Shown one piece after another: positions 1 to 64,000 of a stretch of 64,000 bases of DNA. The translations under genes were made by a program, and so were the position numbers. Below the pieces are notes generated by a model. That model was not told the DNA's origin. It saw nothing but the letters and a program-made list of their open reading frames with translations, and did no database searches. Origin of the DNA: Chthonomonadaceae bacterium (GTDB lineage Bacteria > Armatimonadota > Fimbriimonadia > Fimbriimonadales > Fimbriimonadaceae); the NCBI GenBank assembly GCA_015709495.1, contig CP054189.1, positions 2,790,001 through 2,854,000 of the forward strand. The letters run 5' to 3'. Numbering within the stretch: position 1 is the stretch's first letter; every line of letters begins with the position of its first letter.

Positions 1-1329
1 GTCGATCAGAACCGCGCGCAGCTCTCGGGCGCGAAGAGCGGCGTAGCGCGGACCGCGCTGGAGATCGAGAAGACGCGGATCAACGCCCAGGCGAACTTGG
101 CTCAGGCTGAAAGGCGACTTGCCGTGCTGAAGGCCGAGCTCGATATCCAGCCCACGCTCACCGACGCTTCCATCCGCTCGGCGCGGGCCAACCTCAATAC
201 CTCAGAGCAGCAACTCCGGCAACTCGTTGAAACGACGCAGCCCAACGAAAGGGTGGCGACGGATTCGGAGCTTCGGGAAGCGCGAGCGGGAGCGGAGACG
301 GCGAGCCGCGAATTGGAGCGCATCCGCGACCTCGAGGCCAAGGGCTATGTCGCGACGCGGCAACTTGACGCAACGCTACTGGACTTCGAGCGGGCGAGGT
401 CGAGGCTGGAAAGGGCGCAAGAGGACGCCAAACGGCTGGAGCAGCGCCAGCGCTTAGCCCGTGAACAGGCCGAACAAGCGGTCCTGAGGGCGCAAGCGGA
501 ACTCGATCGGGTTCTCGCCAACCGCATTCAGGACGCGAACAAGAGACGCGAGTACGAGAACGCGATTGCGGACGTTCGAAAATCGGAGGCTGCGCTCGCG
601 GATGTGCAGATTCTCCAAAAGTCCCGCGAGCAGAGCCAGGCGTCGGTCGCTCAATTGCAGAGCCAGTTGAGCGACACTGAGCGGCAACTGCGTGAGACCG
701 AGATTCGCGCGCCGATGGATGGAGTGATCGCGGCGCGGTTCCTCGAGGTCGGCGACTTGGTTTCGGGCCTCAGCGCGTTCGCTCAGGGCACCACCATCGT
801 GCGGATCGAGGATCGCAACGCCTTGCAGGTCGAGCTTCAAATCAACGAGATCGACGTCGCGCGGCTTCGGCTCGATATGCCCGCCGACATTACCGTAGAC
901 GCCTTTCCGAACGACACCTTCAAGGGCCACGTCAAGAAGATCGCGCCCAGCAGCGTCTCGAGCAACCTGCAGCAGGCCGCGTCCGATGCAGTCGTCAAGT
1001 ACAAGGTAGAAATCTGGATCGACGAGGCGAGCGAGGGCCTCCGAAGCGGGATGACCGCGAAGTGTACGCTCGTTACCCTCAGCCTGAAGAACGTCTTGCG
1101 CGTCCCTCGTGAGTACTTGGGGCAAGACGAGGAGGGCTACTTCGTCATGCTTGCCCCGGAGAAGGCGGCGCCTGGCGCCAAGGCGAAGAAACAGGCCGTC
1201 AAGGTCGGGGATCTCACCGGCGCGTTCGCGCAAATCGTCTCGGGCGTTAAGGAAGGCGCGATCCTCGCGAGGCCGGAGTACAAGGGTCCGAAACGGCAAG
1301 GCTTCATGGAAGCCGGAGTCGAAGAGTGA
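1..1329 (+). CDS. MacA/HlyD-type efflux periplasmic adaptor (5' partial)
   Basis: The reading frame is open at the first base, so the N-terminus, with its signal or anchor, lies outside the window. The visible 442 residues begin with long charged, Ala/Glu/Arg-rich helices typical of the coiled-coil hairpin of membrane fusion proteins. A lipoyl/barrel-sandwich half follows (the stretch around RAPMDGVIAARF, near 710-750), then a beta-barrel and a membrane-proximal domain. Such adaptors join an inner-membrane ABC or RND pump to an outer-membrane channel. The stop overlaps the start of the next gene (GTGA), and that gene is a MacB-like permease, so a MacAB-type tripartite ABC exporter is likely. 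The substrate cannot be told. Confidence 0.85.
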   Translation, partial: VDQNRAQLSGAKSGVARTALEIEKTRINAQANLAQAERRLAVLKAELDIQPTLTDASIRSARANLNTSEQQLRQLVETTQPNERVATDSELREARAGAETASRELERIRDLEAKGYVATRQLDATLLDFERARSRLERAQEDAKRLEQRQRLAREQAEQAVLRAQAELDRVLANRIQDANKRREYENAIADVRKSEAALADVQILQKSREQSQASVAQLQSQLSDTERQLRETEIRAPMDGVIAARFLEVGDLVSGLSAFAQGTTIVRIEDRNALQVELQINEIDVARLRLDMPADITVDAFPNDTFKGHVKKIAPSSVSSNLQQAASDAVVKYKVEIWIDEASEGLRSGMTAKCTLVTLSLKNVLRVPREYLGQDEEGYFVMLAPEKAAPGAKAKKQAVKVGDLTGAFAQIVSGVKEGAILARPEYKGPKRQGFMEAGVEE

Positions 1330-2555
1330 GCCTTTGGCAATCGTTCCTTATCGCCTTGGGCATGCTCCGGCTGCACAAGCTGCGGGCGTTCCTTACGATG
1401 CTGGGGGTGATCATCGGCGTGATGAGCGTCTCGATCATCGTCATGGTGTCGTATGGCTTCCAAAGCTACATGACCGGCGAATTCCAGCGTCTGGGGTCCG
1501 ATACGATCCTGATCTTCTATGACCCGGGGCGTCGGGAACGTGGGGCAACGGTGGGCGGGATCGAAGGGCTGACAATGGGGGATGTCGACTACCTAATGGA
1601 GCGCGTTCAGAGCCTCGACATCGCTTCGGCGATCTTGCAGCTTCCCCAGATGCCGGTCACCTACCTCGATCGGGAGATCACGAATCCCCGGCTCTTTGCG
1701 ACGGACGAGAACTTTCCTGAACTGAACCGACTGAGCGTCATCGAGGGTCGGCATCTGACGCGGCAAGACCTGGACGGAAAGGCCAACGTCGCAGTGGTGG
1801 GCGAGGAAGTTCGGGACAGGTTGTTTCCCGACAAGCGGGCGCTAGGAAAGTACATTTCCCTCAAAGGGATCACTCTTGAGATCGTTGGAGTGCTGGAGCG
1901 CCTCGACATCATGGGCGAGACGAACGCTCGCGATGTGTTGATGCCGATCTCGACGGCGCACAGCAAGTACATCGGCGGTGACCGGGTGATGTTCATCACT
2001 ACTCGGCCCCGCGAGGGAGTGTCGGTCAAGCAGGCCATGGACGAGGTTTGGCAAGCGTTGATGCTCCGGTCGGATAACCGCAGAATCTACCGCGTGGACT
2101 CGCGCGAGTCGATCCTCGCCGTCATGGGCACGATCATCGGAGTCGCCGGAGCGATCCTCGCCGCCATCGCGGCGCTGTCGCTGCTCGTGGGCGGCATCGG
2201 GATCATGAACATCATGCTGGTTTCGGTGACCGAACGAACCCGGGAGATCGGGCTTCGAAAGGCGGTGGGCGCAAAGACGGGCACGGTCCTCGTCCAGTTT
2301 CTGGTGGAGTCGGCGACGCTTAGCGTTGTGGGCGGGCTGATCGGAATGGGGATCGCTTACCTGTTTGGCCAGGGGCTCGCGCTCTTGACCGCCGCGACGA
2401 GTTGGCCCTCGAAGGGTGGATTGCCGGCCACTTTCCCCTACTACGCAGCGCTTGCAGCCGTTGGGTTCTCGGCTCTGATCGGGGTGGTTTTCGGGCTGTA
2501 CCCGGCAGTCCGCGCCGCGAAGTTGAGTCCGATCGAAGCTTTGCGGTCGGAATAA
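1326..2555 (+). CDS. MacB-like ABC transporter permease (FtsX family)
   Basis: 409 residues starting at GTG in a GTGA overlap with the adaptor gene, so the two are translationally coupled. An N-terminal membrane segment lies around residues 15-40 and is followed by a large extracytoplasmic MacB-PCD-type domain. Near residues 260-400 there are three hydrophobic helices with the typical FtsX motif region (LVGGIGIMNIMLVSVTERTREIGLRKAVGA). The product lacks the N-terminal ATPase domain found in E. coli MacB, so the nucleotide-binding subunit must be a separate gene. None is visible in the window, and it may lie upstream of position 1. Role: inner-membrane subunit of a tripartite exporter or mechanotransmission-type ABC system. 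Confidence 0.9.
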   Translation: MSLWQSFLIALGMLRLHKLRAFLTMLGVIIGVMSVSIIVMVSYGFQSYMTGEFQRLGSDTILIFYDPGRRERGATVGGIEGLTMGDVDYLMERVQSLDIASAILQLPQMPVTYLDREITNPRLFATDENFPELNRLSVIEGRHLTRQDLDGKANVAVVGEEVRDRLFPDKRALGKYISLKGITLEIVGVLERLDIMGETNARDVLMPISTAHSKYIGGDRVMFITTRPREGVSVKQAMDEVWQALMLRSDNRRIYRVDSRESILAVMGTIIGVAGAILAAIAALSLLVGGIGIMNIMLVSVTERTREIGLRKAVGAKTGTVLVQFLVESATLSVVGGLIGMGIAYLFGQGLALLTAATSWPSKGGLPATFPYYAALAAVGFSALIGVVFGLYPAVRAAKLSPIEALRSE

Positions 2556-2568
2556 GGGATTCGGGGGT

Positions 2569-2643
2569 TGGTAGCGGCGAGTGGACTTGAACCACCGACC
2601 CAACGGGTATGAACCGTTTGCTCTACCACTGAGCTACGCCGCC
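2569..2643 (-). tRNA. tRNA-Met (anticodon CAU)
   Basis: Read on the minus strand, the 75 bases fold as a complete cloverleaf. The acceptor GGCGGCG pairs with CGCCGCT through one G-U pair at 1:72. There is a D arm with GCTC/GAGC, an anticodon stem AACGG/CCGTT with loop TTCATAC giving CAU, and a T arm GTGGTTCAAGTCCAC. A73 and CCA are encoded. The anticodon stem lacks the three consecutive G-C pairs of initiator tRNAs, so it is an elongator Met tRNA, or a tRNA-Ile with lysidine-modified CAU, which sequence alone does not fully exclude. Confidence 0.93.
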
Positions 2644-2947
2644 ACCCAAGACCTATATTATGGCCCGTGACGCCCCGCCCTGCAACCCGGTGGGGACTTC
2701 GGGCGCCCCGGTATCTTGTCGTTGGGCAGCGGGATCGGGGGGTGGGTGGGGACAGCGGATTTCCGTGCCGTTCGTCCGGGAAGGTCGGGATTCACTCCGA
2801 ATTCTCCGCCCATGTGGAGGTTGTCGCTGCGGCCAGCACCGGGAACGAGACCCTCCACCCGTGGCGGGTGGAGGGATACAAACCTCTCGGCCCGTTGGGC
2901 CTGAGGTGCGCGTCTTCGACGGGGAACGTGGTCGAGTCTGGGGGGCG
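2644..2947. other. Intergenic region without a convincing gene
   Basis: About 300 bases between the tRNA and the first insertion sequence. Open frames here have atypical composition, resemble nothing recognisable and run into the IS, so they are not called. A CATAAT-like box on the minus strand (about 2658-2663) could be the tRNA promoter. The only clear structure is the perfect hairpin at 2851-2875. Confidence 0.5.
2851..2875. repeat. Perfect 10-bp inverted repeat (hairpin)
   Basis: CCCTCCACCC at 2851-2860 and GGGTGGAGGG at 2866-2875 are perfect reverse complements around a 5-base loop (GTGGC). No T-run follows on either strand, so it is not a standard intrinsic terminator. Its role is unknown. 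Confidence 0.6.
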
Positions 2948-3003
2948 GTTTGCCCTGCGGCGAAATTTGTGGACACCTACTTGTTCTGTCAGGAGAAAAT
3001 AGG

Positions 3004-3264
3004 ATGGTGTCTCGCCGTAGTTTCAGTCGTGAGTTCAAGTTAGGCATATGCCAGGAGATCGTTTCTGGCTTGCGGTCAAAGGCTCAGGTGTGCCGGGAGC
3101 ATGGTTTGTCTCCGGGGATGCTGGATCGTTGGGTGGACCAGTTCAAGGTCTTGGGTTCGGATGCGTTTCCGAATTCCGGGCGTTCGGGTTCGGGGATGGT
3201 GCTGGACCGTACGAAGGAGCTGGAAGCGCTCGTGGGTCGTCAGGCTTTAGAGATCGAGTTTTGA
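3004..3264 (+). CDS. IS3-family transposase OrfA (copy 1)
   Basis: 86 residues with an N-terminal helix-turn-helix (HTH_Tnp_1 type: FSREFKLGICQEIV, then KAQVCREHGLSPGMLDRWV) that recognises the IS ends. The C-terminal part carries the leucine-zipper-like LEALVGRQALEIEF. The stop TGA falls at a T-run (GAG TTT TGA); a -1 shift there continues as LKAAL, the usual start of the OrfB part in IS3 elements, which are made as OrfAB fusions by programmed frameshifting. The start ATG is chosen because it is conserved in all three copies, inside the left end. Confidence 0.85.
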   Translation: MVSRRSFSREFKLGICQEIVSGLRSKAQVCREHGLSPGMLDRWVDQFKVLGSDAFPNSGRSGSGMVLDRTKELEALVGRQALEIEF

Positions 3265-4143
3265 AGGCCGCACTAAAAAGGGAGGAACTCCGGGAAAAGG
3301 CAGCCATGATTCGCGCTCTTCGCCCGGAGTTTCCGTCCCTTTCGGTTCACCGCATGTCCCAATTGGTGGGCATATCTCGCTCTCTGGTGTACGCTCCGCA
3401 GAGGCAGAAATCGCGTCCCGAGTTGCTGTTGGCGATCGAGAGGCTGGTGGTCTTGTTCCTGGGTTACGGCTACCGCCGGGTTCGGCGCGCGCTTCAGCTC
3501 GAGGGCGTTGCGGTCAGCGAGTATGCAGTTCGCAAGCTCATGCGCGAGCACGGGCTGATGGCGCGAAGGCCGCGCAGCCGCGGGTGACCCGGCCGGGCGC
3601 TCGGGATCGCCGGGCAGGCAACCTGCTCAAGGGCCTCAGCGCCTCGGCCCCAACCAGATCTGGGTCGCCGACACCACGCGGGTGCGCACCGACTCGGGGC
3701 CGCTCTACCTGGCCGCCCTCATGGACCTGTATTCGCGCAAAGCGGTGGCCTGGCACCTCTCGCGCCGAAACGACGAAGCCCTGGTGCGCGATTGCCTCTT
3801 GAAGGCTCTGCAAACCCGCAAACCGAACCTCGGCTGGATTCACCACTCCGACCAAGGCTCGACCTACACCGCCTCCGGATACATGAGGCTCATCCGCGAC
3901 GCAGGCGGCAAAACCAGCTTCTCCGCTCCCGGAAAACCGCGCGACAATGCCCACATGGAAAGCTTCTTTCGGACCGTGAAGCTCGAAGAAGTCGACCGCA
4001 ACCGCTATGCGTCCTTCCTCGAAGCCCAAGCATCGCTGGAGCATTTCATCGATGCAATCTACAACCAACAGCGCATGCACTCAAGCCTTGAGTACATGAG
4101 CCCCGACCAATTCGAATCTCGCCCAACAAAGGAGGCGCGATGA
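3265..4143 (+). pseudogene. IS3-family transposase OrfB, frame-disrupted (copy 1)
   Basis: The region encodes a normal IS3 OrfB in pieces. An HTH_21-type part (MIRALRPEF to RPRSRG, 3306-3587) ends at a TGA. The catalytic rve part (IWVADTTR, HHSDQGSTY, DNAHMESFF: the D, D and E of the DDE triad) runs in another frame to 4143. Between them, a short third-frame stretch (about 3584-3650, GNLLKGLSASAP) is what the family expects. Two -1 steps, at about 3585 and 3650, would restore a continuous protein. The same two breaks occur in copies 2 and 3, so they predate transposition. They may be real inactivating changes, unusual recoding, or a shared error. Confidence 0.8.
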
Positions 4144-4174
4144 AGGTGTCCAACAATTTCGCCGCATTTCAGTT

Positions 4175-4450
4175 CGAGTCAGGCACGGGCTACCCGGGAT
4201 GGGCCCCTCATCCCCTCGGTCCCCTTCTCCCCCGGAGGGGCGAAGGGGAGGTCTTGGGCCTCGGCTTCAGAGAGAACGCGCCCAGTTTCGGGCTTGTTCT
4301 GCAAGGCGGAAGCGGGCTACCTGGGATGGCCCCTCATCCCCTCGGTCCCCTTCTCCCCCGGAGGGGCGAAGGGGAGGTCTTGTGCCTTGACTTTAGAGAG
4401 AACGCGCCCAGTTTCGGGTTTGTTCTGGGAGGCGGAAGCGGGCTACCCGG
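4175..4450. repeat. 126-bp tandem repeat array, units 1 and 2
   Basis: Two units with a period of 126 bp: CCCCTCATCCCCTCGG starts at 4204 and again at 4330. Each unit holds a strong hairpin, CCCCTTC-T-CCCC / GGGG-C-GAAGGGG (4221-4248 in unit 1), then a spacer with GAGAACGCGCCCAGTTTCGGG, and ends GCGGGCTACC(C/T)GGGATGG. Units differ by a few substitutions. IS copy 2 is inserted in the end of unit 2. Frames open through the repeats are not considered genes. Confidence 0.85.
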
Positions 4451-4478
4451 TGAAATGCGGCGAAATTGTTGGACACCT

Positions 4479-5358
4479 TCATCGCGCCTCCTTTGTTGGG
4501 CGAGATTCGAATTGGTCGGGGCTCATGTACTCAAGGCTTGAGTGCATGCGCTGTTGGTTGTAGATTGCATCGATGAAATGCTCCAGCGATGCTTGGGCTT
4601 CGAGGAAGGACCCATAGCGGTTGCGGTCGACTTCTTCGAGCTTCACGGTCCGAAAGAAGCTTTCCATGTGGGCATTGTCGCGCGGTTTTCCGGGAGCGGA
4701 GAAGCTGGTTTTGCCGCCTGCGTCGCGGATGAGCCTCATGTATCCGGAGGCGGTGTAGGTCGAGCCTTGGTCGGAGTGGTGAATCCAGCCGAGGTTTGGT
4801 TTGCGGGTTTGCAGAGCCTTCAAGAGGCAATCGCGCACCAGGGCTTCGTCGTTTCGGCGCGAGAGGTGCCAGGCCACCGCTTTGCGCGAATACAGGTCCA
4901 TGAGGGCGGCCAGGTAGAGCGGCCCCGAGTCGGTGCGCACCCGCGTGGTGTCGGCGACCCAGATCTGGTTGGGGCCGAGGCGCTGAGGCCCTTGAGCAGG
5001 TTGCCCGCCCGGCGATCCCGAGCGCCCGGCCGGGTCACCCGCGGCTGCGCGGCCTTCGCGCCATCAGCCCGTGCTCGCGCATGAGCTTGCGAACTGCATA
5101 TTCGCTGACCGCAACGCCCTCGAGCTGAAGCGCGCGCCGAACCCGGCGGTAGCCGTAACCCAGGAACAAGACCACCAGCCTCTCGATCGCCAACAGCAAC
5201 TCGGGACGCGATTTCTGCCTCTGCGGAGCGTACACCAGAGAGCGAGATATGCCCACCAATTGGGACATGCGGTGAACCGAAAGGGACGGAAACCCGGGCG
5301 AAGAGCGCGAATCATGGCTGCCTTTTCTCCCGGAGTTCCTCCCTTTTTAGTGCGGCCT
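4479..5358 (-). pseudogene. IS3-family transposase OrfB, frame-disrupted (copy 2)
   Basis: Reads leftward. It has the same HTH_21 and DDE segments as copy 1, with the shared breaks between them. It also carries the GA insertion that stops the OrfA-proximal frame at KREELREKRQP, and a private single-base deletion after MIRALRPG that scrambles the HTH_21 part until another in-frame methionine (MSQLVG, 5268). The catalytic segment with SDQGSTY and DNAHMESFF is intact from 4940 to 4479. This is the most damaged copy. Confidence 0.82.
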
Positions 5359-5619
5359 TCAAAACTCGATCTCTAAAGCCTGACGACCCACGAGCGCTTC
5401 CAGCTCCTTCGTACGGTCCAGCACCATCCCCGAACCCGAACGCCCGGAATTCGGAAACGCATCCGAACCCAAGACCTTGAACTGGTCCACCCAACGATCC
5501 AGCATCCCCGGAGACAAACCATGCTCCCGGCACACCTGAGCCTTTGACCGCAAGCCAGAAACGATCTCCTGGCATATGCCTAACTTGAACTCACGACTGA
5601 AACTACGGCGAGACACCAT
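5359..5619 (-). CDS. IS3-family transposase OrfA (copy 2)
   Basis: 86 residues, the same sequence as OrfA of copy 1 (MVSRRSFSREFK to QALEIEF), reading leftward from the conserved ATG inside the terminal repeat. It is a DNA-binding helix-turn-helix subunit of the IS3 transposase. It ends at the TGA in the T-run where a -1 shift would extend it into OrfB. Confidence 0.85.
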   Translation of the reverse strand: MVSRRSFSREFKLGICQEIVSGLRSKAQVCREHGLSPGMLDRWVDQFKVLGSDAFPNSGRSGSGMVLDRTKELEALVGRQALEIEF

Positions 5620-5675
5620 CCTATTTTCTCCTGACAGAACAAGTAGGTGTCCACAAATTTCGCCGCAGGGCACGG

Positions 5676-5811
5676 GATGGGCCCCTCATCCCCTCGGTCC
5701 CCTTCTCCCCCGGAGGGGCGAAGGGGAGGTCTTGTGCCTTGGCTTTGGAGAGAACGCGCCCAGTTTCGGGTTTGTTCTGAGAGGCGGAAGCGGGCTACCC
5801 GGGATGGGCCC
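5676..5811. repeat. 126-bp tandem repeat array, unit 3
   Basis: A third unit between IS copies 2 and 3. The hairpin half starts at about 5682 and the unit ends GGCTACCCGGGATGGGCCC at 5811, where copy 3 is inserted. Joined across the IS copies, it follows directly on unit 2 and continues into the partial unit at 7038. Confidence 0.85.
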
Positions 5812-5839
5812 TGAAATGCGGCGAAATTGTTGGACACCT

Positions 5840-6720
5840 TCATCGCGCCTCCTTTGTTGGGCGAGATTCGAATTGGTCGGGGCTCATGTACTCGAGGCTT
5901 GAGTGCATGCGCTGTTGGTTGTAGATTGCATCGATGAAATGCTCCAGCGATGCTTGGGCTTCGAGGAAGGACCCATAGCGGTTGCGGTCGACTTCTTCGA
6001 GCTTCACGGTCCGAAAGAAGCTTTCCATGTGGGCATTGTCGCGCGGTTTTCCGGGAGCGGAGAAGCTGGTTTTGCCGCCTGCGTCGCGGATGAGCCTCAT
6101 GTATCCGGAAGCGGTGTAGGTCGAGCCTTGGTCGGAGTGGTGAATCCAGCCGAGGTTCGGTTTGCGGGTTTGCAGAGCCTTCAAGAGGCAATCGCGCACC
6201 AGGGCTTCGTCGTTTCGGCGCGAGAGGTGCCAGGCCACCGCTTTGCGCGAATACAGGTCCATGAGGGCGGCCAGGTAGAGCGGCCCCGAGTCGGTGCGCA
6301 CCCGCGTGGTGTCGGCGACCCAGATCTGGTTGGGGCCGAGGCGCTGAGGCCCTTGAGCAGGTTGCCTGCCCGGCGATCCCGAGCGCCCGGCCGGGTCACC
6401 CGCGGCTGCGCGGCCTTCGCGCCATCAGCCCGTGCTCGCGCATGAGCTTGCGAACTGCATACTCGCTGACCGCAACGCCCTCGAGCTGAAGCGCGCGCCG
6501 AACCCGGCGGTAGCCGTAACCCAGGAACAAGACCACCAGCCTCTCGATCGCCAACAGCAACTCGGGACGCGATTTCTGCCTCTGCGGAGCGTACACCAGA
6601 GAGCGAGATATGCCCACCAATTGGGACATGCGGTGAACCGAAAGGGACGGAAACTCCGGGCGAAGCGCGCGAATCATGGCTGCCTTTTCTCCCGGAGTTC
6701 CTCCCTTTTTAGTGCGGCCT
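5840..6720 (-). pseudogene. IS3-family transposase OrfB, frame-disrupted (copy 3)
   Basis: Reads leftward. The HTH_21 segment MIRALRPEF to RPRSRG (6677-6396) and the DDE segment (6301-5840) lie in different frames, with exactly the same offset as in copy 1 (376 bases between MIRAL and MRTDSG). The upstream link to OrfA ends at KREELREKRQP because of the GA insertion. The DDE motif residues are intact. Confidence 0.82.
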
Positions 6721-6981
6721 TCAAAACTCGATCTCTAAAGCCTGACGGCCCACGAGCGCTTCCAGCTCCTTCGTACGGTCCAGCACCATCCCCGAACCCG
6801 AACGCCCGGAATTCGGAAACGCATCCGAACCCAAGACCTTGAACTGGTCCACCCAACGATCCAGCATCCCCGGAGACAAACCATGCTCCCGGCACACCTG
6901 AGCCTTTGACCGCAAGCCAGAAACGATCTCCTGGCATATGCCTAACTTGAACTCACGACTGAAACTACGGCGAGACACCAT
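6721..6981 (-). CDS. IS3-family transposase OrfA (copy 3)
   Basis: 86 residues, the helix-turn-helix DNA-binding subunit, identical in layout to OrfA of copies 1 and 2 (HTH, then the LEALVGRQALEIEF zipper-like end). The start ATG lies 54 bases inside the OrfA-side terminus, at the same place as in the other copies. Confidence 0.85.
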   Translation of the reverse strand: MVSRRSFSREFKLGICQEIVSGLRSKAQVCREHGLSPGMLDRWVDQFKVLGSDAFPNSGRSGSGMVLDRTKELEALVGRQALEIEF

Positions 6982-7020
6982 CCTATTTTCTCCTGACAGA
7001 ACAAGTAGGTGTCCACAAAT

Positions 7021-7102
7021 TTCGCCGCAGTGCACCCCTCATCCCCTCGGTCCCCTTCTCCCCCGGAGGGGCGAAGGGGAGGTCTTGTTGCACTGCGGCG
7101 AA
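7021..7102. repeat. Partial repeat unit 4 enclosed by a 14-bp inverted repeat
   Basis: 7038-7087 is the hairpin half of the 126-bp unit. It is bracketed by TTCGCCGCAGTGCA (7021-7034, the terminus of IS copy 3) and its perfect reverse complement TGCACTGCGGCGAA (7089-7102). The right-hand 14 bases match the outermost end of the same IS and then diverge, so they look like an IS-end remnant. Confidence 0.7.
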
Positions 7103-7185
7103 CGTCGGGGGCTTCGGCCGGGGGGCCGGAATGGAGTTCTGGAGACTGCGAGTACAATCCCCTGTGCCCTTTGGGTTCCCTAGTT

Positions 7186-7605
7186 ATGCTTTCGCGCTCA
7201 CCCTCCGACCGGTTCCACCGCGCTCGCGCCGACCACAGCCGCGAGATCGCCGAGGACTACGTGGAGCTTATCGAGCAGCTCATCGAGGAGCGCGGCGAAG
7301 CGAGGGTCACCGACATCGCGTCGGCGATCGGGGTGAGCAAGGTCACGGTCAGTCGAACCATCCAGAGGCTGCAACGAGACGGGTTTGTGAGGAGCGAGCC
7401 GTACCGGAGCGTTTTTCTGACGGATTTGGGTAAGGAACTCGCCGAGAAGGCGCGCAAACGTCACGAAATCGTGCTCTCGTTCCTGCGGGCGTTGGGGGTT
7501 CCGGAGACGGCCGCAGAAAACGACGCCGAGGGCATCGAGCACCACGTCAGCGAAGAGTCGCTGGCCGCAATGAGGCGGTTCGTCGAGCAAAGCCGCAGGC
7601 GCTGA
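7186..7605 (+). CDS. mntR: Manganese-responsive transcriptional regulator MntR (DtxR family)
   Basis: 139 residues, close to the 140-155 of MntR. A winged helix-turn-helix lies at about residues 25-85 (ARVTDIASAIGVSKVTVSRTIQRLQRDGFV). The dimerisation/metal-binding part follows, with the family signature DAEGIEHHVSEESL near the C-terminus, where the Glu and His residues bind Mn2+. There is no SH3-like domain, as expected for MntR rather than DtxR/IdeR. MntR represses Mn uptake or activates Mn export when Mn2+ is bound. A TACAAT box lies at 7153-7158. The ATG at 7186 is chosen because upstream in-frame sequence is repeat-derived. No Mn transporter lies beside it, so its targets are elsewhere. 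Confidence 0.9.
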   Translation: MLSRSPSDRFHRARADHSREIAEDYVELIEQLIEERGEARVTDIASAIGVSKVTVSRTIQRLQRDGFVRSEPYRSVFLTDLGKELAEKARKRHEIVLSFLRALGVPETAAENDAEGIEHHVSEESLAAMRRFVEQSRRR

Positions 7606-7658
7606 GCCGAGCGCGGAACCCGAAAGCGCTCGCCGACCGTCTTGTTGGGTGTTCGAAC

Positions 7659-8747
7659 ATGAAATACCTTACTTTTTCTTCCCGGCTGGTCCTTGTGTGC
7701 CTCGTTTGGGCCGGCGCAGCCGCGCTCGCCCAACAGGGCGCGAGTTGGGATTTCCGGCTTTCGCCCCTGAGGAAGGCCACTTTGGACCGGATTTCGGCGG
7801 ATTCGATGAAGGGCCACTTGTCGTTCCTCGCGTCGGACCTTCTCGAAGGCCGGGCGACGCCTTCGAGGGGATTGGACCTCGCGGCCGAGTACATCGCGGC
7901 GCAGTTTCGGAGGTATGGCGTTGCGCCGGGAGTCGGGGATTCGTACTTCCAGAAGGTTCCGATCACGGTTCGGGGCCAATCGGAGCCTGCGAACGCCCAC
8001 AACGTGGTAGGGATCGTGCGGGGATCGGACCCTGTTTTGAAGGACACTTACCTCCTCATCTCGGCTCACTACGACCACCTGGGATCGCGTGAGGTCGAGG
8101 GAGACGGCATTTACAACGGAGCGAACGACGACGGGAGCGGCACGGTGGCGGTGATCGAACTCGCAGCTGCGTTCGCAAGGTCTGAAACGAAGCCGAAGCG
8201 GAGTTTGGTGTTCCTTGCGTTTTGCGGCGAGGAACGGGGGCTTGTGGGCTCAAGGTTCTACGGCGCGAACCCCGTGTACCCTTTGGAGCGCACGATCGCC
8301 ATGGTGAACCTCGAACACATCGGTCGGACGGACGATTTGGAGGGACCTCGCGTCGGTGCTCTCAGCATGACCGGGTACGACTTTTCGGACTTGGGGCCCT
8401 TGTTTGCGGAGGCCGGGAAGCAGGTGGGGGTCGAGGTCCAGAAGCACGCCCGCAACAGCGATTCGTTTTTTGCACGGAGCGACAATGTGGCGCTGGCTGC
8501 CCTCGGGGTGCCCGCGCACACGCTTTGCACGGCGTTCCTTTTCCCGGAGTACCACCAGCCTGGCGATCATTGGGAGAAGGTCGACTTTGCGAATATGGAA
8601 AAAGTTGTTCGAGCTGTGGCGGTGGGTCTTTGGGGATTGGCGGATTCTCAGGCTGAGCCCAAGTGGAACGAGTCCAACCCGAAGGCCGAGCGATACCTGC
8701 GCGCATGGAGAGAGAGGCGCGGGCTCTCGGGCCCTCCGGCTCGGTGA
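7659..8747 (+). CDS. Secreted M28-family zinc aminopeptidase
   Basis: 362 residues. A signal peptide (hydrophobic residues about 8-24, with a likely cut after ALA-Q) exports the protein. The catalytic domain shows the M28 two-zinc ligands in order: His in ISAHYDHLG, the bridging Asp in NGANDDGSGT, the general-base and ligand Glu pair in CGEERGL, an acidic ligand in the NLEHIGR region and His in FPEYHQPGD. Such enzymes remove N-terminal residues from peptides outside the cytoplasm. No clear ribosome-binding site is seen. The neighbours (regulator before, acyl-CoA dehydrogenase after) do not suggest an operon. Confidence 0.9.
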   Translation: MKYLTFSSRLVLVCLVWAGAAALAQQGASWDFRLSPLRKATLDRISADSMKGHLSFLASDLLEGRATPSRGLDLAAEYIAAQFRRYGVAPGVGDSYFQKVPITVRGQSEPANAHNVVGIVRGSDPVLKDTYLLISAHYDHLGSREVEGDGIYNGANDDGSGTVAVIELAAAFARSETKPKRSLVFLAFCGEERGLVGSRFYGANPVYPLERTIAMVNLEHIGRTDDLEGPRVGALSMTGYDFSDLGPLFAEAGKQVGVEVQKHARNSDSFFARSDNVALAALGVPAHTLCTAFLFPEYHQPGDHWEKVDFANMEKVVRAVAVGLWGLADSQAEPKWNESNPKAERYLRAWRERRGLSGPPAR

Positions 8748-8774
8748 ACCTGCGGACGGCGCGGGATCGCGGAG

Positions 8775-8780
8775 TAGAAT
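8775..8780 (+). promoter_or_regulatory. -10 box TAGAAT, probable leaderless start
   Basis: TAGAAT ends 8 bases before the ATG of the acyl-CoA dehydrogenase gene, the spacing that puts the transcription start at or next to the start codon. No Shine-Dalgarno sequence fits in between. Confidence 0.5.
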
Positions 8781-8788
8781 AGCTCCCG

Positions 8789-9904
8789 ATGCAACCCCAA
8801 TTCACGTCCGACGAGCAGGCATTTCTCGCCGAAGTGCAGCAGTTCGTCGATACTTTCGTCGCCCCGAACAGCCGGGAGTGGGAGAAAAGCACGTTTCCGG
8901 ACGACATTTGGAAGCGGACCGCCCAGATTGGCATCACGAATTGCGTCCTTCCCCAGCGGTTTGGTGGCAGAGGCTTCTCCTGCCAGACCTACGCCGATAT
9001 GTGCCGCAGGATCGGCCGTGCAGACCCCGCTCTTGCGATGAACGTGGCTGCGATCAACGCTCTCTGCGTCGCGCATTTCGAACTGTTCGCCAGCGATGAG
9101 CAGCGGGAGAAATATCTTCCGGGAATCTTGAGCGGCGACATCGCCCTAGCTTGGGGCCTCACCGAGCCTGAGGCGGGGAGCGACGCAAGGCGGGTTCAGT
9201 CCTTCGCCACCCCGATCGAAGGACGACCCGGGTACTTCCATTTGAACGGGGAGAAGATGTTCATCACGAACGGCGGGTTTGCCAAGCTGTTCATCATCAT
9301 CGCGCGCCTGGACGAGAAGAACCTCTCGGCGTTCTTGATGGAGAAGGACCAACCCGGGTTCGTCGATTTGGAGCGCATTGCGACGGTGGGCGTGTCGGCT
9401 TCTTATACGCTCAGGTTCAAGATGGAGAACTGCGTGGCTTGGCACACGCCGGGCTCTTTCGAAGAGGTGATCTCCCTTCTGTATCGGGGCCGGGTGGGGA
9501 TCGCTGCGATGGCTCTGGGAATCGCAGAAGAGGCGTTGGCGCTGGGAATCGAATACAGCAAGCAGCGCGAGCAGTTCGGCCGGACGCTCTCTCAGATGCA
9601 ATCGGTTCAAAACATGGTGGCTGAAAGCGCGACTCAGGTCGAAGCCGCTCGGCTTCTCGTTCAGAAGGCGGCTTGGCTTTATGACCAGGGGCAACCGATC
9701 GTCAAGGAAGCTTCGTTCGCCAAGCTCTTCGCGAGCGAGACGGCCCGCGACGTGACCAACAAGATGCTCCAGATTCATGGCGGGCGCGGGATGACTCACG
9801 ACTATATGATCGAAAAGCTCTGGCGAGACGCCAAGTTGACGGAGATCGGCGAAGGGGCGAGCGAGGTCCAGAAGCTGGTCATCGCCAAGAGCCTTCTCAA
9901 GTAA
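8789..9904 (+). CDS. Acyl-CoA dehydrogenase
   Basis: 371 residues, the full length for the family. It has the N-terminal helical domain, the middle beta domain (WGLTEPEAGSDARRV, FHLNGEKMFITNGGFA) and the C-terminal FAD/tetramer domain (YSKQREQFGRTLSQMQSVQ, then QIHGGRGMTHDYMIEKLWRDAK). The catalytic Glu of short-chain enzymes falls in the C-terminal YMIEKLWRDAKLTEIGEGASE region (GEGASE). It oxidises an acyl-CoA to the enoyl-CoA using FAD and passes electrons to ETF. Chain-length preference cannot be read from sequence. The next gene begins 2 bases after the stop, so the two may be cotranscribed. Confidence 0.92.
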   Translation: MQPQFTSDEQAFLAEVQQFVDTFVAPNSREWEKSTFPDDIWKRTAQIGITNCVLPQRFGGRGFSCQTYADMCRRIGRADPALAMNVAAINALCVAHFELFASDEQREKYLPGILSGDIALAWGLTEPEAGSDARRVQSFATPIEGRPGYFHLNGEKMFITNGGFAKLFIIIARLDEKNLSAFLMEKDQPGFVDLERIATVGVSASYTLRFKMENCVAWHTPGSFEEVISLLYRGRVGIAAMALGIAEEALALGIEYSKQREQFGRTLSQMQSVQNMVAESATQVEAARLLVQKAAWLYDQGQPIVKEASFAKLFASETARDVTNKMLQIHGGRGMTHDYMIEKLWRDAKLTEIGEGASEVQKLVIAKSLLK

Positions 9905-9906
9905 CT

Positions 9907-11604
9907 TTGGCCCCCCATTCAGCGATAGACGACGTGGACGCAGCCACCCTCAACAAGATGCTCGTCTCCTGCATTCGGGAGCGGGCGGCGCGGCGTCCCG
10001 AGTCGAATGCGAAGGCCCGTTCGGCCCGATCGGCCGCGGACGCCCAGACCCTCGCGCGGAGCTTGGGGCTCGACCCCCAGCCGCCGAAAAGCGAACTGCG
10101 GGCGCAGGTTACGGGGGTCCTCAGTCGCGAGGGTTATCGCGTCGAGCGCATCCGCTACGAATCGTTGCCTGGGGTCTTTGTGGCGGCTCACCTTTACATT
10201 CCTGAAGGCAAGGGCCCGTTTCCCCTCGTTCTGCATCCCCACGGCCATTGGACGCACAAGAAATCGACTCCCTTTGTGCAGGCGAGAGCGATCGGTTTGG
10301 CGGTCCTTGGTTTCGCGGGGCTCGTGGTCGAGTCGCCGGGGAGGAGTTGGGACGAAAACGAGTGCAACGAACGCGCCGGGATGGGCTCTCACGACGACCC
10401 CGCTCTCGTACTGGGGTGGCCGGTCACCGGGCAGTACGTGTGGGACCTCGTTCGAGGCTTGGACTATTGCCAATCCCGTTCCGATATCGATTGGACGCAG
10501 GTGGGGATCACCGGCGCGAGCGGTGGGGGGTTGGCCGCAGCGGCTGCCTTCGCCTATGACCGGCGAATCGGCGCGGCGGCGATCGTCTGCTTTGCTTCTA
10601 GCCTCGAATCGAACCCTCACAACGGATGTCTTTGCCATCATCTTCCCGGAATCGCGAGGCTGGGCGACCGGTCGGACCTTCTTGCGATACGCGCGCCGGC
10701 TCCGATTCTGCTCATTTCGGCGACGGAGGATGAGGAGTTTCCGCTCGTGGGGCACCAAAAGACGTTCCAAAAGCTTCAGAGAGTCTACGAGACCTTAGGC
10801 AAGAAAGAAGCGGTGCGGCTTGAGGTCGTGGAGGGCCGTCACGACTACTCCCGCCGGATGCGCGAGGCGATGTATGCGTTCTTCGCCGAGCACCTCTTGG
10901 GAGCCCCGCGAAGCCCTTATCTCCCTGAGCCCAGGCCGATGACCGACGGCGCTCACAACCCTTATGAGCGGGGCACGGAGCCTGCGACCTCGCCCGACCT
11001 CTGGGTGACTCCTCCCTCGCTACGGCAAACTCGAACGCTGCGGGAGGTACTGGCCGACCGGCTCTCCGATCCACGCCCGGAGCCTTTCGACGCAGCGGAG
11101 CGGTTGATTCCGTGGGGCCGGCACGGCAAGATCGCGCTGGAGATCCCTTCGGACGAGTTAACGATTTGCGACGAAGGGTTTTCGCCGCGCCCGGAGGGGG
11201 CTTTCGTGCTGCCGAGCCAGGGCATCGACTTTCGATTGTGCGTGTATCTCGGAATCAGCGGCGCGGAGTTTCTGGCGCAGTTGCTGCACTTGGGGCTTCC
11301 GGGCGGACCGGCGGGTTGGGAGCCATCGGCTTTGGGAGGCGATCCGGTTTCGGCGGTGCTGGCTTCTCTTCGAACCCTGTCTTCGGGCGGCGCCCCGGAG
11401 AAGACCGTCTCGTCGGTGCGAGCGCTAGGGCCGGTTAGCTCGAGGGTGGCTCGTCACCTCCGGCTCCTCAGACCGGGCCTCAAGATCGAGACTTCCCACT
11501 TCGAGACGGGCTGGCTCGACTCCGTGGATGCGGAAGACCTGCCCTTGATCCAGCCGGGCGCCCGGTATCTCGAATGGCCGTTCGGGGGTTCGAATCTGTC
11601 TTAG
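9907..11604 (+). CDS. Alpha/beta hydrolase (acetyl-xylan-esterase/dienelactone-hydrolase-like)
   Basis: 565 residues from a TTG; GTG 9934 or ATG 9958 are alternatives and no ribosome-binding site decides. Residues about 90-345 form an alpha/beta hydrolase domain: HPHGHW oxyanion loop, nucleophile elbow GASGGG, acid in ISATEDEEF and His in EGRHDYS. The C-terminal 200 residues are less conserved and may be a second sandwich domain. There is no signal peptide. The substrate is unknown, though esters or acyl derivatives are plausible given the acyl-CoA dehydrogenase immediately upstream. The stop overlaps the convergent folB gene by 4 bases. Confidence 0.75.
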   Translation: MAPHSAIDDVDAATLNKMLVSCIRERAARRPESNAKARSARSAADAQTLARSLGLDPQPPKSELRAQVTGVLSREGYRVERIRYESLPGVFVAAHLYIPEGKGPFPLVLHPHGHWTHKKSTPFVQARAIGLAVLGFAGLVVESPGRSWDENECNERAGMGSHDDPALVLGWPVTGQYVWDLVRGLDYCQSRSDIDWTQVGITGASGGGLAAAAAFAYDRRIGAAAIVCFASSLESNPHNGCLCHHLPGIARLGDRSDLLAIRAPAPILLISATEDEEFPLVGHQKTFQKLQRVYETLGKKEAVRLEVVEGRHDYSRRMREAMYAFFAEHLLGAPRSPYLPEPRPMTDGAHNPYERGTEPATSPDLWVTPPSLRQTRTLREVLADRLSDPRPEPFDAAERLIPWGRHGKIALEIPSDELTICDEGFSPRPEGAFVLPSQGIDFRLCVYLGISGAEFLAQLLHLGLPGGPAGWEPSALGGDPVSAVLASLRTLSSGGAPEKTVSSVRALGPVSSRVARHLRLLRPGLKIETSHFETGWLDSVDAEDLPLIQPGARYLEWPFGGSNLS

Positions 11605-11957
11605 CGCGCGGTGCGGACCGTGGCTCCCACGCAATCGAGGTCGTAGGGGAGTGGAGGGGTAGGTTTGGCAACCGAAACGGTCGCCTGTTGAACCTGGGGC
11701 ATCTGCGAGAGAACTCGGCGCCCAATCTCGCCCGCAAGCCACTCGACCGTTGCGGCCGAGGTCCCCTCGATCACTTCCAGGGCGATTCGAGCGGCCACCC
11801 CGTAGTCGGCAGTGTGTTCGATTTCGTCCGTGCTTGCGCTCTCGTCGGGAGTTAGAAGTTCGAGATCGACGACGAGATCGCACCCGGCAACCCGTTCCTG
11901 CTCCGTTACCCCATGCCGCCCGAAGGCCCGCAAACCCTTGACGAACACGATCGCCAT
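11601..11957 (-). CDS. folB: Dihydroneopterin aldolase
   Basis: 118 residues, the full FolB length. It opens with the family start VFVKGLRAFGRHGVTEQER and has the conserved Glu/His region plus VTVWLAGEI-type helices (TVEWLAGEIGRRVL) and the KPTPPLPYDLDCVGATV tail. FolB cleaves 7,8-dihydroneopterin to 6-hydroxymethyl-dihydropterin and glycolaldehyde in folate synthesis, as a cytoplasmic octamer. It reads against the hydrolase gene, with a 4-base overlap of the 3' ends. A TAGAAT box 7 bases before the ATG suggests leaderless transcription, divergent from nusA. Confidence 0.92.
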   Translation of the reverse strand: MAIVFVKGLRAFGRHGVTEQERVAGCDLVVDLELLTPDESASTDEIEHTADYGVAARIALEVIEGTSAATVEWLAGEIGRRVLSQMPQVQQATVSVAKPTPPLPYDLDCVGATVRTAR

Positions 11958-11964
11958 GGGCCCG

Positions 11965-11970
11965 ATTCTA
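11965..11970 (-). promoter_or_regulatory. -10 box TAGAAT for folB, probable leaderless start
   Basis: On the minus strand TAGAAT is followed by 7 bases and then the folB ATG (11957). There is no ribosome-binding site in the gap. Confidence 0.5.
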
Positions 11971-11993
11971 TCCTATGGACCCCGGCAATCCTC

Positions 11994-12022
11994 TTGGGTT
12001 CGCGCCCAAGCTGTGGTATACT
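11994..12022 (+). promoter_or_regulatory. Promoter of the nusA-ylxR-infB operon
   Basis: TTGGGT (11994-11999), a 17-base spacer and TATACT (12017-12022) make a good sigma-70 promoter. A perfect inverted repeat CTTGGG-N6-CCCAAG (11993-12010) covers the -35 box and could be an operator. The transcript would have a leader of about 90 bases with a run of eight T (about 12067-12074). Confidence 0.65.
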
Positions 12023-12115
12023 TTCGTTTACAACCAGGTGTGCCTCATCGGGTGGTCCTGTGCCGCCTTTTTTTATTCGCGAGGTACAAAATGGGTGAGG
12101 TGGCAAAGGTCGAAC

Positions 12116-13201
12116 ATGGAAATCTTGCAGCAACTACGGCAGATTGCACAAGAGCGAGACATTCCCTTCGATGAATTGCTCCGTGAGATCGAAGAGGCTC
12201 TGGCAGTCGCCTATAAGAAGTACGTCGGCGCAGCCGGCGAGGTCGCCGTTCACATCGATCCCGAGCGCCTCATGGCTCCCGACAAGGGGATGCGGGTGGT
12301 GGTCGAGAAGGAAGTGGTCGGGATCGTGACCGAGCCCTCTTACCAGCTTAGCGTCGCGGAGGCTCGGAAGAAGCAGCCCAACGCTGAGGTTGGCGATTTT
12401 GTTCAAGTCGAAGTGGACCCAAACAGGTTCGGAAGGATCGCGGCATCGACGTTCAAGCAGGTCCTGAGCCAGAAGCTGCGCGAAGCCGAGATTCGGCAGA
12501 TCAACGAGGTGTTTCAGGAGAAGATCGGCGACCTCGTGAACGGCTTGGTCACGCGGCGCGATGAACACACGGTTTACATACAAGTCAACAAGGTCGAGGC
12601 CGAACTCCCTCGGCGCGAACAGGTGCCGACGGAGTCGTACCGGATCAACGACCGTCTGAAGGTGTACGTCTTGAAGGTGGACGACTCGCGACGAAGGCTC
12701 GCTGTTGTGGTCAGTCGGACCCATCCGAACCTGCTGCGCAAGCTGTTCGAACTCGAAGTGCCCGAGATCGCGCAGAGTATCGTGCAGATCAAGAGCGTCG
12801 CCCGGGAGCCCGGCCAGAGAAGCAAGATCGCCGTCATCAGCACCGACGAACGGGTGGACGCGGTCGGGGCTTGTGTGGGCCCGCGTGGCGCGAGGGTTCA
12901 AGCGATCGTCGACGAACTCCACGACGAGAAAATCGACATCGTCCCTTTTAGCGACAATCCGACGACTTACATCATCAACGCTTTGAGCCCGGCGAAGGTG
13001 AACTCAATTCGACTGAATGAAGCGGACAGGAGCGCGTACGTCGTTGTCCCCGATAACCAGCTTTCCCTCGCGATCGGCAAGGGAGGTCAGAACGTTCGCC
13101 TCGCCGCCCGCTTGACCGAATGGAAGATCGACATTCGGTCGGAAGCCCAGGCAGCGACCGAGTCGAAGGCGCCTGTCGAAGAAGCGGGGGCTGGGTCGTA
13201 G
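12116..13201 (+). CDS. nusA: Transcription termination/antitermination factor NusA
   Basis: 361 residues. The N-terminal RNAP-binding domain (MEILQQLRQIAQERDIPFDELLREIEEAL) is followed by an S1 domain (about 140-205) and KH1/KH2 domains (GACVGPRGARVQAIVDEL; AIGKGGQNVRLAARLTEWKIDI). The acidic repeats of E. coli NusA are absent, as in most bacteria. It binds RNA polymerase and nascent RNA to control pausing, termination and antitermination. The start ATG at 12116 follows AAAGG and begins the conserved N-terminus; longer in-frame readings run through promoter sequence. rimP, usually just upstream, is not here. Confidence 0.95.
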   Translation: MEILQQLRQIAQERDIPFDELLREIEEALAVAYKKYVGAAGEVAVHIDPERLMAPDKGMRVVVEKEVVGIVTEPSYQLSVAEARKKQPNAEVGDFVQVEVDPNRFGRIAASTFKQVLSQKLREAEIRQINEVFQEKIGDLVNGLVTRRDEHTVYIQVNKVEAELPRREQVPTESYRINDRLKVYVLKVDDSRRRLAVVVSRTHPNLLRKLFELEVPEIAQSIVQIKSVAREPGQRSKIAVISTDERVDAVGACVGPRGARVQAIVDELHDEKIDIVPFSDNPTTYIINALSPAKVNSIRLNEADRSAYVVVPDNQLSLAIGKGGQNVRLAARLTEWKIDIRSEAQAATESKAPVEEAGAGS

Positions 13202-13214
13202 CTGAGGTGGTGGG

Positions 13215-13475
13215 TTGGCGAGACTCCGAACCTGCGTGGGGTGCGGGCAGCGCCTGCAGCAGGATGATCTTCAGCGCATCAAGTGCGTCGAGGATCGCCC
13301 GCAGATCGTTGGCGCTCGCACCTCGCTCCCAGGACGAAGCGCCTACGTGTGCCCGTCCGAAGGTTGCGTTCGAGCGGCCGGCAAGGGGCGAAGGTTGCAG
13401 CGAACGCTTCGGCGGGAGTTCAAAAGGGGCGACGTCGAGGGTCTGATCGAAGAATTGTTATGCAAACTGAGGTAA
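13215..13475 (+). CDS. ylxR: YlxR-family (DUF448) RNA-binding protein
   Basis: 86 residues with the family pattern RTCVGCGQRL near the start and GRSAYVC...GC in the middle, then a basic tail (RRLQRTLRREFKRG). YlxR lies between nusA and infB in most bacteria and is thought to bind nucleic acid and influence RNase P or transcription. The start is a TTG at 13215, since no in-frame ATG or GTG lies close enough upstream. Its 3' end overlaps the longer possible infB start. Confidence 0.88.
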   Translation: MARLRTCVGCGQRLQQDDLQRIKCVEDRPQIVGARTSLPGRSAYVCPSEGCVRAAGKGRRLQRTLRREFKRGDVEGLIEELLCKLR

Positions 13476-13486
13476 AGAAGGAAGCC

Positions 13487-15397
13487 ATGAGCTTAGCGAT
13501 CGCGGACGTAGCCAAGGAGTTCGGGCTGAAGCCTGGGCAAGTCGCTGCCGCCCTCGACGATCTTGGGCTGCTGCATGAGGGCGGTTCGATCGACGTGGAC
13601 GCGGACGACATGGAGCTCGTTCGTGAGTCGCTCGCCGAACTCGACAAGGGCGCCGAGGTGCTGTTGCCTGCCAACTGCAACCCCCGCGACGTCGCAACTG
13701 CCCTCGATCTTACGATCCCTGAAGTGCAAAAGACGCTGATGGTCAAGTTCAAGGTCATGGCGACGCTGACGACCTCGCTCAAGCCGGAAGTCGCCGAACA
13801 GTTGGTCGATGGGTTCGGATTCAAGGTCAGGTGGGCCGATCAACCCAAGCCCAAAGCCGCCGCAAAACCGAAGAAGCCTTCGGCGGGCGATCAGACCCGG
13901 CCGCCCGTGGTGACGATCATGGGCCACGTCGACCACGGAAAGACCTCGCTGCTGGACTACATTCGCAAAGCCAACGTGGCCGCCCGCGAGCACGGCGGGA
14001 TCACGCAGCACATCGGCGCGTATCAGGTCAAGCTCCCTGAAGGGGAAATCACCTTCCTCGATACGCCGGGCCATGCGGCATTTACGGAGATGCGGTCGCG
14101 CGGCGCCCAGGTGACCGACATCGCGATCTTGGTGGTTGCGGCAGACGACGGCGTCATGCCTCAAACCAAGGAGGCGATCAGCCATATCAAGAACGCCGGC
14201 GTCCCCATGATCGTGGCCGTCAACAAGATCGACAAGCCGGGAGTGAACCCGGACAAGATCAAGACGGAGCTCGTGCAGCATGAGGTGATCCCGGAGGATT
14301 TCGGCGGCGATGTCATCGTTTGTCCCGTGTCGGCGATCACCGGGGAAGGCGTACCCCACCTTCTCGAAATGATCCTGCTCCAATCGGGTGTTTTGGACCT
14401 CAAGGCCGATCCCAAGGGCAAGCCGCAGGGGGTCGTTGTCGAGGCCAAGCTGGAAAAGGGCCGCGGGCCGGTGGCGACCGTCCTCGTTCAGAACGGGACG
14501 ATTCGTGTGGGCGATGCGATTGTCGTGGGTCAATGCTACGGCCGAATTCGCGCGATGTCGAACTTCATGGGGGAAGCCGTTCAAGAGGCGGGCCCTTCGA
14601 TGCCGGTCGAGGTTCTCGGACTCAGCGAAACGCCGCTTGCGGGCGATAAGGTCGAGGTCAAGGAAGACGAAAAGACGGCCCGCGAGATATCCGACAAGCG
14701 CGCAGATGCTGCTCGTATCAAGTCGCTGCATTCGCCGAGCCGAGGGTTGAGCCTGACCGACCTCAAGGCCAAGCTATCGGAAGGCGAAATCAACACGCTC
14801 AACCTCATCATCAAAGCCGACGTTCAAGGGTCCGTGGAGGCCGTCAGCGGCTTGGTCGAGAAGCTTCAGCATCCTGAAGTCGAGGTCAAGATCATTCACA
14901 GCGGGGTGGGGACGATCACGGAGAGCGACATTCTGCTGGCTGGCGCTTCCAGCGCGATCGTCGTCGGGTTCAACGTGAAACCTGAGGGCGGCGCGAAGAC
15001 CGAGGCTGAACGAAAGAAGGTCGAGATTCGAACCTACCGAATCATCTACGAACTGATCGAAGACATCGAGGCCGCCGTCAAGGGCCGGCTCGAACCCAAA
15101 TTCGAAGAGAACTATCTGGGCGAGGTCGAGATTCGTCAGGTCTTCAATCTCACGCGTCAAGGGAAGGTTGCCGGGTGCCACGTCACGGACGGCAGGGCGA
15201 CGCGCGGCGCGAGGTGCCGAGTTCATCGCGGCGAGGACATCGTTTACGATGGCAAGATCGCCTCGTTGCGGCACGTCAAGGACGATGTGCGCGAAGTCAC
15301 TCAGGGATTCGACTGCGGTGTGAAGTTCGACGATTGGGAAGCCTTCCTAGCGGGCGACAAGATCGAAGTGTTCGAGCTCGTTCAAGTGAACGCATAG
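13487..15397 (+). CDS. infB: Translation initiation factor IF-2
   Basis: About 636 residues. A short N-terminal IF2_N-like part is followed by the GTPase domain with G1 [10 protein letters not shown]3 DTPGHAAF and G4 NKIDKP, then domains II, III and IV that bind fMet-tRNA. IF-2 brings initiator tRNA to the 30S subunit and promotes subunit joining. The ATG at 13487 is preceded by GAAGGA at good spacing. An in-frame ATG at 13460, with no ribosome-binding site, would add 9 residues. It is the last gene of the nusA operon, and rbfA and truB do not follow. Confidence 0.95.
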
Positions 15398-15407
15398 ATC
15401 GGGTCGG

Positions 15408-15413
15408 TACACT
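15408..15413 (+). promoter_or_regulatory. -10 box TACACT, probable leaderless start
   Basis: TACACT ends 6 bases before the ATG at 15420 of the TIGR00300 gene, with no room for a ribosome-binding site. Confidence 0.45.
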
Positions 15414-15419
15414 CCGGGC

Positions 15420-16643
15420 ATGATCGTGGAGCGCTTGGGCATCGAAGGGCACCTCCTGGACGAAAACAAGCTGTCCGGGCTGCTCGCGACCCTCGACGAG
15501 CATGGGGTGGCCTTTCGCGTGCGGAGGTTTAAGGTCGGCGAACGGGGCGCCGACGAGTCGCTGATCGACCTCGAACTCCACGCCAAGGACCAGGCGACGC
15601 TGCGCTCGGCCCTCGAAGCCTGCAGGCCGTTCGGCGTGGACCTCGTACTCGAAGACGCCACCCTCGAAGCGACCGATGTGGACGGCGTCTGGCCTGAGGG
15701 CTTCTATTCGACCACCAACTTCCCCACTATCGTGCGCGTCGAGGGCCAGGAGTGCGAGGTCGAACGGCTCGAAATGGACACGGCGATCCGCGTTTGGCGC
15801 GAGGGGGATCGGTGGCGGGCGGAGACCTGTCCTATGCACCGCGCGAGTGCGGGCGATCGGTTTGTGGTGGGGCATGGCGGCGTCAAGGTTTTGCCTCCCC
15901 TCGAAGACGAAGACGAGGACGACGAGTTCCGATTCATGATCAACGAGGTGAGTTCGGAGCGCCCGAAATCTCGGCTGATCGAAATCTGCTCGGGGGCGAT
16001 TCGGCAGGCGAAATCCGCAGGGGAGAAGGTGCTCTTGGTGGGCGGCCCCGCGATCGTCCATAGCGGGTGCGCGGGCGTGCTGGCCAAGCTGATCGAGGAC
16101 GGTTGGATCGATGTCTTGTTCGCTGGCAACGCGTTGGCCGCCCACGACATCGAAGCGGCGATGCTCGGGACGTCGCTCGGGGTGGATTTGGGGCGAGGCC
16201 GTTCGGTTCCGCACGGGCACACCCACCATCTGCGGGCGATCAATCGGGTCCGGCGGGTGGGAAGCATCGAGGAGTCGGTTCGCTCCGGGCTCATCTCGTC
16301 GGGCATCATGCGTGCGTGCGTCCTGAAGCCGATTCCCTACGTTCTTTGCGGGTCGATTCGGGATGATGGGCCGCTCCCGGGGGTGATTACCGACAACGTC
16401 GAAGGGCAAGACGCGATGAGGGGCCACGTTCCGGGCGTGGGGGTTGCGATCTTGTGCGCGACCACCCTGCATAGCGTGGCGACGGGCAACATTCTCCCGG
16501 CGACGGTCAAGACGTTCTGCGTGGACAGCGATGCCGACACGGTAATCAAGCTGACCGATCGCGGCACTCATCAAGCGGTCGGGATTGTGACGGACGTCGA
16601 GTTCTTTCTGAAGGAGCTCGCGCGGCAGTTGTCGCTGGCGTGA
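15420..16643 (+). CDS. TIGR00300-family (LOR/SDH-type) ornithine/arginine-handling enzyme
   Basis: 407 residues matching the conserved LOR/SDH domain protein family. An N-terminal ferredoxin-like part (RVRRFKVGERGADESLIDLEL) is followed by a Rossmann-like half with LVGGPAIVHSGCAG, VLFAGNALAAHDIEAA, GRGRSVPHGHTHHL and the tail YVLCGSIRDDGPLPGVITDNV. Archaeal relatives act as NAD-dependent ornithine cyclodeaminase, and cyanobacterial ArgZ/AgrE fusions carry this domain after an arginine-hydrolysing module. Here the arginine-hydrolysing domain is absent, so ornithine-to-proline conversion is the best guess. It stands alone downstream of infB. Confidence 0.75.
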   Translation: MIVERLGIEGHLLDENKLSGLLATLDEHGVAFRVRRFKVGERGADESLIDLELHAKDQATLRSALEACRPFGVDLVLEDATLEATDVDGVWPEGFYSTTNFPTIVRVEGQECEVERLEMDTAIRVWREGDRWRAETCPMHRASAGDRFVVGHGGVKVLPPLEDEDEDDEFRFMINEVSSERPKSRLIEICSGAIRQAKSAGEKVLLVGGPAIVHSGCAGVLAKLIEDGWIDVLFAGNALAAHDIEAAMLGTSLGVDLGRGRSVPHGHTHHLRAINRVRRVGSIEESVRSGLISSGIMRACVLKPIPYVLCGSIRDDGPLPGVITDNVEGQDAMRGHVPGVGVAILCATTLHSVATGNILPATVKTFCVDSDADTVIKLTDRGTHQAVGIVTDVEFFLKELARQLSLA

Positions 16644-16714
16644 GGGGGCTATACGTTCTAGTCCGCATCGATAAGTATCACCATGACAGGGACGGCAGGA
16701 AAATGGGTTCCTCG

Positions 16715-17469
16715 TCATTTGGTGTGGGTAGCGGGTCGTAGCTTTCCGTGCAGCAGGTAGCTCATGGCGATGAGGTTTTGAGGGTTGCTGTAGCCTCGCG
16801 CTTTGTTTTTGGCTGCCTGCAGAACGCTGTGGAGGCCTTCCAGGAATCCGTTGGAGATTCGGGTTTCGAACCACCTCAAGATCTTGTCCGCCGCATTGAA
16901 GAAGGTGACGGCGACCTCGACGACGGCATGGATCTCTGAGGCGAGGGCCATGCCGATCCACTCGTAGAATGCGGTCTGCGCCTGGCATCTGGGGACTTTG
17001 AAGAGTTCCTGGAAAGCCAGTCTGAGGCCGTAGGCTTTTCCGGTGAGGGGAAAGGCGTTCTCTTCCAGAAGCTCTTGGAGGCTCAGCTTTTCTTTCTCTG
17101 AGAGGTTGGTTGGGTTCTTGAGCCAGAGCCAGCGGGTTCGTTTGAACTTCGTCGCCTTCTTGGTTTCGGCTTTTCTCGTTTCATCGACCGCCCTTGTCAG
17201 AAGGGCCACAAGGTGGTAGCGGCCCTTGCGTCACGCTTGCTTGGGGGAAGGCCTGCGCGATGCCGCCAAGGAAGGCCGGTCCCATGTCGCAGGTGAAGGC
17301 CTGCACCTTGGCGGGGTCCGCGCCTTTGGCCTTCAGGAACGCTTTGAACTCGAAAAGGGCAGAACCGCTTCTCCCCTGGCAGGCATACAGAACGCGCCGG
17401 GCATCCAAGTCCACGAAGACCGTGATGTAGTCGTGGCCGCGCAGAGTTTGGAGTTCAGTCGGGCTACGC
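16715..17469 (-). pseudogene. ISL3-family transposase remnant
   Basis: Read leftward from 17469, the frame gives LRGHDYITVFVDLDARRVLYACQGRSG (with the first catalytic Asp) and continues to about 17200. It then shifts frame and continues as YHLVALLTRAVDETRKAE to the conserved C-terminus RISNGFLEGLHSVLQAAKNKARGY (with the Glu). The N-terminal zinc-ribbon/HTH half is missing and a frameshift near 17200 splits the catalytic domain, so it is inactive. No inverted repeats could be paired. It marks the left edge of the accessory region. Confidence 0.85.
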
Positions 17470-17550
17470 CCTGCCTGTCCCCCAACCCTGCTGGGATATC
17501 ATCAGCGGAGGTCTACTCTTAAGATGTCTTCAACAATGGGGGCTGGCCAC

Positions 17551-17763
17551 CATCTGGTCCACGGCCATGGCCTCGCGAAGCACATTGACGTAACAATGCT
17601 CCTGCGGCAGGCCGTTGGTGAGGGCCTCCCACTCGTTGCCGCCGGTGCGGCTGCGGGTGACGCGGAGCTTGCCGTCCGGCGGGACGTGCTCCCCGATAGT
17701 CGGGGCAGGCGGCGTCGCTCTTGATGGGGACCACGGGGATCGTCTCGGGCTCGTGGGCGTGCT
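17551..17763 (-). pseudogene. Internal fragment of a BNR-repeat (sialidase-like) gene
   Basis: This stretch aligns along its length with 26427-26625 of the intact BNR gene (CATCTGGTCCACGGCCAT, GCCGTCCGGCGGGACGTG and CTCGTGGGCGTG are shared). Substitutions and a short insertion near 17697 break the frame. On the minus strand it joins a 26-residue frame ([18 protein letters not shown]) that is not part of the BNR gene. Non-functional. Confidence 0.8.
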
Positions 17764-17843
17764 AAGCCTCGCGGCCGGAGAGCGTCGTCGCCGGCCGGCC
17801 GAGCTTCATGTATCCCAGCCCCACGTCCAGCAGCGTCGCCATC

Positions 17844-17872
17844 TTGAAATGTAGATGCGCGTTTGCTAAACT
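17844..17872 (+). promoter_or_regulatory. Sigma-70-type promoter ahead of truncated methyltransferase
   Basis: TTGAAA (17844-17849), a 17-base spacer and TAAACT (17867-17872) make a near-consensus promoter. The ATG of the truncated cytosine methyltransferase lies 42 bases downstream. Confidence 0.6.
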
Positions 17873-17914
17873 GGGGTGGATGGGACGAACGCGTATCAAG
17901 GGTGAGGATCGTCT

Positions 17915-18013
17915 ATGAGTTCGATGACGTTCGCGGAGTTCTTTGCCGGAATCGGGTTGGTTCGACTTGGGCTTGAGAGGTCGGGCTGGAAATGCCTTTT
18001 CGCGAACGACTGT
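17915..18013 (+). pseudogene. N-terminal stub of a DNA cytosine-5 methyltransferase
   Basis: The first 33 codons from ATG 17915 read TFAEFFAGIGLVRLGLERSG followed by WKCLFANDC. This is the typical start of a C5-methyltransferase, with motif I (FAGIG..R.GLE) and the beginning of motif II (ANDC). Homology then ends abruptly and the frame stops at 18049. The catalytic PC motif and target-recognition region are missing. It keeps a good promoter but cannot be active. Confidence 0.8.
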
Positions 18014-18894
18014 CGCAGGCGACGTTGTCCCAAGCGCACGCGACTCTGAGACTTCTGTATTACAACCTTCGGGACATTCGCAACGCGCACCGTCACATCA
18101 CCTCGGCCGTCCGCGCTGCCGATGAGGATGGTTCGCCTCTTCTGCGAGGCCGATGCCGCTCGTCGTTCTCGGTCACGGCGTCGCTGCTGGGACAATTCGA
18201 GGAGGCACAACGGGCGGCGACGGAGGCGATGGAGCTCTTGCTGGTGGCAGGAGAGCCGGTGTCGGCTGCGCGGTCAGCGCTGTTTTACGGCTGGGTCGTC
18301 TTTGATCGGGGCGACGAAGTGGAGTCAGAGCCTTTCTTTCGCAGGGCCCTGGAGCTCGGTGAGTCGAGCGGCGACACCGAAACCATCGGTTCCTCGCTCT
18401 TGGGACTCGCCTGCTCGGTCGGGCATCGCTCCCACCCGGATGCCCAGCCGATTTTCGACCGAGCGTTGGAACAGATGCAGGAGCTTGGGAAGCCGGGGCA
18501 ACTCGGCCATTTCTACTTCTACCGAAGTCTCATCGACTACCGGCATGGGAGGTTCCAGGCGGCGATGGAAGGTTTCGCCGAGTCGGTGAAGGCGTTCACG
18601 GGGGCCCGCATCGCACTTGGCCAGACGCCGCTCACCATCGGGGGCACGATTTTGGCCGCCTTGGGCCGCTACGACGATGCGGCGCTCTGTTGGGGCCGAG
18701 CCGAGGCGCTGCGCGAGTCGCACGGCATGACGATGTTTCCGACCCAGCAGAGGGACTTCGACCGGGAGTTCCCCAAGGTTCAGAAAGCGCTCTCGGAGGA
18801 GGCTCTGAGGCGGTCGATGCGAGCCGCTCGCTCCGCTACGGACGAAGAAATCCGGGAGATGATTTGCCGGGCCGTTTGGGCCGTGAGGGCGTGA
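18014..18894 (+). pseudogene. TPR-repeat protein fragment (C-terminal part)
   Basis: After the methyltransferase stub, the third frame encodes about 290 residues of tetratricopeptide-type helices (LGQFEEAQRAATEAMELL, EVESEPFFRRALELGESSG, GRFQAAMEGFAESVKAF, GRYDDAALCWGRAEALRES). These resemble the C-terminal TPR part of large signal-transduction ATPases or adenylate-cyclase-like regulators. No start codon with a ribosome-binding site belongs to it, and the N-terminal effector and ATPase parts are absent. The frame is open and clean, so the truncation may be recent. Confidence 0.6.
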
Positions 18895-19074
18895 GCCCTT
18901 CCGGCGATGGCGCGGCAAGCGAATCGAGGCGGACCCGAGAGTTCTCAGCGGGAACGGCTTCTCCGGATGCCGCGCGGAAGCGAATTCGGGAATTGAGGCT
19001 GAGAGGCCAAAGACCACTTGGACTTCAAAGTGGCGTAATCGAAGTCGATCCCTGGTAGCCTTTGCCTGCGAGAC

Positions 19075-21897
19075 ATGGAAAGACTCAGTTGGAACGAGAT
19101 TCGAGCCCGCGCCGCGCAGTTCGCCAGGGAGTGGCAAGACGCCCACTACGAGAAGGGTCAAACTCAAACCTTCTACAATGAGTTCTTCCAGATCTTTGGA
19201 GTCACTCGCAAGCGAGTCGCCTCGTTTGAGGAGCCCGTCAAGAAGCTGGGAGACAAGCAAGGCTTCATCGACCTCATCTGGAAAGGAACGCTCATCGTCG
19301 AGCATAAGAGCGCGGGCCGTGATCTCTCCAAAGCCAAGGGCCAGGCGATGGACTACTTTCCGGGCCTCAGCGAGGCCGAACTTCCGCGCTACGTCTTGGT
19401 GTCCGACTTCCAGAACTTCGAGCTCTACGATTTAGAAACTGGCGAACAAGCCAAGTTCATCCTGCCCGATCTCCACAAGCACATCCAGAAGTTTGGATTC
19501 ATTCTCGGTCTTGAAAAGCGCTCGTTCGATGACCAGGACCCTGTCAATGTCAAAGCCTCCTACCTGATGGGGCAGCTTCACGACGCCCTGAAGAAGGTGG
19601 GATATAGCGGCCACGATCTCCGTGTTTTTCTCGTCCGTCTGCTCTTCTGCCTCTTTGCCGACGACACGGGAGTTTTTCACCAAAAGGGGCTTTTCGAGGA
19701 CTACCTCAGAAACAGAACTAGGGAGGACGGAAGCGATCTCGGACCCCAATTGACGCTGCTGTTTCAAGTACTCAATGAGGAGGAGTCAAAACGGCAATCA
19801 AGCCTCGATGAAGACCTTGCGGAATTTCCGTACATCAATGGTGACCTGTTCTCTGAGCACATTCGCATGCCTTCCTTCAATTCGGCCATGCGCAAACAAT
19901 TGCTAGACGCATGCGTCTTCAACTGGGAGAAGATCTCGCCGGCCATCTTCGGAGCCCTGTTCCAGTCGGTCATGGAGCCGGAGGATCGCCGACAGGCCGG
20001 CGCCCACTACACCAGTGAACAGAGCATCCGCAAAGTCATCGATCCGCTCTTCTTGGATGATCTGACAGCCGAACTTCAGTCCATCATCGACCGCAAGACC
20101 TCGGGCCGCACCAAAGCGCTCGAAGCCTTCCACCGCAAGCTCGGATCGCTGAAATTCCTGGACCCGGCTTGCGCGTCCGGCAACTTCCTCATCATCACCT
20201 ATCGCGAAATCCGTGAGTTGGAACTCATGGTGCTTCACGAACTTCAGGCTGAGGGAACGCTCAAGGGCATCTTAAAGGACCTTGTCCAAGTCAACGTCGA
20301 CCAATTCTACGGGATTGAGATCGATGAGTTCGCCGCAAAGATTGCCGAAACAGCGCTTTGGATGATGGACCACATCATGAACGTGCGCACGACCCTTGAA
20401 TTTGAGGAGGTCTACGTCCGCATTCCCCTCAAGAAGTCGCCGCACATTGTGGTCGCCGATGCCTTGGAGAAGTCTTGGGAAAGCGTTATTTCCCCGGCAG
20501 AATGCGACTACATCATCGGCAATCCTCCCTTCGGCGGAGCCAAATATCAAACTGAGCTTCAGCGCAAGCAGGTGAAAGGAATCGCGGCGCTCGGCGGCAG
20601 CGGCGGCACCCTGGATTTTGTGACCGCTTGGTTCATCAAGGCGGGCAACTTCGCCAATCGTCCGGGATCGAAGACAAAGATCGGCTTCGTGGCGACGAAC
20701 AGCATCACGCAGGGCGAGCAGGTGGCGCAACTCTGGCCCATCCTTTTTGATTGGTGCGGTCTCGAAATCGCCTACGCGCATCGCACCTTTCAATGGAACA
20801 GCGATGCCAAGGGCAAGGCGCACGTGCACGTCGTCATCATCGGCCTCGTGCGCCGCGACATGGAGCCGGAAACCAAAAGGCTCTTCAGCTACCCCGACAT
20901 CCACGGAGACCCCATTGAAACGGAGCATGACAAGCTGTCTCCGTATTTGATGGATGCTTCCCGGCTTGCCAATCCCCACATGGTTGTCCGCGAGGTCGGC
21001 AAGCCCTTGAACGGCGCGCCGCCCATCGTCATTGGCTCAAAACCCATCGATGGCGGGCACTACATTTTCGAGCCCGAAGCGGCGCGGGCGTTCATCGCTT
21101 CAGAACCCGGAGCCGAGCGATTCATGCACCCCTATATCGGTTCCCAAGAGCTAATCAACGGGAAAGTCCGGTACATTCTCGCCCTGCAAGAGGCCTCACC
21201 GTCCGAGCTTCGCGCGATGCCGGCCGTGCTCGCGAGGGTCGAGAAAGTCCGGCAGTCCCGGCTAAAGAGCGATAGCGCCCCGACGCGAGAGCTCGCGGGT
21301 ACGCCTACCCTCTACCACGTCAATGTCCTACCGAACCGCCCCTTCCTCGCCATCCCAAAGGTGAGTTCCGAGCGTAGGGATTACGCGCCCATCGCCTACC
21401 TCGCGCCTCCAACCGTTCCGAGCGATTTGGTATTCGTCCTGCTCGACGCCGACCTCTGGCACTTCGGAATTCTCACCTCCCGGATGCACATGGCCTGGCT
21501 GCGCAACATTGGTGGCAAGTTAAAGAGCGACTATCGCTACTCCATCGGCATCGTTTACAACAACTTCCCTTGGCCTGTCGACGATGAGCCGAGAAAGCAG
21601 CGCATCCGAGAGCTCGCGCAAGCCGTCCTCGACGCCAGAGCCGCGCATCCCGGCGCGACTCTCGCCGATCTTTACGACCCGTTGACCATGCCGCCCGACC
21701 TCCGCAAAGCCCACCAAACGCTCGACCGCGCCGTTGACGCTCTTTACTCCTCCGACCCATTTCCCTCAGACCTCGACCGCGTGGAGTTCCTTCTGGCCCG
21801 CTACGAAGACCTCATCACTCCCATGGCCGCCGCGATGCGCCCGGATCAGCCCCGCCGCAAGCGCCGCGCCAAACCCCGGCCCTTCGTTCATGGATAA
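19075..21897 (+). CDS. MmeI-type (type IIG/IIL) restriction endonuclease-methyltransferase
   Basis: 940 residues, close to MmeI (919). The N-terminal nuclease shows the MmeI active site D66-X9-E76-X-K78 (FIDLIWKG... IVEHK). A helical spacer follows (about 165-320) and then the N6-adenine methyltransferase with motif I DPACASGNF (from residue 363) and motif IV NPPFGG (483). A target-recognition region and C-terminal helices (about 680-940) follow. Such single-chain enzymes bind an asymmetric site, methylate one adenine and cut about 20 bases away. All key motifs are intact. No separate methylase or specificity gene is needed. It lies between decayed fragments, which fits a defence island. Confidence 0.9.
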   Translation: MERLSWNEIRARAAQFAREWQDAHYEKGQTQTFYNEFFQIFGVTRKRVASFEEPVKKLGDKQGFIDLIWKGTLIVEHKSAGRDLSKAKGQAMDYFPGLSEAELPRYVLVSDFQNFELYDLETGEQAKFILPDLHKHIQKFGFILGLEKRSFDDQDPVNVKASYLMGQLHDALKKVGYSGHDLRVFLVRLLFCLFADDTGVFHQKGLFEDYLRNRTREDGSDLGPQLTLLFQVLNEEESKRQSSLDEDLAEFPYINGDLFSEHIRMPSFNSAMRKQLLDACVFNWEKISPAIFGALFQSVMEPEDRRQAGAHYTSEQSIRKVIDPLFLDDLTAELQSIIDRKTSGRTKALEAFHRKLGSLKFLDPACASGNFLIITYREIRELELMVLHELQAEGTLKGILKDLVQVNVDQFYGIEIDEFAAKIAETALWMMDHIMNVRTTLEFEEVYVRIPLKKSPHIVVADALEKSWESVISPAECDYIIGNPPFGGAKYQTELQRKQVKGIAALGGSGGTLDFVTAWFIKAGNFANRPGSKTKIGFVATNSITQGEQVAQLWPILFDWCGLEIAYAHRTFQWNSDAKGKAHVHVVIIGLVRRDMEPETKRLFSYPDIHGDPIETEHDKLSPYLMDASRLANPHMVVREVGKPLNGAPPIVIGSKPIDGGHYIFEPEAARAFIASEPGAERFMHPYIGSQELINGKVRYILALQEASPSELRAMPAVLARVEKVRQSRLKSDSAPTRELAGTPTLYHVNVLPNRPFLAIPKVSSERRDYAPIAYLAPPTVPSDLVFVLLDADLWHFGILTSRMHMAWLRNIGGKLKSDYRYSIGIVYNNFPWPVDDEPRKQRIRELAQAVLDARAAHPGATLADLYDPLTMPPDLRKAHQTLDRAVDALYSSDPFPSDLDRVEFLLARYEDLITPMAAAMRPDQPRRKRRAKPRPFVHG

Positions 21898-21937
21898 CCC
21901 CTCATGCGATCCGTTTCAAGCTTGATGCGCGTCATTT

Positions 21938-22068
21938 GATGCTTCATCTGCCTCAGATCAGACTTCATCTGGGGCGTTTGATGCATGATCCGTGTCATTC
22001 GATGCTGCAACTGCTCGATTCGATGCTTCATCTGCTTCAGATCAAGCGTCATCTGGGCCGTTTCAAGC
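21938..22068. repeat. Imperfect short repeats (coiled-coil-coding on the minus strand)
   Basis: GATGCTTCATCTGC(C/T)TCAG recurs at about 21938 and 22021, followed in both by GATCA, CATCTGGG and CCGTTT-type blocks. Shorter copies lie between. On the minus strand the stretch is open (within 22175-21888) and reads as heptad-like helices (LKQMKHRIEQLQHRM, LRQMKHQMTRIKLET). This could be a small coiled-coil protein, but no start site is convincing. Confidence 0.5.
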
Positions 22069-22092
22069 ACCGAGTGGCGTTCGATGCCCCGT

Positions 22093-22122
22093 TTGAAGGA
22101 TTTTCCGCGGGCTGTGTTAAAC
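22093..22122 (+). promoter_or_regulatory. Putative promoter for the small gene at 22179
   Basis: TTGAAG (22093-22098), an 18-base spacer and TTAAAC (22117-22122). The small gene starts 57 bases further on. Confidence 0.45.
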
Positions 22123-22178
22123 TGAGAGTCACCCTGCCCCGGATCAGGGGGCGCGGGACACGAGGGAGACGACAACCC

Positions 22179-22457
22179 ATGCCCAAATATCCGACCCGGC
22201 GAGCCGACCAGGACGCCCTACGGCACCGTGCGAGTACTCTCGTGGGCCAGCAGACGAAGGCCCAGAGCGAACGGCAGGAGACGACGACCGATACGAAGAT
22301 CACGCTGATCGGCTTGGCGAGCAGGGTGGAGTACGACTTCTTGGGCGCAGGCGAAATCCGGCGCCACGCACTGAGGGAAACCAAGTTGGGACGGGTCCTG
22401 GCCCCGAACTCAACCGGTGACGCCCCGCCGAGCAACATGGTGACGGTGGTATTGTGA
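22179..22457 (+). CDS. Small basic hypothetical protein
   Basis: 92 residues starting at an ATG that has GAGGGAG about 9 bases upstream and a plausible promoter at 22093-22122. It is rich in Arg, Thr and Gln at the N-terminus (MPKYPTRRADQDALRHRAST), with one more hydrophobic stretch (ITLIGLASRVEYDFLGAGEI) and no membrane segment. No family is recognised. It lies directly downstream of the MmeI-type enzyme in the accessory island and might be an accessory or regulator, but nothing in the sequence proves this. Confidence 0.5.
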   Translation: MPKYPTRRADQDALRHRASTLVGQQTKAQSERQETTTDTKITLIGLASRVEYDFLGAGEIRRHALRETKLGRVLAPNSTGDAPPSNMVTVVL

Positions 22458-22496
22458 GGGGGGTATTTGCTCAATCGGCTGTGGAGTGATTGACCT

Positions 22497-22820
22497 GTGG
22501 CAAACGAGCATGACGTTGAGATAAGGCGCATCGTTGAGGGGGGGCGGAATATCCGGACCATCGCCATCTGCACGGTGGTCGCTATTGGCTTGGTCTGCGT
22601 AGCGGTGGCCGCGATCTCGATGACTCAGCCACCGTGGCTGGCGTTTCTCCTCGCACTTATCGGTCCGTTTGGCATTCTGACCGCGCTTGTTCGGCTCATC
22701 CTTAGGTTCATGAAGAAGAAGGGCGACCATGCCGCCAACCTGGAAAAGCAGTTGGACCCTGGACGCTCCTCGAGCGTTCTTCAAAATCCGGCAATTGAAC
22801 CCAAACGAGACGAAGTTTGA
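22497..22820 (+). CDS. Small membrane protein of unknown function
   Basis: 107 residues from a GTG. Two hydrophobic helices (about 20-40 and 46-68: IAICTVVAIGLVCVAVAAI; WLAFLLALIGPFGILTALVRLIL) are joined by a short loop and followed by a basic KKKGD segment and a soluble tail. Base composition is less GC-rich than the housekeeping genes nearby. No family is recognised. It lies 39 bases after the small gene at 22179 and 59 bases before another membrane protein. Confidence 0.5.
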   Translation: MANEHDVEIRRIVEGGRNIRTIAICTVVAIGLVCVAVAAISMTQPPWLAFLLALIGPFGILTALVRLILRFMKKKGDHAANLEKQLDPGRSSSVLQNPAIEPKRDEV

Positions 22821-22879
22821 ACTTACCGTGGTCCCATGCGGTTTGACAGAATTGTGGCAATAATTCACAGGAGATGAAA

Positions 22880-23377
22880 ATGGCCTGGCTGATAGTCGGC
22901 ACTATACTGGTGAGCGGCGCGTTGACTTACACCGTCTGGGTGAAGGTGCGAGTCATGTGTCTGCGCCAGGACATCTACGATGCCAGAGATTGGCTCTTTG
23001 ACCTCGCGACCAAGGAAGGCGCGCTTCAGGATCCCGGATACGTTGACTTCCGAGAGCGGTTGAACGTGCTGGCCCGAACGGCTCACGTGATCTCGTTCCC
23101 TTTGATGGCTTATGCCTTGGAGCATGTCAACCGAACAAAGGTGAAGCTGCCTAAGGCTGAAAACCAACGAATCCAGGACGAGATCGACAAAACTACCGAA
23201 GATCTCGGACGGCGAATCCAGCGGTACCTCTACTGGGAGACGGCTGCTGGCTGGGTCCTCATGCTTGCTTATGGGTTTGCCCAGCTAAAGGAATATGCTG
23301 AGAATCAGTCAACGCGCGGAGCGGTCGCGTGGGTGAAATCGGACATGCCATCGACGTTGCTCCCAGCCCGCGGCTAA
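22880..23377 (+). CDS. Hypothetical membrane protein
   Basis: 165 residues. The start is the ATG at 22880 because AGGAG (22869-22873) is 6 bases before it; the ATG at 22874 touches the ribosome-binding site. There is an N-terminal membrane helix (MAWLIVGTILVSGALTYTVW), a soluble helical middle (about 25-115) and a second hydrophobic stretch near residue 135. No family is recognised. The gene ends 7 bases before a fragment of the BNR gene's 3' end, so its own 3' end may have been altered at a recombination junction. Confidence 0.55.
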   Translation: MAWLIVGTILVSGALTYTVWVKVRVMCLRQDIYDARDWLFDLATKEGALQDPGYVDFRERLNVLARTAHVISFPLMAYALEHVNRTKVKLPKAENQRIQDEIDKTTEDLGRRIQRYLYWETAAGWVLMLAYGFAQLKEYAENQSTRGAVAWVKSDMPSTLLPARG

Positions 23378-23384
23378 CTCGCCT

Positions 23385-23437
23385 CTATCTCAACGTCTGC
23401 ACTTCCACGCTCAGGACGCCGGGGAAGTGCTCGTTAA
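23385..23437 (-). pseudogene. 3'-terminal fragment of a BNR-repeat gene (shortest copy)
   Basis: 53 bases that read, on the minus strand, the last codons of the BNR gene family ([17 protein letters not shown] and a TAG stop). The core CAACGTCTGCACTTCCACGC is identical to the intact gene at 26298 and to the copy at 25596. Nothing of the gene remains upstream. Confidence 0.75.
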
Positions 23438-23625
23438 TAGTCAGGACAGGCGTTGGGGGACGCGGCGGATGGACGAGGGCGAGGCTGAAGGCGCTCTTGT
23501 GGCCGCATCCGAAAGAGATTCTCAAGCTCCAGCCGCCGCCGAGGCTGCGAGGGGAAGGGGCGACGATTCCCTTTCTCCCGCCGCGCTCAAGGGACTACAA
23601 TGACAGTTGTTCGCTGGGGTCGGCC

Positions 23626-24369
23626 GTGTACCGCTATCTCGTTGAGTTCCTCGTCGAAATCGAATCGCGTAAGAGCGCCCTCACTCTGCGCCTTGCGGGC
23701 TTCACTTTGATCGTGCTGATCTCCGCCTTGATGTTCGCGGTGACAAACAACAGCATGTGGATTATTGTCGTGATTCCGGCAAGCGCGTTGTTTTCCAAGT
23801 TTGCGACGCTACACGATTCGAGACATCGGGCGGTGCCGAAGTTCTCTTTCATGGACGCCGAATCGCTGGTCCTGAGAAAGTGGCTGCAAGAGTTGTCCGA
23901 CCTTCGGCGCAGGAAGCAGCTTGAGAAGCGTTCCCATCCGCCTCTCATCGAAGAACTCGAAGCGTGCGCAAGGCTCCGGTTCGATATTCTCGCCGCCTTG
24001 CGGTCGTCTCAATGGCGGAAACTCGCGACTCGGGGTCTTTGGAGCGAGGTTCGGGAGCAATGCGGCCAGGCCGCCAATTCCCTACTGCTCGATGCCTTGT
24101 GGGCGGCTAGGCCCTTGATCCGCCCTCTGGGCGCCCGGATCGACACGTTCGAACGAAGGTGCGCCGATCCAGCTTACACCGAGGCGCCTTATCGCGCGAT
24201 CGGTGTGGCCAGGTCCCGGCTCGCCGAATTGCTGGCAGAGGTTTCGGACGAGCCGTTTTCCGATCCTGCCGTCCTCGACAGCGTCCAGCGCGCCAAGAAC
24301 GAGATTCTATCGCTCAAGCAGGCGGAGGCAGAACTGCACGAAGCGATCGGGGACTGGAAGTACGATTAG
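23626..24369 (+). CDS. Hypothetical membrane protein with helical C-terminal domain
   Basis: 247 residues from GTG 23626. A TACAAT box 24 bases before it (23596-23601) supports this start over longer in-frame readings that cross a gene remnant. Two membrane helices lie near residues 22-60 (AGFTLIVLISALMFAV; MWIIVVIPASALFSKF), followed by about 180 residues of charged helices, perhaps a cytoplasmic coiled coil. No family is recognised. It converges on the Fic gene with a 4-base overlap of 3' ends, and both lie between two fragments of the BNR gene. Confidence 0.55.
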   Translation: MYRYLVEFLVEIESRKSALTLRLAGFTLIVLISALMFAVTNNSMWIIVVIPASALFSKFATLHDSRHRAVPKFSFMDAESLVLRKWLQELSDLRRRKQLEKRSHPPLIEELEACARLRFDILAALRSSQWRKLATRGLWSEVREQCGQAANSLLLDALWAARPLIRPLGARIDTFERRCADPAYTEAPYRAIGVARSRLAELLAEVSDEPFSDPAVLDSVQRAKNEILSLKQAEAELHEAIGDWKYD

Positions 24370-25484
24370 CGGGAATTCGGATGCGGCGTTTTCAGTTGGG
24401 GGACGTTCAACCAATACCGAGTTCCTTTGCCCGTGCCTGACCGCATTAGCGCGCCCCAGGCGACGAGTTCGGAGAGGTCACGTCCTGCCGTTGCGGGCGA
24501 TGCCCCGGTGATCGTCTGGTAGTTCCCGGAAGAGAGGCCGCCTTGGAACCCCTCCGGCCCTTCGCGGAAGAGACGCAGCAGCGCTCGCTCCTGCCGAGCG
24601 TTGATCCTTCCTCGTAGTCCGTCGAGCATGCGCGTCTTGGCGATCACGAAGTCGACCCACGAGAGCGTCCGGAGCTGAGCGTTGAGCGCGAGGTCCGAGA
24701 ACCACTCGAGCCAATCCGTGACTTCGAGCCTGCGGCTGGCGCGCTCGAGCGCCTCGTAGTATCTCTTCTGTCGGCTCTCGATTTCGGTCGAGAGCATCAC
24801 CAGACTCGACTGACCCAGCCCCTCAGCCAGAGCGACCTCTGCAATCGCTCGACCTATGCGCCCGTTGCCATCTTCGAAAGGGTGGATGCTCTCGAAGTAC
24901 AGGTGGGCGATTCCCGAACGCGCCAAGGGAGCAAGGTCGCCGCGGCTGTCGTTGAACCACAAAACGAAGCGGTCCATTTCCTCCCGCACGCGCTCCGAAG
25001 GCGGCGCCTCAAAGTGAACGAGCTCCTTTCCCCAAGGGCCCGACACGATCCTCATCGGTTCTGGATGGGTTCGGTAGGCACCAACGGCGGCGAGGTCGCT
25101 CCGGTCGGCCACGAGCATCTCATGCCAATCCCAAAGCGTCTGATGGCTCAGTTCATCGGTCCCTCTGCGAAGCAGGTTCACCATCAGCCTGGCGACGCCC
25201 TGTTCGCGCGGTCCGGCCCGACGATCGACTTGCAGACCTAGCTCGCGAAGGATGGAGGATCGAACGCTTTGCCGGTCGAGCACCTCTCCCTCGATGGCGG
25301 AGGTCGTTAGGGCTTCGCTGGTGGCGGTCTCGGCGACAAGTTCCGTCTCGTCGTCCGGCGTCAGGTGCTTGAGCGCACCGATGACGATGCCACCGTGCCG
25401 GAGGAAACTCGTCTCGGCCTCTTCGATGCGCTTGGCGTCAAAGCGAAACCTCGGCCATTCGGGGTGTTGCCAGTTCCAACTCAT
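24366..25484 (-). CDS. Fic-domain protein (AMPylase family) with autoinhibitory motif
   Basis: 372 residues. An N-terminal DUF4172-type part contains the inhibitory motif TSAIEG (61-66; [S/T]xxxE[G/N]) that blocks the active site in class II Fic proteins. The Fic core carries the complete catalytic motif HPFEDGNGR (201-209). The C-terminal 90 residues look like a winged helix (GNYQTITGASPATAGRDLSELVAWGALM). Fic enzymes transfer AMP, or other nucleotide moieties, to protein hydroxyls. Both catalytic and inhibitory motifs are intact. Two copies of a palindrome lie immediately before the start codon, and the winged helix may bind them to autoregulate. Confidence 0.9.
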   Translation of the reverse strand: MSWNWQHPEWPRFRFDAKRIEEAETSFLRHGGIVIGALKHLTPDDETELVAETATSEALTTSAIEGEVLDRQSVRSSILRELGLQVDRRAGPREQGVARLMVNLLRRGTDELSHQTLWDWHEMLVADRSDLAAVGAYRTHPEPMRIVSGPWGKELVHFEAPPSERVREEMDRFVLWFNDSRGDLAPLARSGIAHLYFESIHPFEDGNGRIGRAIAEVALAEGLGQSSLVMLSTEIESRQKRYYEALERASRRLEVTDWLEWFSDLALNAQLRTLSWVDFVIAKTRMLDGLRGRINARQERALLRLFREGPEGFQGGLSSGNYQTITGASPATAGRDLSELVAWGALMRSGTGKGTRYWLNVPQLKTPHPNSR

Positions 25485-25511
25485 GAGCGATATACTCGGT
25501 CGTTATCGCTC
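25485..25511. promoter_or_regulatory. Operator palindrome 1 upstream of fic
   Basis: GAGCGATA-N11-TATCGCTC, a perfect 8-bp inverted repeat that begins at the base next to the fic start codon (ATG at 25484-25482 on the minus strand). The same arm sequences and the same 11-base spacing occur in palindrome 2. Confidence 0.75.
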
Positions 25512-25529
25512 ATGATACCAGCATTTGGT

Positions 25530-25556
25530 GAGCGATATGAGATTCACTTATCGCTC
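25530..25556. promoter_or_regulatory. Operator palindrome 2 upstream of fic
   Basis: A second GAGCGATA-N11-TATCGCTC, centred 45 bp (about four helical turns) from the first, so a repressor could bind both on one face of the DNA. Between them, a TATCAT-like -10 on the minus strand (about 25513-25518) would be covered by a bound protein. Confidence 0.75.
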
Positions 25557-25595
25557 AGCGTGCTTGGGCTCCGCATTGATAAGGGAGGCGAGACA

Positions 25596-25740
25596 CTACC
25601 TCAACGTCTGCACTTCCACGCTCAGGACGCCGGGGAAGTGCTCGTTGATGGCGGACCAGTGGTCGCCGGAGTCCGCCGAGACGTAGACCTGGCCGCCTGT
25701 CGTGCCGAAATACACGCCGAAAGGGTCGAGGAAAACTGCC
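25596..25740 (-). pseudogene. 3'-terminal fragment of a BNR-repeat gene (second copy)
   Basis: About 48 codons open on the minus strand: [20 protein letters not shown], then [11 protein letters not shown] and LSVEVQTLR, ending in TAG. It matches the C-terminus of the intact gene at 26298 but differs at several codons (SADSGD for SPDGGD), so it comes from a diverged paralogue and not from a recent duplication. The upstream part is missing. Confidence 0.8.
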
Positions 25741-25789
25741 ATTCCAACCTGGCAAATTCAGCGCAAGGGAGGGGAAAGCTCGAATCGGA

Positions 25790-25993
25790 TTACTGGGGCG
25801 TGGCCTTGCCCATTCGAATCAAGAATCGGAGCGCCTCATTGACGGCCTCCGACGTTGGAAACACCTTCGCCACGTCCGGCGCGATCTCAACAGGCGTTCC
25901 CTTTGCTCTGCGCCCGGCCCCCCGTGCTACGACTGTGAGTTTGGAGAAGTCGTACTCGGGACGGAGGTCGTCGTCGCTAAATTTCTTCCTCAT
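25790..25993 (-). CDS. Antitoxin partner of a BrnT-type toxin
   Basis: 67 residues with the pattern common in DUF497-associated antitoxins (LRPEYDFSKL near the start, then GRRAKGTPVEIAPDVAKVFPTSEAVNEALRFL). It overlaps the toxin gene by 17 bases and follows it on the same strand, the usual toxin-first BrnT/BrnA order. Such antitoxins bind the toxin and, as a complex, repress the shared promoter. The DNA-binding fold cannot be assigned with certainty from this short chain. Confidence 0.75.
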   Translation of the reverse strand: MRKKFSDDDLRPEYDFSKLTVVARGAGRRAKGTPVEIAPDVAKVFPTSEAVNEALRFLIRMGKATPQ

Positions 25994-26252
25994 AGTGCAT
26001 CCGTTCTTTTCGGGTCGCCTCGCGGGCGCTGATCAACCGAATTGCGTGCTCTCTTTGAGTATACGAGACGATGAGCAGGCGGCGTTCGCTCGATTCGCCG
26101 AGAATGATGAACCGGGCTTCCTCAACCGAATGGTCGGGATCGGCGAAGATCAGATACAGCGGATCGCGAAAGACCGTCACCGCCTCGTCGAAGGAAACCC
26201 CATGCTTCTCGATATTGGCGCGCGCCTTGTCATCGTCCCATTCAAATGCCAC
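25977..26252 (-). CDS. brnT: BrnT-family (DUF497) ribonuclease toxin
   Basis: 91 residues, the full length for the family. The hallmark N-terminus FEWDDDKARANIEKHGVSFDEAVTVF is followed by the basic/aromatic core RFIILGESSERRLLIVSYTQREHAIRLISAREATRKER. BrnT toxins have a RelE-like fold and degrade RNA until neutralised by their antitoxin, encoded here immediately downstream with overlapping ends. The pair is flanked by the 3' end of the intact BNR gene and a fragment of a paralogue. Confidence 0.85.
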   Translation of the reverse strand: MAFEWDDDKARANIEKHGVSFDEAVTVFRDPLYLIFADPDHSVEEARFIILGESSERRLLIVSYTQREHAIRLISAREATRKERMHYEEEI

Positions 26253-26297
26253 GAAGCGATTATGGGCCCTCCGCTCGCCAATACGGCGCGGTCAGGC

Positions 26298-27461
26298 TTA
26301 CCTCAACGTCTGCACTTCCACGCTCAGGACGCCGGGGAAGTGTTCGTTGATGGCGGACCAGTGGTCGCCGCCGTCGGGGGAGCAGTAGACCTGGCCGCCT
26401 GTCGTGCCGAAGTAGATTCCGCAGTCGTCCATCTGGTCCACGGCCATCGCTTCCCGGAGAACATTGACGTAGCAATGGCTCTGGGGGAGGCCGTTCGTCA
26501 GCGCCTCGAAGTTGTTCCCGCCCGTTCGGCTGCGGTAGACGCGCAGCTTGCCGTCCGGCGGGACGTGCTCGGAATCGCTCTTGATGGGTACGACGTAGAT
26601 CGTCTCCGGCTCGTGGGCGTGGACATCTATCGGGAATCCAAAGTCGCTGGGAAGGCCGTCGCTCTTCTCGACCCATAGGTCTCCGGCGTTGTCCGAGACC
26701 ATGATGTCCCAGTGCTTCTGCATGTAGAGGCGGTCGGGATTTGAGGGGTGAAAGGCGATGCGGTGCACGCAGTGGCCGACCTCGGCCTCGGGCTCGGGCA
26801 TGAAGTTGGACTTCAGGCCTTTGTTGATCGGCTTCCAGGTCTCGGCGCCGTCGTCGGTGCGGAAGGCGCCCGCCGCGGAGATGGCGACGTACATGCGCTT
26901 GGGGTTCTTGGGGTCGATGAGGATCGTGTGCAGGCACATGCCGCCCGCGCCAGGCTGCCAATCCTTACCTGTCGTGTGCTTGCGCAGGCCACTCAGTTCG
27001 CTCCAGGTCTTGCCTGCGTCGCGAGTGATGAAGAGCGCCGCGTCCTCGACCCCGGCGTAGCAGACGTCCGGGTTATCCAGCGAGGGCTCCAGGTGCCACA
27101 CGCGTTTGAAGACCCAGGGGACCTCGGTGCCGTCGAAGGTCTTGTGGGTGCCGGCGACGCCGTCGTAGACGAATTTGTTGCTCTCGCCGCCGGGAAAGCC
27201 CCAATCGGTCATGCGTTCCTCTTCGGTGCTGCCGGGTGTGACCCAGGTCTTGCCGCCGTCGTCCGAGCGCTGCATCACCTGGCCGAACCAGGAGCTTGTC
27301 TGCGAGGCGTAGATTCGGTCCGGGTTCACGGGCGAGCCCTTCAGGTGGTAGACCTCCCAGCCCGTGAAGTGGGGACCTTCAATGTTCCAGTTCTTCCTGT
27401 CGTAGGAGGTGCAGATGAAGGCGCCCTTCTTGGTGCCGACGAGGACTCTGACTTTGCTCAT
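26298..27461 (-). CDS. BNR/WD40-like repeat protein (exo-alpha-sialidase-like beta-propeller)
   Basis: About 387 residues of repeated Asp-box motifs (SxDxGxTW type: [39 protein letters not shown]) that build a sialidase-like beta-propeller. No signal peptide is seen and the catalytic Arg triad of true sialidases is not evident, so the function is open. The start is ATG 27461 because TAAAGT lies 6 bases before it; ATG 27467 would add two residues. Three broken copies of its 3' part lie in the island to the left (17551, 23385, 25596). Confidence 0.8.
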
Positions 27462-27467
27462 GGGCAT

Positions 27468-27473
27468 ACTTTA
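27468..27473 (-). promoter_or_regulatory. -10 box TAAAGT, probable leaderless start
   Basis: On the minus strand TAAAGT is followed by 6 bases and the ATG at 27461 of the BNR-repeat gene. Confidence 0.4.
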
Positions 27474-27510
27474 CTCGTTGGTAGGGGATTGGGGGAAGGG
27501 GGCGCGCCGG

Positions 27511-29292
27511 TCAGAGCGGCAGGGGCTTGTCCAAGCCGGAGGCGAACTTGATTTGCTCGGGTTCCGCTTGCCACGCGCGGAGCAGATTGGCCGCGGCGGA
27601 GTCTCGCTGAAGCTCTATGCCGACGGCCACCCAGTAGACGGCCAGCGAAGCAAATATGAGGGTTGATGCGGCCGCCGGACGGGTTCGTGCGGGGACGAGG
27701 AGGAGTACGTAAGCTACAAGCAGCGTTCCCGGAACGATTGAAAGGAACTCAGGGGTCGCTCCAAAGAACGTGAGCAGAGCCAAGACCGCCAAGCCGAGGA
27801 TCGCAAGGACCCAGTAGAGGAATGGGCGGTTCGAATAAAGCACGAGGAGCAGTAGGCCGACCCCCGCGAGCATGGCGCCCCCCGCAATGTAGAAGTTCTC
27901 GGGGATTACGAGCGCCGGAATGAACAGGACCACCGCGATGCCAGCGATCCACCAAGGCGGAAGCGGAGCTTGGGGATCGCGGGCCCGAAGTCGATCGAGA
28001 AACAGGAGGAAGGCGACGAGGACCGCCAGCAGGATCAGCCAGGGGAGGGTCATGCTCAATTCGGCGTTCATCAGTAGTTCAGCCAAGAGTCGTCCCAATC
28101 CGCCGAGGACCGCGATCGCGCCCAGAACGGGTCCTGACGCCCGTGTGGGCATTCGCTTTCGGGTCCAGGCAACCACGACGAGCGCTGCAAAGACCGACAG
28201 GAACAGTACTGCGGCCATCCTCGATGGGTGCCATGTCTTGATAGAAAAAAGCACTGCGTACCGGCGGTCCTCTTTGCGGGAAGCATCGCGCGTAATGTCG
28301 GCAGCCGCGCCAGCGCGGTCGAACGCCGCCTGAGCCCATGTAGCGCTTCTCGCATCGCCTCTTGCCTTCAGGAAACTGATAAACTCACCGGGCCATTGTT
28401 CGCGACCATCGCCTTTGTAAGACCCGCCGGACAGGTAACGGTCGGGTGGAACCACGGCAAAGATCATATTGGATCGAGCGGCAACGAAGACGATAGGGGC
28501 GTTCGTTGTCCTTGCGAAAACGTACTGCTGGCGGATCACGGCGAGCTTGAGTTCTGTGTCGCTCGGATTCGCTTGGAGGACTCTCCGAAGGAAACCCTTG
28601 ATAAGTATGAGGTGTGGCATGGCCACCGACGACGATGCCAACCGGAAGCGGTTTCCGCCGAAGCCAAACCTCGCTTCGGCGGTCTTTATGACGGCTTCCG
28701 CTTCGCTTCCCGAGAAGTCGTCGAACCGATCGAGAAGGGATGCTTTGAGAAAGATCTTTTTGGGCATGTCGCCGTCGGTCAGGACTGCAAGCGCGGCCGC
28801 TTTCATGACGGGAAAGAACGCGTTGTCGGGATCGGCCTTCTCACCTCGCTCGCAAACTTCGACGAGGACTCGGGCCACATCGAGTTGATCCTGCGTAGGC
28901 GCCTTGCCTTCCGGGACCCACAAGGAACTCCTGCAAAGGCGCCTCACGAGGACGCCTTGAACCACGGGATCGTCTGGATATTTCGCCGCGTGCGCCTCCA
29001 GGAACTTCGTGGTCCGCTCGTTCGGCCCAACGTCTTTCCGCGACACGCGGCTATCTGGTAAGAGCCACGCCCACTCGTCCGCTTTGAGGTTGGCCGGCGC
29101 AGGGCTCGTGCGCCAGAGCTCCCCAATGTTGCCCGTGGAAAACTCAACGTACGGGTCGCCGGTGGGGTGACGGGTAATCAGGGCTCTGAATTGATCCGCC
29201 AGGACCCAGCGGGTCGAGGGAAGCGCGCCGAGAACGATCATCGACCCCGCGGCGACCCCAACGGCAGCTAGAAGGGGATTCAGCTTGGCCAT
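27511..29292 (-). CDS. Large polytopic membrane protein linked to an ECF sigma locus
   Basis: 593 residues. There is one N-terminal membrane helix (about 5-28), then a soluble extracytoplasmic region of about 330 residues with helical, TPR-like stretches (HAAKYPDDPVVQGVLVRRL). The C-terminal half has about eight to ten hydrophobic helices (from about 355 to 575). No enzyme motif is recognised. Its start lies 13 bases inside the preceding putative anti-sigma gene, so the three genes sigma, anti-sigma and membrane protein form one transcription unit read leftward. A sensing or target role for the sigma system is an inference. Confidence 0.7.
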   Translation of the reverse strand: MAKLNPLLAAVGVAAGSMIVLGALPSTRWVLADQFRALITRHPTGDPYVEFSTGNIGELWRTSPAPANLKADEWAWLLPDSRVSRKDVGPNERTTKFLEAHAAKYPDDPVVQGVLVRRLCRSSLWVPEGKAPTQDQLDVARVLVEVCERGEKADPDNAFFPVMKAAALAVLTDGDMPKKIFLKASLLDRFDDFSGSEAEAVIKTAEARFGFGGNRFRLASSSVAMPHLILIKGFLRRVLQANPSDTELKLAVIRQQYVFARTTNAPIVFVAARSNMIFAVVPPDRYLSGGSYKGDGREQWPGEFISFLKARGDARSATWAQAAFDRAGAAADITRDASRKEDRRYAVLFSIKTWHPSRMAAVLFLSVFAALVVVAWTRKRMPTRASGPVLGAIAVLGGLGRLLAELLMNAELSMTLPWLILLAVLVAFLLFLDRLRARDPQAPLPPWWIAGIAVVLFIPALVIPENFYIAGGAMLAGVGLLLLVLYSNRPFLYWVLAILGLAVLALLTFFGATPEFLSIVPGTLLVAYVLLLVPARTRPAAASTLIFASLAVYWVAVGIELQRDSAAANLLRAWQAEPEQIKFASGLDKPLPL

Positions 29293-29600
29293 ACTTCGCT
29301 CTCCTTCGACTTCGAAGTTGGCTCTGCGTATTGGGTTTCTTCGGGCCAGTCGAGTCCGGCTCGCTTGGCGCTGATCTCAAGCAGTGGCGCGAGGTTGGGA
29401 TTGGGGGATACGGGAAGAGCGTAGAGCGCGACGACGATCAGCGCCGCGGTCGCTGCCGCCCCCGCGCCCATGGCCCAGAGAAAGCCGACCAGCGACTCAC
29501 GAACTCGGTCCATGACCGATTGGACGCCGAGCGTAGCGGGTGGGAGGGCCTCGTCGCAGGCATCGTAGTAGCGCGACAACTCCTTCATAGGGTCGTTCAT
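29280..29600 (-). CDS. Putative anti-sigma factor (single-pass membrane protein)
   Basis: 106 residues. A short cytoplasmic N-terminal part (MNDPMKELSRYYDACDEALPPATLGVQSVMDRV) precedes one membrane helix (about 42-65, FLWAMGAGAAATAALIVVALYAL) and a short outer tail. The layout and its position directly after an ECF sigma gene, with an ATGA overlap, suggest an anti-sigma factor, although no zinc-binding HxxxCxxC motif is present. The ATG at 29600 is chosen because GGAGG lies 5 bases before it. Confidence 0.6.
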   Translation of the reverse strand: MNDPMKELSRYYDACDEALPPATLGVQSVMDRVRESLVGFLWAMGAGAAATAALIVVALYALPVSPNPNLAPLLEISAKRAGLDWPEETQYAEPTSKSKESEVWPS

Positions 29601-30118
29601 TGGGCCTCCTCCCACTTCTTTCGAAACGCGGACTTCGCCGCGTGGAGTCGGGACGCGACCGTTCCTTCGGGGATGTCCAGCAGATGGGCGGTCTCGGCAT
29701 AGGAATAGCCCGCTCCGAGCGCAAGGGCGAGGAGGGCGCGTTGTTCCGGCTTCAGCTTACGCAGCGTCAATCGAACCTGGAGCGACGCTCCGAGGTCGGG
29801 GTCGGAGGCGGCTGGTTGTTCGGGAACGACCCGACTCTCACGAGCGCGCTGATCGAGCGCGGCGCGCACGAGAGTCTTCTTGAACCAGCCGTCGGCTGCT
29901 TCTACGGAACGTAGCGACCCTCGGGAGCGGTGGGCTCGGATGAGGGCCTCTTGGACGGCGTCGGCCGCAGCATCGGGGCAGCCAGTGATTTTCAGCGCGA
30001 GGCGGTATCCCCAGACGCGCCACCGGTCGATCGAGGCAAGCACGAGGTCGGCGGACCCGCGTTCTTCCCGCGCAAACCTCACGACGCGTGCTGCACAACC
30101 GATTTCTCTCATCCTCAT
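29597..30118 (-). CDS. ECF-type RNA polymerase sigma factor
   Basis: 173 residues with sigma region 2 (about 25-85: WRVWGYRLALKITGCPDAAADAVQEALIRAH) and region 4 (about 110-165: LRKLKPEQRALLALALGAGY, then SYAETAHLLDIPEGTVASRL and HAAKSAFRK). Regions 1 and 3 are absent, as in extracytoplasmic-function sigma factors. It would direct RNA polymerase to a specialised regulon. The neighbouring downstream genes encode a likely anti-sigma and a large membrane protein. A second ATG six bases in is possible. Confidence 0.88.
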   Translation of the reverse strand: MRMREIGCAARVVRFAREERGSADLVLASIDRWRVWGYRLALKITGCPDAAADAVQEALIRAHRSRGSLRSVEAADGWFKKTLVRAALDQRARESRVVPEQPAASDPDLGASLQVRLTLRKLKPEQRALLALALGAGYSYAETAHLLDIPEGTVASRLHAAKSAFRKKWEEAQ

Positions 30119-30304
30119 GGATAAGGACTCGCATCTATGCCAAATCCTTCAGAAGACTTGCCGATTTGTCAGGTCACCTGCCCTCCAGCGGCGCTCGGGA
30201 CTGCTTGAAGACGCCCGGGTTCTTTCTGGGAATTGTCACAAAAGAGCGGTTCGGGATCAACCTGTTATGTAAGGCCCTCAATACGCCTCCTTGGAGCAAC
30301 TGAC

Positions 30305-30994
30305 ATGAAATACCCCGACCCATTCCGAACCGTGGGCTTCGCCTGCGTGGCAGGAACGACAATCCTAGCGCTCACCGTGCAAGCTCATGCCCAATACATC
30401 GCCAATTCGCGCGTCTTCCCGCCTACGGGCGCAAGCTACGTGCCGATGACCCCTGCGGACACGATGATCCACTTTGGCTCGACGCCCACGAAGATCCGCA
30501 ACCTTCATTGGACGAACGGCAGCGGCGGCCGCATACCGGAGCCTCCGGGAACGCCTTACATGATCGATTCGTTCTTTGACATTTGGACCGAGATTTCGTT
30601 CGATGGCGGCGCGAATTGGTTCCCTTCGCAGCACACCGGCACTACGGTCGTTATTCGCGGCACTGCGCAACCTCCGGTGGGTAGCGTTGAGGTCATTCAA
30701 ACAGAGATGCTGATGATGGATCTCCAGGGCGTCGCGTTTTCCGGATGCAATCTCCGGTTGTCTCAGACGATGCTGAGTCCTGGGCAAACGACGCTGACGG
30801 ACATCGGAGGCGGACAGTACCACATCGACAGCTTTTTTGACGTGTTTACCGAAATCTCCTTGGACAATGGCGCAACTTGGACGCACTCTTCGAACAGCGT
30901 CCGGTTGGGGATTATGCCGGAGCCCGCGACGCTCGCTTCGCTGGGCGTCGGCTTCCTGTGTCTGATTCGCAACCGGCGGAAGTCGAAGCGCTAA
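30305..30994 (+). CDS. PEP-CTERM-sorted secreted protein
   Basis: 229 residues. A signal peptide (hydrophobic about 11-30, ending AHAQ) precedes a beta-rich body with two similar halves: each has an IDSFFD(I/V)(W/F)TEIS motif, and the SLDNGATWT and SFDGGANWF stretches echo each other. The C-terminus MPEPATLASLGVGFLCLIRN is followed by a basic tail, a typical PEP-CTERM signal (PEP, membrane helix, Arg/Lys) recognised by exosortase and probably lost during export. The start ATG has TTGGAG before it. No catalytic motif is seen; surface or matrix roles are typical of the class. Confidence 0.85.
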   Translation: MKYPDPFRTVGFACVAGTTILALTVQAHAQYIANSRVFPPTGASYVPMTPADTMIHFGSTPTKIRNLHWTNGSGGRIPEPPGTPYMIDSFFDIWTEISFDGGANWFPSQHTGTTVVIRGTAQPPVGSVEVIQTEMLMMDLQGVAFSGCNLRLSQTMLSPGQTTLTDIGGGQYHIDSFFDVFTEISLDNGATWTHSSNSVRLGIMPEPATLASLGVGFLCLIRNRRKSKR

Positions 30995-31011
30995 TCTTCG
31001 CCCTAGCGCCG

Positions 31012-31047
31012 GAAAAGGCCCGCATCGAAAACGATGGGGGTCTTTTC
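31012..31047. terminator. Bidirectional intrinsic terminator
   Basis: GAAAAGGCCCGCATCG (31012-31027) pairs with CGATGGGGGTCTTTTC (31032-31047) around an AAAA loop, with one mismatch and one G-T pair. The A-run and T-run arms serve both directions. It separates the convergent PEP-CTERM gene and the CBM9-like gene. Confidence 0.8.
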
Positions 31048-31059
31048 GTTTGCGTATCT

Positions 31060-32301
31060 TTAATCAACGGTCAGCCAAAGCGTCTGTTCGATCGTGCGAT
31101 CGCCGAGGTCGGCTCGAAACACGAGGGGAAACGTGCCTTTGGCTCCGGGAGGAACCACAAGCTGGAGCACTCGCCTGGCGGCAGCGCCCATCCCACGCAA
31201 GCTAAAGTTGCGATCTCCGCCCTCTTCCGCCCTCCAGCCCGACGGAGTCAAGACCGCGTACATCCCTCGAACGACTTCCGGGGAAAACGTCCGGACATAG
31301 AACGGGAGCCGAATGCGCTGCTCCGTATCGCGAGACGGAACGACGTTGGGCTGAACCCAATCGAACTCGGCAATGGCTGCGATCCGGTAGCTAACGTGGG
31401 CTTCTGCGCTGTCGCCCGAACTCGATTGGAGCCGGACGCGGGCGATGCGATAGCCTGGGAGGGCCGGTGGGACGATGGGCGTTTTGTAGTCCACAAACGC
31501 TCGATTCTTGTTGTCCCATAGCGGAAAAGGCGTATTGAGCAGTGCGAGGTTGGTCGAGTTCAAACCGACTCCGTCTACCACCGCCCGGCGGATTCCTAGG
31601 GCTTCGGAGCCTTCAAAGGTGAATCGAATCCACACTTCGCCGCCGACTCCCATCACGGGCGTGTTCACCTCGTAGCTAACTTTGAGGCCCTCGAGCGGGG
31701 TCGCCAGCCTGCGGTCGGTGAACCGAACGGGGGTCAGCGTTCGGGGCAAGTAGGCTGGATAGTCGTCTTCGACGAAGGGGACTCCGTCAGCCCGAATCCC
31801 GAGGGTCCCCTTGTTACGGGCTGGGAGTCTTCCGGAGCCGGGGTCGATGAGGGTTACCTCGACCGACCAGAGTTCGCCCGATTGCGCGCCGGCAACGACC
31901 AGGGCCTTCTCGAATCCCGGCGCGGGCTTCCACACAGGGCCCGTCGCAGGGGTCGCGTCGAGCCAGCGAAGGCGGGCCGTGGCTCTACCTCCGTCCCACC
32001 TCAGCCGAACCTCCAAGTTATCGTCTCCGCGGAGCCAGCCGTCATTGGCCATATCGAGGGAAAACACGATCTCGCGCCCAAAGGGGCTTGTGGCGGCCAA
32101 ATGCAGTACGCCCGGTTCCCATTGAAGGTACGAGACCGCTCCTCCGGCATCGCCAAGCGAGTCCCACTCGGCCATTTCGAGGACCCCGTCGACGAAAGGA
32201 GTGAGCATCAGCCTCTCGGGGGTTTCGATTGCGAACGGAGTCGCAAAGGTCTCCTGTCCAACGGAGCTTACCGCAGCAAGCAAAACAAGCGTAGCCAGCA
32301 T
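31060..32301 (-). CDS. Secreted protein with CBM9-like N-terminal domain
   Basis: 413 residues from ATG 32301, which begins a signal peptide (MLATLVLLAAVSSVGQ). Residues about 25-180 resemble carbohydrate-binding module 9/DOMON-like domains (FVDGVLEMAEWDSL, REIVFSLDMANDGWLRGDDN, WSVEVTLI). The rest is beta-rich, with no enzyme motif recognised. It may bind sugars or act as an accessory surface protein. It shares a terminator with the convergent PEP-CTERM gene. An upstream in-frame ATG (32337) would put charged residues before the signal peptide, so it was not chosen. Confidence 0.6.
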   Translation of the reverse strand: MLATLVLLAAVSSVGQETFATPFAIETPERLMLTPFVDGVLEMAEWDSLGDAGGAVSYLQWEPGVLHLAATSPFGREIVFSLDMANDGWLRGDDNLEVRLRWDGGRATARLRWLDATPATGPVWKPAPGFEKALVVAGAQSGELWSVEVTLIDPGSGRLPARNKGTLGIRADGVPFVEDDYPAYLPRTLTPVRFTDRRLATPLEGLKVSYEVNTPVMGVGGEVWIRFTFEGSEALGIRRAVVDGVGLNSTNLALLNTPFPLWDNKNRAFVDYKTPIVPPALPGYRIARVRLQSSSGDSAEAHVSYRIAAIAEFDWVQPNVVPSRDTEQRIRLPFYVRTFSPEVVRGMYAVLTPSGWRAEEGGDRNFSLRGMGAAARRVLQLVVPPGAKGTFPLVFRADLGDRTIEQTLWLTVD

Positions 32302-32369
32302 CTCGTCGTAAGGACGGTTCGGAACTGTAGATCGCACCCTGCGAATGAGGCTACGGGACCCTTGGCCGG

Positions 32370-33020
32370 TCAGATAGCGGCGAACCTCGCGACGACCTCA
32401 TCGAGCATCGCTTCGGTGAGCTTCCCGGTGAAGGTGTTTTGCTGGCTGGGGTGGAAACTGGCGAGGCAGACTCCCAATCCCTCGACCTGGGCCTCGACCC
32501 CGTGAGCAAACTTGGCGGGAGGCCTTCGACCAAGGGTTCGGAAGAGTTCCTTCCAACTCAGGCTCCCCAAACAGAGAACCGCTCGCCAGCTTTGAGTAGC
32601 GAGCAATTCCGCGAGAAACGGGCGGCAATTCTCGATTTCCGAAGGAAGAGGCTTATTGCCGGGCGGGGCGCAGTGCGCGATTGCTGTAATGAGAACTCCC
32701 TTGAGCCGCAGGCCGTCCGCCGTGTCGTCGCTGGTGGGTTGGTTGGCAAGGCCGGCGCGATGAAGGGCGCGGTAAAGCCAATCCCCCGACCTGTCGCCCG
32801 TGAACATTCGCCCGGTACGGTTTGCGCCGTGCGCCGCGGGCGCAAGTCCTACGATCAGCTTGGTTGCTTGGGGGTCGCCGAAATTCGGTACGGGCCGAGC
32901 CCAGTACTCCCAATCCCGAAAGCTCGCCCGCTTTTCTTGCCCCACTAGCTCTCGCCATTCGACGAGCCTTGGGCAATTCCGGCAACTCTCGATCCTCTCG
33001 TTCAGTCTTTCCGACGGCAC
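32370..33020 (-). CDS. Family 5 (UdgB-type) uracil-DNA glycosylase
   Basis: 216 residues from GTG 33020. An N-terminal Fe-S cysteine pair (SCRNCPRL) and further cysteines bind a 4Fe-4S cluster. Motif 1 is GLAPAAHGANRTGRMFTGDRSG, which in UdgB lacks the usual catalytic Asp/Asn (GLAPA.HG). Motif 3 is HPSQQNTFTGKLT. These features mark family 5 UDGs, which remove uracil and hypoxanthine from DNA as the first step of base excision repair. No partner gene is adjacent. Confidence 0.88.
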   Translation of the reverse strand: MPSERLNERIESCRNCPRLVEWRELVGQEKRASFRDWEYWARPVPNFGDPQATKLIVGLAPAAHGANRTGRMFTGDRSGDWLYRALHRAGLANQPTSDDTADGLRLKGVLITAIAHCAPPGNKPLPSEIENCRPFLAELLATQSWRAVLCLGSLSWKELFRTLGRRPPAKFAHGVEAQVEGLGVCLASFHPSQQNTFTGKLTEAMLDEVVARFAAI

Positions 33021-33101
33021 GTCTCATTGTGGACTTTCCATCGAATAATGGCGCGACTGCGGGCAATCGGCTCCGATCAAACGTTGTTAGATGTAAGGAA
33101 G

Positions 33102-33425
33102 ATGCCGATCTACGAGTACGAACCGCTGGACCGGGACTGCCTGATGTGTTCGGGACGCGTCGAGGTAATTCAAGGCATTTCGGACCCGCCACTGGTCTAC
33201 TGCCCGTACTGCGGGTTGAGGGTCAAGAGGGTGATCAGCAAGGCGTCGATCGCAGTTTCCAAGAAAGTCGATCCTGAAAAGGCCGCCGAACGCGGGTTTT
33301 CGACGTTTCGGCGAGTTGGGAAGGGTGCTTGGGAGAAGGTCGCCGGTCCCGGAGATTCCGACTCGCCCCCGCCCACCGACGCTCCGAAAGACGGCGTGAT
33401 CGACGTTTCCCAGCTCGATGACTGA
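33102..33425 (+). CDS. FmdB-like zinc-ribbon protein
   Basis: 107 residues with the FmdB-type start MPIYEYEPLDRDC and two Cys pairs (CLMC and CPYC) forming a small zinc ribbon, followed by VKRVISKASIAVSKK and a charged tail. FmdB-like proteins are proposed regulators, but the biochemical role is unknown. The ATG at 33102 begins the conserved motif and has AAGGA just upstream. It is divergent from the glycosylase gene and convergent with the SDR gene. Confidence 0.8.
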   Translation: MPIYEYEPLDRDCLMCSGRVEVIQGISDPPLVYCPYCGLRVKRVISKASIAVSKKVDPEKAAERGFSTFRRVGKGAWEKVAGPGDSDSPPPTDAPKDGVIDVSQLDD

Positions 33426-33466
33426 ATCGGTAAGATCGCGCTCGATCTACCCTCGTCCCGGTTAGT

Positions 33467-34177
33467 TCAGAGCACACCGTCGGGCGGCAAGAGGGTGATT
33501 TCTTCCAGCCAGCTTCCTTCGGGACGCAGGCAAATCCGGGCGATTTCTTGCCCTACGTCGGCAACCTTGAGCATCCGCTTTCGGTCGGGGGCGCTCGATT
33601 GTGCGTCCCATAGCGGGGTATCGGTCGCCCCAAGCAGGACGCCTGCCGTTCGGATGTTGCTCGCTATGTACTCTTCGTTGAGGCACTTCACGAGCATTCG
33701 CGCGCCGGCTTTGGACGAGCAATAGGCGGCGGCGTGGGAGAACGGCCGGATCGCCGCGATGCTCAACACGATGATGATGCGCCCGCCGCCCCGTTGGAGC
33801 ATGTGGGGAATCGCGGCGCGACACATCGCCAACGGCCCGATTAGGTTGGACTCGATTTGGCTACGGTGCTCGTCGAGGGTGAGTTCATGGGTGGGTCCAT
33901 ACTTCGCGGAGCCCGCCGATAGAAGCAGAACGGGGCGAAACTCCCCTTTTTCCGGAGCGAATTCAGAGCAGAGGCGAGCGCAGAACTCCTCGTCGGAGGT
34001 GTCGCCTTCACACGTAGTCAGGCAGGCGTCGCCGCAGGCAGAGGCGGTTGCCCGTAACCTCTCCGGGTTTCGCCCGCTCAGGATGACCTTCGCTCCCGCC
34101 TGGGCGAGGGCCGTCGCGCTGGCGCGCCCTACGCCTCCGGAAGCTCCCGTGACGATCACTCGGAACTCCTGGCTCAT
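33467..34177 (-). CDS. Short-chain dehydrogenase, sepiapterin-reductase-like
   Basis: 236 residues with a classical SDR fold: NADP-binding TGASGGVG (10-17), SAG in place of NAG, and catalytic Ser, Tyr and Lys in LSIAAIRPFSHAAAYCSSKAG. The SIAAIRPFSHAAAYC block and the ATDTPLWD loop resemble bacterial sepiapterin reductases, which fits the position: its ATG overlaps the stop of a PTPS-domain gene (ATGA). Sepiapterin reductase completes tetrahydrobiopterin synthesis from the PTPS product. The exact pterin made cannot be told. It is the last gene of the six-gene unit that starts at 39258. Confidence 0.75.
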   Translation of the reverse strand: MSQEFRVIVTGASGGVGRASATALAQAGAKVILSGRNPERLRATASACGDACLTTCEGDTSDEEFCARLCSEFAPEKGEFRPVLLLSAGSAKYGPTHELTLDEHRSQIESNLIGPLAMCRAAIPHMLQRGGGRIIIVLSIAAIRPFSHAAAYCSSKAGARMLVKCLNEEYIASNIRTAGVLLGATDTPLWDAQSSAPDRKRMLKVADVGQEIARICLRPEGSWLEEITLLPPDGVL

Positions 34178-35001
34178 TGTCTTTCGACCTCAAAGGCGTT
34201 CCTCGCCGTTTCCAGAAGACGGACTCGAACAAGCTTCGCGGGCAGGGCGCCCTCGAGCGCTTCCCAGATCTTTTGCGCGACGACTTCGCTTGTAGGGATG
34301 AGCCCCTGCAATTCGGCAACGTCCACGTTGAGGTTCTTGTGGTCATAACGATCCACCACGATTTCGTGAACCGCCCTGTCGAACAGTTCGAGGTCGACGA
34401 GCATTCCCGTCTCCGGATGGGGGTCGCCTTCGAGGGTGACTTCGAGCACGTAATTGTGCCCGTGGCCCGCTGGGTTCCAGCACTTCCCGTAGAGTTCGAG
34501 GTTGCGCTCCTCGGAGAGCGCGGGGTTGTGGAGTCTGTGCGAAGCTGCAAACTCATACGATCGGGTGAGGGTCATTCGTTCTTGGTCTCCTGTTCGATGC
34601 CATTCACACCAGAGCGTAGGCATCTCTTCGAGGCGGAGGCGTGTGAGTTGGACGGGCAAGCTCCATCCGGCGAGCGTGTCGCGAATGTAGAGCGTGAGGT
34701 TCTCGGTTGTCGGCGGGCACCGCTGAAACCGAGGAATCTCGTCGTTGAGGCTCTTTTGGTCGAGAGGGCCGACGATCCGGCTCTGCAATTCCCGATCGAG
34801 GTCCTTGATGTTCACGACCATACCGGTTTCGGGGTCGATGGGGCCCTGCGCAGTGACGTCGAGCACGTAGTTATGGCCGTGGTTGAAGGGGGAGGCGAAC
34901 CGGCCGAACCGGGCACGGTTCTGATCGGCAGCCAGGCGATCGCTCCAGTACCTGTGCCCGCACGAAAACACCACGCGCCGGGTGAGTTTGAAGCAGATCA
35001 C
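34174..35001 (-). CDS. Tandem 6-pyruvoyl-tetrahydropterin-synthase (PTPS/QueD) domain protein
   Basis: 275 residues with two PTPS domains in one frame. The C-terminal domain (from Met 143) has all zinc histidines and the catalytic Cys, Asp and His (LYGKCWNPAGHGHNY; RYDHKNLN). The N-terminal domain keeps the zinc histidines (CGHRYW, NHGHNY) but has Phe for the catalytic Cys (FGRFASPFNHGHNY) and Gln for His (LDQKSLND). The start is GTG 35001 with GGAGG 5 bases upstream, in a GTGA overlap with the permease gene. An internal ATG (34575) with AGGAG further upstream could also yield the second domain alone. Likely product: 6-pyruvoyl-tetrahydropterin or a queuosine-type intermediate. Confidence 0.85.
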   Translation of the reverse strand: MICFKLTRRVVFSCGHRYWSDRLAADQNRARFGRFASPFNHGHNYVLDVTAQGPIDPETGMVVNIKDLDRELQSRIVGPLDQKSLNDEIPRFQRCPPTTENLTLYIRDTLAGWSLPVQLTRLRLEEMPTLWCEWHRTGDQERMTLTRSYEFAASHRLHNPALSEERNLELYGKCWNPAGHGHNYVLEVTLEGDPHPETGMLVDLELFDRAVHEIVVDRYDHKNLNVDVAELQGLIPTSEVVAQKIWEALEGALPAKLVRVRLLETARNAFEVERQ

Positions 35002-35861
35002 TTCGGCCTCCGGAATGGAACTCCGAGCGCTGCGGGGGCTGCCGTCCCCTTCCCCACGGCGATCAGGACGAGTAGGGCGACCCCATACGGCATGGCGATG
35101 AAGAGCTGGTAGGGGAGGTTCCAGCCCTTGGCTTGAAACGCGTATTGAAGCGAGTCGAGGTATCCCATGAGAAGCGCCGCGCCTATGACGAACAACGGAT
35201 TCCATCGCGCAAACGTCACCATCGCGATCGCGACGAACCCCCGTCCGCCCGTCATGTTTTCGGAGAACGATCCCACGATTCCGAGGCTCAAGTATGCGCC
35301 GGCGATCCCTCCGAGAACTCCCCCAAGGGCGAGGGCCTGGAACCTCAGTCGGGCGACATCCCAACCGAGAGCGTCCGCGGCTGCCGGTTCTTCTCCGCAA
35401 GCTCGAACGCCCAGCCCCCACGGAGTCTTGAAGAGGAGGACATACACTACGGGGACGGCGAGCAGGGTTGATAGGAGAACCCAATCGACGCCTTGCCAGT
35501 TGGGGATTTTGGGGACGCTCAAGAGGACTCCCGATTCGCCGAATTGGCTGCGGAAGTGCGCGCCGGTGACCCCCAATGCCAGAAGCGAGATCGCGGCGCC
35601 GGTCACGACTTGATCGACGAGAAGCGTGATCGTAAACAGCCCAAACACGAGGGACAGCAACAGCCCGGCGAGTCCGCCTACGGCGACGCCCAACCACGGG
35701 TTGCCCGTGAGATGGGTCGCGAACATCCCCGCATACGCGCCGATCAGCATGGTGCCTTCGAGGCCGATGTTGATCAATCCGGCCCTTTGAGTGAGGGTCT
35801 CGCCAAGCGCCGCAAGCCCGACCGGCACGCTGAATTGGAGGAGCAGGAGGAGCTCGCTCAT
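34998..35861 (-). CDS. Nucleoside ABC transporter permease 2 (YufQ/NupQ-like)
   Basis: 287 residues with about eight to ten membrane helices in the BPD_transp_2 pattern: LPVGLAALGET-type start, GLINIGLEGTMLIGAYAGM, LGWDVARLRFQALALGG and GRGFVAIAMVTFARWNPL. It pairs with permease 1 as the heterodimeric channel of a BMP-dependent (purine) nucleoside importer. The ATG overlaps the permease 1 stop (ATGA) and its own stop overlaps the PTPS start (GTGA), so the translation of all three is coupled. Confidence 0.88.
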   Translation of the reverse strand: MSELLLLLQFSVPVGLAALGETLTQRAGLINIGLEGTMLIGAYAGMFATHLTGNPWLGVAVGGLAGLLLSLVFGLFTITLLVDQVVTGAAISLLALGVTGAHFRSQFGESGVLLSVPKIPNWQGVDWVLLSTLLAVPVVYVLLFKTPWGLGVRACGEEPAAADALGWDVARLRFQALALGGVLGGIAGAYLSLGIVGSFSENMTGGRGFVAIAMVTFARWNPLFVIGAALLMGYLDSLQYAFQAKGWNLPYQLFIAMPYGVALLVLIAVGKGTAAPAALGVPFRRPK

Positions 35862-36877
35862 AGGCCTCCCCTGGCCGCGCGGTTCTTGAGGAGAGTCTGG
35901 AGGGCGACAAAGCCAAGGACTCCCATCGCCTGCATGACGTAGATGAGGGTCGTTCCTCCCGCTGACAACCTGGCGAGGTTCTCTGATCCGGCAAAGAGCG
36001 CTCCGACGAACCCACTGCTGGCGACGACCCCCAGCGGGTGGAGTCCGCCGATCAGGGCCGCCGGAATCGCCAGGAATCCCCAGTTCTGCGAGAATCCTGA
36101 GCTGATCTGCCCGACTACGCCAGCGTATTCGACACCGCCAGCGAGCCCGCAAAGCGCGCCCGAAAGCGCCATTGCCTGAATGCGGATGCGCCCTCCATCG
36201 ATCCGCGCCGCGTCGGCCGCTTTGGGGTTCTCGCCGACCAGCCTGAGATTGAAGCCGTGAGCGGTGCGGAAGAGATACACGAACAGCGCTCCAGCCAGCA
36301 GGATCGCAAGGAGGGTACCGGTGTGGAAGTCGGTTTGCGCGTCGAACCTCGTGAGCATCACGCTTTCGGGCAGGCGGTCGGAGACTGGCAAAGCCCCCGT
36401 GGATTCCCGCAAGGGACCGGACGCCGCGTAGCTGATCCCTTGAATCGCGACGAAGTTGAGTAGGATCGTCGAAATCACGACTTGGACTCCCCGTCTCACG
36501 TGGAGCCAGCCCGCGAATGCGGCGAAGAGCGAGCCAGCGATTGCGGAGGCGATCAACACGAGCGGAGTGAGGACCAGTCCGGGCGCAAGAGGGACGAGCT
36601 TGTAAGCCAATGCGCCCGCTGTCGCGCCGACAAGAAGCTGCCCCTCGCCTCCGATGTTGTACATCGCGGAGCGCCATGCGATTACGATCCCCAAACTCGC
36701 GAGCAAGAGCGGGGTCGCCTTGACTGCGGTACGGCTCCAGCCGAACTTGTCGCCGAACGCCCCTTCGACGAGCAAAGCCAACGAGGAGCCGACGGGCAGC
36801 CCGAAAACGAGGAGGACGAAGACAAGGACCGCTCCGAGAATCGCGACGCCAGCAGCCAGAAGAACCAGCCGGTTCAA
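35858..36877 (-). CDS. Nucleoside ABC transporter permease 1 (YufP/NupP-like)
   Basis: 339 residues with about ten membrane helices. It carries family motifs ESMYNIGGEGQ-like (RSAMYNIGGEGQLLVGATAGAL), ARIDGGRIRIQAMALSGALCGLAGG and GFLAIPAALIGGLHPLGVV. It is the first of two permease subunits of a BMP-dependent ABC importer. It overlaps the ATPase gene by 4 bases upstream and permease 2 by 4 bases downstream. Confidence 0.88.
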   Translation of the reverse strand: MNRLVLLAAGVAILGAVLVFVLLVFGLPVGSSLALLVEGAFGDKFGWSRTAVKATPLLLASLGIVIAWRSAMYNIGGEGQLLVGATAGALAYKLVPLAPGLVLTPLVLIASAIAGSLFAAFAGWLHVRRGVQVVISTILLNFVAIQGISYAASGPLRESTGALPVSDRLPESVMLTRFDAQTDFHTGTLLAILLAGALFVYLFRTAHGFNLRLVGENPKAADAARIDGGRIRIQAMALSGALCGLAGGVEYAGVVGQISSGFSQNWGFLAIPAALIGGLHPLGVVASSGFVGALFAGSENLARLSAGGTTLIYVMQAMGVLGFVALQTLLKNRAARGGL

Positions 36878-38253
36878 GTAGCCCCCACGAGCGCTCCCCC
36901 CGACATGCGAAACACGTGATGGCTCAGTTCGTCGAGTTCGTCACGGTCGCTGGAGAAGAGCGCAACGCCCGCGCCCTTAACAGCGGCCGATCGGATTCGT
37001 GATCGTACAAACTCGGTCGCTCGCAAGTCGAGCCCACGCGTTGGATTCACAGCTACCAGCACGTCCGGGGTTTGGTGCAAGGCCCGCGCTACGACGATCT
37101 TCTGTTGGTTGCCCCCACTCAGGGAACCTGCTGGGGCGTCGAGTCCGGGGGTTTTGATCGAGAACTCCTCGATCAGGCTACCGGCCCATTCGCGAGCGGC
37201 CGCGATCCTCACGAAGGGGCCCCGCCGCAGTGTCGGAAGTCTGCTTCCTTCGATCATGAGGTTATCGAATACCGACGCGCCGAGGGCAAGTCCCTCGCTC
37301 CTGCGGTCCTGTGGTATGTATGCGGGCCGCCTCGAACCACCGCAAAGGTCGATGGCGCCGGATTGAATGGCCCGGACTCCTGCCAGGGCCTCGGCTAGTT
37401 CGACTTGCCCGTTGCCATCGACCCCGCCGAACCCGAGGATTTCGCCTTGGCGGAGTCGGAACCCGACCCCTTGGACGGCGACTTCTCCGCGAGCGCCCCG
37501 AACCGTCACGTCCGTCGCCTCAAGTACGGCGGTCCCCAGGTTCGGCGCAAGGGCTTCGGCCTTGGCGAGGCGGTCTCCGATCATCCAGCGCTCGAGTTGG
37601 TCGAGGTTGGCCTCGCTGCGTTCCACCGAACCTACGATCTTTCCACCTCGGAGGACGGTGATTCGGTCCGCAACCGAGAGCACTTCGGCGAGGTTGTGAG
37701 CGATTAGGACCACGCCCGCGCCTTGGTCGCGAAGGCCCCGCAAGACCCGAAACAGTTCCTCAGTCTCCGCTTTGTCGAGGACGGCGGTGGGCTCATCGAA
37801 GAGGAAGGCGCGAGCTTGGGTAGAGAGCGCCTTTGCGATCTCGATTCGCTGCTTCATCCCGACCGAAAGGTCTTCAGTTCGGGCTTGGGCATCGAGCTTC
37901 CAGCCCAGCCGTTGCGCGGCTTCGAGCCCTGGCTTAGAGGCCCGGTCCATGTCGAAGAAACGCAATGTGGAGCTCAGGTTGGCAAGGGCGATGTTTTCCT
38001 CGACGCGAAAGGCGGGCACGAGGGTGAAGTGCTGGTGAACCATCGCCACCCTTCCCGCAGACCAAATTTCGCCAGAGTCGGGGACCCAACGACCTTCGAA
38101 AAGGTGCATCAGGGTCGATTTTCCGGCTCCGTTCTCACCGATTACGGCGTGGATTTCCCTAGCGGTGATCGAGAGCGTTACGTCGTCGACGGCGACTGTC
38201 GGCCCGAACCGCTTCGAGACCGATCGGGCCGCCAACAGTTCTTCCGCCATCAC
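36874..38253 (-). CDS. Nucleoside ABC transporter ATP-binding protein (YufO/NupO-like)
   Basis: 459 residues with two nucleotide-binding domains. The first has Walker A GENGAGKST, signature LSVGMKQR and Walker B AFLFDEPTAVLD. The second has the degenerate Walker A GVDGNGQVELAEAL usual in RbsA/YufO proteins, then LSGGNQQK and VAVNPTRGLD. It is somewhat shorter than the usual 500. It powers import with the two permeases below and the lipoprotein above. ATG 38253 and ATG 38250 are both possible starts; AAGGTG precedes them. Confidence 0.9.
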   Translation of the reverse strand: MMAEELLAARSVSKRFGPTVAVDDVTLSITAREIHAVIGENGAGKSTLMHLFEGRWVPDSGEIWSAGRVAMVHQHFTLVPAFRVEENIALANLSSTLRFFDMDRASKPGLEAAQRLGWKLDAQARTEDLSVGMKQRIEIAKALSTQARAFLFDEPTAVLDKAETEELFRVLRGLRDQGAGVVLIAHNLAEVLSVADRITVLRGGKIVGSVERSEANLDQLERWMIGDRLAKAEALAPNLGTAVLEATDVTVRGARGEVAVQGVGFRLRQGEILGFGGVDGNGQVELAEALAGVRAIQSGAIDLCGGSRRPAYIPQDRRSEGLALGASVFDNLMIEGSRLPTLRRGPFVRIAAAREWAGSLIEEFSIKTPGLDAPAGSLSGGNQQKIVVARALHQTPDVLVAVNPTRGLDLRATEFVRSRIRSAAVKGAGVALFSSDRDELDELSHHVFRMSGGALVGAT

Positions 38254-38259
38254 CTTGCG

Positions 38260-39258
38260 TCAGAACTCGTCCTTGGGGACGCTGAGTTTTCCAGTAGAAA
38301 TGTCTGCCTTGGCCTTGGCGATCAGGTCGAGGACCTCGGCAGGGATTCGGTCGGTCCAGAGGGGATTCCAAACGAAGTCGATCGCGCCGGAGCCCATTTG
38401 CATCAGTTGAATTCGGCCCTTATAGTTGCCCGATTGAACTTCTCGCGCGAGTTCGAGGAACGCGGGGCCTGCGACGATGACGGCGGAGGCGACGATGGCG
38501 GGCGACACCGAGTTCTGGTCGCTATTCGCCCCAAACGCCATGACGCCTTTTTCGTCACATGCGTCGAACACCCCCTTTGCGGCCGCGTTCGCCTGGTGGA
38601 TGATGCAGTCCACACCTTCCTCGATCAATTGGAGCGTCGCGCGCTTCGCGGCCGCGGAGTCGCTTCCGCTCCCGGTGAAGACTTCACGGACCTTGATTTC
38701 TGGATTGACCGACCTCGCTCCGGCGGCGAAGGCCTTGAAGGTTGAACGAATCGAAGGGACATCGTCGCCGCCGACCATTCCGACCGCGCCCGACTTCGAG
38801 AGCTTTGCTGCCGCCATCCCCGCGAGGAAAAAGCCTTCCTCCAATGCGAAACGAAAGGCCCCGACGTTGTCCGCGGTTTGTCCGCCCGAACTGCTGACGA
38901 ACACCGTTTCCGGGAAGTCCTTGGCGACTCGGATCGAGGGCTCATTGTATTCGTACCCGTGTCCGAAGACGATGCGGAAGCCCTTTTGCGCGTAGGAGCG
39001 CATGGCGTCGGGAATCTGCGCCGACTTTGCCTCCTGGTTGCGAACCTCCGCGCCGAGTTCCTTCTCAACGGCCTTCAGCCCTTCGTAGGCCATCGCGCTC
39101 CAACCCGCATCGCTGATCGGGCTGGGGGTCAGGAGGGCGACTTTGAGCTTGGATTCGGCCGCCGCCGTCTGTGCGGGGTCCGGTTCGTCCTTCGCGCCGC
39201 TACACCCGGCGATGGTCACGAGACACCCAAGGGCCAAGGCGGATTGCCATCTGCACAT
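38260..39258 (-). CDS. BMP-family substrate-binding lipoprotein
   Basis: 332 residues. A signal peptide with lipobox TIAGC (Cys 19) anchors it to the membrane. The BMP/PnrA fold shows LKVALLTPSPISDAGWSAMAYEGL, FGHGYEYNEPSIRVAKDFPET, AGMAAAKLSKSGAVGMVGGDD and GVDCIIHQANAAAKGVFDAC. PnrA-like proteins bind purine nucleosides. The nucleoside-contacting Phe/Asp/Gly residues cannot be confirmed without a structure alignment. It is the first gene of the transport-pterin unit. A TACAAT box 6 bases before the ATG suggests a leaderless mRNA. Confidence 0.9.
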   Translation of the reverse strand: MCRWQSALALGCLVTIAGCSGAKDEPDPAQTAAAESKLKVALLTPSPISDAGWSAMAYEGLKAVEKELGAEVRNQEAKSAQIPDAMRSYAQKGFRIVFGHGYEYNEPSIRVAKDFPETVFVSSSGGQTADNVGAFRFALEEGFFLAGMAAAKLSKSGAVGMVGGDDVPSIRSTFKAFAAGARSVNPEIKVREVFTGSGSDSAAAKRATLQLIEEGVDCIIHQANAAAKGVFDACDEKGVMAFGANSDQNSVSPAIVASAVIVAGPAFLELAREVQSGNYKGRIQLMQMGSGAIDFVWNPLWTDRIPAEVLDLIAKAKADISTGKLSVPKDEF

Positions 39259-39264
39259 GGGCTG

Positions 39265-39270
39265 ATTGTA
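39265..39270 (-). promoter_or_regulatory. -10 box TACAAT of the transporter-pterin operon
   Basis: On the minus strand TACAAT is followed by 6 bases and the ATG (39258) of the BMP lipoprotein gene, a spacing for leaderless transcription. Confidence 0.5.
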
Positions 39271-39321
39271 CGCTCTTTTGTCAGGTATCTGGCGACCCTG
39301 CTAGGGAATCCCGAATCGAGG

Positions 39322-41964
39322 TTAGTTTTGGACTTGGGCCGACTCGCCGCGGAAGACGAACTCGCTTCCCTCAAAGCTCACCCGGACCACCTGGCCCTCT
39401 TGGACCTCGCCCCGGAGGATGCTGTTGGCCAGCGGGTTCATGATGTACTGCTGGATCGCCCTCTTGAGGGGCCTCGCGCCGTACACAGGGTCGTAGCCGA
39501 CGGTCGCGATTTCGACGAGCGCGCTTTCGGCAACATCGAGCGTGACGCGCTGTTCGGCGAGACGTTGGGCGAGGAGGTCGAGCTGAATGCGCACGATCTG
39601 CTTGATCTCGCTGACCCCCAGCGGGCGAAAGACGACGATGTCGTCGAGCCGGTTGATGAACTCGGGTCGGAAGAAAGCGCGCACCTCGTCGAGGATCTTC
39701 TGCTTGGTGGCTTCGAAGGGCGACGCTTTTCCTTCTGCCTCGGCTTCGCCTGTGGGCAATCCCAACGGTTCCGAGTAGTGGTGCGATCCGAGGTTGCTGG
39801 TCATGATGACGACGGCGTTTCGAAAGTCAACCGTTCTGCCTTGTCCGTCGGTGAGCCTTCCGTCGTCGAGCATCTGCAGGAGCACGTTGAACACCTCGGG
39901 GTGGGCCTTCTCGATCTCGTCGAGGAGAACGACGCTGTAAGGCCGACGCCGAACCGCCTCGGTGAGCTGTCCCCCCTCTTCGTAGCCGATGTAGCCGGGA
40001 GGAGCGCCGATCAGGCGGGCCACGGAGTGCTTTTCGCCGTACTCGCTCATGTCGATCCGCACCATCGCTCTCTCCTCGTTGAACATGAACTCGGCGAGGG
40101 CTTTCGCGGTCTCCGTTTTCCCGACGCCGGTTGGGCCCAAGAACAAGAAGGAGCCGATGGGGCGGTTGGGATCGGAGAGTCCGCTTCGTGCGCGGCGAAT
40201 CGCATCCCCCAAGAGGCGAAGCGCCTCGTCTTGCCCCACGACGCGCTTGCGGAGCTGATCTTCGAGGGTGAGAAGTTTCTGCATTTCGCCTTGGAGCAAG
40301 CGGCTCACGGGGATTCCGGTCCACTTGCCCACAACCTCGGCGACGTCGTCGCTATCGACTTCCTCCTTCAGCATCTTTCCTTCGGTTTGGATGCTTTCGA
40401 GAGTCGCCATCGCGGCGTCCATTTTCGCCTTCAGTTCGGGGAGCCTTCCATGCTGGATTTCGGCCGCCCTGCCCCAATCGGCCTCGCGCTCTGCCGTCTG
40501 GAGTTGTCCTTTGAGGAGGTCCATTTCCTCCTTGAGAGCCCGCACCGCTTCGATCTGCTGTTTTTCCTTTTGCCACTCCGCGCGGAGTTTGGAGGCTTGC
40601 TCTTGGAGTTCGGCTAGCTTCTTTTCCGTCGACTGGAGTCTCTCCCGACTGGCCTTGTCCTCTTCTTTTCGGAGCGCTTCTCGGTCGATTTCGAGTTGAA
40701 TGATCTGGCGCTCAACCTCGTCGATCTCGGTGGGCACGGAGTCGATCTCCATCTTCAACCGAGAAGCGGCCTCGTCCATGAGGTCGATCGCCTTGTCGGG
40801 CAGAAAACGGTCGGAGATGTACCGCGAGCTGAGGGTCGCCGCGGCGACGAGCGCGGAGTCGGTAATCCGCACGCCGTGATGGATTTCGTACCTCTCCTTG
40901 AGTCCGCGCAGAATGGAAATCGTCTCTTCGATGGAGGGCTCGTCGACATAGACGGGCTGGAACCTCCGCTCCAATGCCTTGTCCTTTTCCACATGCTCTC
41001 GGTACTCGTCGAGCGTCGTCGCACCCACGCAGCGAAGCTCACCCCGGGCGAGCATCGGCTTGAGCATATTGGCGGCATCGAGGCTGCCTTCTGCCATGCC
41101 CGCCCCCACGAGCGTATGGAGTTCGTCGATGAACAGGACCACTCGGCCCTCGGCCTGCTTGATCTCTTCCAGAACGGCCTTGAGTCGGTCTTCGAACTCC
41201 CCCCGATACTTGGAGCCCGCGATCAGCGCGCCCAGGTCGAGGGCGACGAGGCTCTTGTCGCGAAGCCCTTCGGGCACATCGCCAGCGATAATCCGCTGCG
41301 CCAGACCCTCGACGACTGCGGTCTTGCCGACTCCCGGCTCGCCGATCAGGACCGGGTTGTTCTTCGTGCGCCGGCTGAGCACCTGGATGACCCGCCGAAT
41401 CTCCTCGTCGCGGCCGATGACGGGGTCGAGCTTGCCCGATCTCGCCTTTTCGGTGAGGTCTACGCCGTACTTTTCCAGCGATTGGTAGCGATCCTCGGCG
41501 CTTTGATCGGTGACCTTCTTGCCTCCCCGGATTTCTGCGATCGCTTGAGTGAGCGCCTCCTTGGTGACTCCTGCGTCCCGAAGCAGCTTCCCGGTGGTGC
41601 CAGCCTCCATCGCGAGCGCAAGCAGGAGATGCTCGGTAGAGACATAGGAATCGCCCATCTGGTCGGCCAGCTTGAAGGCGTCGGTAAAGGCGCGTTGCAC
41701 ACGCCCGCCGAGCGAAGCGCCGTAAGTCGCGGACTGCCCCTCGACTCGCGGCATTCGTTCGAGTTCGGATTCGACCTTGGAGATGAGCGGGGGCTCGGGA
41801 ACTCCTAGTTTTTGGAGGATCGGAAGGGTTGTCCCCGCTTCCTGCTTCAGGAGGGCCAGGAGAAGGTGTTCGGCGTCAAGGGCGGTGTGCTGGTAGTTCG
41901 CAGCAACCTGCTGGGCTTCCTGCACCGCCTCTTGCGCTTTGAGGGTGAGCTTGTCGAACTTCAT
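39322..41964 (-). CDS. clpB: ATP-dependent chaperone ClpB
   Basis: 880 residues, full length. It has the N-terminal Clp_N repeat domain, AAA1 with Walker [11 protein letters not shown], a long coiled-coil middle domain (about 410-535) that contacts DnaK, and AAA2 with Walker [15 protein letters not shown] and sensor [16 protein letters not shown]. The middle domain marks it as ClpB and not ClpA/C. No IGF/IGL ClpP-docking loop is seen. It solubilises aggregated proteins with the DnaK system. No CIRCE palindrome was found upstream, though GGAACC at about 42014-42019 on the minus strand might be an ECF-type -35 element. Confidence 0.95.
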
Positions 41965-42089
41965 GCGAATCTCTTTAGCCTCTTGCTATCAAATAACTTG
42001 ATGCTCATTATTATTACGGTTCCAACCCGGGGGCCGTTCCGAACGTCCCGCCACCCCACGAACATTGTAATCCCCTTCGGCAGCGTTGC

Positions 42090-43409
42090 CTACTTCCCGA
42101 TGCAGAAGTCGCTGAAGATTCGATCGACCATGTCTTCGTCCGCGCTTTCGCCGGTGATCCAGCCCAGTTCGTCGATCGCCGCATACAGCCCGACCGCCAC
42201 TAGGTCGTCCGGTACCGAGGCGAACAAGGCTTCGAGCGAAGACTGGACGGCCTCATTGGCCCTTCGGAGGTGCGGCTCGTGCCGCCCTTGAACGAGAGGC
42301 GTTGTGGCTGCGAGATCGGAGTCCGAGAACGCCTCGCACCAACGAGAGATCGCTTCGAGCCCCAAAGCGAACTTTGCGGAGACCGCGATATGCCCGTCCG
42401 GAGCGCGAAAGCCGGGGCGAAGGTCGGTCTTGTTCGCGATCATCAGAAGTTCGCGATCGATCTGCCGCAGCAGTTCGGCGTCGCCTTCGTTCAGCCCGGC
42501 CGAAGCATCGTAGACGTACGCCACAACGTCCGCCGATTCGACCCAGCGACGGGTGAGAGCGACCCCTTCGGCCTCGACCGGGTCGTTCGGTTCGCGGAGG
42601 CCCGCCGTATCGATCAGAACGCAAGGAACTCCGCCCAGTTCAACGGTCTCTTCGATGTAATCGCGCGTCGTGCCGGGGACCTCCGTGACAATCGACCGGC
42701 CAATTCCGGCAAGCGCGTTGAGGAGGGAGGACTTCCCCGCGTTAGGCCTGCCGACAAGGGCGATCCTCAGCCCTTGGCGAAGGATTCTCCCGGGCCGTGC
42801 GGTGGCGAGGAGGGAATCGAGTTTGGCGGAGGCGTCGCGCAGCCGAATCGCGGCGGCGTCTCGGTCGAGGTCGCCGATCTCCTCGCTGAAGTCCACGCTC
42901 GCCTCCACGGCGGCGAGGACCTTCTGGAGAGCCACGACGATCTCTCGAACCTGCGCGCTCAGACCTCCCGATCGAAGCAACTTGGCTTGTAGAAGCTGCC
43001 GCTCGGTCTTCGCTTCGATGGCGTCGCGTATCCCCTCGGCTTCGACGAGGTCGATCTTGCCGTTGAGAAAGGCTCGGTAAGTGAACTCGCCCGGTTCCGC
43101 GCTTCTCGCCCCGACTTCGAGGCAGGCGTCGACGACGCTTCGCACCGCTGCCAAGGAGCCGTGTACGGAGAACTCCACGGCCGGCTCGCCGGTGAACCCT
43201 CGTCCGCCCTCGAAAACCAGCGCCAGGCCCTCGTCCCTTTGCGCGATGAGACCGTAATAGGCGCGGTGCGAAGTGGGTCGATCCGGCCAAGGGGTGAACA
43301 CCTGGGCCGCAACTTCCCAAGCGGAGGCTCCCGAAAGGCGAACCACGGCCACCGGGGCGGGACCCGCGCCGGTGATCGGAGCGACGATGGTATCGGAGAG
43401 CCTTCGCAT
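42090..43409 (-). CDS. mnmE: tRNA modification GTPase MnmE
   Basis: 439 residues: N-terminal TrmE domain (DTIVAPITGAGPAPVAVVRLSG), helical domain, embedded G domain (VGRPNAGKSSLLN, DTAGLREPND, NKTD) and the essential C-terminal motif FCIGK. With MnmG it installs cmnm5/nm5 groups on uridine-34 of tRNAs. The ATG at 43409 starts the conserved N-terminus; the longer reading from 43442 overlaps the divergent gene's promoter region. A CACAAT box lies 9 bases upstream. mnmG is not in the window. Confidence 0.93.
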   Translation of the reverse strand: MRRLSDTIVAPITGAGPAPVAVVRLSGASAWEVAAQVFTPWPDRPTSHRAYYGLIAQRDEGLALVFEGGRGFTGEPAVEFSVHGSLAAVRSVVDACLEVGARSAEPGEFTYRAFLNGKIDLVEAEGIRDAIEAKTERQLLQAKLLRSGGLSAQVREIVVALQKVLAAVEASVDFSEEIGDLDRDAAAIRLRDASAKLDSLLATARPGRILRQGLRIALVGRPNAGKSSLLNALAGIGRSIVTEVPGTTRDYIEETVELGGVPCVLIDTAGLREPNDPVEAEGVALTRRWVESADVVAYVYDASAGLNEGDAELLRQIDRELLMIANKTDLRPGFRAPDGHIAVSAKFALGLEAISRWCEAFSDSDLAATTPLVQGRHEPHLRRANEAVQSSLEALFASVPDDLVAVGLYAAIDELGWITGESADEDMVDRIFSDFCIGK

Positions 43410-43476
43410 GCGCTCTTTATTGTGCCTTTTGGCGGTCCGCAAGGATACGGCCTTTGCGCTGGGGAATCCTTATCGG

Positions 43477-44718
43477 GTGACACCGCCACGCAACCCCTGG
43501 TATTTCGGGCTTTCGGCCTTCTGGTTTGCGACCAGTTTCAAGTGGTTTATCCTGTTCTTCCTCGTTCCGAGCCTGGTGGAGCAGATCGTTCCTGGAGGCG
43601 AAAAGGGCACGTACTGGGGAATGATCGTCTGGATCGGCGCGACGGAAGCGATGGTCGGTCCGGCGCTCATGGGGTGGCTGAGCGATCGCACGGCCTCCCG
43701 GTGGGGGCGGCGGCGGCCCTATCTTGCGGTGGGCGCGGGGATGACCGCAATCGCGATGCTTGTGATGTCCGAGGCGGGCTCCGTCGCCGCATTCGCGGTC
43801 GGGTACCTGTTGGTTCAGATCTCGGACGACGTGGGGACCGGCCCCTACAGTTCGGCGATCCCGGAACTCGTTCCATTGGAAAAGCGGGGGCGGGCCTCAG
43901 GTTCGATGGCGCTCCTTCAGCTTACGGGGCAGTTGGTTGCGGTTGGCTTCGGCTTGGCCTTGAAGTCGAGCCCGCAGTGGATCTTTGCGAGCATCGCCCT
44001 CGTAAACCTCGCTTGCGCCGCGGTCTCGATTCGCTCGATTCGCAAGCTCGAACGCGCCTCGCCTGAGATTCAGCGCCCGAAAGCCGCACCCTCGTTCGCT
44101 TCCCTATGGTCGCCACTCAAAGACAGGGACTTCCGGTGGGCTTGGGGGACGAGGTTCTTGAACGCGCTGGGTTTCTATGTCGTTCTGAACTATCTCGTCT
44201 TCTACCTTTCCGACGTGGTGAAGGTGTTCGAAGTAGGTCCGCTGAAGCTGGGTTCGAGTTTCGAGGCCGCGATCGTCCTGGCTTCGGTTTTGGCGCTTTC
44301 GGGCGCGTTTGCAGCGGTCGTGGGGGGAAAGCGCGCCGACCGAATCGGCCGGAAAAGGGTCGTCGTGATCGCCGGTTGGACGATGTTCGTGCCGCTGATC
44401 GTGTTTTGTTTCACCTCCAGCTACGCGGTGTTGTTCCCGCTGGCGGTCATGTTCGGGGTCGGTTATGGGTCGTACCTTTCGGCGGATTGGGCGCTCGTTT
44501 CCGACGTCTTGCCCGACCCCGATAATCCCGCGCGAGACATGGGCGTTTGGCAAATGGGCGTGGCAGCTCCTCAACTCCTTAGTGGGCTGATGGGGTGGGT
44601 GATCGACCAAATCAACCACCAGTCCGCTGGCCAAGGCTACAGGGTGGCGTTTCTGTTTGCGGGCGTCGCCACGCTGCTGGGCAGCTTGTTGGTGACGAAA
44701 ATCAAAGGCTCCACGTAG
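43477..44718 (+). CDS. MFS transporter (SLC45/GPH-like)
   Basis: About 413 residues with twelve predicted membrane helices. There is a conserved loop after helix 2 (GWLSDRTASRWGRRRPYLAVGAG), the RSIRKLE loop between halves and the ADRIGRKRVVV repeat of the same motif in the second half. The RRRP motif and early DD (ISDDVGTGPYSS) resemble glycoside/sugar-cation symporters of the SLC45/GPH type. The substrate is unknown. GTG 43477 gives the family-like N-terminus; ATG 43408, which overlaps the mnmE start codon on the other strand, is the alternative. Confidence 0.85.
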   Translation: MTPPRNPWYFGLSAFWFATSFKWFILFFLVPSLVEQIVPGGEKGTYWGMIVWIGATEAMVGPALMGWLSDRTASRWGRRRPYLAVGAGMTAIAMLVMSEAGSVAAFAVGYLLVQISDDVGTGPYSSAIPELVPLEKRGRASGSMALLQLTGQLVAVGFGLALKSSPQWIFASIALVNLACAAVSIRSIRKLERASPEIQRPKAAPSFASLWSPLKDRDFRWAWGTRFLNALGFYVVLNYLVFYLSDVVKVFEVGPLKLGSSFEAAIVLASVLALSGAFAAVVGGKRADRIGRKRVVVIAGWTMFVPLIVFCFTSSYAVLFPLAVMFGVGYGSYLSADWALVSDVLPDPDNPARDMGVWQMGVAAPQLLSGLMGWVIDQINHQSAGQGYRVAFLFAGVATLLGSLLVTKIKGST

Positions 44719-44741
44719 GCTCCGGCCTGCCAACGCGGTGG

Positions 44742-44771
44742 TTGACATAGTAGACATATATTGCCTACTCT
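44742..44771 (+). promoter_or_regulatory. Promoter of the phage-head gene cassette
   Basis: A consensus TTGACA (44742-44747), an 18-base spacer and TACTCT (44766-44771). The AT-rich spacer contains AGTAG and its inverted partner CTACT (a possible operator). The first head gene starts 28 bases later. Confidence 0.55.
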
Positions 44772-44799
44772 CACGTTGCATCTCATCAAGGAGGTGAGC

Positions 44800-45738
44800 G
44801 TGAACCCAGAAAACGAATACTCGCAACACAGCGCGGGCGAAATCGAGCGGCTGCTCGCCGAGGCGGGTCCGGGGTATCGGGGGCGAAGAGTTTCGCTCTC
44901 GGACCCTCGAAGAAAGGCCCTTGCCGAGGCGGCACGGAGCGCCGGAATCGCCGCGCCCCAATACCTTGAACAGGCCACGCGATGGATCGACCGGCCCGCA
45001 AAACTTTTCGAGGCTGGCAGCTACCCCGACAAGGGCGTCGAAATCACGGACGGGCACCTCAAGGCCCTCGCCGAGAGGTTCGACCTGCCCGTTCCGGTAC
45101 TGATCGAGCACTCCAACAGCCCGTTGCACATGGGCTACTTGACTCAAGTCGAGGCTCGCGGTTCGGAGCTTCATGGCACGGTCTCGCTGACGGAAGAGGC
45201 GAACCGGCTCATCGAGAGTTCCGGCGCAAGGGCGCTCTCTCTCGGTTTGGCGAGCGATCTTTCGGAGATTCGGGAGGTCAGCATCGTCTCCAACCCGCGA
45301 GTCGCCTCAGCGCAACTCTTCTCGGGCTCGATTGAGTTCAGCGGCGCTTTGATCGGCGCTGACGAGCGCGGCGACGACCCCGTTTGGCGGAGCAAGTTCG
45401 AAGCGTTGGAGCGTTCGATGCGCCGTGCGGGGGCCGAGCAGCAGGTCCAGCAGTTCGTGCGCGAGGGCAAGCTCACGCCGGCGCAAGTGGAGTTCGCCTG
45501 CGCGCTGCTGGAGTGCGAACAGACCCTCGACTTCGGGGAGGAAAAGCGGCCGGTTCGAACTCTCTTACTCGCGCTCATCGAGCGCCAACCGCCGCTCAAG
45601 CTGTTCGGCGAACTTGCCCCGGAGGGCGAGCCCTCGGGCCGAGCACCCGAACTCGGACCCGACGAAACCGCGTTCTACCGGCGCTACTTCCCCACTCTCG
45701 ATCTCGACGAAATCGCCGCGAGGCGAAATCGGCAATGA
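44800..45738 (+). CDS. Phage head maturation protease/scaffold (Mu gpI-like)
   Basis: 312 residues from GTG 44800, chosen because AAGGAGGTGA, a perfect ribosome-binding site, lies just upstream. The middle part has the layout of Mu-like and caudoviral prohead proteases: VEITDGHLKALAERF, LIEHSNSPLHMGYLTQVEA (a His-Ser pair), SSGARALSLGL and IREVSIVSNPRVASAQLF. The C-terminal 110 residues are helical and could be the scaffold. It would direct and then trim the procapsid. It leads a seven-gene cassette. The assignment rests on motif layout and on the gpT-like gene downstream. Confidence 0.7.
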   Translation: MNPENEYSQHSAGEIERLLAEAGPGYRGRRVSLSDPRRKALAEAARSAGIAAPQYLEQATRWIDRPAKLFEAGSYPDKGVEITDGHLKALAERFDLPVPVLIEHSNSPLHMGYLTQVEARGSELHGTVSLTEEANRLIESSGARALSLGLASDLSEIREVSIVSNPRVASAQLFSGSIEFSGALIGADERGDDPVWRSKFEALERSMRRAGAEQQVQQFVREGKLTPAQVEFACALLECEQTLDFGEEKRPVRTLLLALIERQPPLKLFGELAPEGEPSGRAPELGPDETAFYRRYFPTLDLDEIAARRNRQ

Positions 45739-45771
45739 CCTACCCATTCTCAACCCCTTAGGAGGCCCTTC

Positions 45772-46212
45772 TTGGCAGCACTCAGTCAACCTTACGAAAC
45801 CTTCGAAAAGCCCGGCCTGGTGGTCAGCTACAAGCTGTCCAACATCAAGGCCTACAAGGGCGCCCTTTGCGCCATCGACAGCAACGGCTATCTGGTGGCG
45901 CTCGACCATGCTACGGCCAACCTCAAGTTCGCGGGCGTGGCCAACGAGACCGCCGATAACTCCGGCGGGTCAGCGGGCGACAAGTCGCTCAACCTGACGA
46001 AAACCGGATCGTTCGTTTTCAAGGCCGCGACGGGATTCTCGCCGAGTCAGGCGGACTTGGGCAAGGAGGTGTACGCGAACACCGATTGGGAGGTTCAGAC
46101 CTCGACCGGAGGCCTCACGAACACCTATAAGGTCGGCACGATCGTCGGCATCGAGACCACCTCGACGGGAGCTTCCGGCGTCCGCGTGCGGATCGACAAC
46201 TACACCCAGTAA
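45772..46212 (+). CDS. Phage capsid decoration-like protein
   Basis: 146 residues from TTG 45772, with AGGAGG 6 bases before it. It is small, beta-rich, Gly/Ala/Thr-rich and acidic (SNIKAYKGALCAIDSNGYLV, ANLKFAGVANETADNSGGSAGD, VRVRIDNYTQ). This composition resembles DUF2190-type or head-decoration proteins that cap capsid lattices. Its place between the protease/scaffold and the major head protein is the usual place for a decoration gene. Confidence 0.65.
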   Translation: MAALSQPYETFEKPGLVVSYKLSNIKAYKGALCAIDSNGYLVALDHATANLKFAGVANETADNSGGSAGDKSLNLTKTGSFVFKAATGFSPSQADLGKEVYANTDWEVQTSTGGLTNTYKVGTIVGIETTSTGASGVRVRIDNYTQ

Positions 46213-46280
46213 CTCGGGCCCCGGACGTCGTGAAGAGGCGTCCCTGGCACGACCTACACATTCAAATTGGAGGATTCTCT

Positions 46281-47216
46281 ATGGCTCTTACCCCGAGCGA
46301 CATTCCCGACCTGTTGCTACCCGGCTTAAAGGCCGAGTTCGCGCAGGCTTACAAGAACGAAGTGGACCACAGCCCCGCCGAGCGGATTGCGACCACGATT
46401 CAGACGACATTGCCGATCCAGAAGTACGCCTGGTTGGGCACGGTCCCGCCGATGCGAGAGTTCGTCGACGAGCGACGCCCTTCGGGTCTCGCCGCCAACG
46501 CCGTGACCATCGAGGACAAGACGTTCGAGTCCACCATCGCGGTCGAGCGGAAGGCGATCGAGGACGATCAACTCGACCTGATCCGATTGCGCATCCGCGA
46601 CATGGCGTTCCGCGTCTCCATGCACCGCCATCAGATGATCGTACAGGCGCTCTCCGACGGGTTCGCGCAGAACGGATACGACGGCGTGAGTTTCTTCAAC
46701 ACGGCTCACCCGGCGGGAACTGGCACACACGCAAACCGCACGACCAAGGCGCTCGACGAGGCGGCTTTGGCGGAGGCGATCTCGACGATGATGGTCGTCC
46801 CGGACGAACACGGCACGCCCCTCGGGATCGCCCCGGACACGCTCTTGGTCGGGCCGAAACAGCAATGGACCGCGCTCGAGCTCGTCGAAAGCCCGGTGGT
46901 GGTGTACAAGGGCAACGACAGCGACACCGCTCCGTCGACTCCGTACTCGAACGCCTTTCAGGGCAGGCTCCGCGTCGTGGTCAGCCCGTTCCTGACCGGC
47001 ACGAGCGACGACTACTGGTTCCTGCTGGACACTCAGCGCCCAATCCGGTCGGTGATTCTGCAGCAGCGCAGCGACGTTCCTGTGGAGTTCGGCGCGCTCG
47101 ACAACACAAGCGGCAGCGAGAGCGCGTTCATGCGGGATCGGTTCTACTACGGCGTCCGGGCCCGCTACAACGTAGGCTATGGGCTCTGGCAGACGGCTTA
47201 CGGGGCGATCCTGTGA
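46281..47216 (+). CDS. Mu-like major head protein (gpT family)
   Basis: 311 residues against 305 in Mu gpT. Typical features are the N-terminal LLPGLKAEFAQAYKN, LGTVPPMREFVDERR, FESTIAVERKAIEDDQLD, the SFFNTAHP loop, LLVGPKQQWTALELVES and the C-terminal RFYYGVRARYNVGYGLWQTAYGAIL. The ATG at 46281 follows GGAGG at 6 bases. It would assemble the capsid shell. The gene is intact, with no stops or frameshifts, although the rest of a phage is missing. Confidence 0.85.
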   Translation: MALTPSDIPDLLLPGLKAEFAQAYKNEVDHSPAERIATTIQTTLPIQKYAWLGTVPPMREFVDERRPSGLAANAVTIEDKTFESTIAVERKAIEDDQLDLIRLRIRDMAFRVSMHRHQMIVQALSDGFAQNGYDGVSFFNTAHPAGTGTHANRTTKALDEAALAEAISTMMVVPDEHGTPLGIAPDTLLVGPKQQWTALELVESPVVVYKGNDSDTAPSTPYSNAFQGRLRVVVSPFLTGTSDDYWFLLDTQRPIRSVILQQRSDVPVEFGALDNTSGSESAFMRDRFYYGVRARYNVGYGLWQTAYGAIL

Positions 47217-47473
47217 ACTGGACCGAGATCGCTCTGATCGCCTCGCTTTTGGGGTTGGGCGGAGTCGCCGGCGCGCTGATCTCGACGGTTTCGAGCGCGG
47301 CTCGGGTGTTGGATTCGTACGAAAACCTCTCCTCGACTTTCCGAAACTATCTCTCGGAGAACCGGGACCCAGGAGTCGGTCCTCTCGCCGTCGCTCTCAA
47401 CGAGTTCGAGAACGAGGTCTCTGCGTTCCGGCTGGCGCTGAACCGGCTCAAGAAGGTGCTTCGAATCCGATGA
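47213..47473 (+). CDS. Small membrane/coiled-coil protein of the phage cassette
   Basis: 86 residues from a GTG in a GTGA overlap with the head gene. One N-terminal membrane helix (IALIASLLGLGGVAGALIST) is followed by a helical, heptad-like region (FENEVSAFRLALNRLKKVLRI). Small TM-plus-coil proteins occur in phage morphogenesis and lysis modules, but no family is assigned. Confidence 0.65.
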   Translation: MNWTEIALIASLLGLGGVAGALISTVSSAARVLDSYENLSSTFRNYLSENRDPGVGPLAVALNEFENEVSAFRLALNRLKKVLRIR

Positions 47474-47727
47474 GCCCGAGCGCCGAACTGCTAGCGCTCG
47501 TTGGCAGCTTCTTGGCGACTGCCTTCGGTCTGGTGCGGCTGGCGCTTTCCGCGCACCGCGCCATGACCGAACGGTTCGTTGACTTCCTCGAAAGCTCTTT
47601 GCGGAGGCAAGAGGAGGTCAACGCGCACTTCGAAGCGGCCATCGAGCAACTTACGGAGAACGTCCGCGAGAACTCGACTCTCTTGGGGAGGGTCGCCGAA
47701 AGGCTCAACGTAGGAGGTCAATCATGA
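47470..47727 (+). CDS. Second small membrane/coiled-coil protein of the phage cassette
   Basis: 85 residues from ATG 47470 in an ATGA overlap with the previous gene. It has the same architecture: one membrane helix (LLALVGSFLATAFGLVRLAL), then a long amphipathic helix (ESSLRRQEEVNAHFEAAIEQL, then TENVRENSTLL). It resembles its neighbour in layout but not clearly in sequence. The two may act as a pair; a holin/spanin-like or head-associated role is possible but unproven. Confidence 0.65.
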   Translation: MSPSAELLALVGSFLATAFGLVRLALSAHRAMTERFVDFLESSLRRQEEVNAHFEAAIEQLTENVRENSTLLGRVAERLNVGGQS

Positions 47728-48230
47728 GTCTCAGCGTCCCATCGTCCCGGGTCAAGGAGAAGTGCGGGATCACGGTGTCGGACTATGACGCCACGATCTC
47801 GAACCTCATTGGCGAGATCACGCCGGTCGTGGAGTATGCGATTCGGGGAGAGCACCTCGCGGACACGGGTAACACGGGCCTTCAAGCCACGCTGAAGCTA
47901 GGTCTAACGGAGGTGATTTGCGGAGAACTCCTCGAACAGATCGCTCGCGAGCCGGGCGCCTTGGAATCGGTCAGCATCGGCGATCTTGCGCTTTCCTCGC
48001 GACCGTCCTTACGGGCGGATCGAAGATTCCGGAGGAAAGCGGGTTATGACGCCTCTTCAACGGAGGTTCAAGCACGTAATCGAACGCTTGGGCGACCCTT
48101 TCGAGGTGGACGCTCAGCAGAGAATCGGGGTGTTTGCCGTGCTCGCCAGCGCCAAGGCTTCGGATCTGCTGACGGCGGCCGAGCAACAGGGCGCCGCGTT
48201 GCCGATGTACCTCGCTTACGTGCCCTTTGA
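47724..48230 (+). CDS. Head-tail-connector-like protein with probable C-terminal frameshift
   Basis: It starts at ATG 47724 in an ATGA overlap. The first 95 residues (VSDYDATISNLIGEITPVVE, then QATLKLGLTEVICGELLEQI) look like a gp6/DUF1320-type helical connector with SIGDLALSSRPS near the end. The open frame then runs on to 48230, deep into the next gene, with an Arg-rich, unlikely sequence. A shift near 48008 into another frame would give LTGGSKIPEESGL and a TGA at 48047-48049 overlapping the next ATG, the ATGA pattern used at the other tight junctions here. The gene is probably about 108 codons with one lost or gained base. Confidence 0.55.
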   Translation: MSLSVPSSRVKEKCGITVSDYDATISNLIGEITPVVEYAIRGEHLADTGNTGLQATLKLGLTEVICGELLEQIAREPGALESVSIGDLALSSRPSLRADRRFRRKAGYDASSTEVQARNRTLGRPFRGGRSAENRGVCRARQRQGFGSADGGRATGRRVADVPRLRAL

Positions 48231-48348
48231 CGACACGACGGCCCTCTCCGAGACGGTCGAATGGAACGGGCGGTCGCTGGCCGTTGCCAAGGCGATCGAC
48301 TGCTCGTTTCAAGGCGCGACGATCGTGCGAATTCTCGCGCTCACCTAG
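48046..48348 (+). CDS. Small phage-cassette protein of unknown function
   Basis: 100 residues from ATG 48046, preceded by GGAGGAAAG. The sequence (MTPLQRRFKHVIERLGDPFEV to TIVRILALT) has a helical start and a beta-rich end, like small head-completion or tail-terminator proteins in length and place. No family is assigned. It is the last gene of the cassette; glgA follows after 187 bases in which only a 6-bp hairpin (48460-48474) is seen. Confidence 0.6.
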   Translation: MTPLQRRFKHVIERLGDPFEVDAQQRIGVFAVLASAKASDLLTAAEQQGAALPMYLAYVPFDDTTALSETVEWNGRSLAVAKAIDCSFQGATIVRILALT

Positions 48349-48535
48349 GCTCCCAGCAATTTGGCCTGTTGGGGGAACCTACTGAATGCGGAAAGCCGTC
48401 AATTAGAAGGCGTGGCTGCGGCTAAGACCAGATTGAAACGCCCAGACAACGCATCCCCCTCAGGCTAGGCCTGAAAACAGGAGTCCGCGGGAAGGCTCCC
48501 CGATTTGTCCAAGGAAAGGGTTGAAGGGAATCAGT

Positions 48536-50014
48536 TTGAAAGTCCTTTTCGTGTCCGCTGAAGTCGCTCCGTTCGCAAAGGTCGGGGGCCTGGCGGATGT
48601 CATTGGTTCCCTTCCCAAAGCCCTTGCCGAGATGGGCCATGAGGTTCGAGTGATCATGCCCGCGTATGGGATGATCGAAGAACAGCACGCGCTCGAAGTC
48701 GTCCCGGTCAACGGGACCTTTGAAGTGGGCACGGGCTCGCTGTGGAACCGCAAGGCGTATCTTAAGCGAACTCAGTTCGGCAAGGTCGAAGTCTGGTTCG
48801 TCGGGGGCCACGAACGGTTTGCTACCGCGCGTTCCAGTGAGACGGTGTATCAGTCGGGCTTCGAACAGTACGTGTTTTTCGCCAAGGCCGTACTGGAAGC
48901 GTGCGCCGGACAGGATTGGATTCCCGATATCGTTCACGCCAACGACTGGCATACAGGCCTGGTGCCCGTGCTCATGGAGGAGGATGGGGGCCGAGTTTGG
49001 GAGCGAACGGCCCGCGCGTTTACAATCCACAACCTCGCGTACCAAGGGATCTTCGGGATCGAAGTACTGGATTACGCGGGGCTCGATCACTCGCTGTTCA
49101 GGTACGACAAGCTCGAAACGTTCGGCGCGTTCAACTTCCTCAAGGCCGGATGCGTGTATTCGGACCAAGTCAACACGGTCAGCGAACGCTACTCGCGCGA
49201 GATCGAAACTCCGGAGTTTGGTTGTGGGCTGTGGGGTCTCATGCGACATCTTCGGGCTACAGGGCGGTTTCAGGGCATCCTGAACGGGATCGACACCGAC
49301 GAGTTCAACCCGGCGACCGACCCTCGCATCGCCGCCAACTTCGACGCTCACCACCCAGCAGGCAAGTCGATCTGTCGCAGCGACCTCATGCGCGAGATTC
49401 AACTCGAACCGATAGAGTCGACTCCGCTGCTTGTGGCGGTCAGCAGGCTGAGCGAGCAAAAGGGCATGGACCTGATTCTGAGCGCCTTGGATCGGCTTGT
49501 CGCCTTGCCCACTCAGGTTTTCATTCAAGGAATCGGCGATCCGTGGCTAGCAGACCGGTTCGATGAGGCGGCACAGAAGTACCCGAAGCACTTCCGCTTT
49601 GTGGAGAGGTTCGATATCGAACTCGGGCAACGCGCATACGCGGGCGGGGACATGTTCCTCATGCCGAGTTCCTTCGAGCCTTGTGGCCTCGGCCAGATGA
49701 TCGCCATGCGCTATGGAACCGCGCCGATCGTGCGCAGCACGGGGGGCCTTGCCGATACCGTGATCGACGGGGAATTGGGGTTCGTGTTCGGAGACCGGAC
49801 GCCCGAAGGCCTTTACGACGCCGTAATTCGCGCTCGCGATGCCTATTTGGACCCCTCCAAATGGTATGCCCTGCAACAGGCCTGCCTCAGGGCGGATTAC
49901 TCGTGGGAATCGAGCGCGGTGAGGTACCAGCAGATGTACGAATCAGCGGTGCGGCATCGCCGCGGGACCGCCCCTAACGAGGGAAGTCCGGCCGCCGGCA
50001 ATTTCGTAGGTTGA
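48536..50014 (+). CDS. glgA: Glycogen/starch synthase
   Basis: 492 residues, a GT5 glycosyltransferase. The N-terminus KVLFVSAEVAPFAKVGGLADV contains the ADP-glucose-binding KVGGL. The C-terminal domain has FEPCGLGQMIAMRYGTAPIVRSTGGLADTV with the catalytic Glu. It elongates alpha-1,4-glucan from ADP-glucose in the cytoplasm. The TTG at 48536 is chosen because AAGGGA lies 6 bases before it and the family N-terminus starts here; the TTG at 48521 is possible. Its 3' end overlaps the convergent queG by 41 bases. No other glg gene is nearby. Confidence 0.92.
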   Translation: MKVLFVSAEVAPFAKVGGLADVIGSLPKALAEMGHEVRVIMPAYGMIEEQHALEVVPVNGTFEVGTGSLWNRKAYLKRTQFGKVEVWFVGGHERFATARSSETVYQSGFEQYVFFAKAVLEACAGQDWIPDIVHANDWHTGLVPVLMEEDGGRVWERTARAFTIHNLAYQGIFGIEVLDYAGLDHSLFRYDKLETFGAFNFLKAGCVYSDQVNTVSERYSREIETPEFGCGLWGLMRHLRATGRFQGILNGIDTDEFNPATDPRIAANFDAHHPAGKSICRSDLMREIQLEPIESTPLLVAVSRLSEQKGMDLILSALDRLVALPTQVFIQGIGDPWLADRFDEAAQKYPKHFRFVERFDIELGQRAYAGGDMFLMPSSFEPCGLGQMIAMRYGTAPIVRSTGGLADTVIDGELGFVFGDRTPEGLYDAVIRARDAYLDPSKWYALQQACLRADYSWESSAVRYQQMYESAVRHRRGTAPNEGSPAAGNFVG

Positions 50015-50945
50015 TTTCGGCGTTTCGCCGGAGCCCCTCGAATCCCGCCCTCCTGAGCGCTGAACCTCTCGTCAGCGGGTCCCACTCATCCTCCGAGAGC
50101 GTTGCCAGACGATCCAGCGGAGGCAACTCGGTGCGGCGTAAGAGGTCGGCCGTCTCGGTGGCCGGTGCGCGAAACGGCTGTTGAGGACGAGGCTGATTGA
50201 ACGGACAAACCTCTTGGCACACATCGCAGCCAAAGGTCCAGTCACCGATTCTCTCTTGGAGGCCCGGGTCGATCGGCCCCCGGTGTTCGATGGTGAGGTA
50301 GCTCACGCATTTTCGGGCATCGACCCTCCAGCCTTCTTCGGCGGGGACAATCGCTCCGGTGGGACAAGCGTCGATGCACAGCCTGCACGAGCCACAACCT
50401 CCGACGGCCGGCGCGTCGGGACGAAAGCGCTCGGTGAGCAACAGGAGCCCGATGAAGAACCAGCTTCCTCGTCGACTGTCGATCAGGCAGGTGTTCTTGC
50501 CGTACCAGCCTAAGCCCGCGAGCTGGGCGTAATCCCGCTCCAAGATCGGCGCAGAGTCAACGCACACGCGGTAGTTTCCTCCCAACTCCCGAACCGCCCA
50601 CTCGCCCACTCTCCGAAGCTTAGGCCGGATGATCTTGTGATAATCGCGCCCGAGAGCGTACCGAGCGACGCGCGGATGGCCCGGCCGCTGTTCCGCGGGC
50701 TGGTTGTAGTTCAGTGCGACTGCGAGGATCGATCGCACGCCCGGCAGGAGGTTTTGGGGGTGGTTCTTGAGAGCGCGGTGACGGTCGAGATACGCCATCG
50801 TCGCGTGAAACCCCTGCTGGAGCCACCGAACGTACGCCCCGTAGTGTGGCGGAGGCTGGGCATCGCAGATGCCTGCTGCGTCAAAGCCCTCTTCCAGGGC
50901 TCGCCGCTTCAACCCTCCTCCGTCGTGGGCCCCGCTACAATCCAC
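49974..50945 (-). CDS. queG: Epoxyqueuosine reductase
   Basis: 323 residues. An N-terminal cobalamin-binding DUF1730 part (AILERDYAQLAGLGWYGKNTCLI with the catalytic Asp region) is followed by two 4Fe-4S motifs (CGSCRLCIDACPTGAI; CDVCQEVCPFN). QueG reduces epoxyqueuosine to queuosine in tRNA, the last step of Q synthesis. It starts at GTG 50945 with GGAGG 4 bases upstream, overlapping the ksgA end by 11 bases; TTG 50912 is an alternative. The C-terminal HEAT extension of some QueG proteins is short here. Confidence 0.92.
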   Translation of the reverse strand: MDCSGAHDGGGLKRRALEEGFDAAGICDAQPPPHYGAYVRWLQQGFHATMAYLDRHRALKNHPQNLLPGVRSILAVALNYNQPAEQRPGHPRVARYALGRDYHKIIRPKLRRVGEWAVRELGGNYRVCVDSAPILERDYAQLAGLGWYGKNTCLIDSRRGSWFFIGLLLLTERFRPDAPAVGGCGSCRLCIDACPTGAIVPAEEGWRVDARKCVSYLTIEHRGPIDPGLQERIGDWTFGCDVCQEVCPFNQPRPQQPFRAPATETADLLRRTELPPLDRLATLSEDEWDPLTRGSALRRAGFEGLRRNAEINLRNCRRPDFPR

Positions 50946-51759
50946 TCAACCTCCGGACCAGGAGCTCCCAATGCTCAAGCTCCAATTGGTGGGGACGAAC
51001 GGAAGCTGCGAGCTTCACCTCTTCGATCGCCTCCGCCACGGCCGACTTGGAGTATTGCAGGCTGAGGTTGTTCAGGAGGGTCTTGCGGGGCTGGCGGAAG
51101 CCAAGGTGGGAAAGGCGTTTGATCTCGGCGGCTCGAACCCAATCGACGTGCTTTCGTGGGGTGAGCTTGAGAACCGTGCTTTGGACTTTGGGCGGCGGCA
51201 CAAAGCAACCTGGCGGCGCTTCGACGACCTTCTCGATGCAGAAGAGGCACTGCATCGTCACCGATAGCGCGCCGCGCGCAGAATCCCCCGCGGCTGCCCG
51301 GACTCGGTCGGCGACTTCCGCCTGCATCATGAGCACGGCGAGGTCGATTCTCAGGGCGTGATCTTCGACCCGTCCGAGGAGTGGGCCGGTAATCAGGTAG
51401 GGCAGGTTCGACACGATGGCGCGAGGCCGGGGCAGCCGTTCGAGAATCTCCGCCCAATCGACGCTCAGGGCATCCCCCAAGGTGACCTTCGCGCAAGGCG
51501 CCGACTCCGAAAGGGCGCTTTCGGCTCTCGCATCGAGTTCGATCGCCTCCACGGACTCGCAGACCTCGCACAACAGCGACGTTAGAGCCCCAGGGCCTGG
51601 ACCGATCTCAAGCGCGCCCTTCATCCCGTGGAGCGCGATTGCGATGGCGCGAGACACCCGCTTCGAACAAAGAAAGTGCTGCCCGAGGGATTTCTGCGGA
51701 GAGTATCCGTGCCGCGAGAGAAAGGCCCGCAACGCGCGAGGTTCGTGCAAGTCGACCAA
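50935..51759 (-). CDS. rsmA: 16S rRNA dimethyladenosine transferase KsgA/RsmA
   Basis: 274 residues. Motif X/I region KSLGQHFLCSKRV and ALEIGPGPGALTSLL (SAM binding), motif IV SNLPY, and CFVPPPKVQSTVLKL in the C-terminal domain. It dimethylates A1518 and A1519 of 16S rRNA. The TTG at 51759 gives the usual 25 residues before GQHFL; an ATG at 51816 would overlap the preceding gene by 49 bases. It is followed by queG in the same direction with an overlap. Confidence 0.92.
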   Translation of the reverse strand: MVDLHEPRALRAFLSRHGYSPQKSLGQHFLCSKRVSRAIAIALHGMKGALEIGPGPGALTSLLCEVCESVEAIELDARAESALSESAPCAKVTLGDALSVDWAEILERLPRPRAIVSNLPYLITGPLLGRVEDHALRIDLAVLMMQAEVADRVRAAAGDSARGALSVTMQCLFCIEKVVEAPPGCFVPPPKVQSTVLKLTPRKHVDWVRAAEIKRLSHLGFRQPRKTLLNNLSLQYSKSAVAEAIEEVKLAASVRPHQLELEHWELLVRRLSGL

Positions 51760-51767
51760 CAGAGCGA

Positions 51768-52421
51768 TTATGGACGCTCGCGAAAGATGTGTACCTTGAC
51801 CTTCCGGCGTCCCCATTCGAGGGCCTCGGCGCGGGTCTGAAAGCACACGTCGATCCGGTTGCCCTTGATCGCGCTTCCGGTGTCGGCCGCGATCGCATAG
51901 CCGTACCCTTCGACGAACAGCCTCGTGCCATAAGGGATCACAGTGGGATCGACGGCAACGATCCCGTAGCCCGCCCTGAGACCCGTCGAAGTGCGGTAGG
52001 TGGCTCGCTTGCCCCGGCCCGCGCTGGGCTCATAAGCGGTCGCTTCCATCTCGATCACTTGGGACCTGGTGTGGCTTCCGCGGCTCGCGGGATAGCCCAT
52101 CCGGCCCATGTGAAACACCGCTTCGACAGGCTCGATTCGCTCTTCTTTGAGAAGGACCTGGGCGATGGGCTTGCCGCTACTGAGGGTCACCGCGTACGTG
52201 CGGATCAACTTCCCGTCTTCGCCGTCGCGCTTCTTGACCACCCTGCCTTGGCCTACCGTTCGGCTGAACTCATAAACTACCGGATAGGGAATTGGCTTCG
52301 ACTCCCGCTTGAGCACGACCTTGACATCAGGGTCACCCTGCGCCTGCTGGCTAAGCGAAGCGAGCGCTGAGCCTGCGAGCAGAGCGCAGCAAACCAAGAA
52401 AACCGCAAGAGGGCGCGCCAT
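51768..52421 (-). CDS. Secreted G5/3D-domain protein (YabE/RpfB-like)
   Basis: 217 residues from ATG 52421. A signal peptide (MARPLAVFLVCCALLAGSALA) is followed by a G5-like region (RESKPIPYPVVYEF, VVKKRDGEDGKLIRTYAVTL) and a C-terminal 3D domain with the three conserved Asp (MEATAYEPSAGRG, IVAVDPTVIPYGTRLFVEGYGYAIAADTGSAIKGNRIDVCF). 3D domains are related to MltA lytic transglycosylases and act on peptidoglycan. yabE lies next to ksgA in Bacillus too, so the arrangement is conserved. Confidence 0.85.
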   Translation of the reverse strand: MARPLAVFLVCCALLAGSALASLSQQAQGDPDVKVVLKRESKPIPYPVVYEFSRTVGQGRVVKKRDGEDGKLIRTYAVTLSSGKPIAQVLLKEERIEPVEAVFHMGRMGYPASRGSHTRSQVIEMEATAYEPSAGRGKRATYRTSTGLRAGYGIVAVDPTVIPYGTRLFVEGYGYAIAADTGSAIKGNRIDVCFQTRAEALEWGRRKVKVHIFRERP

Positions 52422-52649
52422 CCGGCCCCCTCGCCAACCTCCAAGTCCCGACCCACGTGAGTATCGCATCGGTTCCAGCGGGACAAGCTACCAATTTCAG
52501 CGGCCCGAGGGCAACCCCAGGAAATTGGCAAGGAGCCGGAAAAATCCGGGATTCTGCCCGACCTGCCAGAGATATGATCCTTTTTCGCTCTTCGAAAATC
52601 TCGCGATTTCTTTCAATATCTGGGACTTTTCGCGGCGTTCGCGCTTGCC

Positions 52650-54494
52650 TTAGACGAGCGGAAGGCCCATCGCCTGCAGCCACTCCCTCAACTTGGCGAC
52701 CCGATTCGGCACCGCGTCGATGTTGAGCGGGCGGCCCCGCGCGTCCACGATAATCCCCACCGTTCCGCCTTCCAGCCGTTTGGTGATCGGCTTGCCCTTC
52801 CCCGCCCCGACGTCGAAGCCCTTTGCGGGTTCGATGGTGGCTTCGAGGAACTTCCCTCGTTCCAGAGGAATGACCTTGATATGCCCGCAGGCCACCGACT
52901 CGTCGACGCCCGCGCCCGTCACCCGAACGCAGGGCTCGCCTTCGCTGCCTTTTCCGACGGGGGAGATGCAGTCGCCGCACTTTACGATGCAGTCGAACTC
53001 GAACACCTGCCGCGCGGCATCGTAGAAGTGCTCCGATAGAACGCCTAGGTGCGGCATCATGAAGATCGAATCGACCGTGAGCATGGTTACGCCTTCGGGC
53101 TGATAAGCGTCCATCATCATCAGCGCGGATTGGGCGCGGCTCGGCGCATGGGAGAGCACTCCTCCCGACCCGATGACCATGTCCAGCTTCATCATCTGCA
53201 CGAGGGTTTGCCCCGACTCCTTCTGGTCGAAGATCTGCCCGACGTCGCGTTGCTGCTGCACCCCGACCAGCCCCCTGGCCAGCGATTTATGGTGCTCGAA
53301 CGCCAATCGCAGCGCCTCCCGCGCGACGGCATGTTCAATTAGCAGGTCCTCGTAGGTTTGCGGGATCGTGGTCGGACGGATCATCTTGTTCCGCAACCGA
53401 TTCCGCACTTCAAAAGGATCGACCTCGAAGGGCAGCCACCTCACGATGTTCTCGATTCCGGCCTCTTTGAGCACGTTGCAAATCGAGTAGCTCATCCCGA
53501 GGTTCGCGGAAACCGTGCGGTTGTAGACTCCGCCAAAGACGCTGAACACGTCGGTCGTGGCCCCGCCGATGTCGACGCCCAATAGGTTCAGGCCCTCCTG
53601 GTCGGCGTAGGACTTCATCAGCTTGCCCACGGCGTTCGGCGTCGCCATAATCTCCTCGCTCGTCCATTCGAGGAGCTTTGCGTATCCGGGGGCCTGCTGC
53701 ATGACGTGTTCGAGGAACATCTCATGGATCTCGTCCCGCGCAGGGTCGAGGTTCTCGCGGTCGAGTGTCGGCCGGAGGTTATCGACGCACTTGAGTTCGA
53801 TCGTCTCACCCAGGACTTGGCTCACCTCAGACCGGGCAGCGACGTTGCCGGCGTAGATGATCGGGAGCTTCATGTCGCCGAAGCGCGGCCGTGGGTCTGC
53901 CCGCCGCACCACCTCCGCCATGTCGATCAGGTGCTGCTTGGTGCCGCCGTCGGTCCCCCCGGACATGAGCACGATATCGGGCCGGAGTTGCCGCAGGCGC
54001 TGCACCCTCTCAAACTCTCTGCGGCCATCGTCGACAGCGAGAGTGTCCATCAAGATCGCCCCCGCGCCGAGCGCCGCCCGTTCCGCGGATTCCGCGCTCA
54101 TGCGCTTGACGACGCCCGCGACCATCATCTGCAAGCCCCCACCGGCAGAGCTTGTCGACACGTAAAGATCGGCCGCCTCCAACTCGTTCGAGCGCTGATC
54201 GACGACTGCGCCGTTCTTCTGAAGGCGCCACACCTTACTGTCCTTCAACAGCTTCCGCCGTCCGGGCTTGAACCCTTCCGCCTCGGGAACGTTGGTCTCG
54301 GTGACCTCTTCGAGTTCCGTCACGGCGTTGAGGACGCCTTTCGTAACGTCTTCAAAGGGCCGCTCGACGGTTGTGGGCGCCTCCCCTCGCGCGACCAAGC
54401 GGTAATTGCCTTCGGGGTTCCTTTCGATCAGGATCGACTTTGTCGTGGTCGATCCGCAGTCGGTTGCAACGATGCGCAGAATGTCCTGGGACAT
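52650..54494 (-). CDS. MutL/glutamate-mutase-L-like ATPase (actin/HSP70 fold)
   Basis: 614 residues of the MutL family (glutamate mutase L, TIGR01319 type): phosphate loops ATDCGSTTTKS (N-terminal) and LLGVDIGGATTDVFSVFGG (middle), LMSGGTDGGTKQHL and VDSIFMMPHLGVL. The family is proposed to reactivate or assist B12-dependent mutases, though its exact job is not settled. No mutase subunits lie nearby. The start at ATG 54494 follows a CATAAT box by 7 bases. The 157 bases between this gene and the 3D-domain gene contain no clear feature. Confidence 0.85.
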   Translation of the reverse strand: MSQDILRIVATDCGSTTTKSILIERNPEGNYRLVARGEAPTTVERPFEDVTKGVLNAVTELEEVTETNVPEAEGFKPGRRKLLKDSKVWRLQKNGAVVDQRSNELEAADLYVSTSSAGGGLQMMVAGVVKRMSAESAERAALGAGAILMDTLAVDDGRREFERVQRLRQLRPDIVLMSGGTDGGTKQHLIDMAEVVRRADPRPRFGDMKLPIIYAGNVAARSEVSQVLGETIELKCVDNLRPTLDRENLDPARDEIHEMFLEHVMQQAPGYAKLLEWTSEEIMATPNAVGKLMKSYADQEGLNLLGVDIGGATTDVFSVFGGVYNRTVSANLGMSYSICNVLKEAGIENIVRWLPFEVDPFEVRNRLRNKMIRPTTIPQTYEDLLIEHAVAREALRLAFEHHKSLARGLVGVQQQRDVGQIFDQKESGQTLVQMMKLDMVIGSGGVLSHAPSRAQSALMMMDAYQPEGVTMLTVDSIFMMPHLGVLSEHFYDAARQVFEFDCIVKCGDCISPVGKGSEGEPCVRVTGAGVDESVACGHIKVIPLERGKFLEATIEPAKGFDVGAGKGKPITKRLEGGTVGIIVDARGRPLNIDAVPNRVAKLREWLQAMGLPLV

Positions 54495-54501
54495 GGGTCT
54501 C

Positions 54502-54507
54502 ATTATG
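54502..54507 (-). promoter_or_regulatory. -10 box CATAAT, probable leaderless start
   Basis: On the minus strand CATAAT is followed by 7 bases and the ATG (54494) of the MutL-like gene. Confidence 0.45.
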
Positions 54508-54694
54508 ACCCGTCAGGCTGCGGTTGGATGTGGCGAGCCCTCTGCGCCCTGGGCTTTCAGCATGTGGCAAGTCGATACAGGTTTGGTCCTTCGAATCCCC
54601 TCGTTGTTGGTCCGCACTTGCAATGCCGACCCAGGTCTCGGAGTCGCCAGACCTTCCAAGGCTTCCCTCTGCGTGCAGTATTGTATTCAGGCGC

Positions 54695-55846
54695 ATGAAA
54701 AACACACTCAGCCTCTGCCTGCTGGTGCGAAACGAATCCGCAAACGTCGGGAAAGCGATCGAGTCGTTCGAGGGCTACGTCGATGAGGTAGTCGTTGTCG
54801 ACACTGGGTCCGACGACGACACCCGTGAAGTGGCGCTGAGTCACGGGGCCAGAGTGCTGGACTTCCCTTGGCGAGACGATTTCGCGGCAGTCCGCAACTT
54901 CCTCTTCTCTCACGCGCGCTGCGACTGGATATTTCACCTCGACGCCGATGAGACGCTTCTTCCGGGAAGCCGCGAGGAGATTCGAAACCTCATCGGACGG
55001 CCCGAGGTCCAAGGTGCCTACGTGCTCCGGCAAGACCTCTTTTCGGCTGACGATCCTTCTCAGTTCACGGAAATGCTGCAGCTTCGACTGTTTCGCAGCG
55101 GGGAACTTCCCCAACAGGTGGGCCGTTGCCACCCACACTTTGAACCACCGCTGGAAGACGTCGCGCGCACGTCGGGCAGACAGGTCGTCCTCTCAAACGT
55201 TTGGCTCAGGCACACCGGCTACGTTGCCGAACTCAAACCCACGAAGCTCGAACGATCGGCAAGGCTCTTGGAACTGGAGTTACAGGATCGGCCAGGGCAG
55301 TTCTATTATCAAGTCGAACTTGCGATGACCTTACTGCAACTGGGCAGTGGCCGGGCCACCGCTGCCTTGCGACAGGCGTGCGAATCGTTGCGGCCGCATC
55401 TGGCGGCCCCGACTGCACCGAACCACCAAGCGGCCCTTCTCTTGGAAATCCTGCTGCAGATCCAAGACCACAACTTGCCGGGCGGATGGTCCAAGGACCA
55501 AGTCAGGGAACTCTCCGCCCGGTGGTTCCCCAACTCGGCCCCGCTGACTTGGCTTCGGGCATCGTATGAGTTTCGCGAGGGCAGGTTCGAATCCGCAAGG
55601 GCGACGCTCGAACACCTCGAAGCCATGGCTGACAACGAATCGTACGACAAGACCACGAGCTTCCACCCGAGCATCCTCGGACCCGAACTGCACCTGAACC
55701 TCGGGGTCTGCTACGCGCGGCTCGGCAAACTGAACGAAGCGATTGCTTGCTTCGAGAAACTGCGGAACACTCAGTTCGCGGATTTTGCCGAACAGAACCT
55801 TGCCGCAATTCGCGATCTTCAGCGGCAGTTTGAATCCGAAGCCTGA
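54695..55846 (+). CDS. Family 2 glycosyltransferase with TPR-like C-terminus
   Basis: 383 residues. The GT2 domain (1-220) has SLCLLVRNESANVGKAIESFEGYVDEVVVVDTGSDDDT and the metal-binding LDADET; the acceptor helix pattern follows. The C-terminal 160 residues are TPR-like (FRE/RFESARATLEHLEAM, LNLGVCYARLGKLNEAIACFEKL). This arrangement matches SunS-like and other peptide or glycan transferases. The acceptor is unknown. The ATG at 54695 starts the conserved motif, and a TATTGT box lies 10 bases before it. Confidence 0.88.
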   Translation: MKNTLSLCLLVRNESANVGKAIESFEGYVDEVVVVDTGSDDDTREVALSHGARVLDFPWRDDFAAVRNFLFSHARCDWIFHLDADETLLPGSREEIRNLIGRPEVQGAYVLRQDLFSADDPSQFTEMLQLRLFRSGELPQQVGRCHPHFEPPLEDVARTSGRQVVLSNVWLRHTGYVAELKPTKLERSARLLELELQDRPGQFYYQVELAMTLLQLGSGRATAALRQACESLRPHLAAPTAPNHQAALLLEILLQIQDHNLPGGWSKDQVRELSARWFPNSAPLTWLRASYEFREGRFESARATLEHLEAMADNESYDKTTSFHPSILGPELHLNLGVCYARLGKLNEAIACFEKLRNTQFADFAEQNLAAIRDLQRQFESEA

Positions 55847-55911
55847 GTCAGGATCCTCCGTCGATCGCCATTCTTAACAGAAAAGTCAAAGATGGATTGC
55901 GAATTCAATGT

Positions 55912-55917
55912 TACAAT
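55912..55917 (+). promoter_or_regulatory. Extended -10 promoter for the PEP-CTERM gene
   Basis: TACAAT with an upstream TG (TGTTACAAT) 66 bases before the ATG, giving a leader of about 60 bases that ends in AAAGGAG. Confidence 0.5.
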
Positions 55918-55983
55918 GTACCCTGGACTGCGAACCTGAAGGGCTGTTCGTTCTGACGTTCGAGGTCAGTCAAAGGAGACCCT

Positions 55984-56586
55984 ATGAAGAGAGATATTTC
56001 GAGAGCATGTTTGACGCTAGGCCTTGCCAGCACTTGGGGAGTCGGCGCCGCGACGGAGTTCTATGGGACGGTCGAAAACGTCACGACACAAGGGCCCATG
56101 GCATTCCTCTACGCTTCAGGAGTGTCGAGCCCACACGCGGCCACCGGCATGATCAATCTGAACACGAGCACCTCGTTCTTCCCCGCCCCGGGGCCCACTC
56201 CGTTCTACGCGGAGTTCGTCGTCGCTGAAGGTGGTGGAGTCTGGGGCACCATCGGCTGCATCGACGTCGACCGAGTTTCGCTGGGGGTTAGCGCGGACGA
56301 CGTCAGTTCCATGCTGGGCCAGACTTGGGAGTCCCTGTTCCCCGACTTTTCTGAAGTATCGATTGCGACTGCCGTGATCAATGGCGACTTTACGACGCTC
56401 TCCCAGTTCGCCGACTACTACCCTTGGTACTTCGACACCCCTGAAGCCCTTGGGGCACAAGCGACCCTTGTGGACTTCTCGAACGGGACGTTTGGAGGCT
56501 ACGTTACGCTCGTTCCCGAACCGACGACGATGGTTGCGCTGGCCACAAGTTCGATAGCACTCTTGCTTCGGCGAAGGCGTTCGTAA
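55984..56586 (+). CDS. PEP-CTERM-sorted secreted protein
   Basis: 200 residues. A short, weak signal peptide (ISRACLTLGLASTWGVGAAT) is followed by a beta-rich body with no catalytic motif. The C-terminus is a full PEP-CTERM signal (VPEPTTMVALATSSIALLL, then RRRRS). AAAGGAG stands 5 bases before the ATG. Exported and sorted by the exosortase system; function unknown. An intrinsic terminator follows at 56611. Confidence 0.85.
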   Translation: MKRDISRACLTLGLASTWGVGAATEFYGTVENVTTQGPMAFLYASGVSSPHAATGMINLNTSTSFFPAPGPTPFYAEFVVAEGGGVWGTIGCIDVDRVSLGVSADDVSSMLGQTWESLFPDFSEVSIATAVINGDFTTLSQFADYYPWYFDTPEALGAQATLVDFSNGTFGGYVTLVPEPTTMVALATSSIALLLRRRRS

Positions 56587-56610
56587 GCAAGCCACGCGAG
56601 TCTATGGTCC

Positions 56611-56640
56611 GGGCCTCCCAAATTTGGGGGGCCCATTCGG
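56611..56640 (+). terminator. Intrinsic terminator after the PEP-CTERM gene
   Basis: GGGCCTCCC (56611-56619) pairs with GGGGGGCCC (56626-56634), with one T-G pair, around the loop AAATTT, and is followed by ATTCGGTTTT. Confidence 0.7.
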
Positions 56641-56681
56641 TTTTGGGGCGGGCAGGAACCCACGGAGGCGTCCCCGAAGGT

Positions 56682-56687
56682 TATAAT
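56682..56687 (+). promoter_or_regulatory. -10 box TATAAT for the MalK/UgpC-type gene
   Basis: A perfect TATAAT 45 bases before the TTG start at 56732. No good -35 is seen at 17-18 bases upstream. Confidence 0.5.
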
Positions 56688-56731
56688 CTCACAGCCCGAC
56701 GCCGCGGCAGCCGGGCTCCAGGAGTTTTCGC

Positions 56732-57880
56732 TTGGCAGGAGTCAGATTCAACGGCATCGGCAAGGTTTTCGGGAAGGACGTTCACGCTGTTCGCGACCTG
56801 AATCTTGAAATCGCTGACCAAGAGTTCATGGTCCTCGTCGGCCCTTCGGGATGCGGAAAGACCACCGCGCTGCGGATGGTCGCCGGGCTCGAAGAAGCTA
56901 CCACCGGCGACATCTTCATCGGGGACCGGCGAGTCAACGACGTGCCCCCGAAAGACCGCGACATCGCGATGGTGTTCCAGAACTACGCGCTCTACCCTCA
57001 CATGAACGTGTACGACAACATCGCGTTCGGGCTGAGACTGCGCGAGCTCAAGGGCGTGTTCTGGCAACTCAGCCACCTCAGCCAAGCGCGCAAAGTCAAA
57101 GGCGACATCGACCGGAGGGTCCGCGAAACCGCCGCAATGCTCGGGATCGAGACCCTGCTTCACCGAAAGCCCAAGGAACTCTCCGGCGGCCAAAGGCAGA
57201 GAGTCGCGCTCGGTCGGGCCATCGTCCGCCAGCCCAAGGTGTTCCTCATGGACGAGCCCCTCTCCAACCTCGACGCCAAGCTCAGAATCCAGACACGCGC
57301 CGAGTTGATTCGGCTCCACCGATCGCTCCAGATCACCACGATCTACGTCACCCACGATCAGGTAGAGGCGATGACGATGGGGCAGCGAATCGCCGTGATG
57401 AAGGACGGCGTGCTGCAGCAATGCGACGTCCCAGAGGTCGTCTACAACCAGCCCGCGAACAAGTTCGTCGCCGGGTTCATCGGGTCCCCGCCCATGAACT
57501 TCGTCGAGGCGCGCATCCGCAAGGAAGGCGCCAAGGTGTGGATCGACGCCGCCGACTTCAAGCTTCCCCTGAACGGAACTGCGAGCGCCGGGGTGGCAGA
57601 CGGTCAAGTGGTTTGGCTCGGAATCCGGCCCGAAGCCATTTTCGATGCGAAGGTGCCCTCGTCGGTCAAGGCATCGCAGGAAAACACCCTTCAACTAAAG
57701 ATCGACGTCCTCGAACCCCTCGGGCACGAATATGTCGCCTACCTAACGACCGGCAAGCACAACCTTATCGCCACCCTCGACCCCACTTCGAAGGTGAAGG
57801 AGGCTGAGTCGGCGGAGTTCCTCATCAACCTCGACGAGATTCACGTGTTCGACGCCGAAACCGAACAAGCGATTCGGTGA
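56732..57880 (+). CDS. Sugar ABC transporter ATP-binding protein (MalK/UgpC/MsmX type)
   Basis: 382 residues. The ATPase domain has Walker A GPSGCGKTT, signature LSGGQRQR, Walker B VFLMDEPLSNLD and switch His in VTHDQ. The C-terminal MOI/TOBE beta domain carries GFIGSPPMNF and LGIRPEAIF, as in MalK, UgpC and the multi-purpose MsmX. It energises carbohydrate importers. No permease or binding protein is adjacent, so it may serve several importers as MsmX does. The TTG start has AGGAG 7 bases upstream. An extra stretch (about residues 105-130, FWQLSHLSQARKVKGD) is inserted after the Q-loop region. Confidence 0.9.
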   Translation: MAGVRFNGIGKVFGKDVHAVRDLNLEIADQEFMVLVGPSGCGKTTALRMVAGLEEATTGDIFIGDRRVNDVPPKDRDIAMVFQNYALYPHMNVYDNIAFGLRLRELKGVFWQLSHLSQARKVKGDIDRRVRETAAMLGIETLLHRKPKELSGGQRQRVALGRAIVRQPKVFLMDEPLSNLDAKLRIQTRAELIRLHRSLQITTIYVTHDQVEAMTMGQRIAVMKDGVLQQCDVPEVVYNQPANKFVAGFIGSPPMNFVEARIRKEGAKVWIDAADFKLPLNGTASAGVADGQVVWLGIRPEAIFDAKVPSSVKASQENTLQLKIDVLEPLGHEYVAYLTTGKHNLIATLDPTSKVKEAESAEFLINLDEIHVFDAETEQAIR

Positions 57881-57908
57881 AATTCGGGAGCCTGTGAGAC
57901 CCACAAAG

Positions 57909-57945
57909 AAGCGCCCTAGTCCTTGCTGACCAGGGCGCTTTCTCG
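57909..57945. terminator. Bidirectional terminator
   Basis: AAGCGCCCT (57909-57917) and AGGGCGCTT (57932-57940) form a perfect 9-bp stem between convergent genes, with short A/T runs on both sides (ACAAAG and TTTCT). Confidence 0.75.
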
Positions 57946-57964
57946 ATGGAAGCTCCTACGGCGA

Positions 57965-58504
57965 TTACTTTCGGCGACGCCGCAAAAAGGCAACGCTACC
58001 CAAGGCCAGCGCTGCCATCGAAGTCGGTTCGGGAACCGCATTGACGTTCAGCTTCACGATGGTATCGTGCGTGAACGCAAGCTCCATCCAATCGATCTGG
58101 ATCTCCGAGCCGGTGAAGCTAACTCGACTCGAATCGAAGCCCCCCATGTTGGTCGAAGCGTCGATCGTCACCGACGTAAATGCCGGCCCCGAGACCATGC
58201 GCATGGCGATGCCGTTGTAGATGGTCGGCGCCAAAGACAAGCTCGACGAGGACCACGTCGAAGCGGCCATATAGTCGAACGTGATCGACGTGTCGTCCAC
58301 ATCGATGTCGAAATAGCCCGCGAAGTTGCCCTCAACTCCGGGCCCAACCACGAAGTCCGTCTGAGAGTTGTAAGCTCCCCCATAGGCGTAGTACTGCCAT
58401 CCCATCGTGGAACCGTCGAGGCCGGCGAGCGCCGAGCTGGGAAGAAAGAGCGCCGAAGCGCCAAGGGCGAGCGGAAGCGCCCGCAAAAGGGTCTTGTTTC
58501 GCAT
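57965..58504 (-). CDS. PEP-CTERM-sorted secreted protein
   Basis: 179 residues. Signal peptide (LLRALPLALGASALFLPSSALA), a Tyr/Ser/Asp-rich beta body (GWQYYAYGGAYNSQTDF, FDIDVDDTSITFDYM) and a PEP-CTERM tail (VPEPTSMAALALGSVAFL, then RRRRK). AAAGGAG lies about 13 bases before the ATG. No enzyme motif. It may be a surface or matrix protein. It converges on the MalK-type gene with a shared terminator. Confidence 0.87.
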   Translation of the reverse strand: MRNKTLLRALPLALGASALFLPSSALAGLDGSTMGWQYYAYGGAYNSQTDFVVGPGVEGNFAGYFDIDVDDTSITFDYMAASTWSSSSLSLAPTIYNGIAMRMVSGPAFTSVTIDASTNMGGFDSSRVSFTGSEIQIDWMELAFTHDTIVKLNVNAVPEPTSMAALALGSVAFLRRRRK

Positions 58505-58591
58505 ATTTAGCTTATTCTCCTTTATCGATCGATCCGAAAAACATCTCTGCCCAATCCCGGACCATTCCTATCGTACTGCAGGTTTCTGTAA

Positions 58592-60340
58592 ATGGCCACC
58601 GAAAGACAGAAAACCTGTGAGAACTGCTGGCGCTATGGCGACTACGTGCGGGCGGGCTCGCCCGAACAGGGCAAGCGCATCTTCCAGACCCTCAACCGGC
58701 AGGGCTGGAACGTCCCGCAGCAGCAATGGCAGGACACCCCCGAGGAGTTCCACTACGCCTACGACACCCAGGGCAGGCTCCTTTACGCCGCCTTCGCCAT
58801 GACCCCCCAACAGGGCCTTACCGGGTACACCGACGAAGACCCTGCCCTGCGCCGCGCACTCGCCGTCTACCAATACGACCCCGCTGGGCGCATCACCAGC
58901 CTCGCCCACTACTGGCAAAACTACAACTCCGGCTACTCCAGCACCCCCATCCTCAAGCAGGAATACGCCTACGACTCCGTCACAAGGCTCCGCACCGCCG
59001 CCAGCTTCTACAACAACCCCGATTCGGACGGCGATTTCGACCTCATCCGAACGGAAACCTACGACTATGACGCCCAGCTCGACTACCTCACCGAAGTCGA
59101 CTACAACGACGGCCTACCCAACGAAGCCCAGTCCTGGACTTACGACGCCGCCGGCAACCGGGCGACCGACTCGGTGCAGGGGTCGGGGTGGAGCTATGAC
59201 AATTTGAATAGGATGACCGCGAGTCCGGGGTACAGTTACCTGCACGACATTCTCGGAAACAGAACCTGGAGGAACTTTGGATCGTCTGGAGTTCAGAGGT
59301 ATCAATGGGACGCCTTGAACCGGGCGACTTCGATCGTGGGTGAGGCTTATGGGGCTCGGTATGTGTATCGCGCCGACGGGATGCGCGTGGAAAAGGTCGA
59401 AGGGCTGACGCTTAGCTGGGTGCCTCCTGGCGAAGAAGAGGTGAGCGGGCACTATGACGAAAACTTGGCCGAGAACTTGCCGACGAGCCGGTATTATTAC
59501 GACGGGCAGATGATGGTGGAAGACGATTACACCGTAGAGGGGCAGAACGAACCTGTGGTGACCGTGATGCGGTATGGGATCGGCGCGCGGGGGATCGACT
59601 TTCTCGCCAAATCGGTCGACGGCGGGGCGGAAACTGTGGGCTTTCCGTTGTATGATGGACATGGAAACATGATCGCGACGCTCGGCCGCTCGGAGAACTC
59701 GCCGTACTTTGGGGTTGCGGACCTGCGGTCGTATGACGTCTGGGGGTCGGTGCGCTCGGGCTCCTCGACCGGCGACCCGAAGCAGCGCTACTGCGCCAAC
59801 CTGGGTCACGTCCAGGACGACGAATCCGGCCTCATCTATATGCGGGCGAGATACTATGAGCCGTGGACGGGGAGGTTTGTCTCCCAAGATCCGGCGAAGG
59901 ATGGCAGCAATTGGTTTAGGTATTGTTCAAACGATCCGGTAAATCGAATTGACAAGGGCGGGACAGCGGATGAATGGTTAGCTTGGGCGGCCGTATTGAT
60001 GATGGTGGGTCACTTGGTCCAAAAGGCCCTCGATTTGTCCATAAAATACCTAACGCCTTGGCTCATTACGATGGGCATTGTCGCGTATGTAGTTGATGGC
60101 ATGAGCAAGTTGCCGCTCGAATACAAGCTTGCGGCTGGCTTTGGCAACATAGCGGCTGGGGCACTTCTTAAGGGGACGCTGGACGCCGTTGCAAGGAGTT
60201 TGCAGAAGTTCTTTACAGAAGTAATGATGATGCAGGCTCCTGGAGCGGCCTACCATATGATGTCAAGAGCGGCGGCTAGCCTAGCCGTATATTTCATAGC
60301 CTTGGAAGTCTATATGCTCTTGATAGGGATGGACGCATGA
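58592..60340 (+). CDS. RHS-repeat protein with RHS core and variable membrane C-terminus (module 1)
   Basis: 582 residues. There are YD-type repeats (FHYAYDTQGRLLYAAF, AVYQYDPAGRITSL, WTYDAAGNRATD, YQWDALNRATSI, YVYRADGMRVEKVEG) and then the RHS-associated core (YFGVADLRSYDVWGSVRSGS, IYMRARYYEPWTGRFVSQDP). After DPVNRIDKGG a different C-terminal domain of about 120 residues with several hydrophobic helices follows. There is no signal peptide, and the product is far shorter than usual RHS proteins, so the 5' part is probably lost. RHS proteins form a shell around a C-terminal toxin, and this layout suits a polymorphic toxin. The stop overlaps the next start (ATGA). Confidence 0.8.
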   Translation: MATERQKTCENCWRYGDYVRAGSPEQGKRIFQTLNRQGWNVPQQQWQDTPEEFHYAYDTQGRLLYAAFAMTPQQGLTGYTDEDPALRRALAVYQYDPAGRITSLAHYWQNYNSGYSSTPILKQEYAYDSVTRLRTAASFYNNPDSDGDFDLIRTETYDYDAQLDYLTEVDYNDGLPNEAQSWTYDAAGNRATDSVQGSGWSYDNLNRMTASPGYSYLHDILGNRTWRNFGSSGVQRYQWDALNRATSIVGEAYGARYVYRADGMRVEKVEGLTLSWVPPGEEEVSGHYDENLAENLPTSRYYYDGQMMVEDDYTVEGQNEPVVTVMRYGIGARGIDFLAKSVDGGAETVGFPLYDGHGNMIATLGRSENSPYFGVADLRSYDVWGSVRSGSSTGDPKQRYCANLGHVQDDESGLIYMRARYYEPWTGRFVSQDPAKDGSNWFRYCSNDPVNRIDKGGTADEWLAWAAVLMMVGHLVQKALDLSIKYLTPWLITMGIVAYVVDGMSKLPLEYKLAAGFGNIAAGALLKGTLDAVARSLQKFFTEVMMMQAPGAAYHMMSRAAASLAVYFIALEVYMLLIGMDA

Positions 60341-60576
60341 TTGTTTTTCTAATGTGGGTTTGCGTGATGATGCTGACATCTTTTGTTCTCGTCGTGATAC
60401 TCAGGATTGTTACCGGACATCAAATTGATTACGATGCCATTGAGATTGCACTTCTGATAGGCTTTCTGATGGGGTGGATTTCTTACGGTTTCGATCCCAA
60501 CTATCCCAAGGCCTTCTTTAAGCGCCTTAGCAATCTGATTGCACATAAAGATACACCCAGTGGTCGTGCGGAGTGA
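60337..60576 (+). CDS. Small membrane protein, candidate immunity protein 1
   Basis: 79 residues starting in an ATGA overlap with the RHS gene. Two membrane helices (MWVCVMMLTSFVLVVILRIV; IEIALLIGFLMGWISYGF), then a basic tail. The base composition is clearly more AT-rich than the RHS core. Its position directly after an RHS C-terminal domain is where immunity genes sit, and a membrane immunity protein would fit a membrane-acting toxin. No family is recognised. Confidence 0.6.
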   Translation: MIVFLMWVCVMMLTSFVLVVILRIVTGHQIDYDAIEIALLIGFLMGWISYGFDPNYPKAFFKRLSNLIAHKDTPSGRAE

Positions 60577-60653
60577 GTCAGTTGCTGCAAGCGATGGTGG
60601 ACTTGGGATTTCGAGCAGCTGGCGGCGTTTGGAAATAGGAGCCGGTCGTCACC

Positions 60654-61448
60654 GTGATGCGATATGGGGTCGGCGCCCGCGGAATCCACTTTATGACCAA
60701 AAGAGTGGAAGCAGGGGAGGAGATTCGGGGCTTTCCGTTGTATGATGGACATGGGAACATGATCGCGACGCTGGGCCGCTCGGAGAGTTCGCCGTACTTT
60801 GGGGTTGCGGACCTGCGGTCGTATGACGTCTGGGGCGCGGTGAGGTCTGGCTCGACCACCGGCGACCCAAAGCAGCGCTACTGCGCCAACCTGGGGCATG
60901 TGCAGGACGACGCATCTGGGCTCATCTACATGAGGGCACGCTATTATGAGCCGTGGAGTGGGAGGTTTATCTCTGAGGATCCCGCGAGGGATGGATTCAA
61001 TTCGTACGTTTACTGTCTTAATATCCCGACTGTGTTTGTAGACGAATCCGGAATGACCGTGCACGCAGCGCTTCAAGCTTTGCTCTTCTTGGCAGGCTTT
61101 ATCCTTGGACAAACTCTTGGCTACACCATAGCGGTATTGATCTTTATGAGCCTTGAGCCTCGTTTCATTGTTGATCATCTCGCCTCCAAGGCACTGTTTT
61201 CGACGGGACTTGCGATACTCTCTTTTCTTGGTGGTCTCGGATTCGAGGCGAGCAAGGATGACTTCGCCCTCTTCAATAAGCCATTAACTGATATGGCGAA
61301 GTCCATTCGCAGGTCACTGGCAAGAGTGGGACACAGTCGAGTAGCTGGTGCGGCCGGACTGGGGCTGTTGCTTGGAGCCATATTTGGCGTCTTGCAGGCA
61401 ACTTGGGAAGCCATATTGTGGAGAATCGATCACGATGCGGGTGGCTAA
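60654..61448 (+). CDS. Displaced RHS core fragment with membrane C-terminal domain (module 2)
   Basis: 264 residues from GTG 60654, with ATG 60657 as an alternative. The first 115 residues repeat the RHS core of module 1 almost word for word (YDGHGNMIATLGRSESSPYF, RARYYEPWSGRFISEDPARDG). A new C-terminal domain of about 145 residues follows, with three or four hydrophobic helices (LLFLAGFILGQTLGYTIAVLIFM, AILSFLGGLGF, AAGLGLLLGAIFGVL). The upstream YD repeats are missing. Such orphan tips are usually silent until recombined behind the full RHS gene; independent expression is uncertain. Confidence 0.75.
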   Translation: MMRYGVGARGIHFMTKRVEAGEEIRGFPLYDGHGNMIATLGRSESSPYFGVADLRSYDVWGAVRSGSTTGDPKQRYCANLGHVQDDASGLIYMRARYYEPWSGRFISEDPARDGFNSYVYCLNIPTVFVDESGMTVHAALQALLFLAGFILGQTLGYTIAVLIFMSLEPRFIVDHLASKALFSTGLAILSFLGGLGFEASKDDFALFNKPLTDMAKSIRRSLARVGHSRVAGAAGLGLLLGAIFGVLQATWEAILWRIDHDAGG

Positions 61449-61475
61449 GCGAAGTAGATACCCCTGGACAAACCA

Positions 61476-61760
61476 ATGCTTGAAGAGTTTGGCAATCACG
61501 TATATCTCATTCCTCTCCTGATGATCGGTCTTTCGTTGCACGATTTGTGGAAGCGACGAAAAACTGTTTCGAGCCTATGTACGTTGACGAGTATTGTGCA
61601 TGTGTTCGCCGGATTAGCGTTCTTCTTGGCCCTTGCTTATGACTCTTGCTTGGTCGTATACATGGTGGCTGCTACTTTGTGGATATTTGAGCACTTGAAG
61701 AATGCTGCACTTTCGGAGGTGCTGGTGAAGGGCCCTGGGGGCTCTCAAGAATTGCGGTAG
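61476..61760 (+). CDS. Small membrane protein, candidate immunity protein 2
   Basis: 94 residues from ATG 61476, 27 bases after module 2. About three hydrophobic helices (HVYLIPLLMIGLSLHDLW; VHVFAGLAFFLALAYDSCLVVYMVAATLWIF), with a basic segment KRRKTV between the first and second. AT-rich compared with the RHS core. Candidate immunity partner of module 2 by position only. It is unrelated in sequence to candidate 1. Confidence 0.55.
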   Translation: MLEEFGNHVYLIPLLMIGLSLHDLWKRRKTVSSLCTLTSIVHVFAGLAFFLALAYDSCLVVYMVAATLWIFEHLKNAALSEVLVKGPGGSQELR

Positions 61761-61847
61761 CGATGTTCCGAACTCTGTGTTGCACAATCCATGCATCGCG
61801 GCGGTAGCAGTATTCGAACGCGTACGGTGTGACCATGGGCAGATGGG

Positions 61848-62750
61848 ATGAGGACGGACAAGGTGGAAGGGTTCAACCTGAGTTGGGAGTGGACCCTCAA
61901 GACCCATACATCTGGCTACTATGACGAAATTCAAGGGCAGAACCTGCCGACGAGCCGGTATTATTACGACGGGCAGATGATGGTGGAAGACGACTACACC
62001 GTAGAGGGGCAGTACGAACCTGTGGTGACGGTGATGCGGTACGGCATCGGGGCGCGGGGGATCGACTTCATGGACAAGCGCGTCGACGATGGCCCTGAGA
62101 CGAAGGGCTACCCGATCTACGACGGCCACGGCAATATGATCGCGACGCTGGGCCGTTCGGAGAGTTCGCCGTACTTTGGGGTTGCCGACCTGCGGTCGTA
62201 TGATGTCTGGGGCTCGGTAAGGTCTGGCTCGACCACCGGCGACCCGAAGCAGCGCTACTGCGCCAACCTTGGGCATGTGCAGGACGACGAATCCGGCCTC
62301 ATCTATATGCGGGCGAGGTACTACGAGCCGTGGAGTGGAAGGTTCATCTCCGAGGATCCAGCGCACAGTGGCGGGAACTGGAACATATATTGCGATAGCG
62401 ATCCCGTCAATTACCGAGACTCTACGGGCAAGGCGAAAAAGCCGGACATAGAGGCTATCGAAGAATTGGTTCGTAGACTGTTTAGAGAGGGCCTAATTAC
62501 AAAGGAATACTTCGAGAGGTTCCTAAATCGACAATCAGACATAAGACGTGTTCTTCACAACCAATACTCAAAGATGGGTTTTACTCTCGAAGAAATCGCA
62601 GAGCTCATAATAGACGATTGTCAAATGAGAGGCCATAAGTTCCTATCTGGGATTGGCATCGGACTAACAACCCTTGACGCCGCGTTTAACCAAGATCCCA
62701 TCTTCGTAATGGAACTCCTGCGAGAAATCTTTACCAGCGGAAGGGAGTGA
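61848..62750 (+). CDS. Displaced RHS core fragment with soluble C-terminal domain (module 3)
   Basis: 300 residues from ATG 61848. It repeats more of the RHS core than module 2, from MRTDKVEGF, and decayed RHS sequence continues a little further upstream. After DPVNYRDSTGKAKKPD a distinct, soluble, helical domain of about 105 residues follows (IEAIEELVRRLFREGLITKEY, RVLHNQYSKMGFTLEEIAEL, IIDDCQMRGHKFLSG). It differs from the membrane-type C-termini of modules 1 and 2. No toxin family was recognised. Confidence 0.75.
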   Translation: MRTDKVEGFNLSWEWTLKTHTSGYYDEIQGQNLPTSRYYYDGQMMVEDDYTVEGQYEPVVTVMRYGIGARGIDFMDKRVDDGPETKGYPIYDGHGNMIATLGRSESSPYFGVADLRSYDVWGSVRSGSTTGDPKQRYCANLGHVQDDESGLIYMRARYYEPWSGRFISEDPAHSGGNWNIYCDSDPVNYRDSTGKAKKPDIEAIEELVRRLFREGLITKEYFERFLNRQSDIRRVLHNQYSKMGFTLEEIAELIIDDCQMRGHKFLSGIGIGLTTLDAAFNQDPIFVMELLREIFTSGRE

Positions 62751-62788
62751 ATAGTCTCTTTGACGCACCTTAAGAAAGGATGGCCTGA

Positions 62789-63313
62789 GTGAAAAGTCAA
62801 AGCGACATCTACCGGATTAGTGGTCGGGGCATTCCTTATCGATCGGATAATGAGACTATACTATTTGCCGAGCTATCGATTGCCTCGGACCAGTTGAAGA
62901 TCAGCCTATTGAGCAGTCCCTTTGGGCCGCTGCACTACTATTCTGAGATTTGGGAGCACACCATTCATGAACTGGAAGTACTATCGGCATGTTTGCGATG
63001 CGCGGCAGCGGGTGCGTTTCCGCACCCTATCGCAGTAGAGACTCCGGAAAGCAAGATTGGGGCGACTGGGAGACTGTTTCTTGCTGTCGACATGGAGATC
63101 GGATACTCTCTTGAGCGTCCAAACAGTGCAAGGGCCAGGTGTTTTTGCTCCTCGAACGTCTGGGGTCTGAAGGATCGAAGGTTGGGGGTAGCCCTTGGAA
63201 TTGCAGTATGTGGCGCCTTTGGCGAGGTTGTGATGGAGCCTCCCAGTGCTCTTGAGTTGTCCGATTGGCTGGATCATCACACCAGAACTTGGTCACTAAA
63301 ACTTAGCCCGTGA
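62789..63313 (+). CDS. Soluble protein, candidate immunity protein 3
   Basis: 174 residues from GTG 62789, with AAGGA 8 bases before it. No membrane helix. It has a mixed alpha/beta sequence (AELSIASDQLKISLLSSPFG, HTIHELEVLSACLRCAAAG, FLAVDMEIGYSLERPNSARAR). It sits after the soluble C-terminal domain of module 3, so a soluble immunity protein is a reasonable guess. Its TGA overlaps the GTG of module 4 (GTGA). No family recognised. Confidence 0.55.
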   Translation: MKSQSDIYRISGRGIPYRSDNETILFAELSIASDQLKISLLSSPFGPLHYYSEIWEHTIHELEVLSACLRCAAAGAFPHPIAVETPESKIGATGRLFLAVDMEIGYSLERPNSARARCFCSSNVWGLKDRRLGVALGIAVCGAFGEVVMEPPSALELSDWLDHHTRTWSLKLSP

Positions 63314-64000
63314 CCGTTCGAACTGAGTGCCAAACGGTAATTCCCGACGGCCCGGGGATCGACTTTCTCGCAGAATCGATCGATGGCGGGGCGGAAACTG
63401 TGGGCTTTCCGTTGTATGATGGACACGGGAACATGATCGCGACGCTGGGAAGAGCTGAGTCGAGCCCGTACTTTGGGGTTGCGGACCTGCGGACGTACGA
63501 CGTCTGGGGGTCGGTGCGCTCTGGCTCGACCACCGGCGACCCCCGCCAGCGCTACTGCGCCAACCTGGGGCATGTCCAAGACGACGAATCCGGCCTGATC
63601 TACATGCGGGCTCGCTATTATGAGCCGTGGACGGGGAGGTTTGTGAGTGAGGATCCAGCAATGTCCGAGTCCAATTGGTACTCATACTGCTTAGGAGATC
63701 CTGTGAATGCTGTCGACAAATCCGGTCAAAGCCGTTATTACGATTGGGACGTTCAGTTCAGTCTTGGTAGTATGTACTTCGGATTTGCCCTAATCCTAGT
63801 TATGAGCCGCTGGGGAGGTACGGTAGTTTCTAAAGCCGAGAAGTATGCGGTGTCTGCATTGCTGGTTGCCTCGGCGTTCCACCTTTCAAATGCCGTCGGC
63901 GGTACGTCCCTTTCAGACGATGCGTTTCTCAACTTCGTGAATCATTCCATCGCCTACGTTGGCATGATTGCCATGATCGCCGAGGGCCTTGAAAAAAGTC
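63310..64000 (+). CDS. Displaced RHS core fragment with membrane C-terminal domain (module 4, 3' partial)
   Basis: An open frame from GTG 63310 to the window end, 230 codons with no stop. After 15 unrelated residues the RHS core starts at GIDFLAESIDGGAETVGFPL and runs to RFVSEDPAMSESNWYSYCLG, then DPVNAVDKSGQSR. A new C-terminal part begins with hydrophobic segments (MYFGFALILVMSRW; ALLVASAFHLSNAVGG; SIAYVGMIAMIAEGL). This is a fourth tip of the array, and the array probably continues beyond the window. Confidence 0.75.
   Translation, partial: MTVRTECQTVIPDGPGIDFLAESIDGGAETVGFPLYDGHGNMIATLGRAESSPYFGVADLRTYDVWGSVRSGSTTGDPRQRYCANLGHVQDDESGLIYMRARYYEPWTGRFVSEDPAMSESNWYSYCLGDPVNAVDKSGQSRYYDWDVQFSLGSMYFGFALILVMSRWGGTVVSKAEKYAVSALLVASAFHLSNAVGGTSLSDDAFLNFVNHSIAYVGMIAMIAEGLEKS

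Follow-up and report, generated by a model that had tools for sequence, protein, structure and literature searches.

A probable array of orphan RHS toxin/immunity cassettes with predicted membrane-inserting tips in a Fimbriimonadaceae genome

The DNA described here comes from the genome of a Chthonomonadaceae bacterium, which is complete in a single contig of 2.90 Mb. The window, that is, the whole stretch that was analysed, is 64,000 nucleotides long, and an RHS array occupies its right-hand end. As read in the complete genome, this array comprises five modules and a decayed sixth core, all on the plus strand and separated by short gaps or overlaps. Its parts and left-hand neighbours are as follows, where coordinates above 64000 continue the same numbering past the end of the window.

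56732-57880, left neighbour, an ABC transporter ATPase (named by reading the sequence, without a family search)
57965-58504, minus strand, left neighbour, a PEP-CTERM protein (named in the same way)
58496-58592, no strand, left junction, where the sequence shared with the same-species genome G094 stops at 58496 (its right-hand counterpart, at about 66180, lies beyond the window)
58592-60340, plus strand, module 1: 5'-truncated RHS core (TIGR03696) with hydrophobic tip 1, an ORF of 582 aa
59963-60337, plus strand, tip 1, 125 aa, GRAVY 0.79
60337-60576, plus strand, module 1 partner, candidate immunity gene, 79 aa, two predicted TM segments, ATGA overlap
60654-61448, plus strand, module 2: displaced RHS core with hydrophobic tip 2
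61053-61445, plus strand, tip 2, 131 aa
61476-61760, plus strand, module 2 partner, candidate immunity gene, 94 aa, hydrophobic, after a 28 bp gap
61848-62750, plus strand, module 3: displaced RHS core with soluble tip 3
62430-62747, plus strand, tip 3, 106 aa
62789-63313, plus strand, module 3 partner, candidate immunity gene, 174 aa, mostly soluble, after a 39 bp gap
63310-64092 (the window ends at 64000), plus strand, module 4: displaced RHS core with hydrophobic tip 4, GTGA overlap with the module 3 partner at 63310
63727-64089, plus strand, tip 4
64085-64456, plus strand, module 4 partner, 123 aa, three to four TM segments
64528-65583, plus strand, module 5: core with tip 5; its partner ends at 65986
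about 66006-66305, plus strand, decayed sixth core, containing a stop

An earlier reading, made from the sequence only, had placed four RHS cores in the window, and this was borne out. The motif YDGHGN occurs at 59651, 60741, 62118 and 63415, each time in an open frame, and the TIGR03696 core scores 63-74 bits in all five modules, far above its cut-off of 32.5. When the core copies were aligned, as that reading had proposed, their DNA was found to be 82-93% identical over 240-550 bp, with the similarity stopping at the DP...D..G block. The aspartate pair of this autoproteolysis block (D...D-x-x-G) is kept by each of the five copies and by cores of the same RHS type, here called type A, in relatives; cleavage at this point is predicted. 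A different C-terminus had been claimed after each DPVN block. The four C-termini in the window indeed show no clear sequence relation to one another, but copy 2 has no literal DPVN and reads NIPTVFVDESG there, with the aspartates retained. The small genes that had been seen behind the first three cores are present at the overlap and gaps given above, and the tip and partner ORFs are intact in five of five modules. Hydropathy agrees that three of the four tips in the window are hydrophobic; over the whole array, and by hydropathy only, this holds for four of the five, with hydrophobic partners of one to four segments. The array had also been expected to run past the window, and extension along the contig supplied the rest of module 4, module 5 and the decayed core. 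The G+C content of tips and partners (44-52%) differs from that of the cores (57-61%) and the flanks (60%).

The right-hand neighbours of the array are genes that are also kept in G094. No tRNA gene was found within 18 kb around the array. Mis-assembly or a chance repeat was considered and rejected, because the genome is a complete single contig and a second genome of the same species carries an array at the same locus. The named genomes that match the RHS core are mostly metagenome genomes of Armatimonadetes and Fimbriimonadaceae.

One part of the sequence-only reading had to be given up, namely that the locus holds one RHS gene plus three fragments. The first copy (582 aa) aligns to residues 851-1274 of the 1400-aa RHS protein of the genome G032 at 55% identity, and it is a displaced fragment rather than a complete RHS gene. 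Every copy is truncated, the longest beginning at residue 851, so that no complete RHS shell lies here. The N-terminal 850 residues of type A RHS have no match anywhere in the genome, and they are also absent from G094, from a genome of the same genus (G001) and from G033 and G007. G032, G023, G028, G004 and G026 do have them, and G013 has an intact array next to which the gene for this RHS head is broken up into separate reading frames. The full-length proteins of relatives measure 1374-1515 aa and combine a Sec-like hydrophobic N-terminus (judged by eye) with DUF6531 and RHS repeats. Orphan modules behind a full-length main gene were seen in relatives, for example G023 and G052, but not in the genome described here. 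Delivery by a type VI secretion system (T6SS) was rejected: the sheath gene VipB/TssC was found neither in this genome nor in 20 relatives, 21 genomes in all, while the E. coli control was positive. This makes the Sec-like route of the complete relatives the likely launcher. No full-length type A gene is left in the genome from which this cell could deliver its tips. With the launcher missing, another strain may supply one by recombination, the partners may serve as a bank of immunity genes, or the array may be fading.

The core DNA carries direct traces of exchange. Over 167 bp (64783-64949) core 5 does not differ from core 1, and over 104 bp (64930-65033) it does not differ from core 3. Of the 46 sites that separate cores 1 and 3, the first 36 in core 5 all agree with core 1 and the next 10 with core 3; assuming that sites are independent, the chance of such a perfect two-block order is about 2e-10. 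Core 5 is a mosaic of cores 1 and 3. The complete genome G094 has the same locus, with a left flank 93.5% identical up to 58496 and a right flank 96% identical from about 66180. Between these flanks it holds two modules instead of five, with tips and partners unrelated to the five described here, and at its right end a remnant core with 95.7% identity to cores 1 and 5 of the present array. As flanks and core are the same but the modules differ, the modules have been replaced completely within the species. In Armatimonadetes bacterium Uphvl-Ar1, two sites in one genome carry the same 2,902 bp at 100% identity; the repeated stretch holds two modules and begins inside the core. Exchange of cassettes by recombination within the shared core is thus well supported. 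The proposal that the locus stores tips and immunity genes which recombine through the core therefore holds for the mosaic of core 5 and the replacement in G094, but not for its simplest form: with no full-length type A recipient in the genome, silent tips cannot simply be loaded onto a main gene as the genome was sequenced.

To see the hydrophobic tips in context, the tips of two RHS types can be compared: 67 distinct type A tips from 23 Fimbriimonadales genomes and 49 type B tips from 14 genomes, the latter including three loci of the genome described here with a 1302-aa copy. A GRAVY above 0.3 was found in 54 of the 67 type A tips and in 2 of the 49 type B tips. At least two TM segments, counted from hydropathy and not with a trained predictor, occur in 50/67 type A and 5/49 type B tips (p=1.7e-12, a statistic that ignores relatedness between genomes), and the difference holds at stricter thresholds. 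Among the long type A copies, near-complete or complete, seven of eight carry a hydrophobic tip. The partners follow their tips. Taking the longest ORF starting near the tip end as partner, a mechanical choice made on a sample guided by core matches, at least two TM segments were counted in the partners of 41 of 51 type A tips that themselves have at least two, and in those of 4 of 19 other tips (p=8e-6, again ignoring relatedness). Type A also includes soluble tips, which are paired with soluble partners. Type A RHS, membrane tips and membrane partners are therefore linked across the lineage. Hydrophobic tips are a lineage-wide property of type A RHS, and those of the present array, which the sequence-only reading had taken as unusual, are no local oddity.

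A search of 113 genomes of the order gave no relative of tip 1 or tip 3, and tip 5 has none among the tips collected in this analysis. For tip 2, G102 holds a relative at 38-39% identity, and the same relative occurs in Uphvl-Ar1. The group of tip 4, with the ending AYS(L/V)...GL(L/I)I, was found on displaced cores of G081, G025, G013 and G108, and this type of tip is also carried by an intact full-length RHS protein of 1397 aa in G004. In the four computable pairs the tip dN/dS is 0.16-0.27, with dS near-saturated in three of the four; these ratios point to purifying selection on tip pairs elsewhere. The partners diverge faster, with 25-29% identity where the tips have 34-57%. Pairwise shuffles among the relatives of tips 2 and 4 showed no co-conservation of tip and partner, and no homology could be detected between the partners of homologous tips, so that tip and partner are matched by their position and topology. 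Pfam, NCBIfam and PADLOC scans of both, a check that had been suggested with the first reading, gave no usable match and no known toxin or immunity family, and a PDB sequence search with partner 3 found no match. AlphaFold predicted an all-helical structure of five helices for tip 2 (pLDDT 66, three sequences) and an all-helical structure of four helices for a related tip group (pLDDT 70, ten sequences). Fold searches with both models returned generic helix bundles or sub-threshold matches, nothing specific, and for this reason no claim about the fold is made.

Taken together, the array is probably a row of RHS C-terminal toxin/immunity cassettes, at least five in number and all orphan and truncated at the 5' end, that recombine through their cores, four of them with predicted membrane-inserting tips. 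Each cassette would combine a stub of the conserved RHS core, including the autoproteolysis block, with a C-terminal tip and the immunity gene that belongs to it. By prediction, four of the five tips are all-helical membrane-inserting domains of about 120-130 residues, which may act as pore-forming or ionophore toxins and would be neutralised by small multi-span membrane immunity proteins; the fifth, tip 3, is predicted to be soluble, with a largely soluble partner. Homologous recombination within the core DNA would allow cassettes to be gained, lost and reshuffled. In relatives, a complete RHS protein of about 1,400-1,500 aa with a Sec-like N-terminus, and not a T6SS, would launch the same type of tip. 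The sequences themselves show the anatomy, recombination in the cores, the exchange of all modules within the species and the link of type A with membrane tips and membrane partners; that the tips are toxic, form pores or act as ionophores, are countered by their partners and are delivered is our inference. Against this reading stand the missing launcher, the absence of matches to known toxin or immunity families, the modest pLDDT (66-70) of the models with their unspecific fold searches, and partners that show no homology even where their tips are homologous.

An explanation with a somewhat less than even chance is that the weapon has been lost and that the cassettes are kept mainly for their partners, which would protect the cell against relatives that still launch such tips, the tip stubs serving as homology for recombination. 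The type A N-terminal half is absent from this genome and from those of the same species and genus, yet the locus turns over. The broken head gene beside the intact array of G013 is what would be expected if the launcher decays first, and E. coli EC93 is a known case of orphan immunity in which no toxin is made (PMC3150448). Selection for immunity only should, however, let the tips decay, and five of five are still open. Given the rapid turnover, open tips may be recent arrivals. This explanation and that of toxin/immunity cassettes are compatible, the difference being what selection keeps.

That the locus is a decaying RHS relic, whose modules are passively captured and lost and have no present function, seems unlikely. 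The stop in the sixth core and the absence of a launcher would fit such a relic. So would the start of the first ORF, which differs between the two strains (this genome and G094) and has no conserved start codon, and the scan of the array for promoters and terminators, where counts were near the shuffled expectation with no excess of promoters. The intact tip and partner ORFs of all five modules argue against it, as do the core dN/dS of 0.03-0.24 (part of which may predate displacement) and the apparent purifying selection on tip pairs elsewhere. It is very improbable that the hydrophobic C-termini serve to anchor a surface protein in the membrane or to aid its export, with the small membrane proteins as accessory subunits, and are not toxins: hydrophobicity is common to most type A tips, including those of seven of the eight near-complete or complete copies, but an anchor needs neither hypervariability, nor wholesale replacement within a species, nor a partner that changes even faster, type A also carries soluble tips with soluble partners, and the tips sit after the autoproteolytic block, which in other RHS proteins releases toxins.

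The preferred reading of recombining toxin/immunity cassettes can be extended, as a possibility that we hold tentatively and rate well below an even chance. Type A may be an RHS type, spread over the Fimbriimonadales, that is dedicated to hyperdiverse membrane toxins and co-varying membrane immunity, and some species may rewrite their arrays after loss of the launcher. If arrays are kept and rewritten after that loss, the orphan cassettes would be functional by themselves, either as toxin/immunity units that stand alone or as an immunity bank that can be renewed.

Orphan RHS arrays as such have been known since 2011. What is new is that one RHS type of the Fimbriimonadales is given over to a large pool of predicted membrane tips, and that an array turns over in a species without a launcher gene. 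No treatment of RHS systems in Fimbriimonadaceae was found in the open-licence literature, which is weak evidence of absence. As few membrane-acting RHS tips have been characterised (Tse5), the type A lineage would offer many new pore-forming or ionophore toxins together with their immunity proteins. With a second RHS type that has soluble tips in the same genomes, one can test whether a shell determines the tips it can carry. Similarly, two complete genomes of the same species with different arrays and no launcher make the upkeep of orphan modules testable, be it as reservoir, immunity bank or relic.

Among known systems, the orphan rhs-CT/rhsI and cdiA-CT/cdiI modules (PMC3150448; PMC3967940) share with this array displaced cores of variable length, homology that ends sharply at the core end, a new tip in every module followed by a small gene, the lack of an export signal, and modules that are swapped while the genomic surroundings stay the same. 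Such orphan modules encode functional toxin/immunity pairs (PMC3150448), and rearrangement onto a main rhs gene was reported to occur via a 522-bp, 95% identical stretch (PMC3967940). They differ in lying downstream of a full-length main gene, while a full-length type A gene is absent here from the genome itself and from those of the same species and genus. W-TIP, a predicted two-TM pore-forming domain of polymorphic toxins (PMC3482391), resembles the tips as a prediction of a small hydrophobic C-terminal toxin, but is described in that paper as restricted to proteobacteria, with RxxR and W...TIP signatures, whereas the tips here have no Pfam match. Tse5 of Pseudomonas aeruginosa is a pore-forming Rhs toxin (PMC10684867) whose shell is homologous over the core, with the Asp pair in the cleavage block and a membrane-acting tip, as is predicted here; the sequence match of the array RHS to Tse5 ends before the tip. 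Unlike the large pool of mutually divergent tips in genomes that have no T6SS sheath gene, Tse5 is a single T6SS effector. The CDI ionophores, whose immunity proteins are highly polymorphic (PMC11630599), comprise many diverse short helical membrane toxins, as predicted for the present tips, and have immunity proteins that diverge faster than the toxins. Their carrier is CdiA/CdiB, with an entry domain before a five-helix bundle, whereas the carrier here is RHS, with no separate entry domain evident, and homology of the tips to the CDI ionophores could not be shown. By analogy, we read the type A membrane tips as the RHS counterpart of the CDI ionophores and Tse5.

Glycine-zipper-like stretches occur in tips, the C-terminal domains after the RHS core, at the following loci compared with the array:

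L046:13915-14868, tip with glycine-zipper-like stretches
L103:1787, likewise
L053:8727, likewise
L055:8874, likewise

The partners (small downstream genes, candidates for immunity) that follow these tips encode one or two transmembrane segments and a soluble tail, which suggests that the pairs form a distinct putative toxin/immunity class.

Two sites in the genome of Armatimonadetes bacterium Uphvl-Ar1, about 128 kb apart, share a two-module stretch of 2,902 bp (L109 and L110, positions 1721-4622). The copies are 100% identical, and the stretch starts within the RHS core; this is a recent copy event. In the relative G013, an RHS gene of the complete type is split into separate frames and adjoins an intact cassette array (L049, G013:C13:63889-66120), a possible intermediate in the loss of the full-length gene. 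The RHS cores of another relative, G028, are broken up by short in-frame repeat-like insertions, PDSLRS(F/L)PFGGISA (L055, L056, L104), apparently a small dispersed repeat with genes among its insertion sites.

Left of the array, an inverted repeat (arms at 56512-56544 and 58004-58036 of the window, 88% complementary) falls where two PEP-CTERM genes encode the C-terminal ends of their products; these two genes are on opposite strands, one on each side of the ABC transporter gene.

The window's own genome carries a second RHS type, with soluble tips, at three further loci:

C1 758-763 kb, second-type RHS locus (L019)
C1 1564-1569 kb, second-type RHS locus (L020)
C1 2269-2277 kb, second-type RHS locus (L018)

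One of these loci holds a 1302-aa copy, and one tip among them ends in an HNH-like motif. Outside the Armatimonadota, in Clostridia and Spirochaetes, the tips on cores like those of the array are mostly soluble (L128-L142), and the membrane-tip preference therefore seems to be limited to the Armatimonadota lineage.
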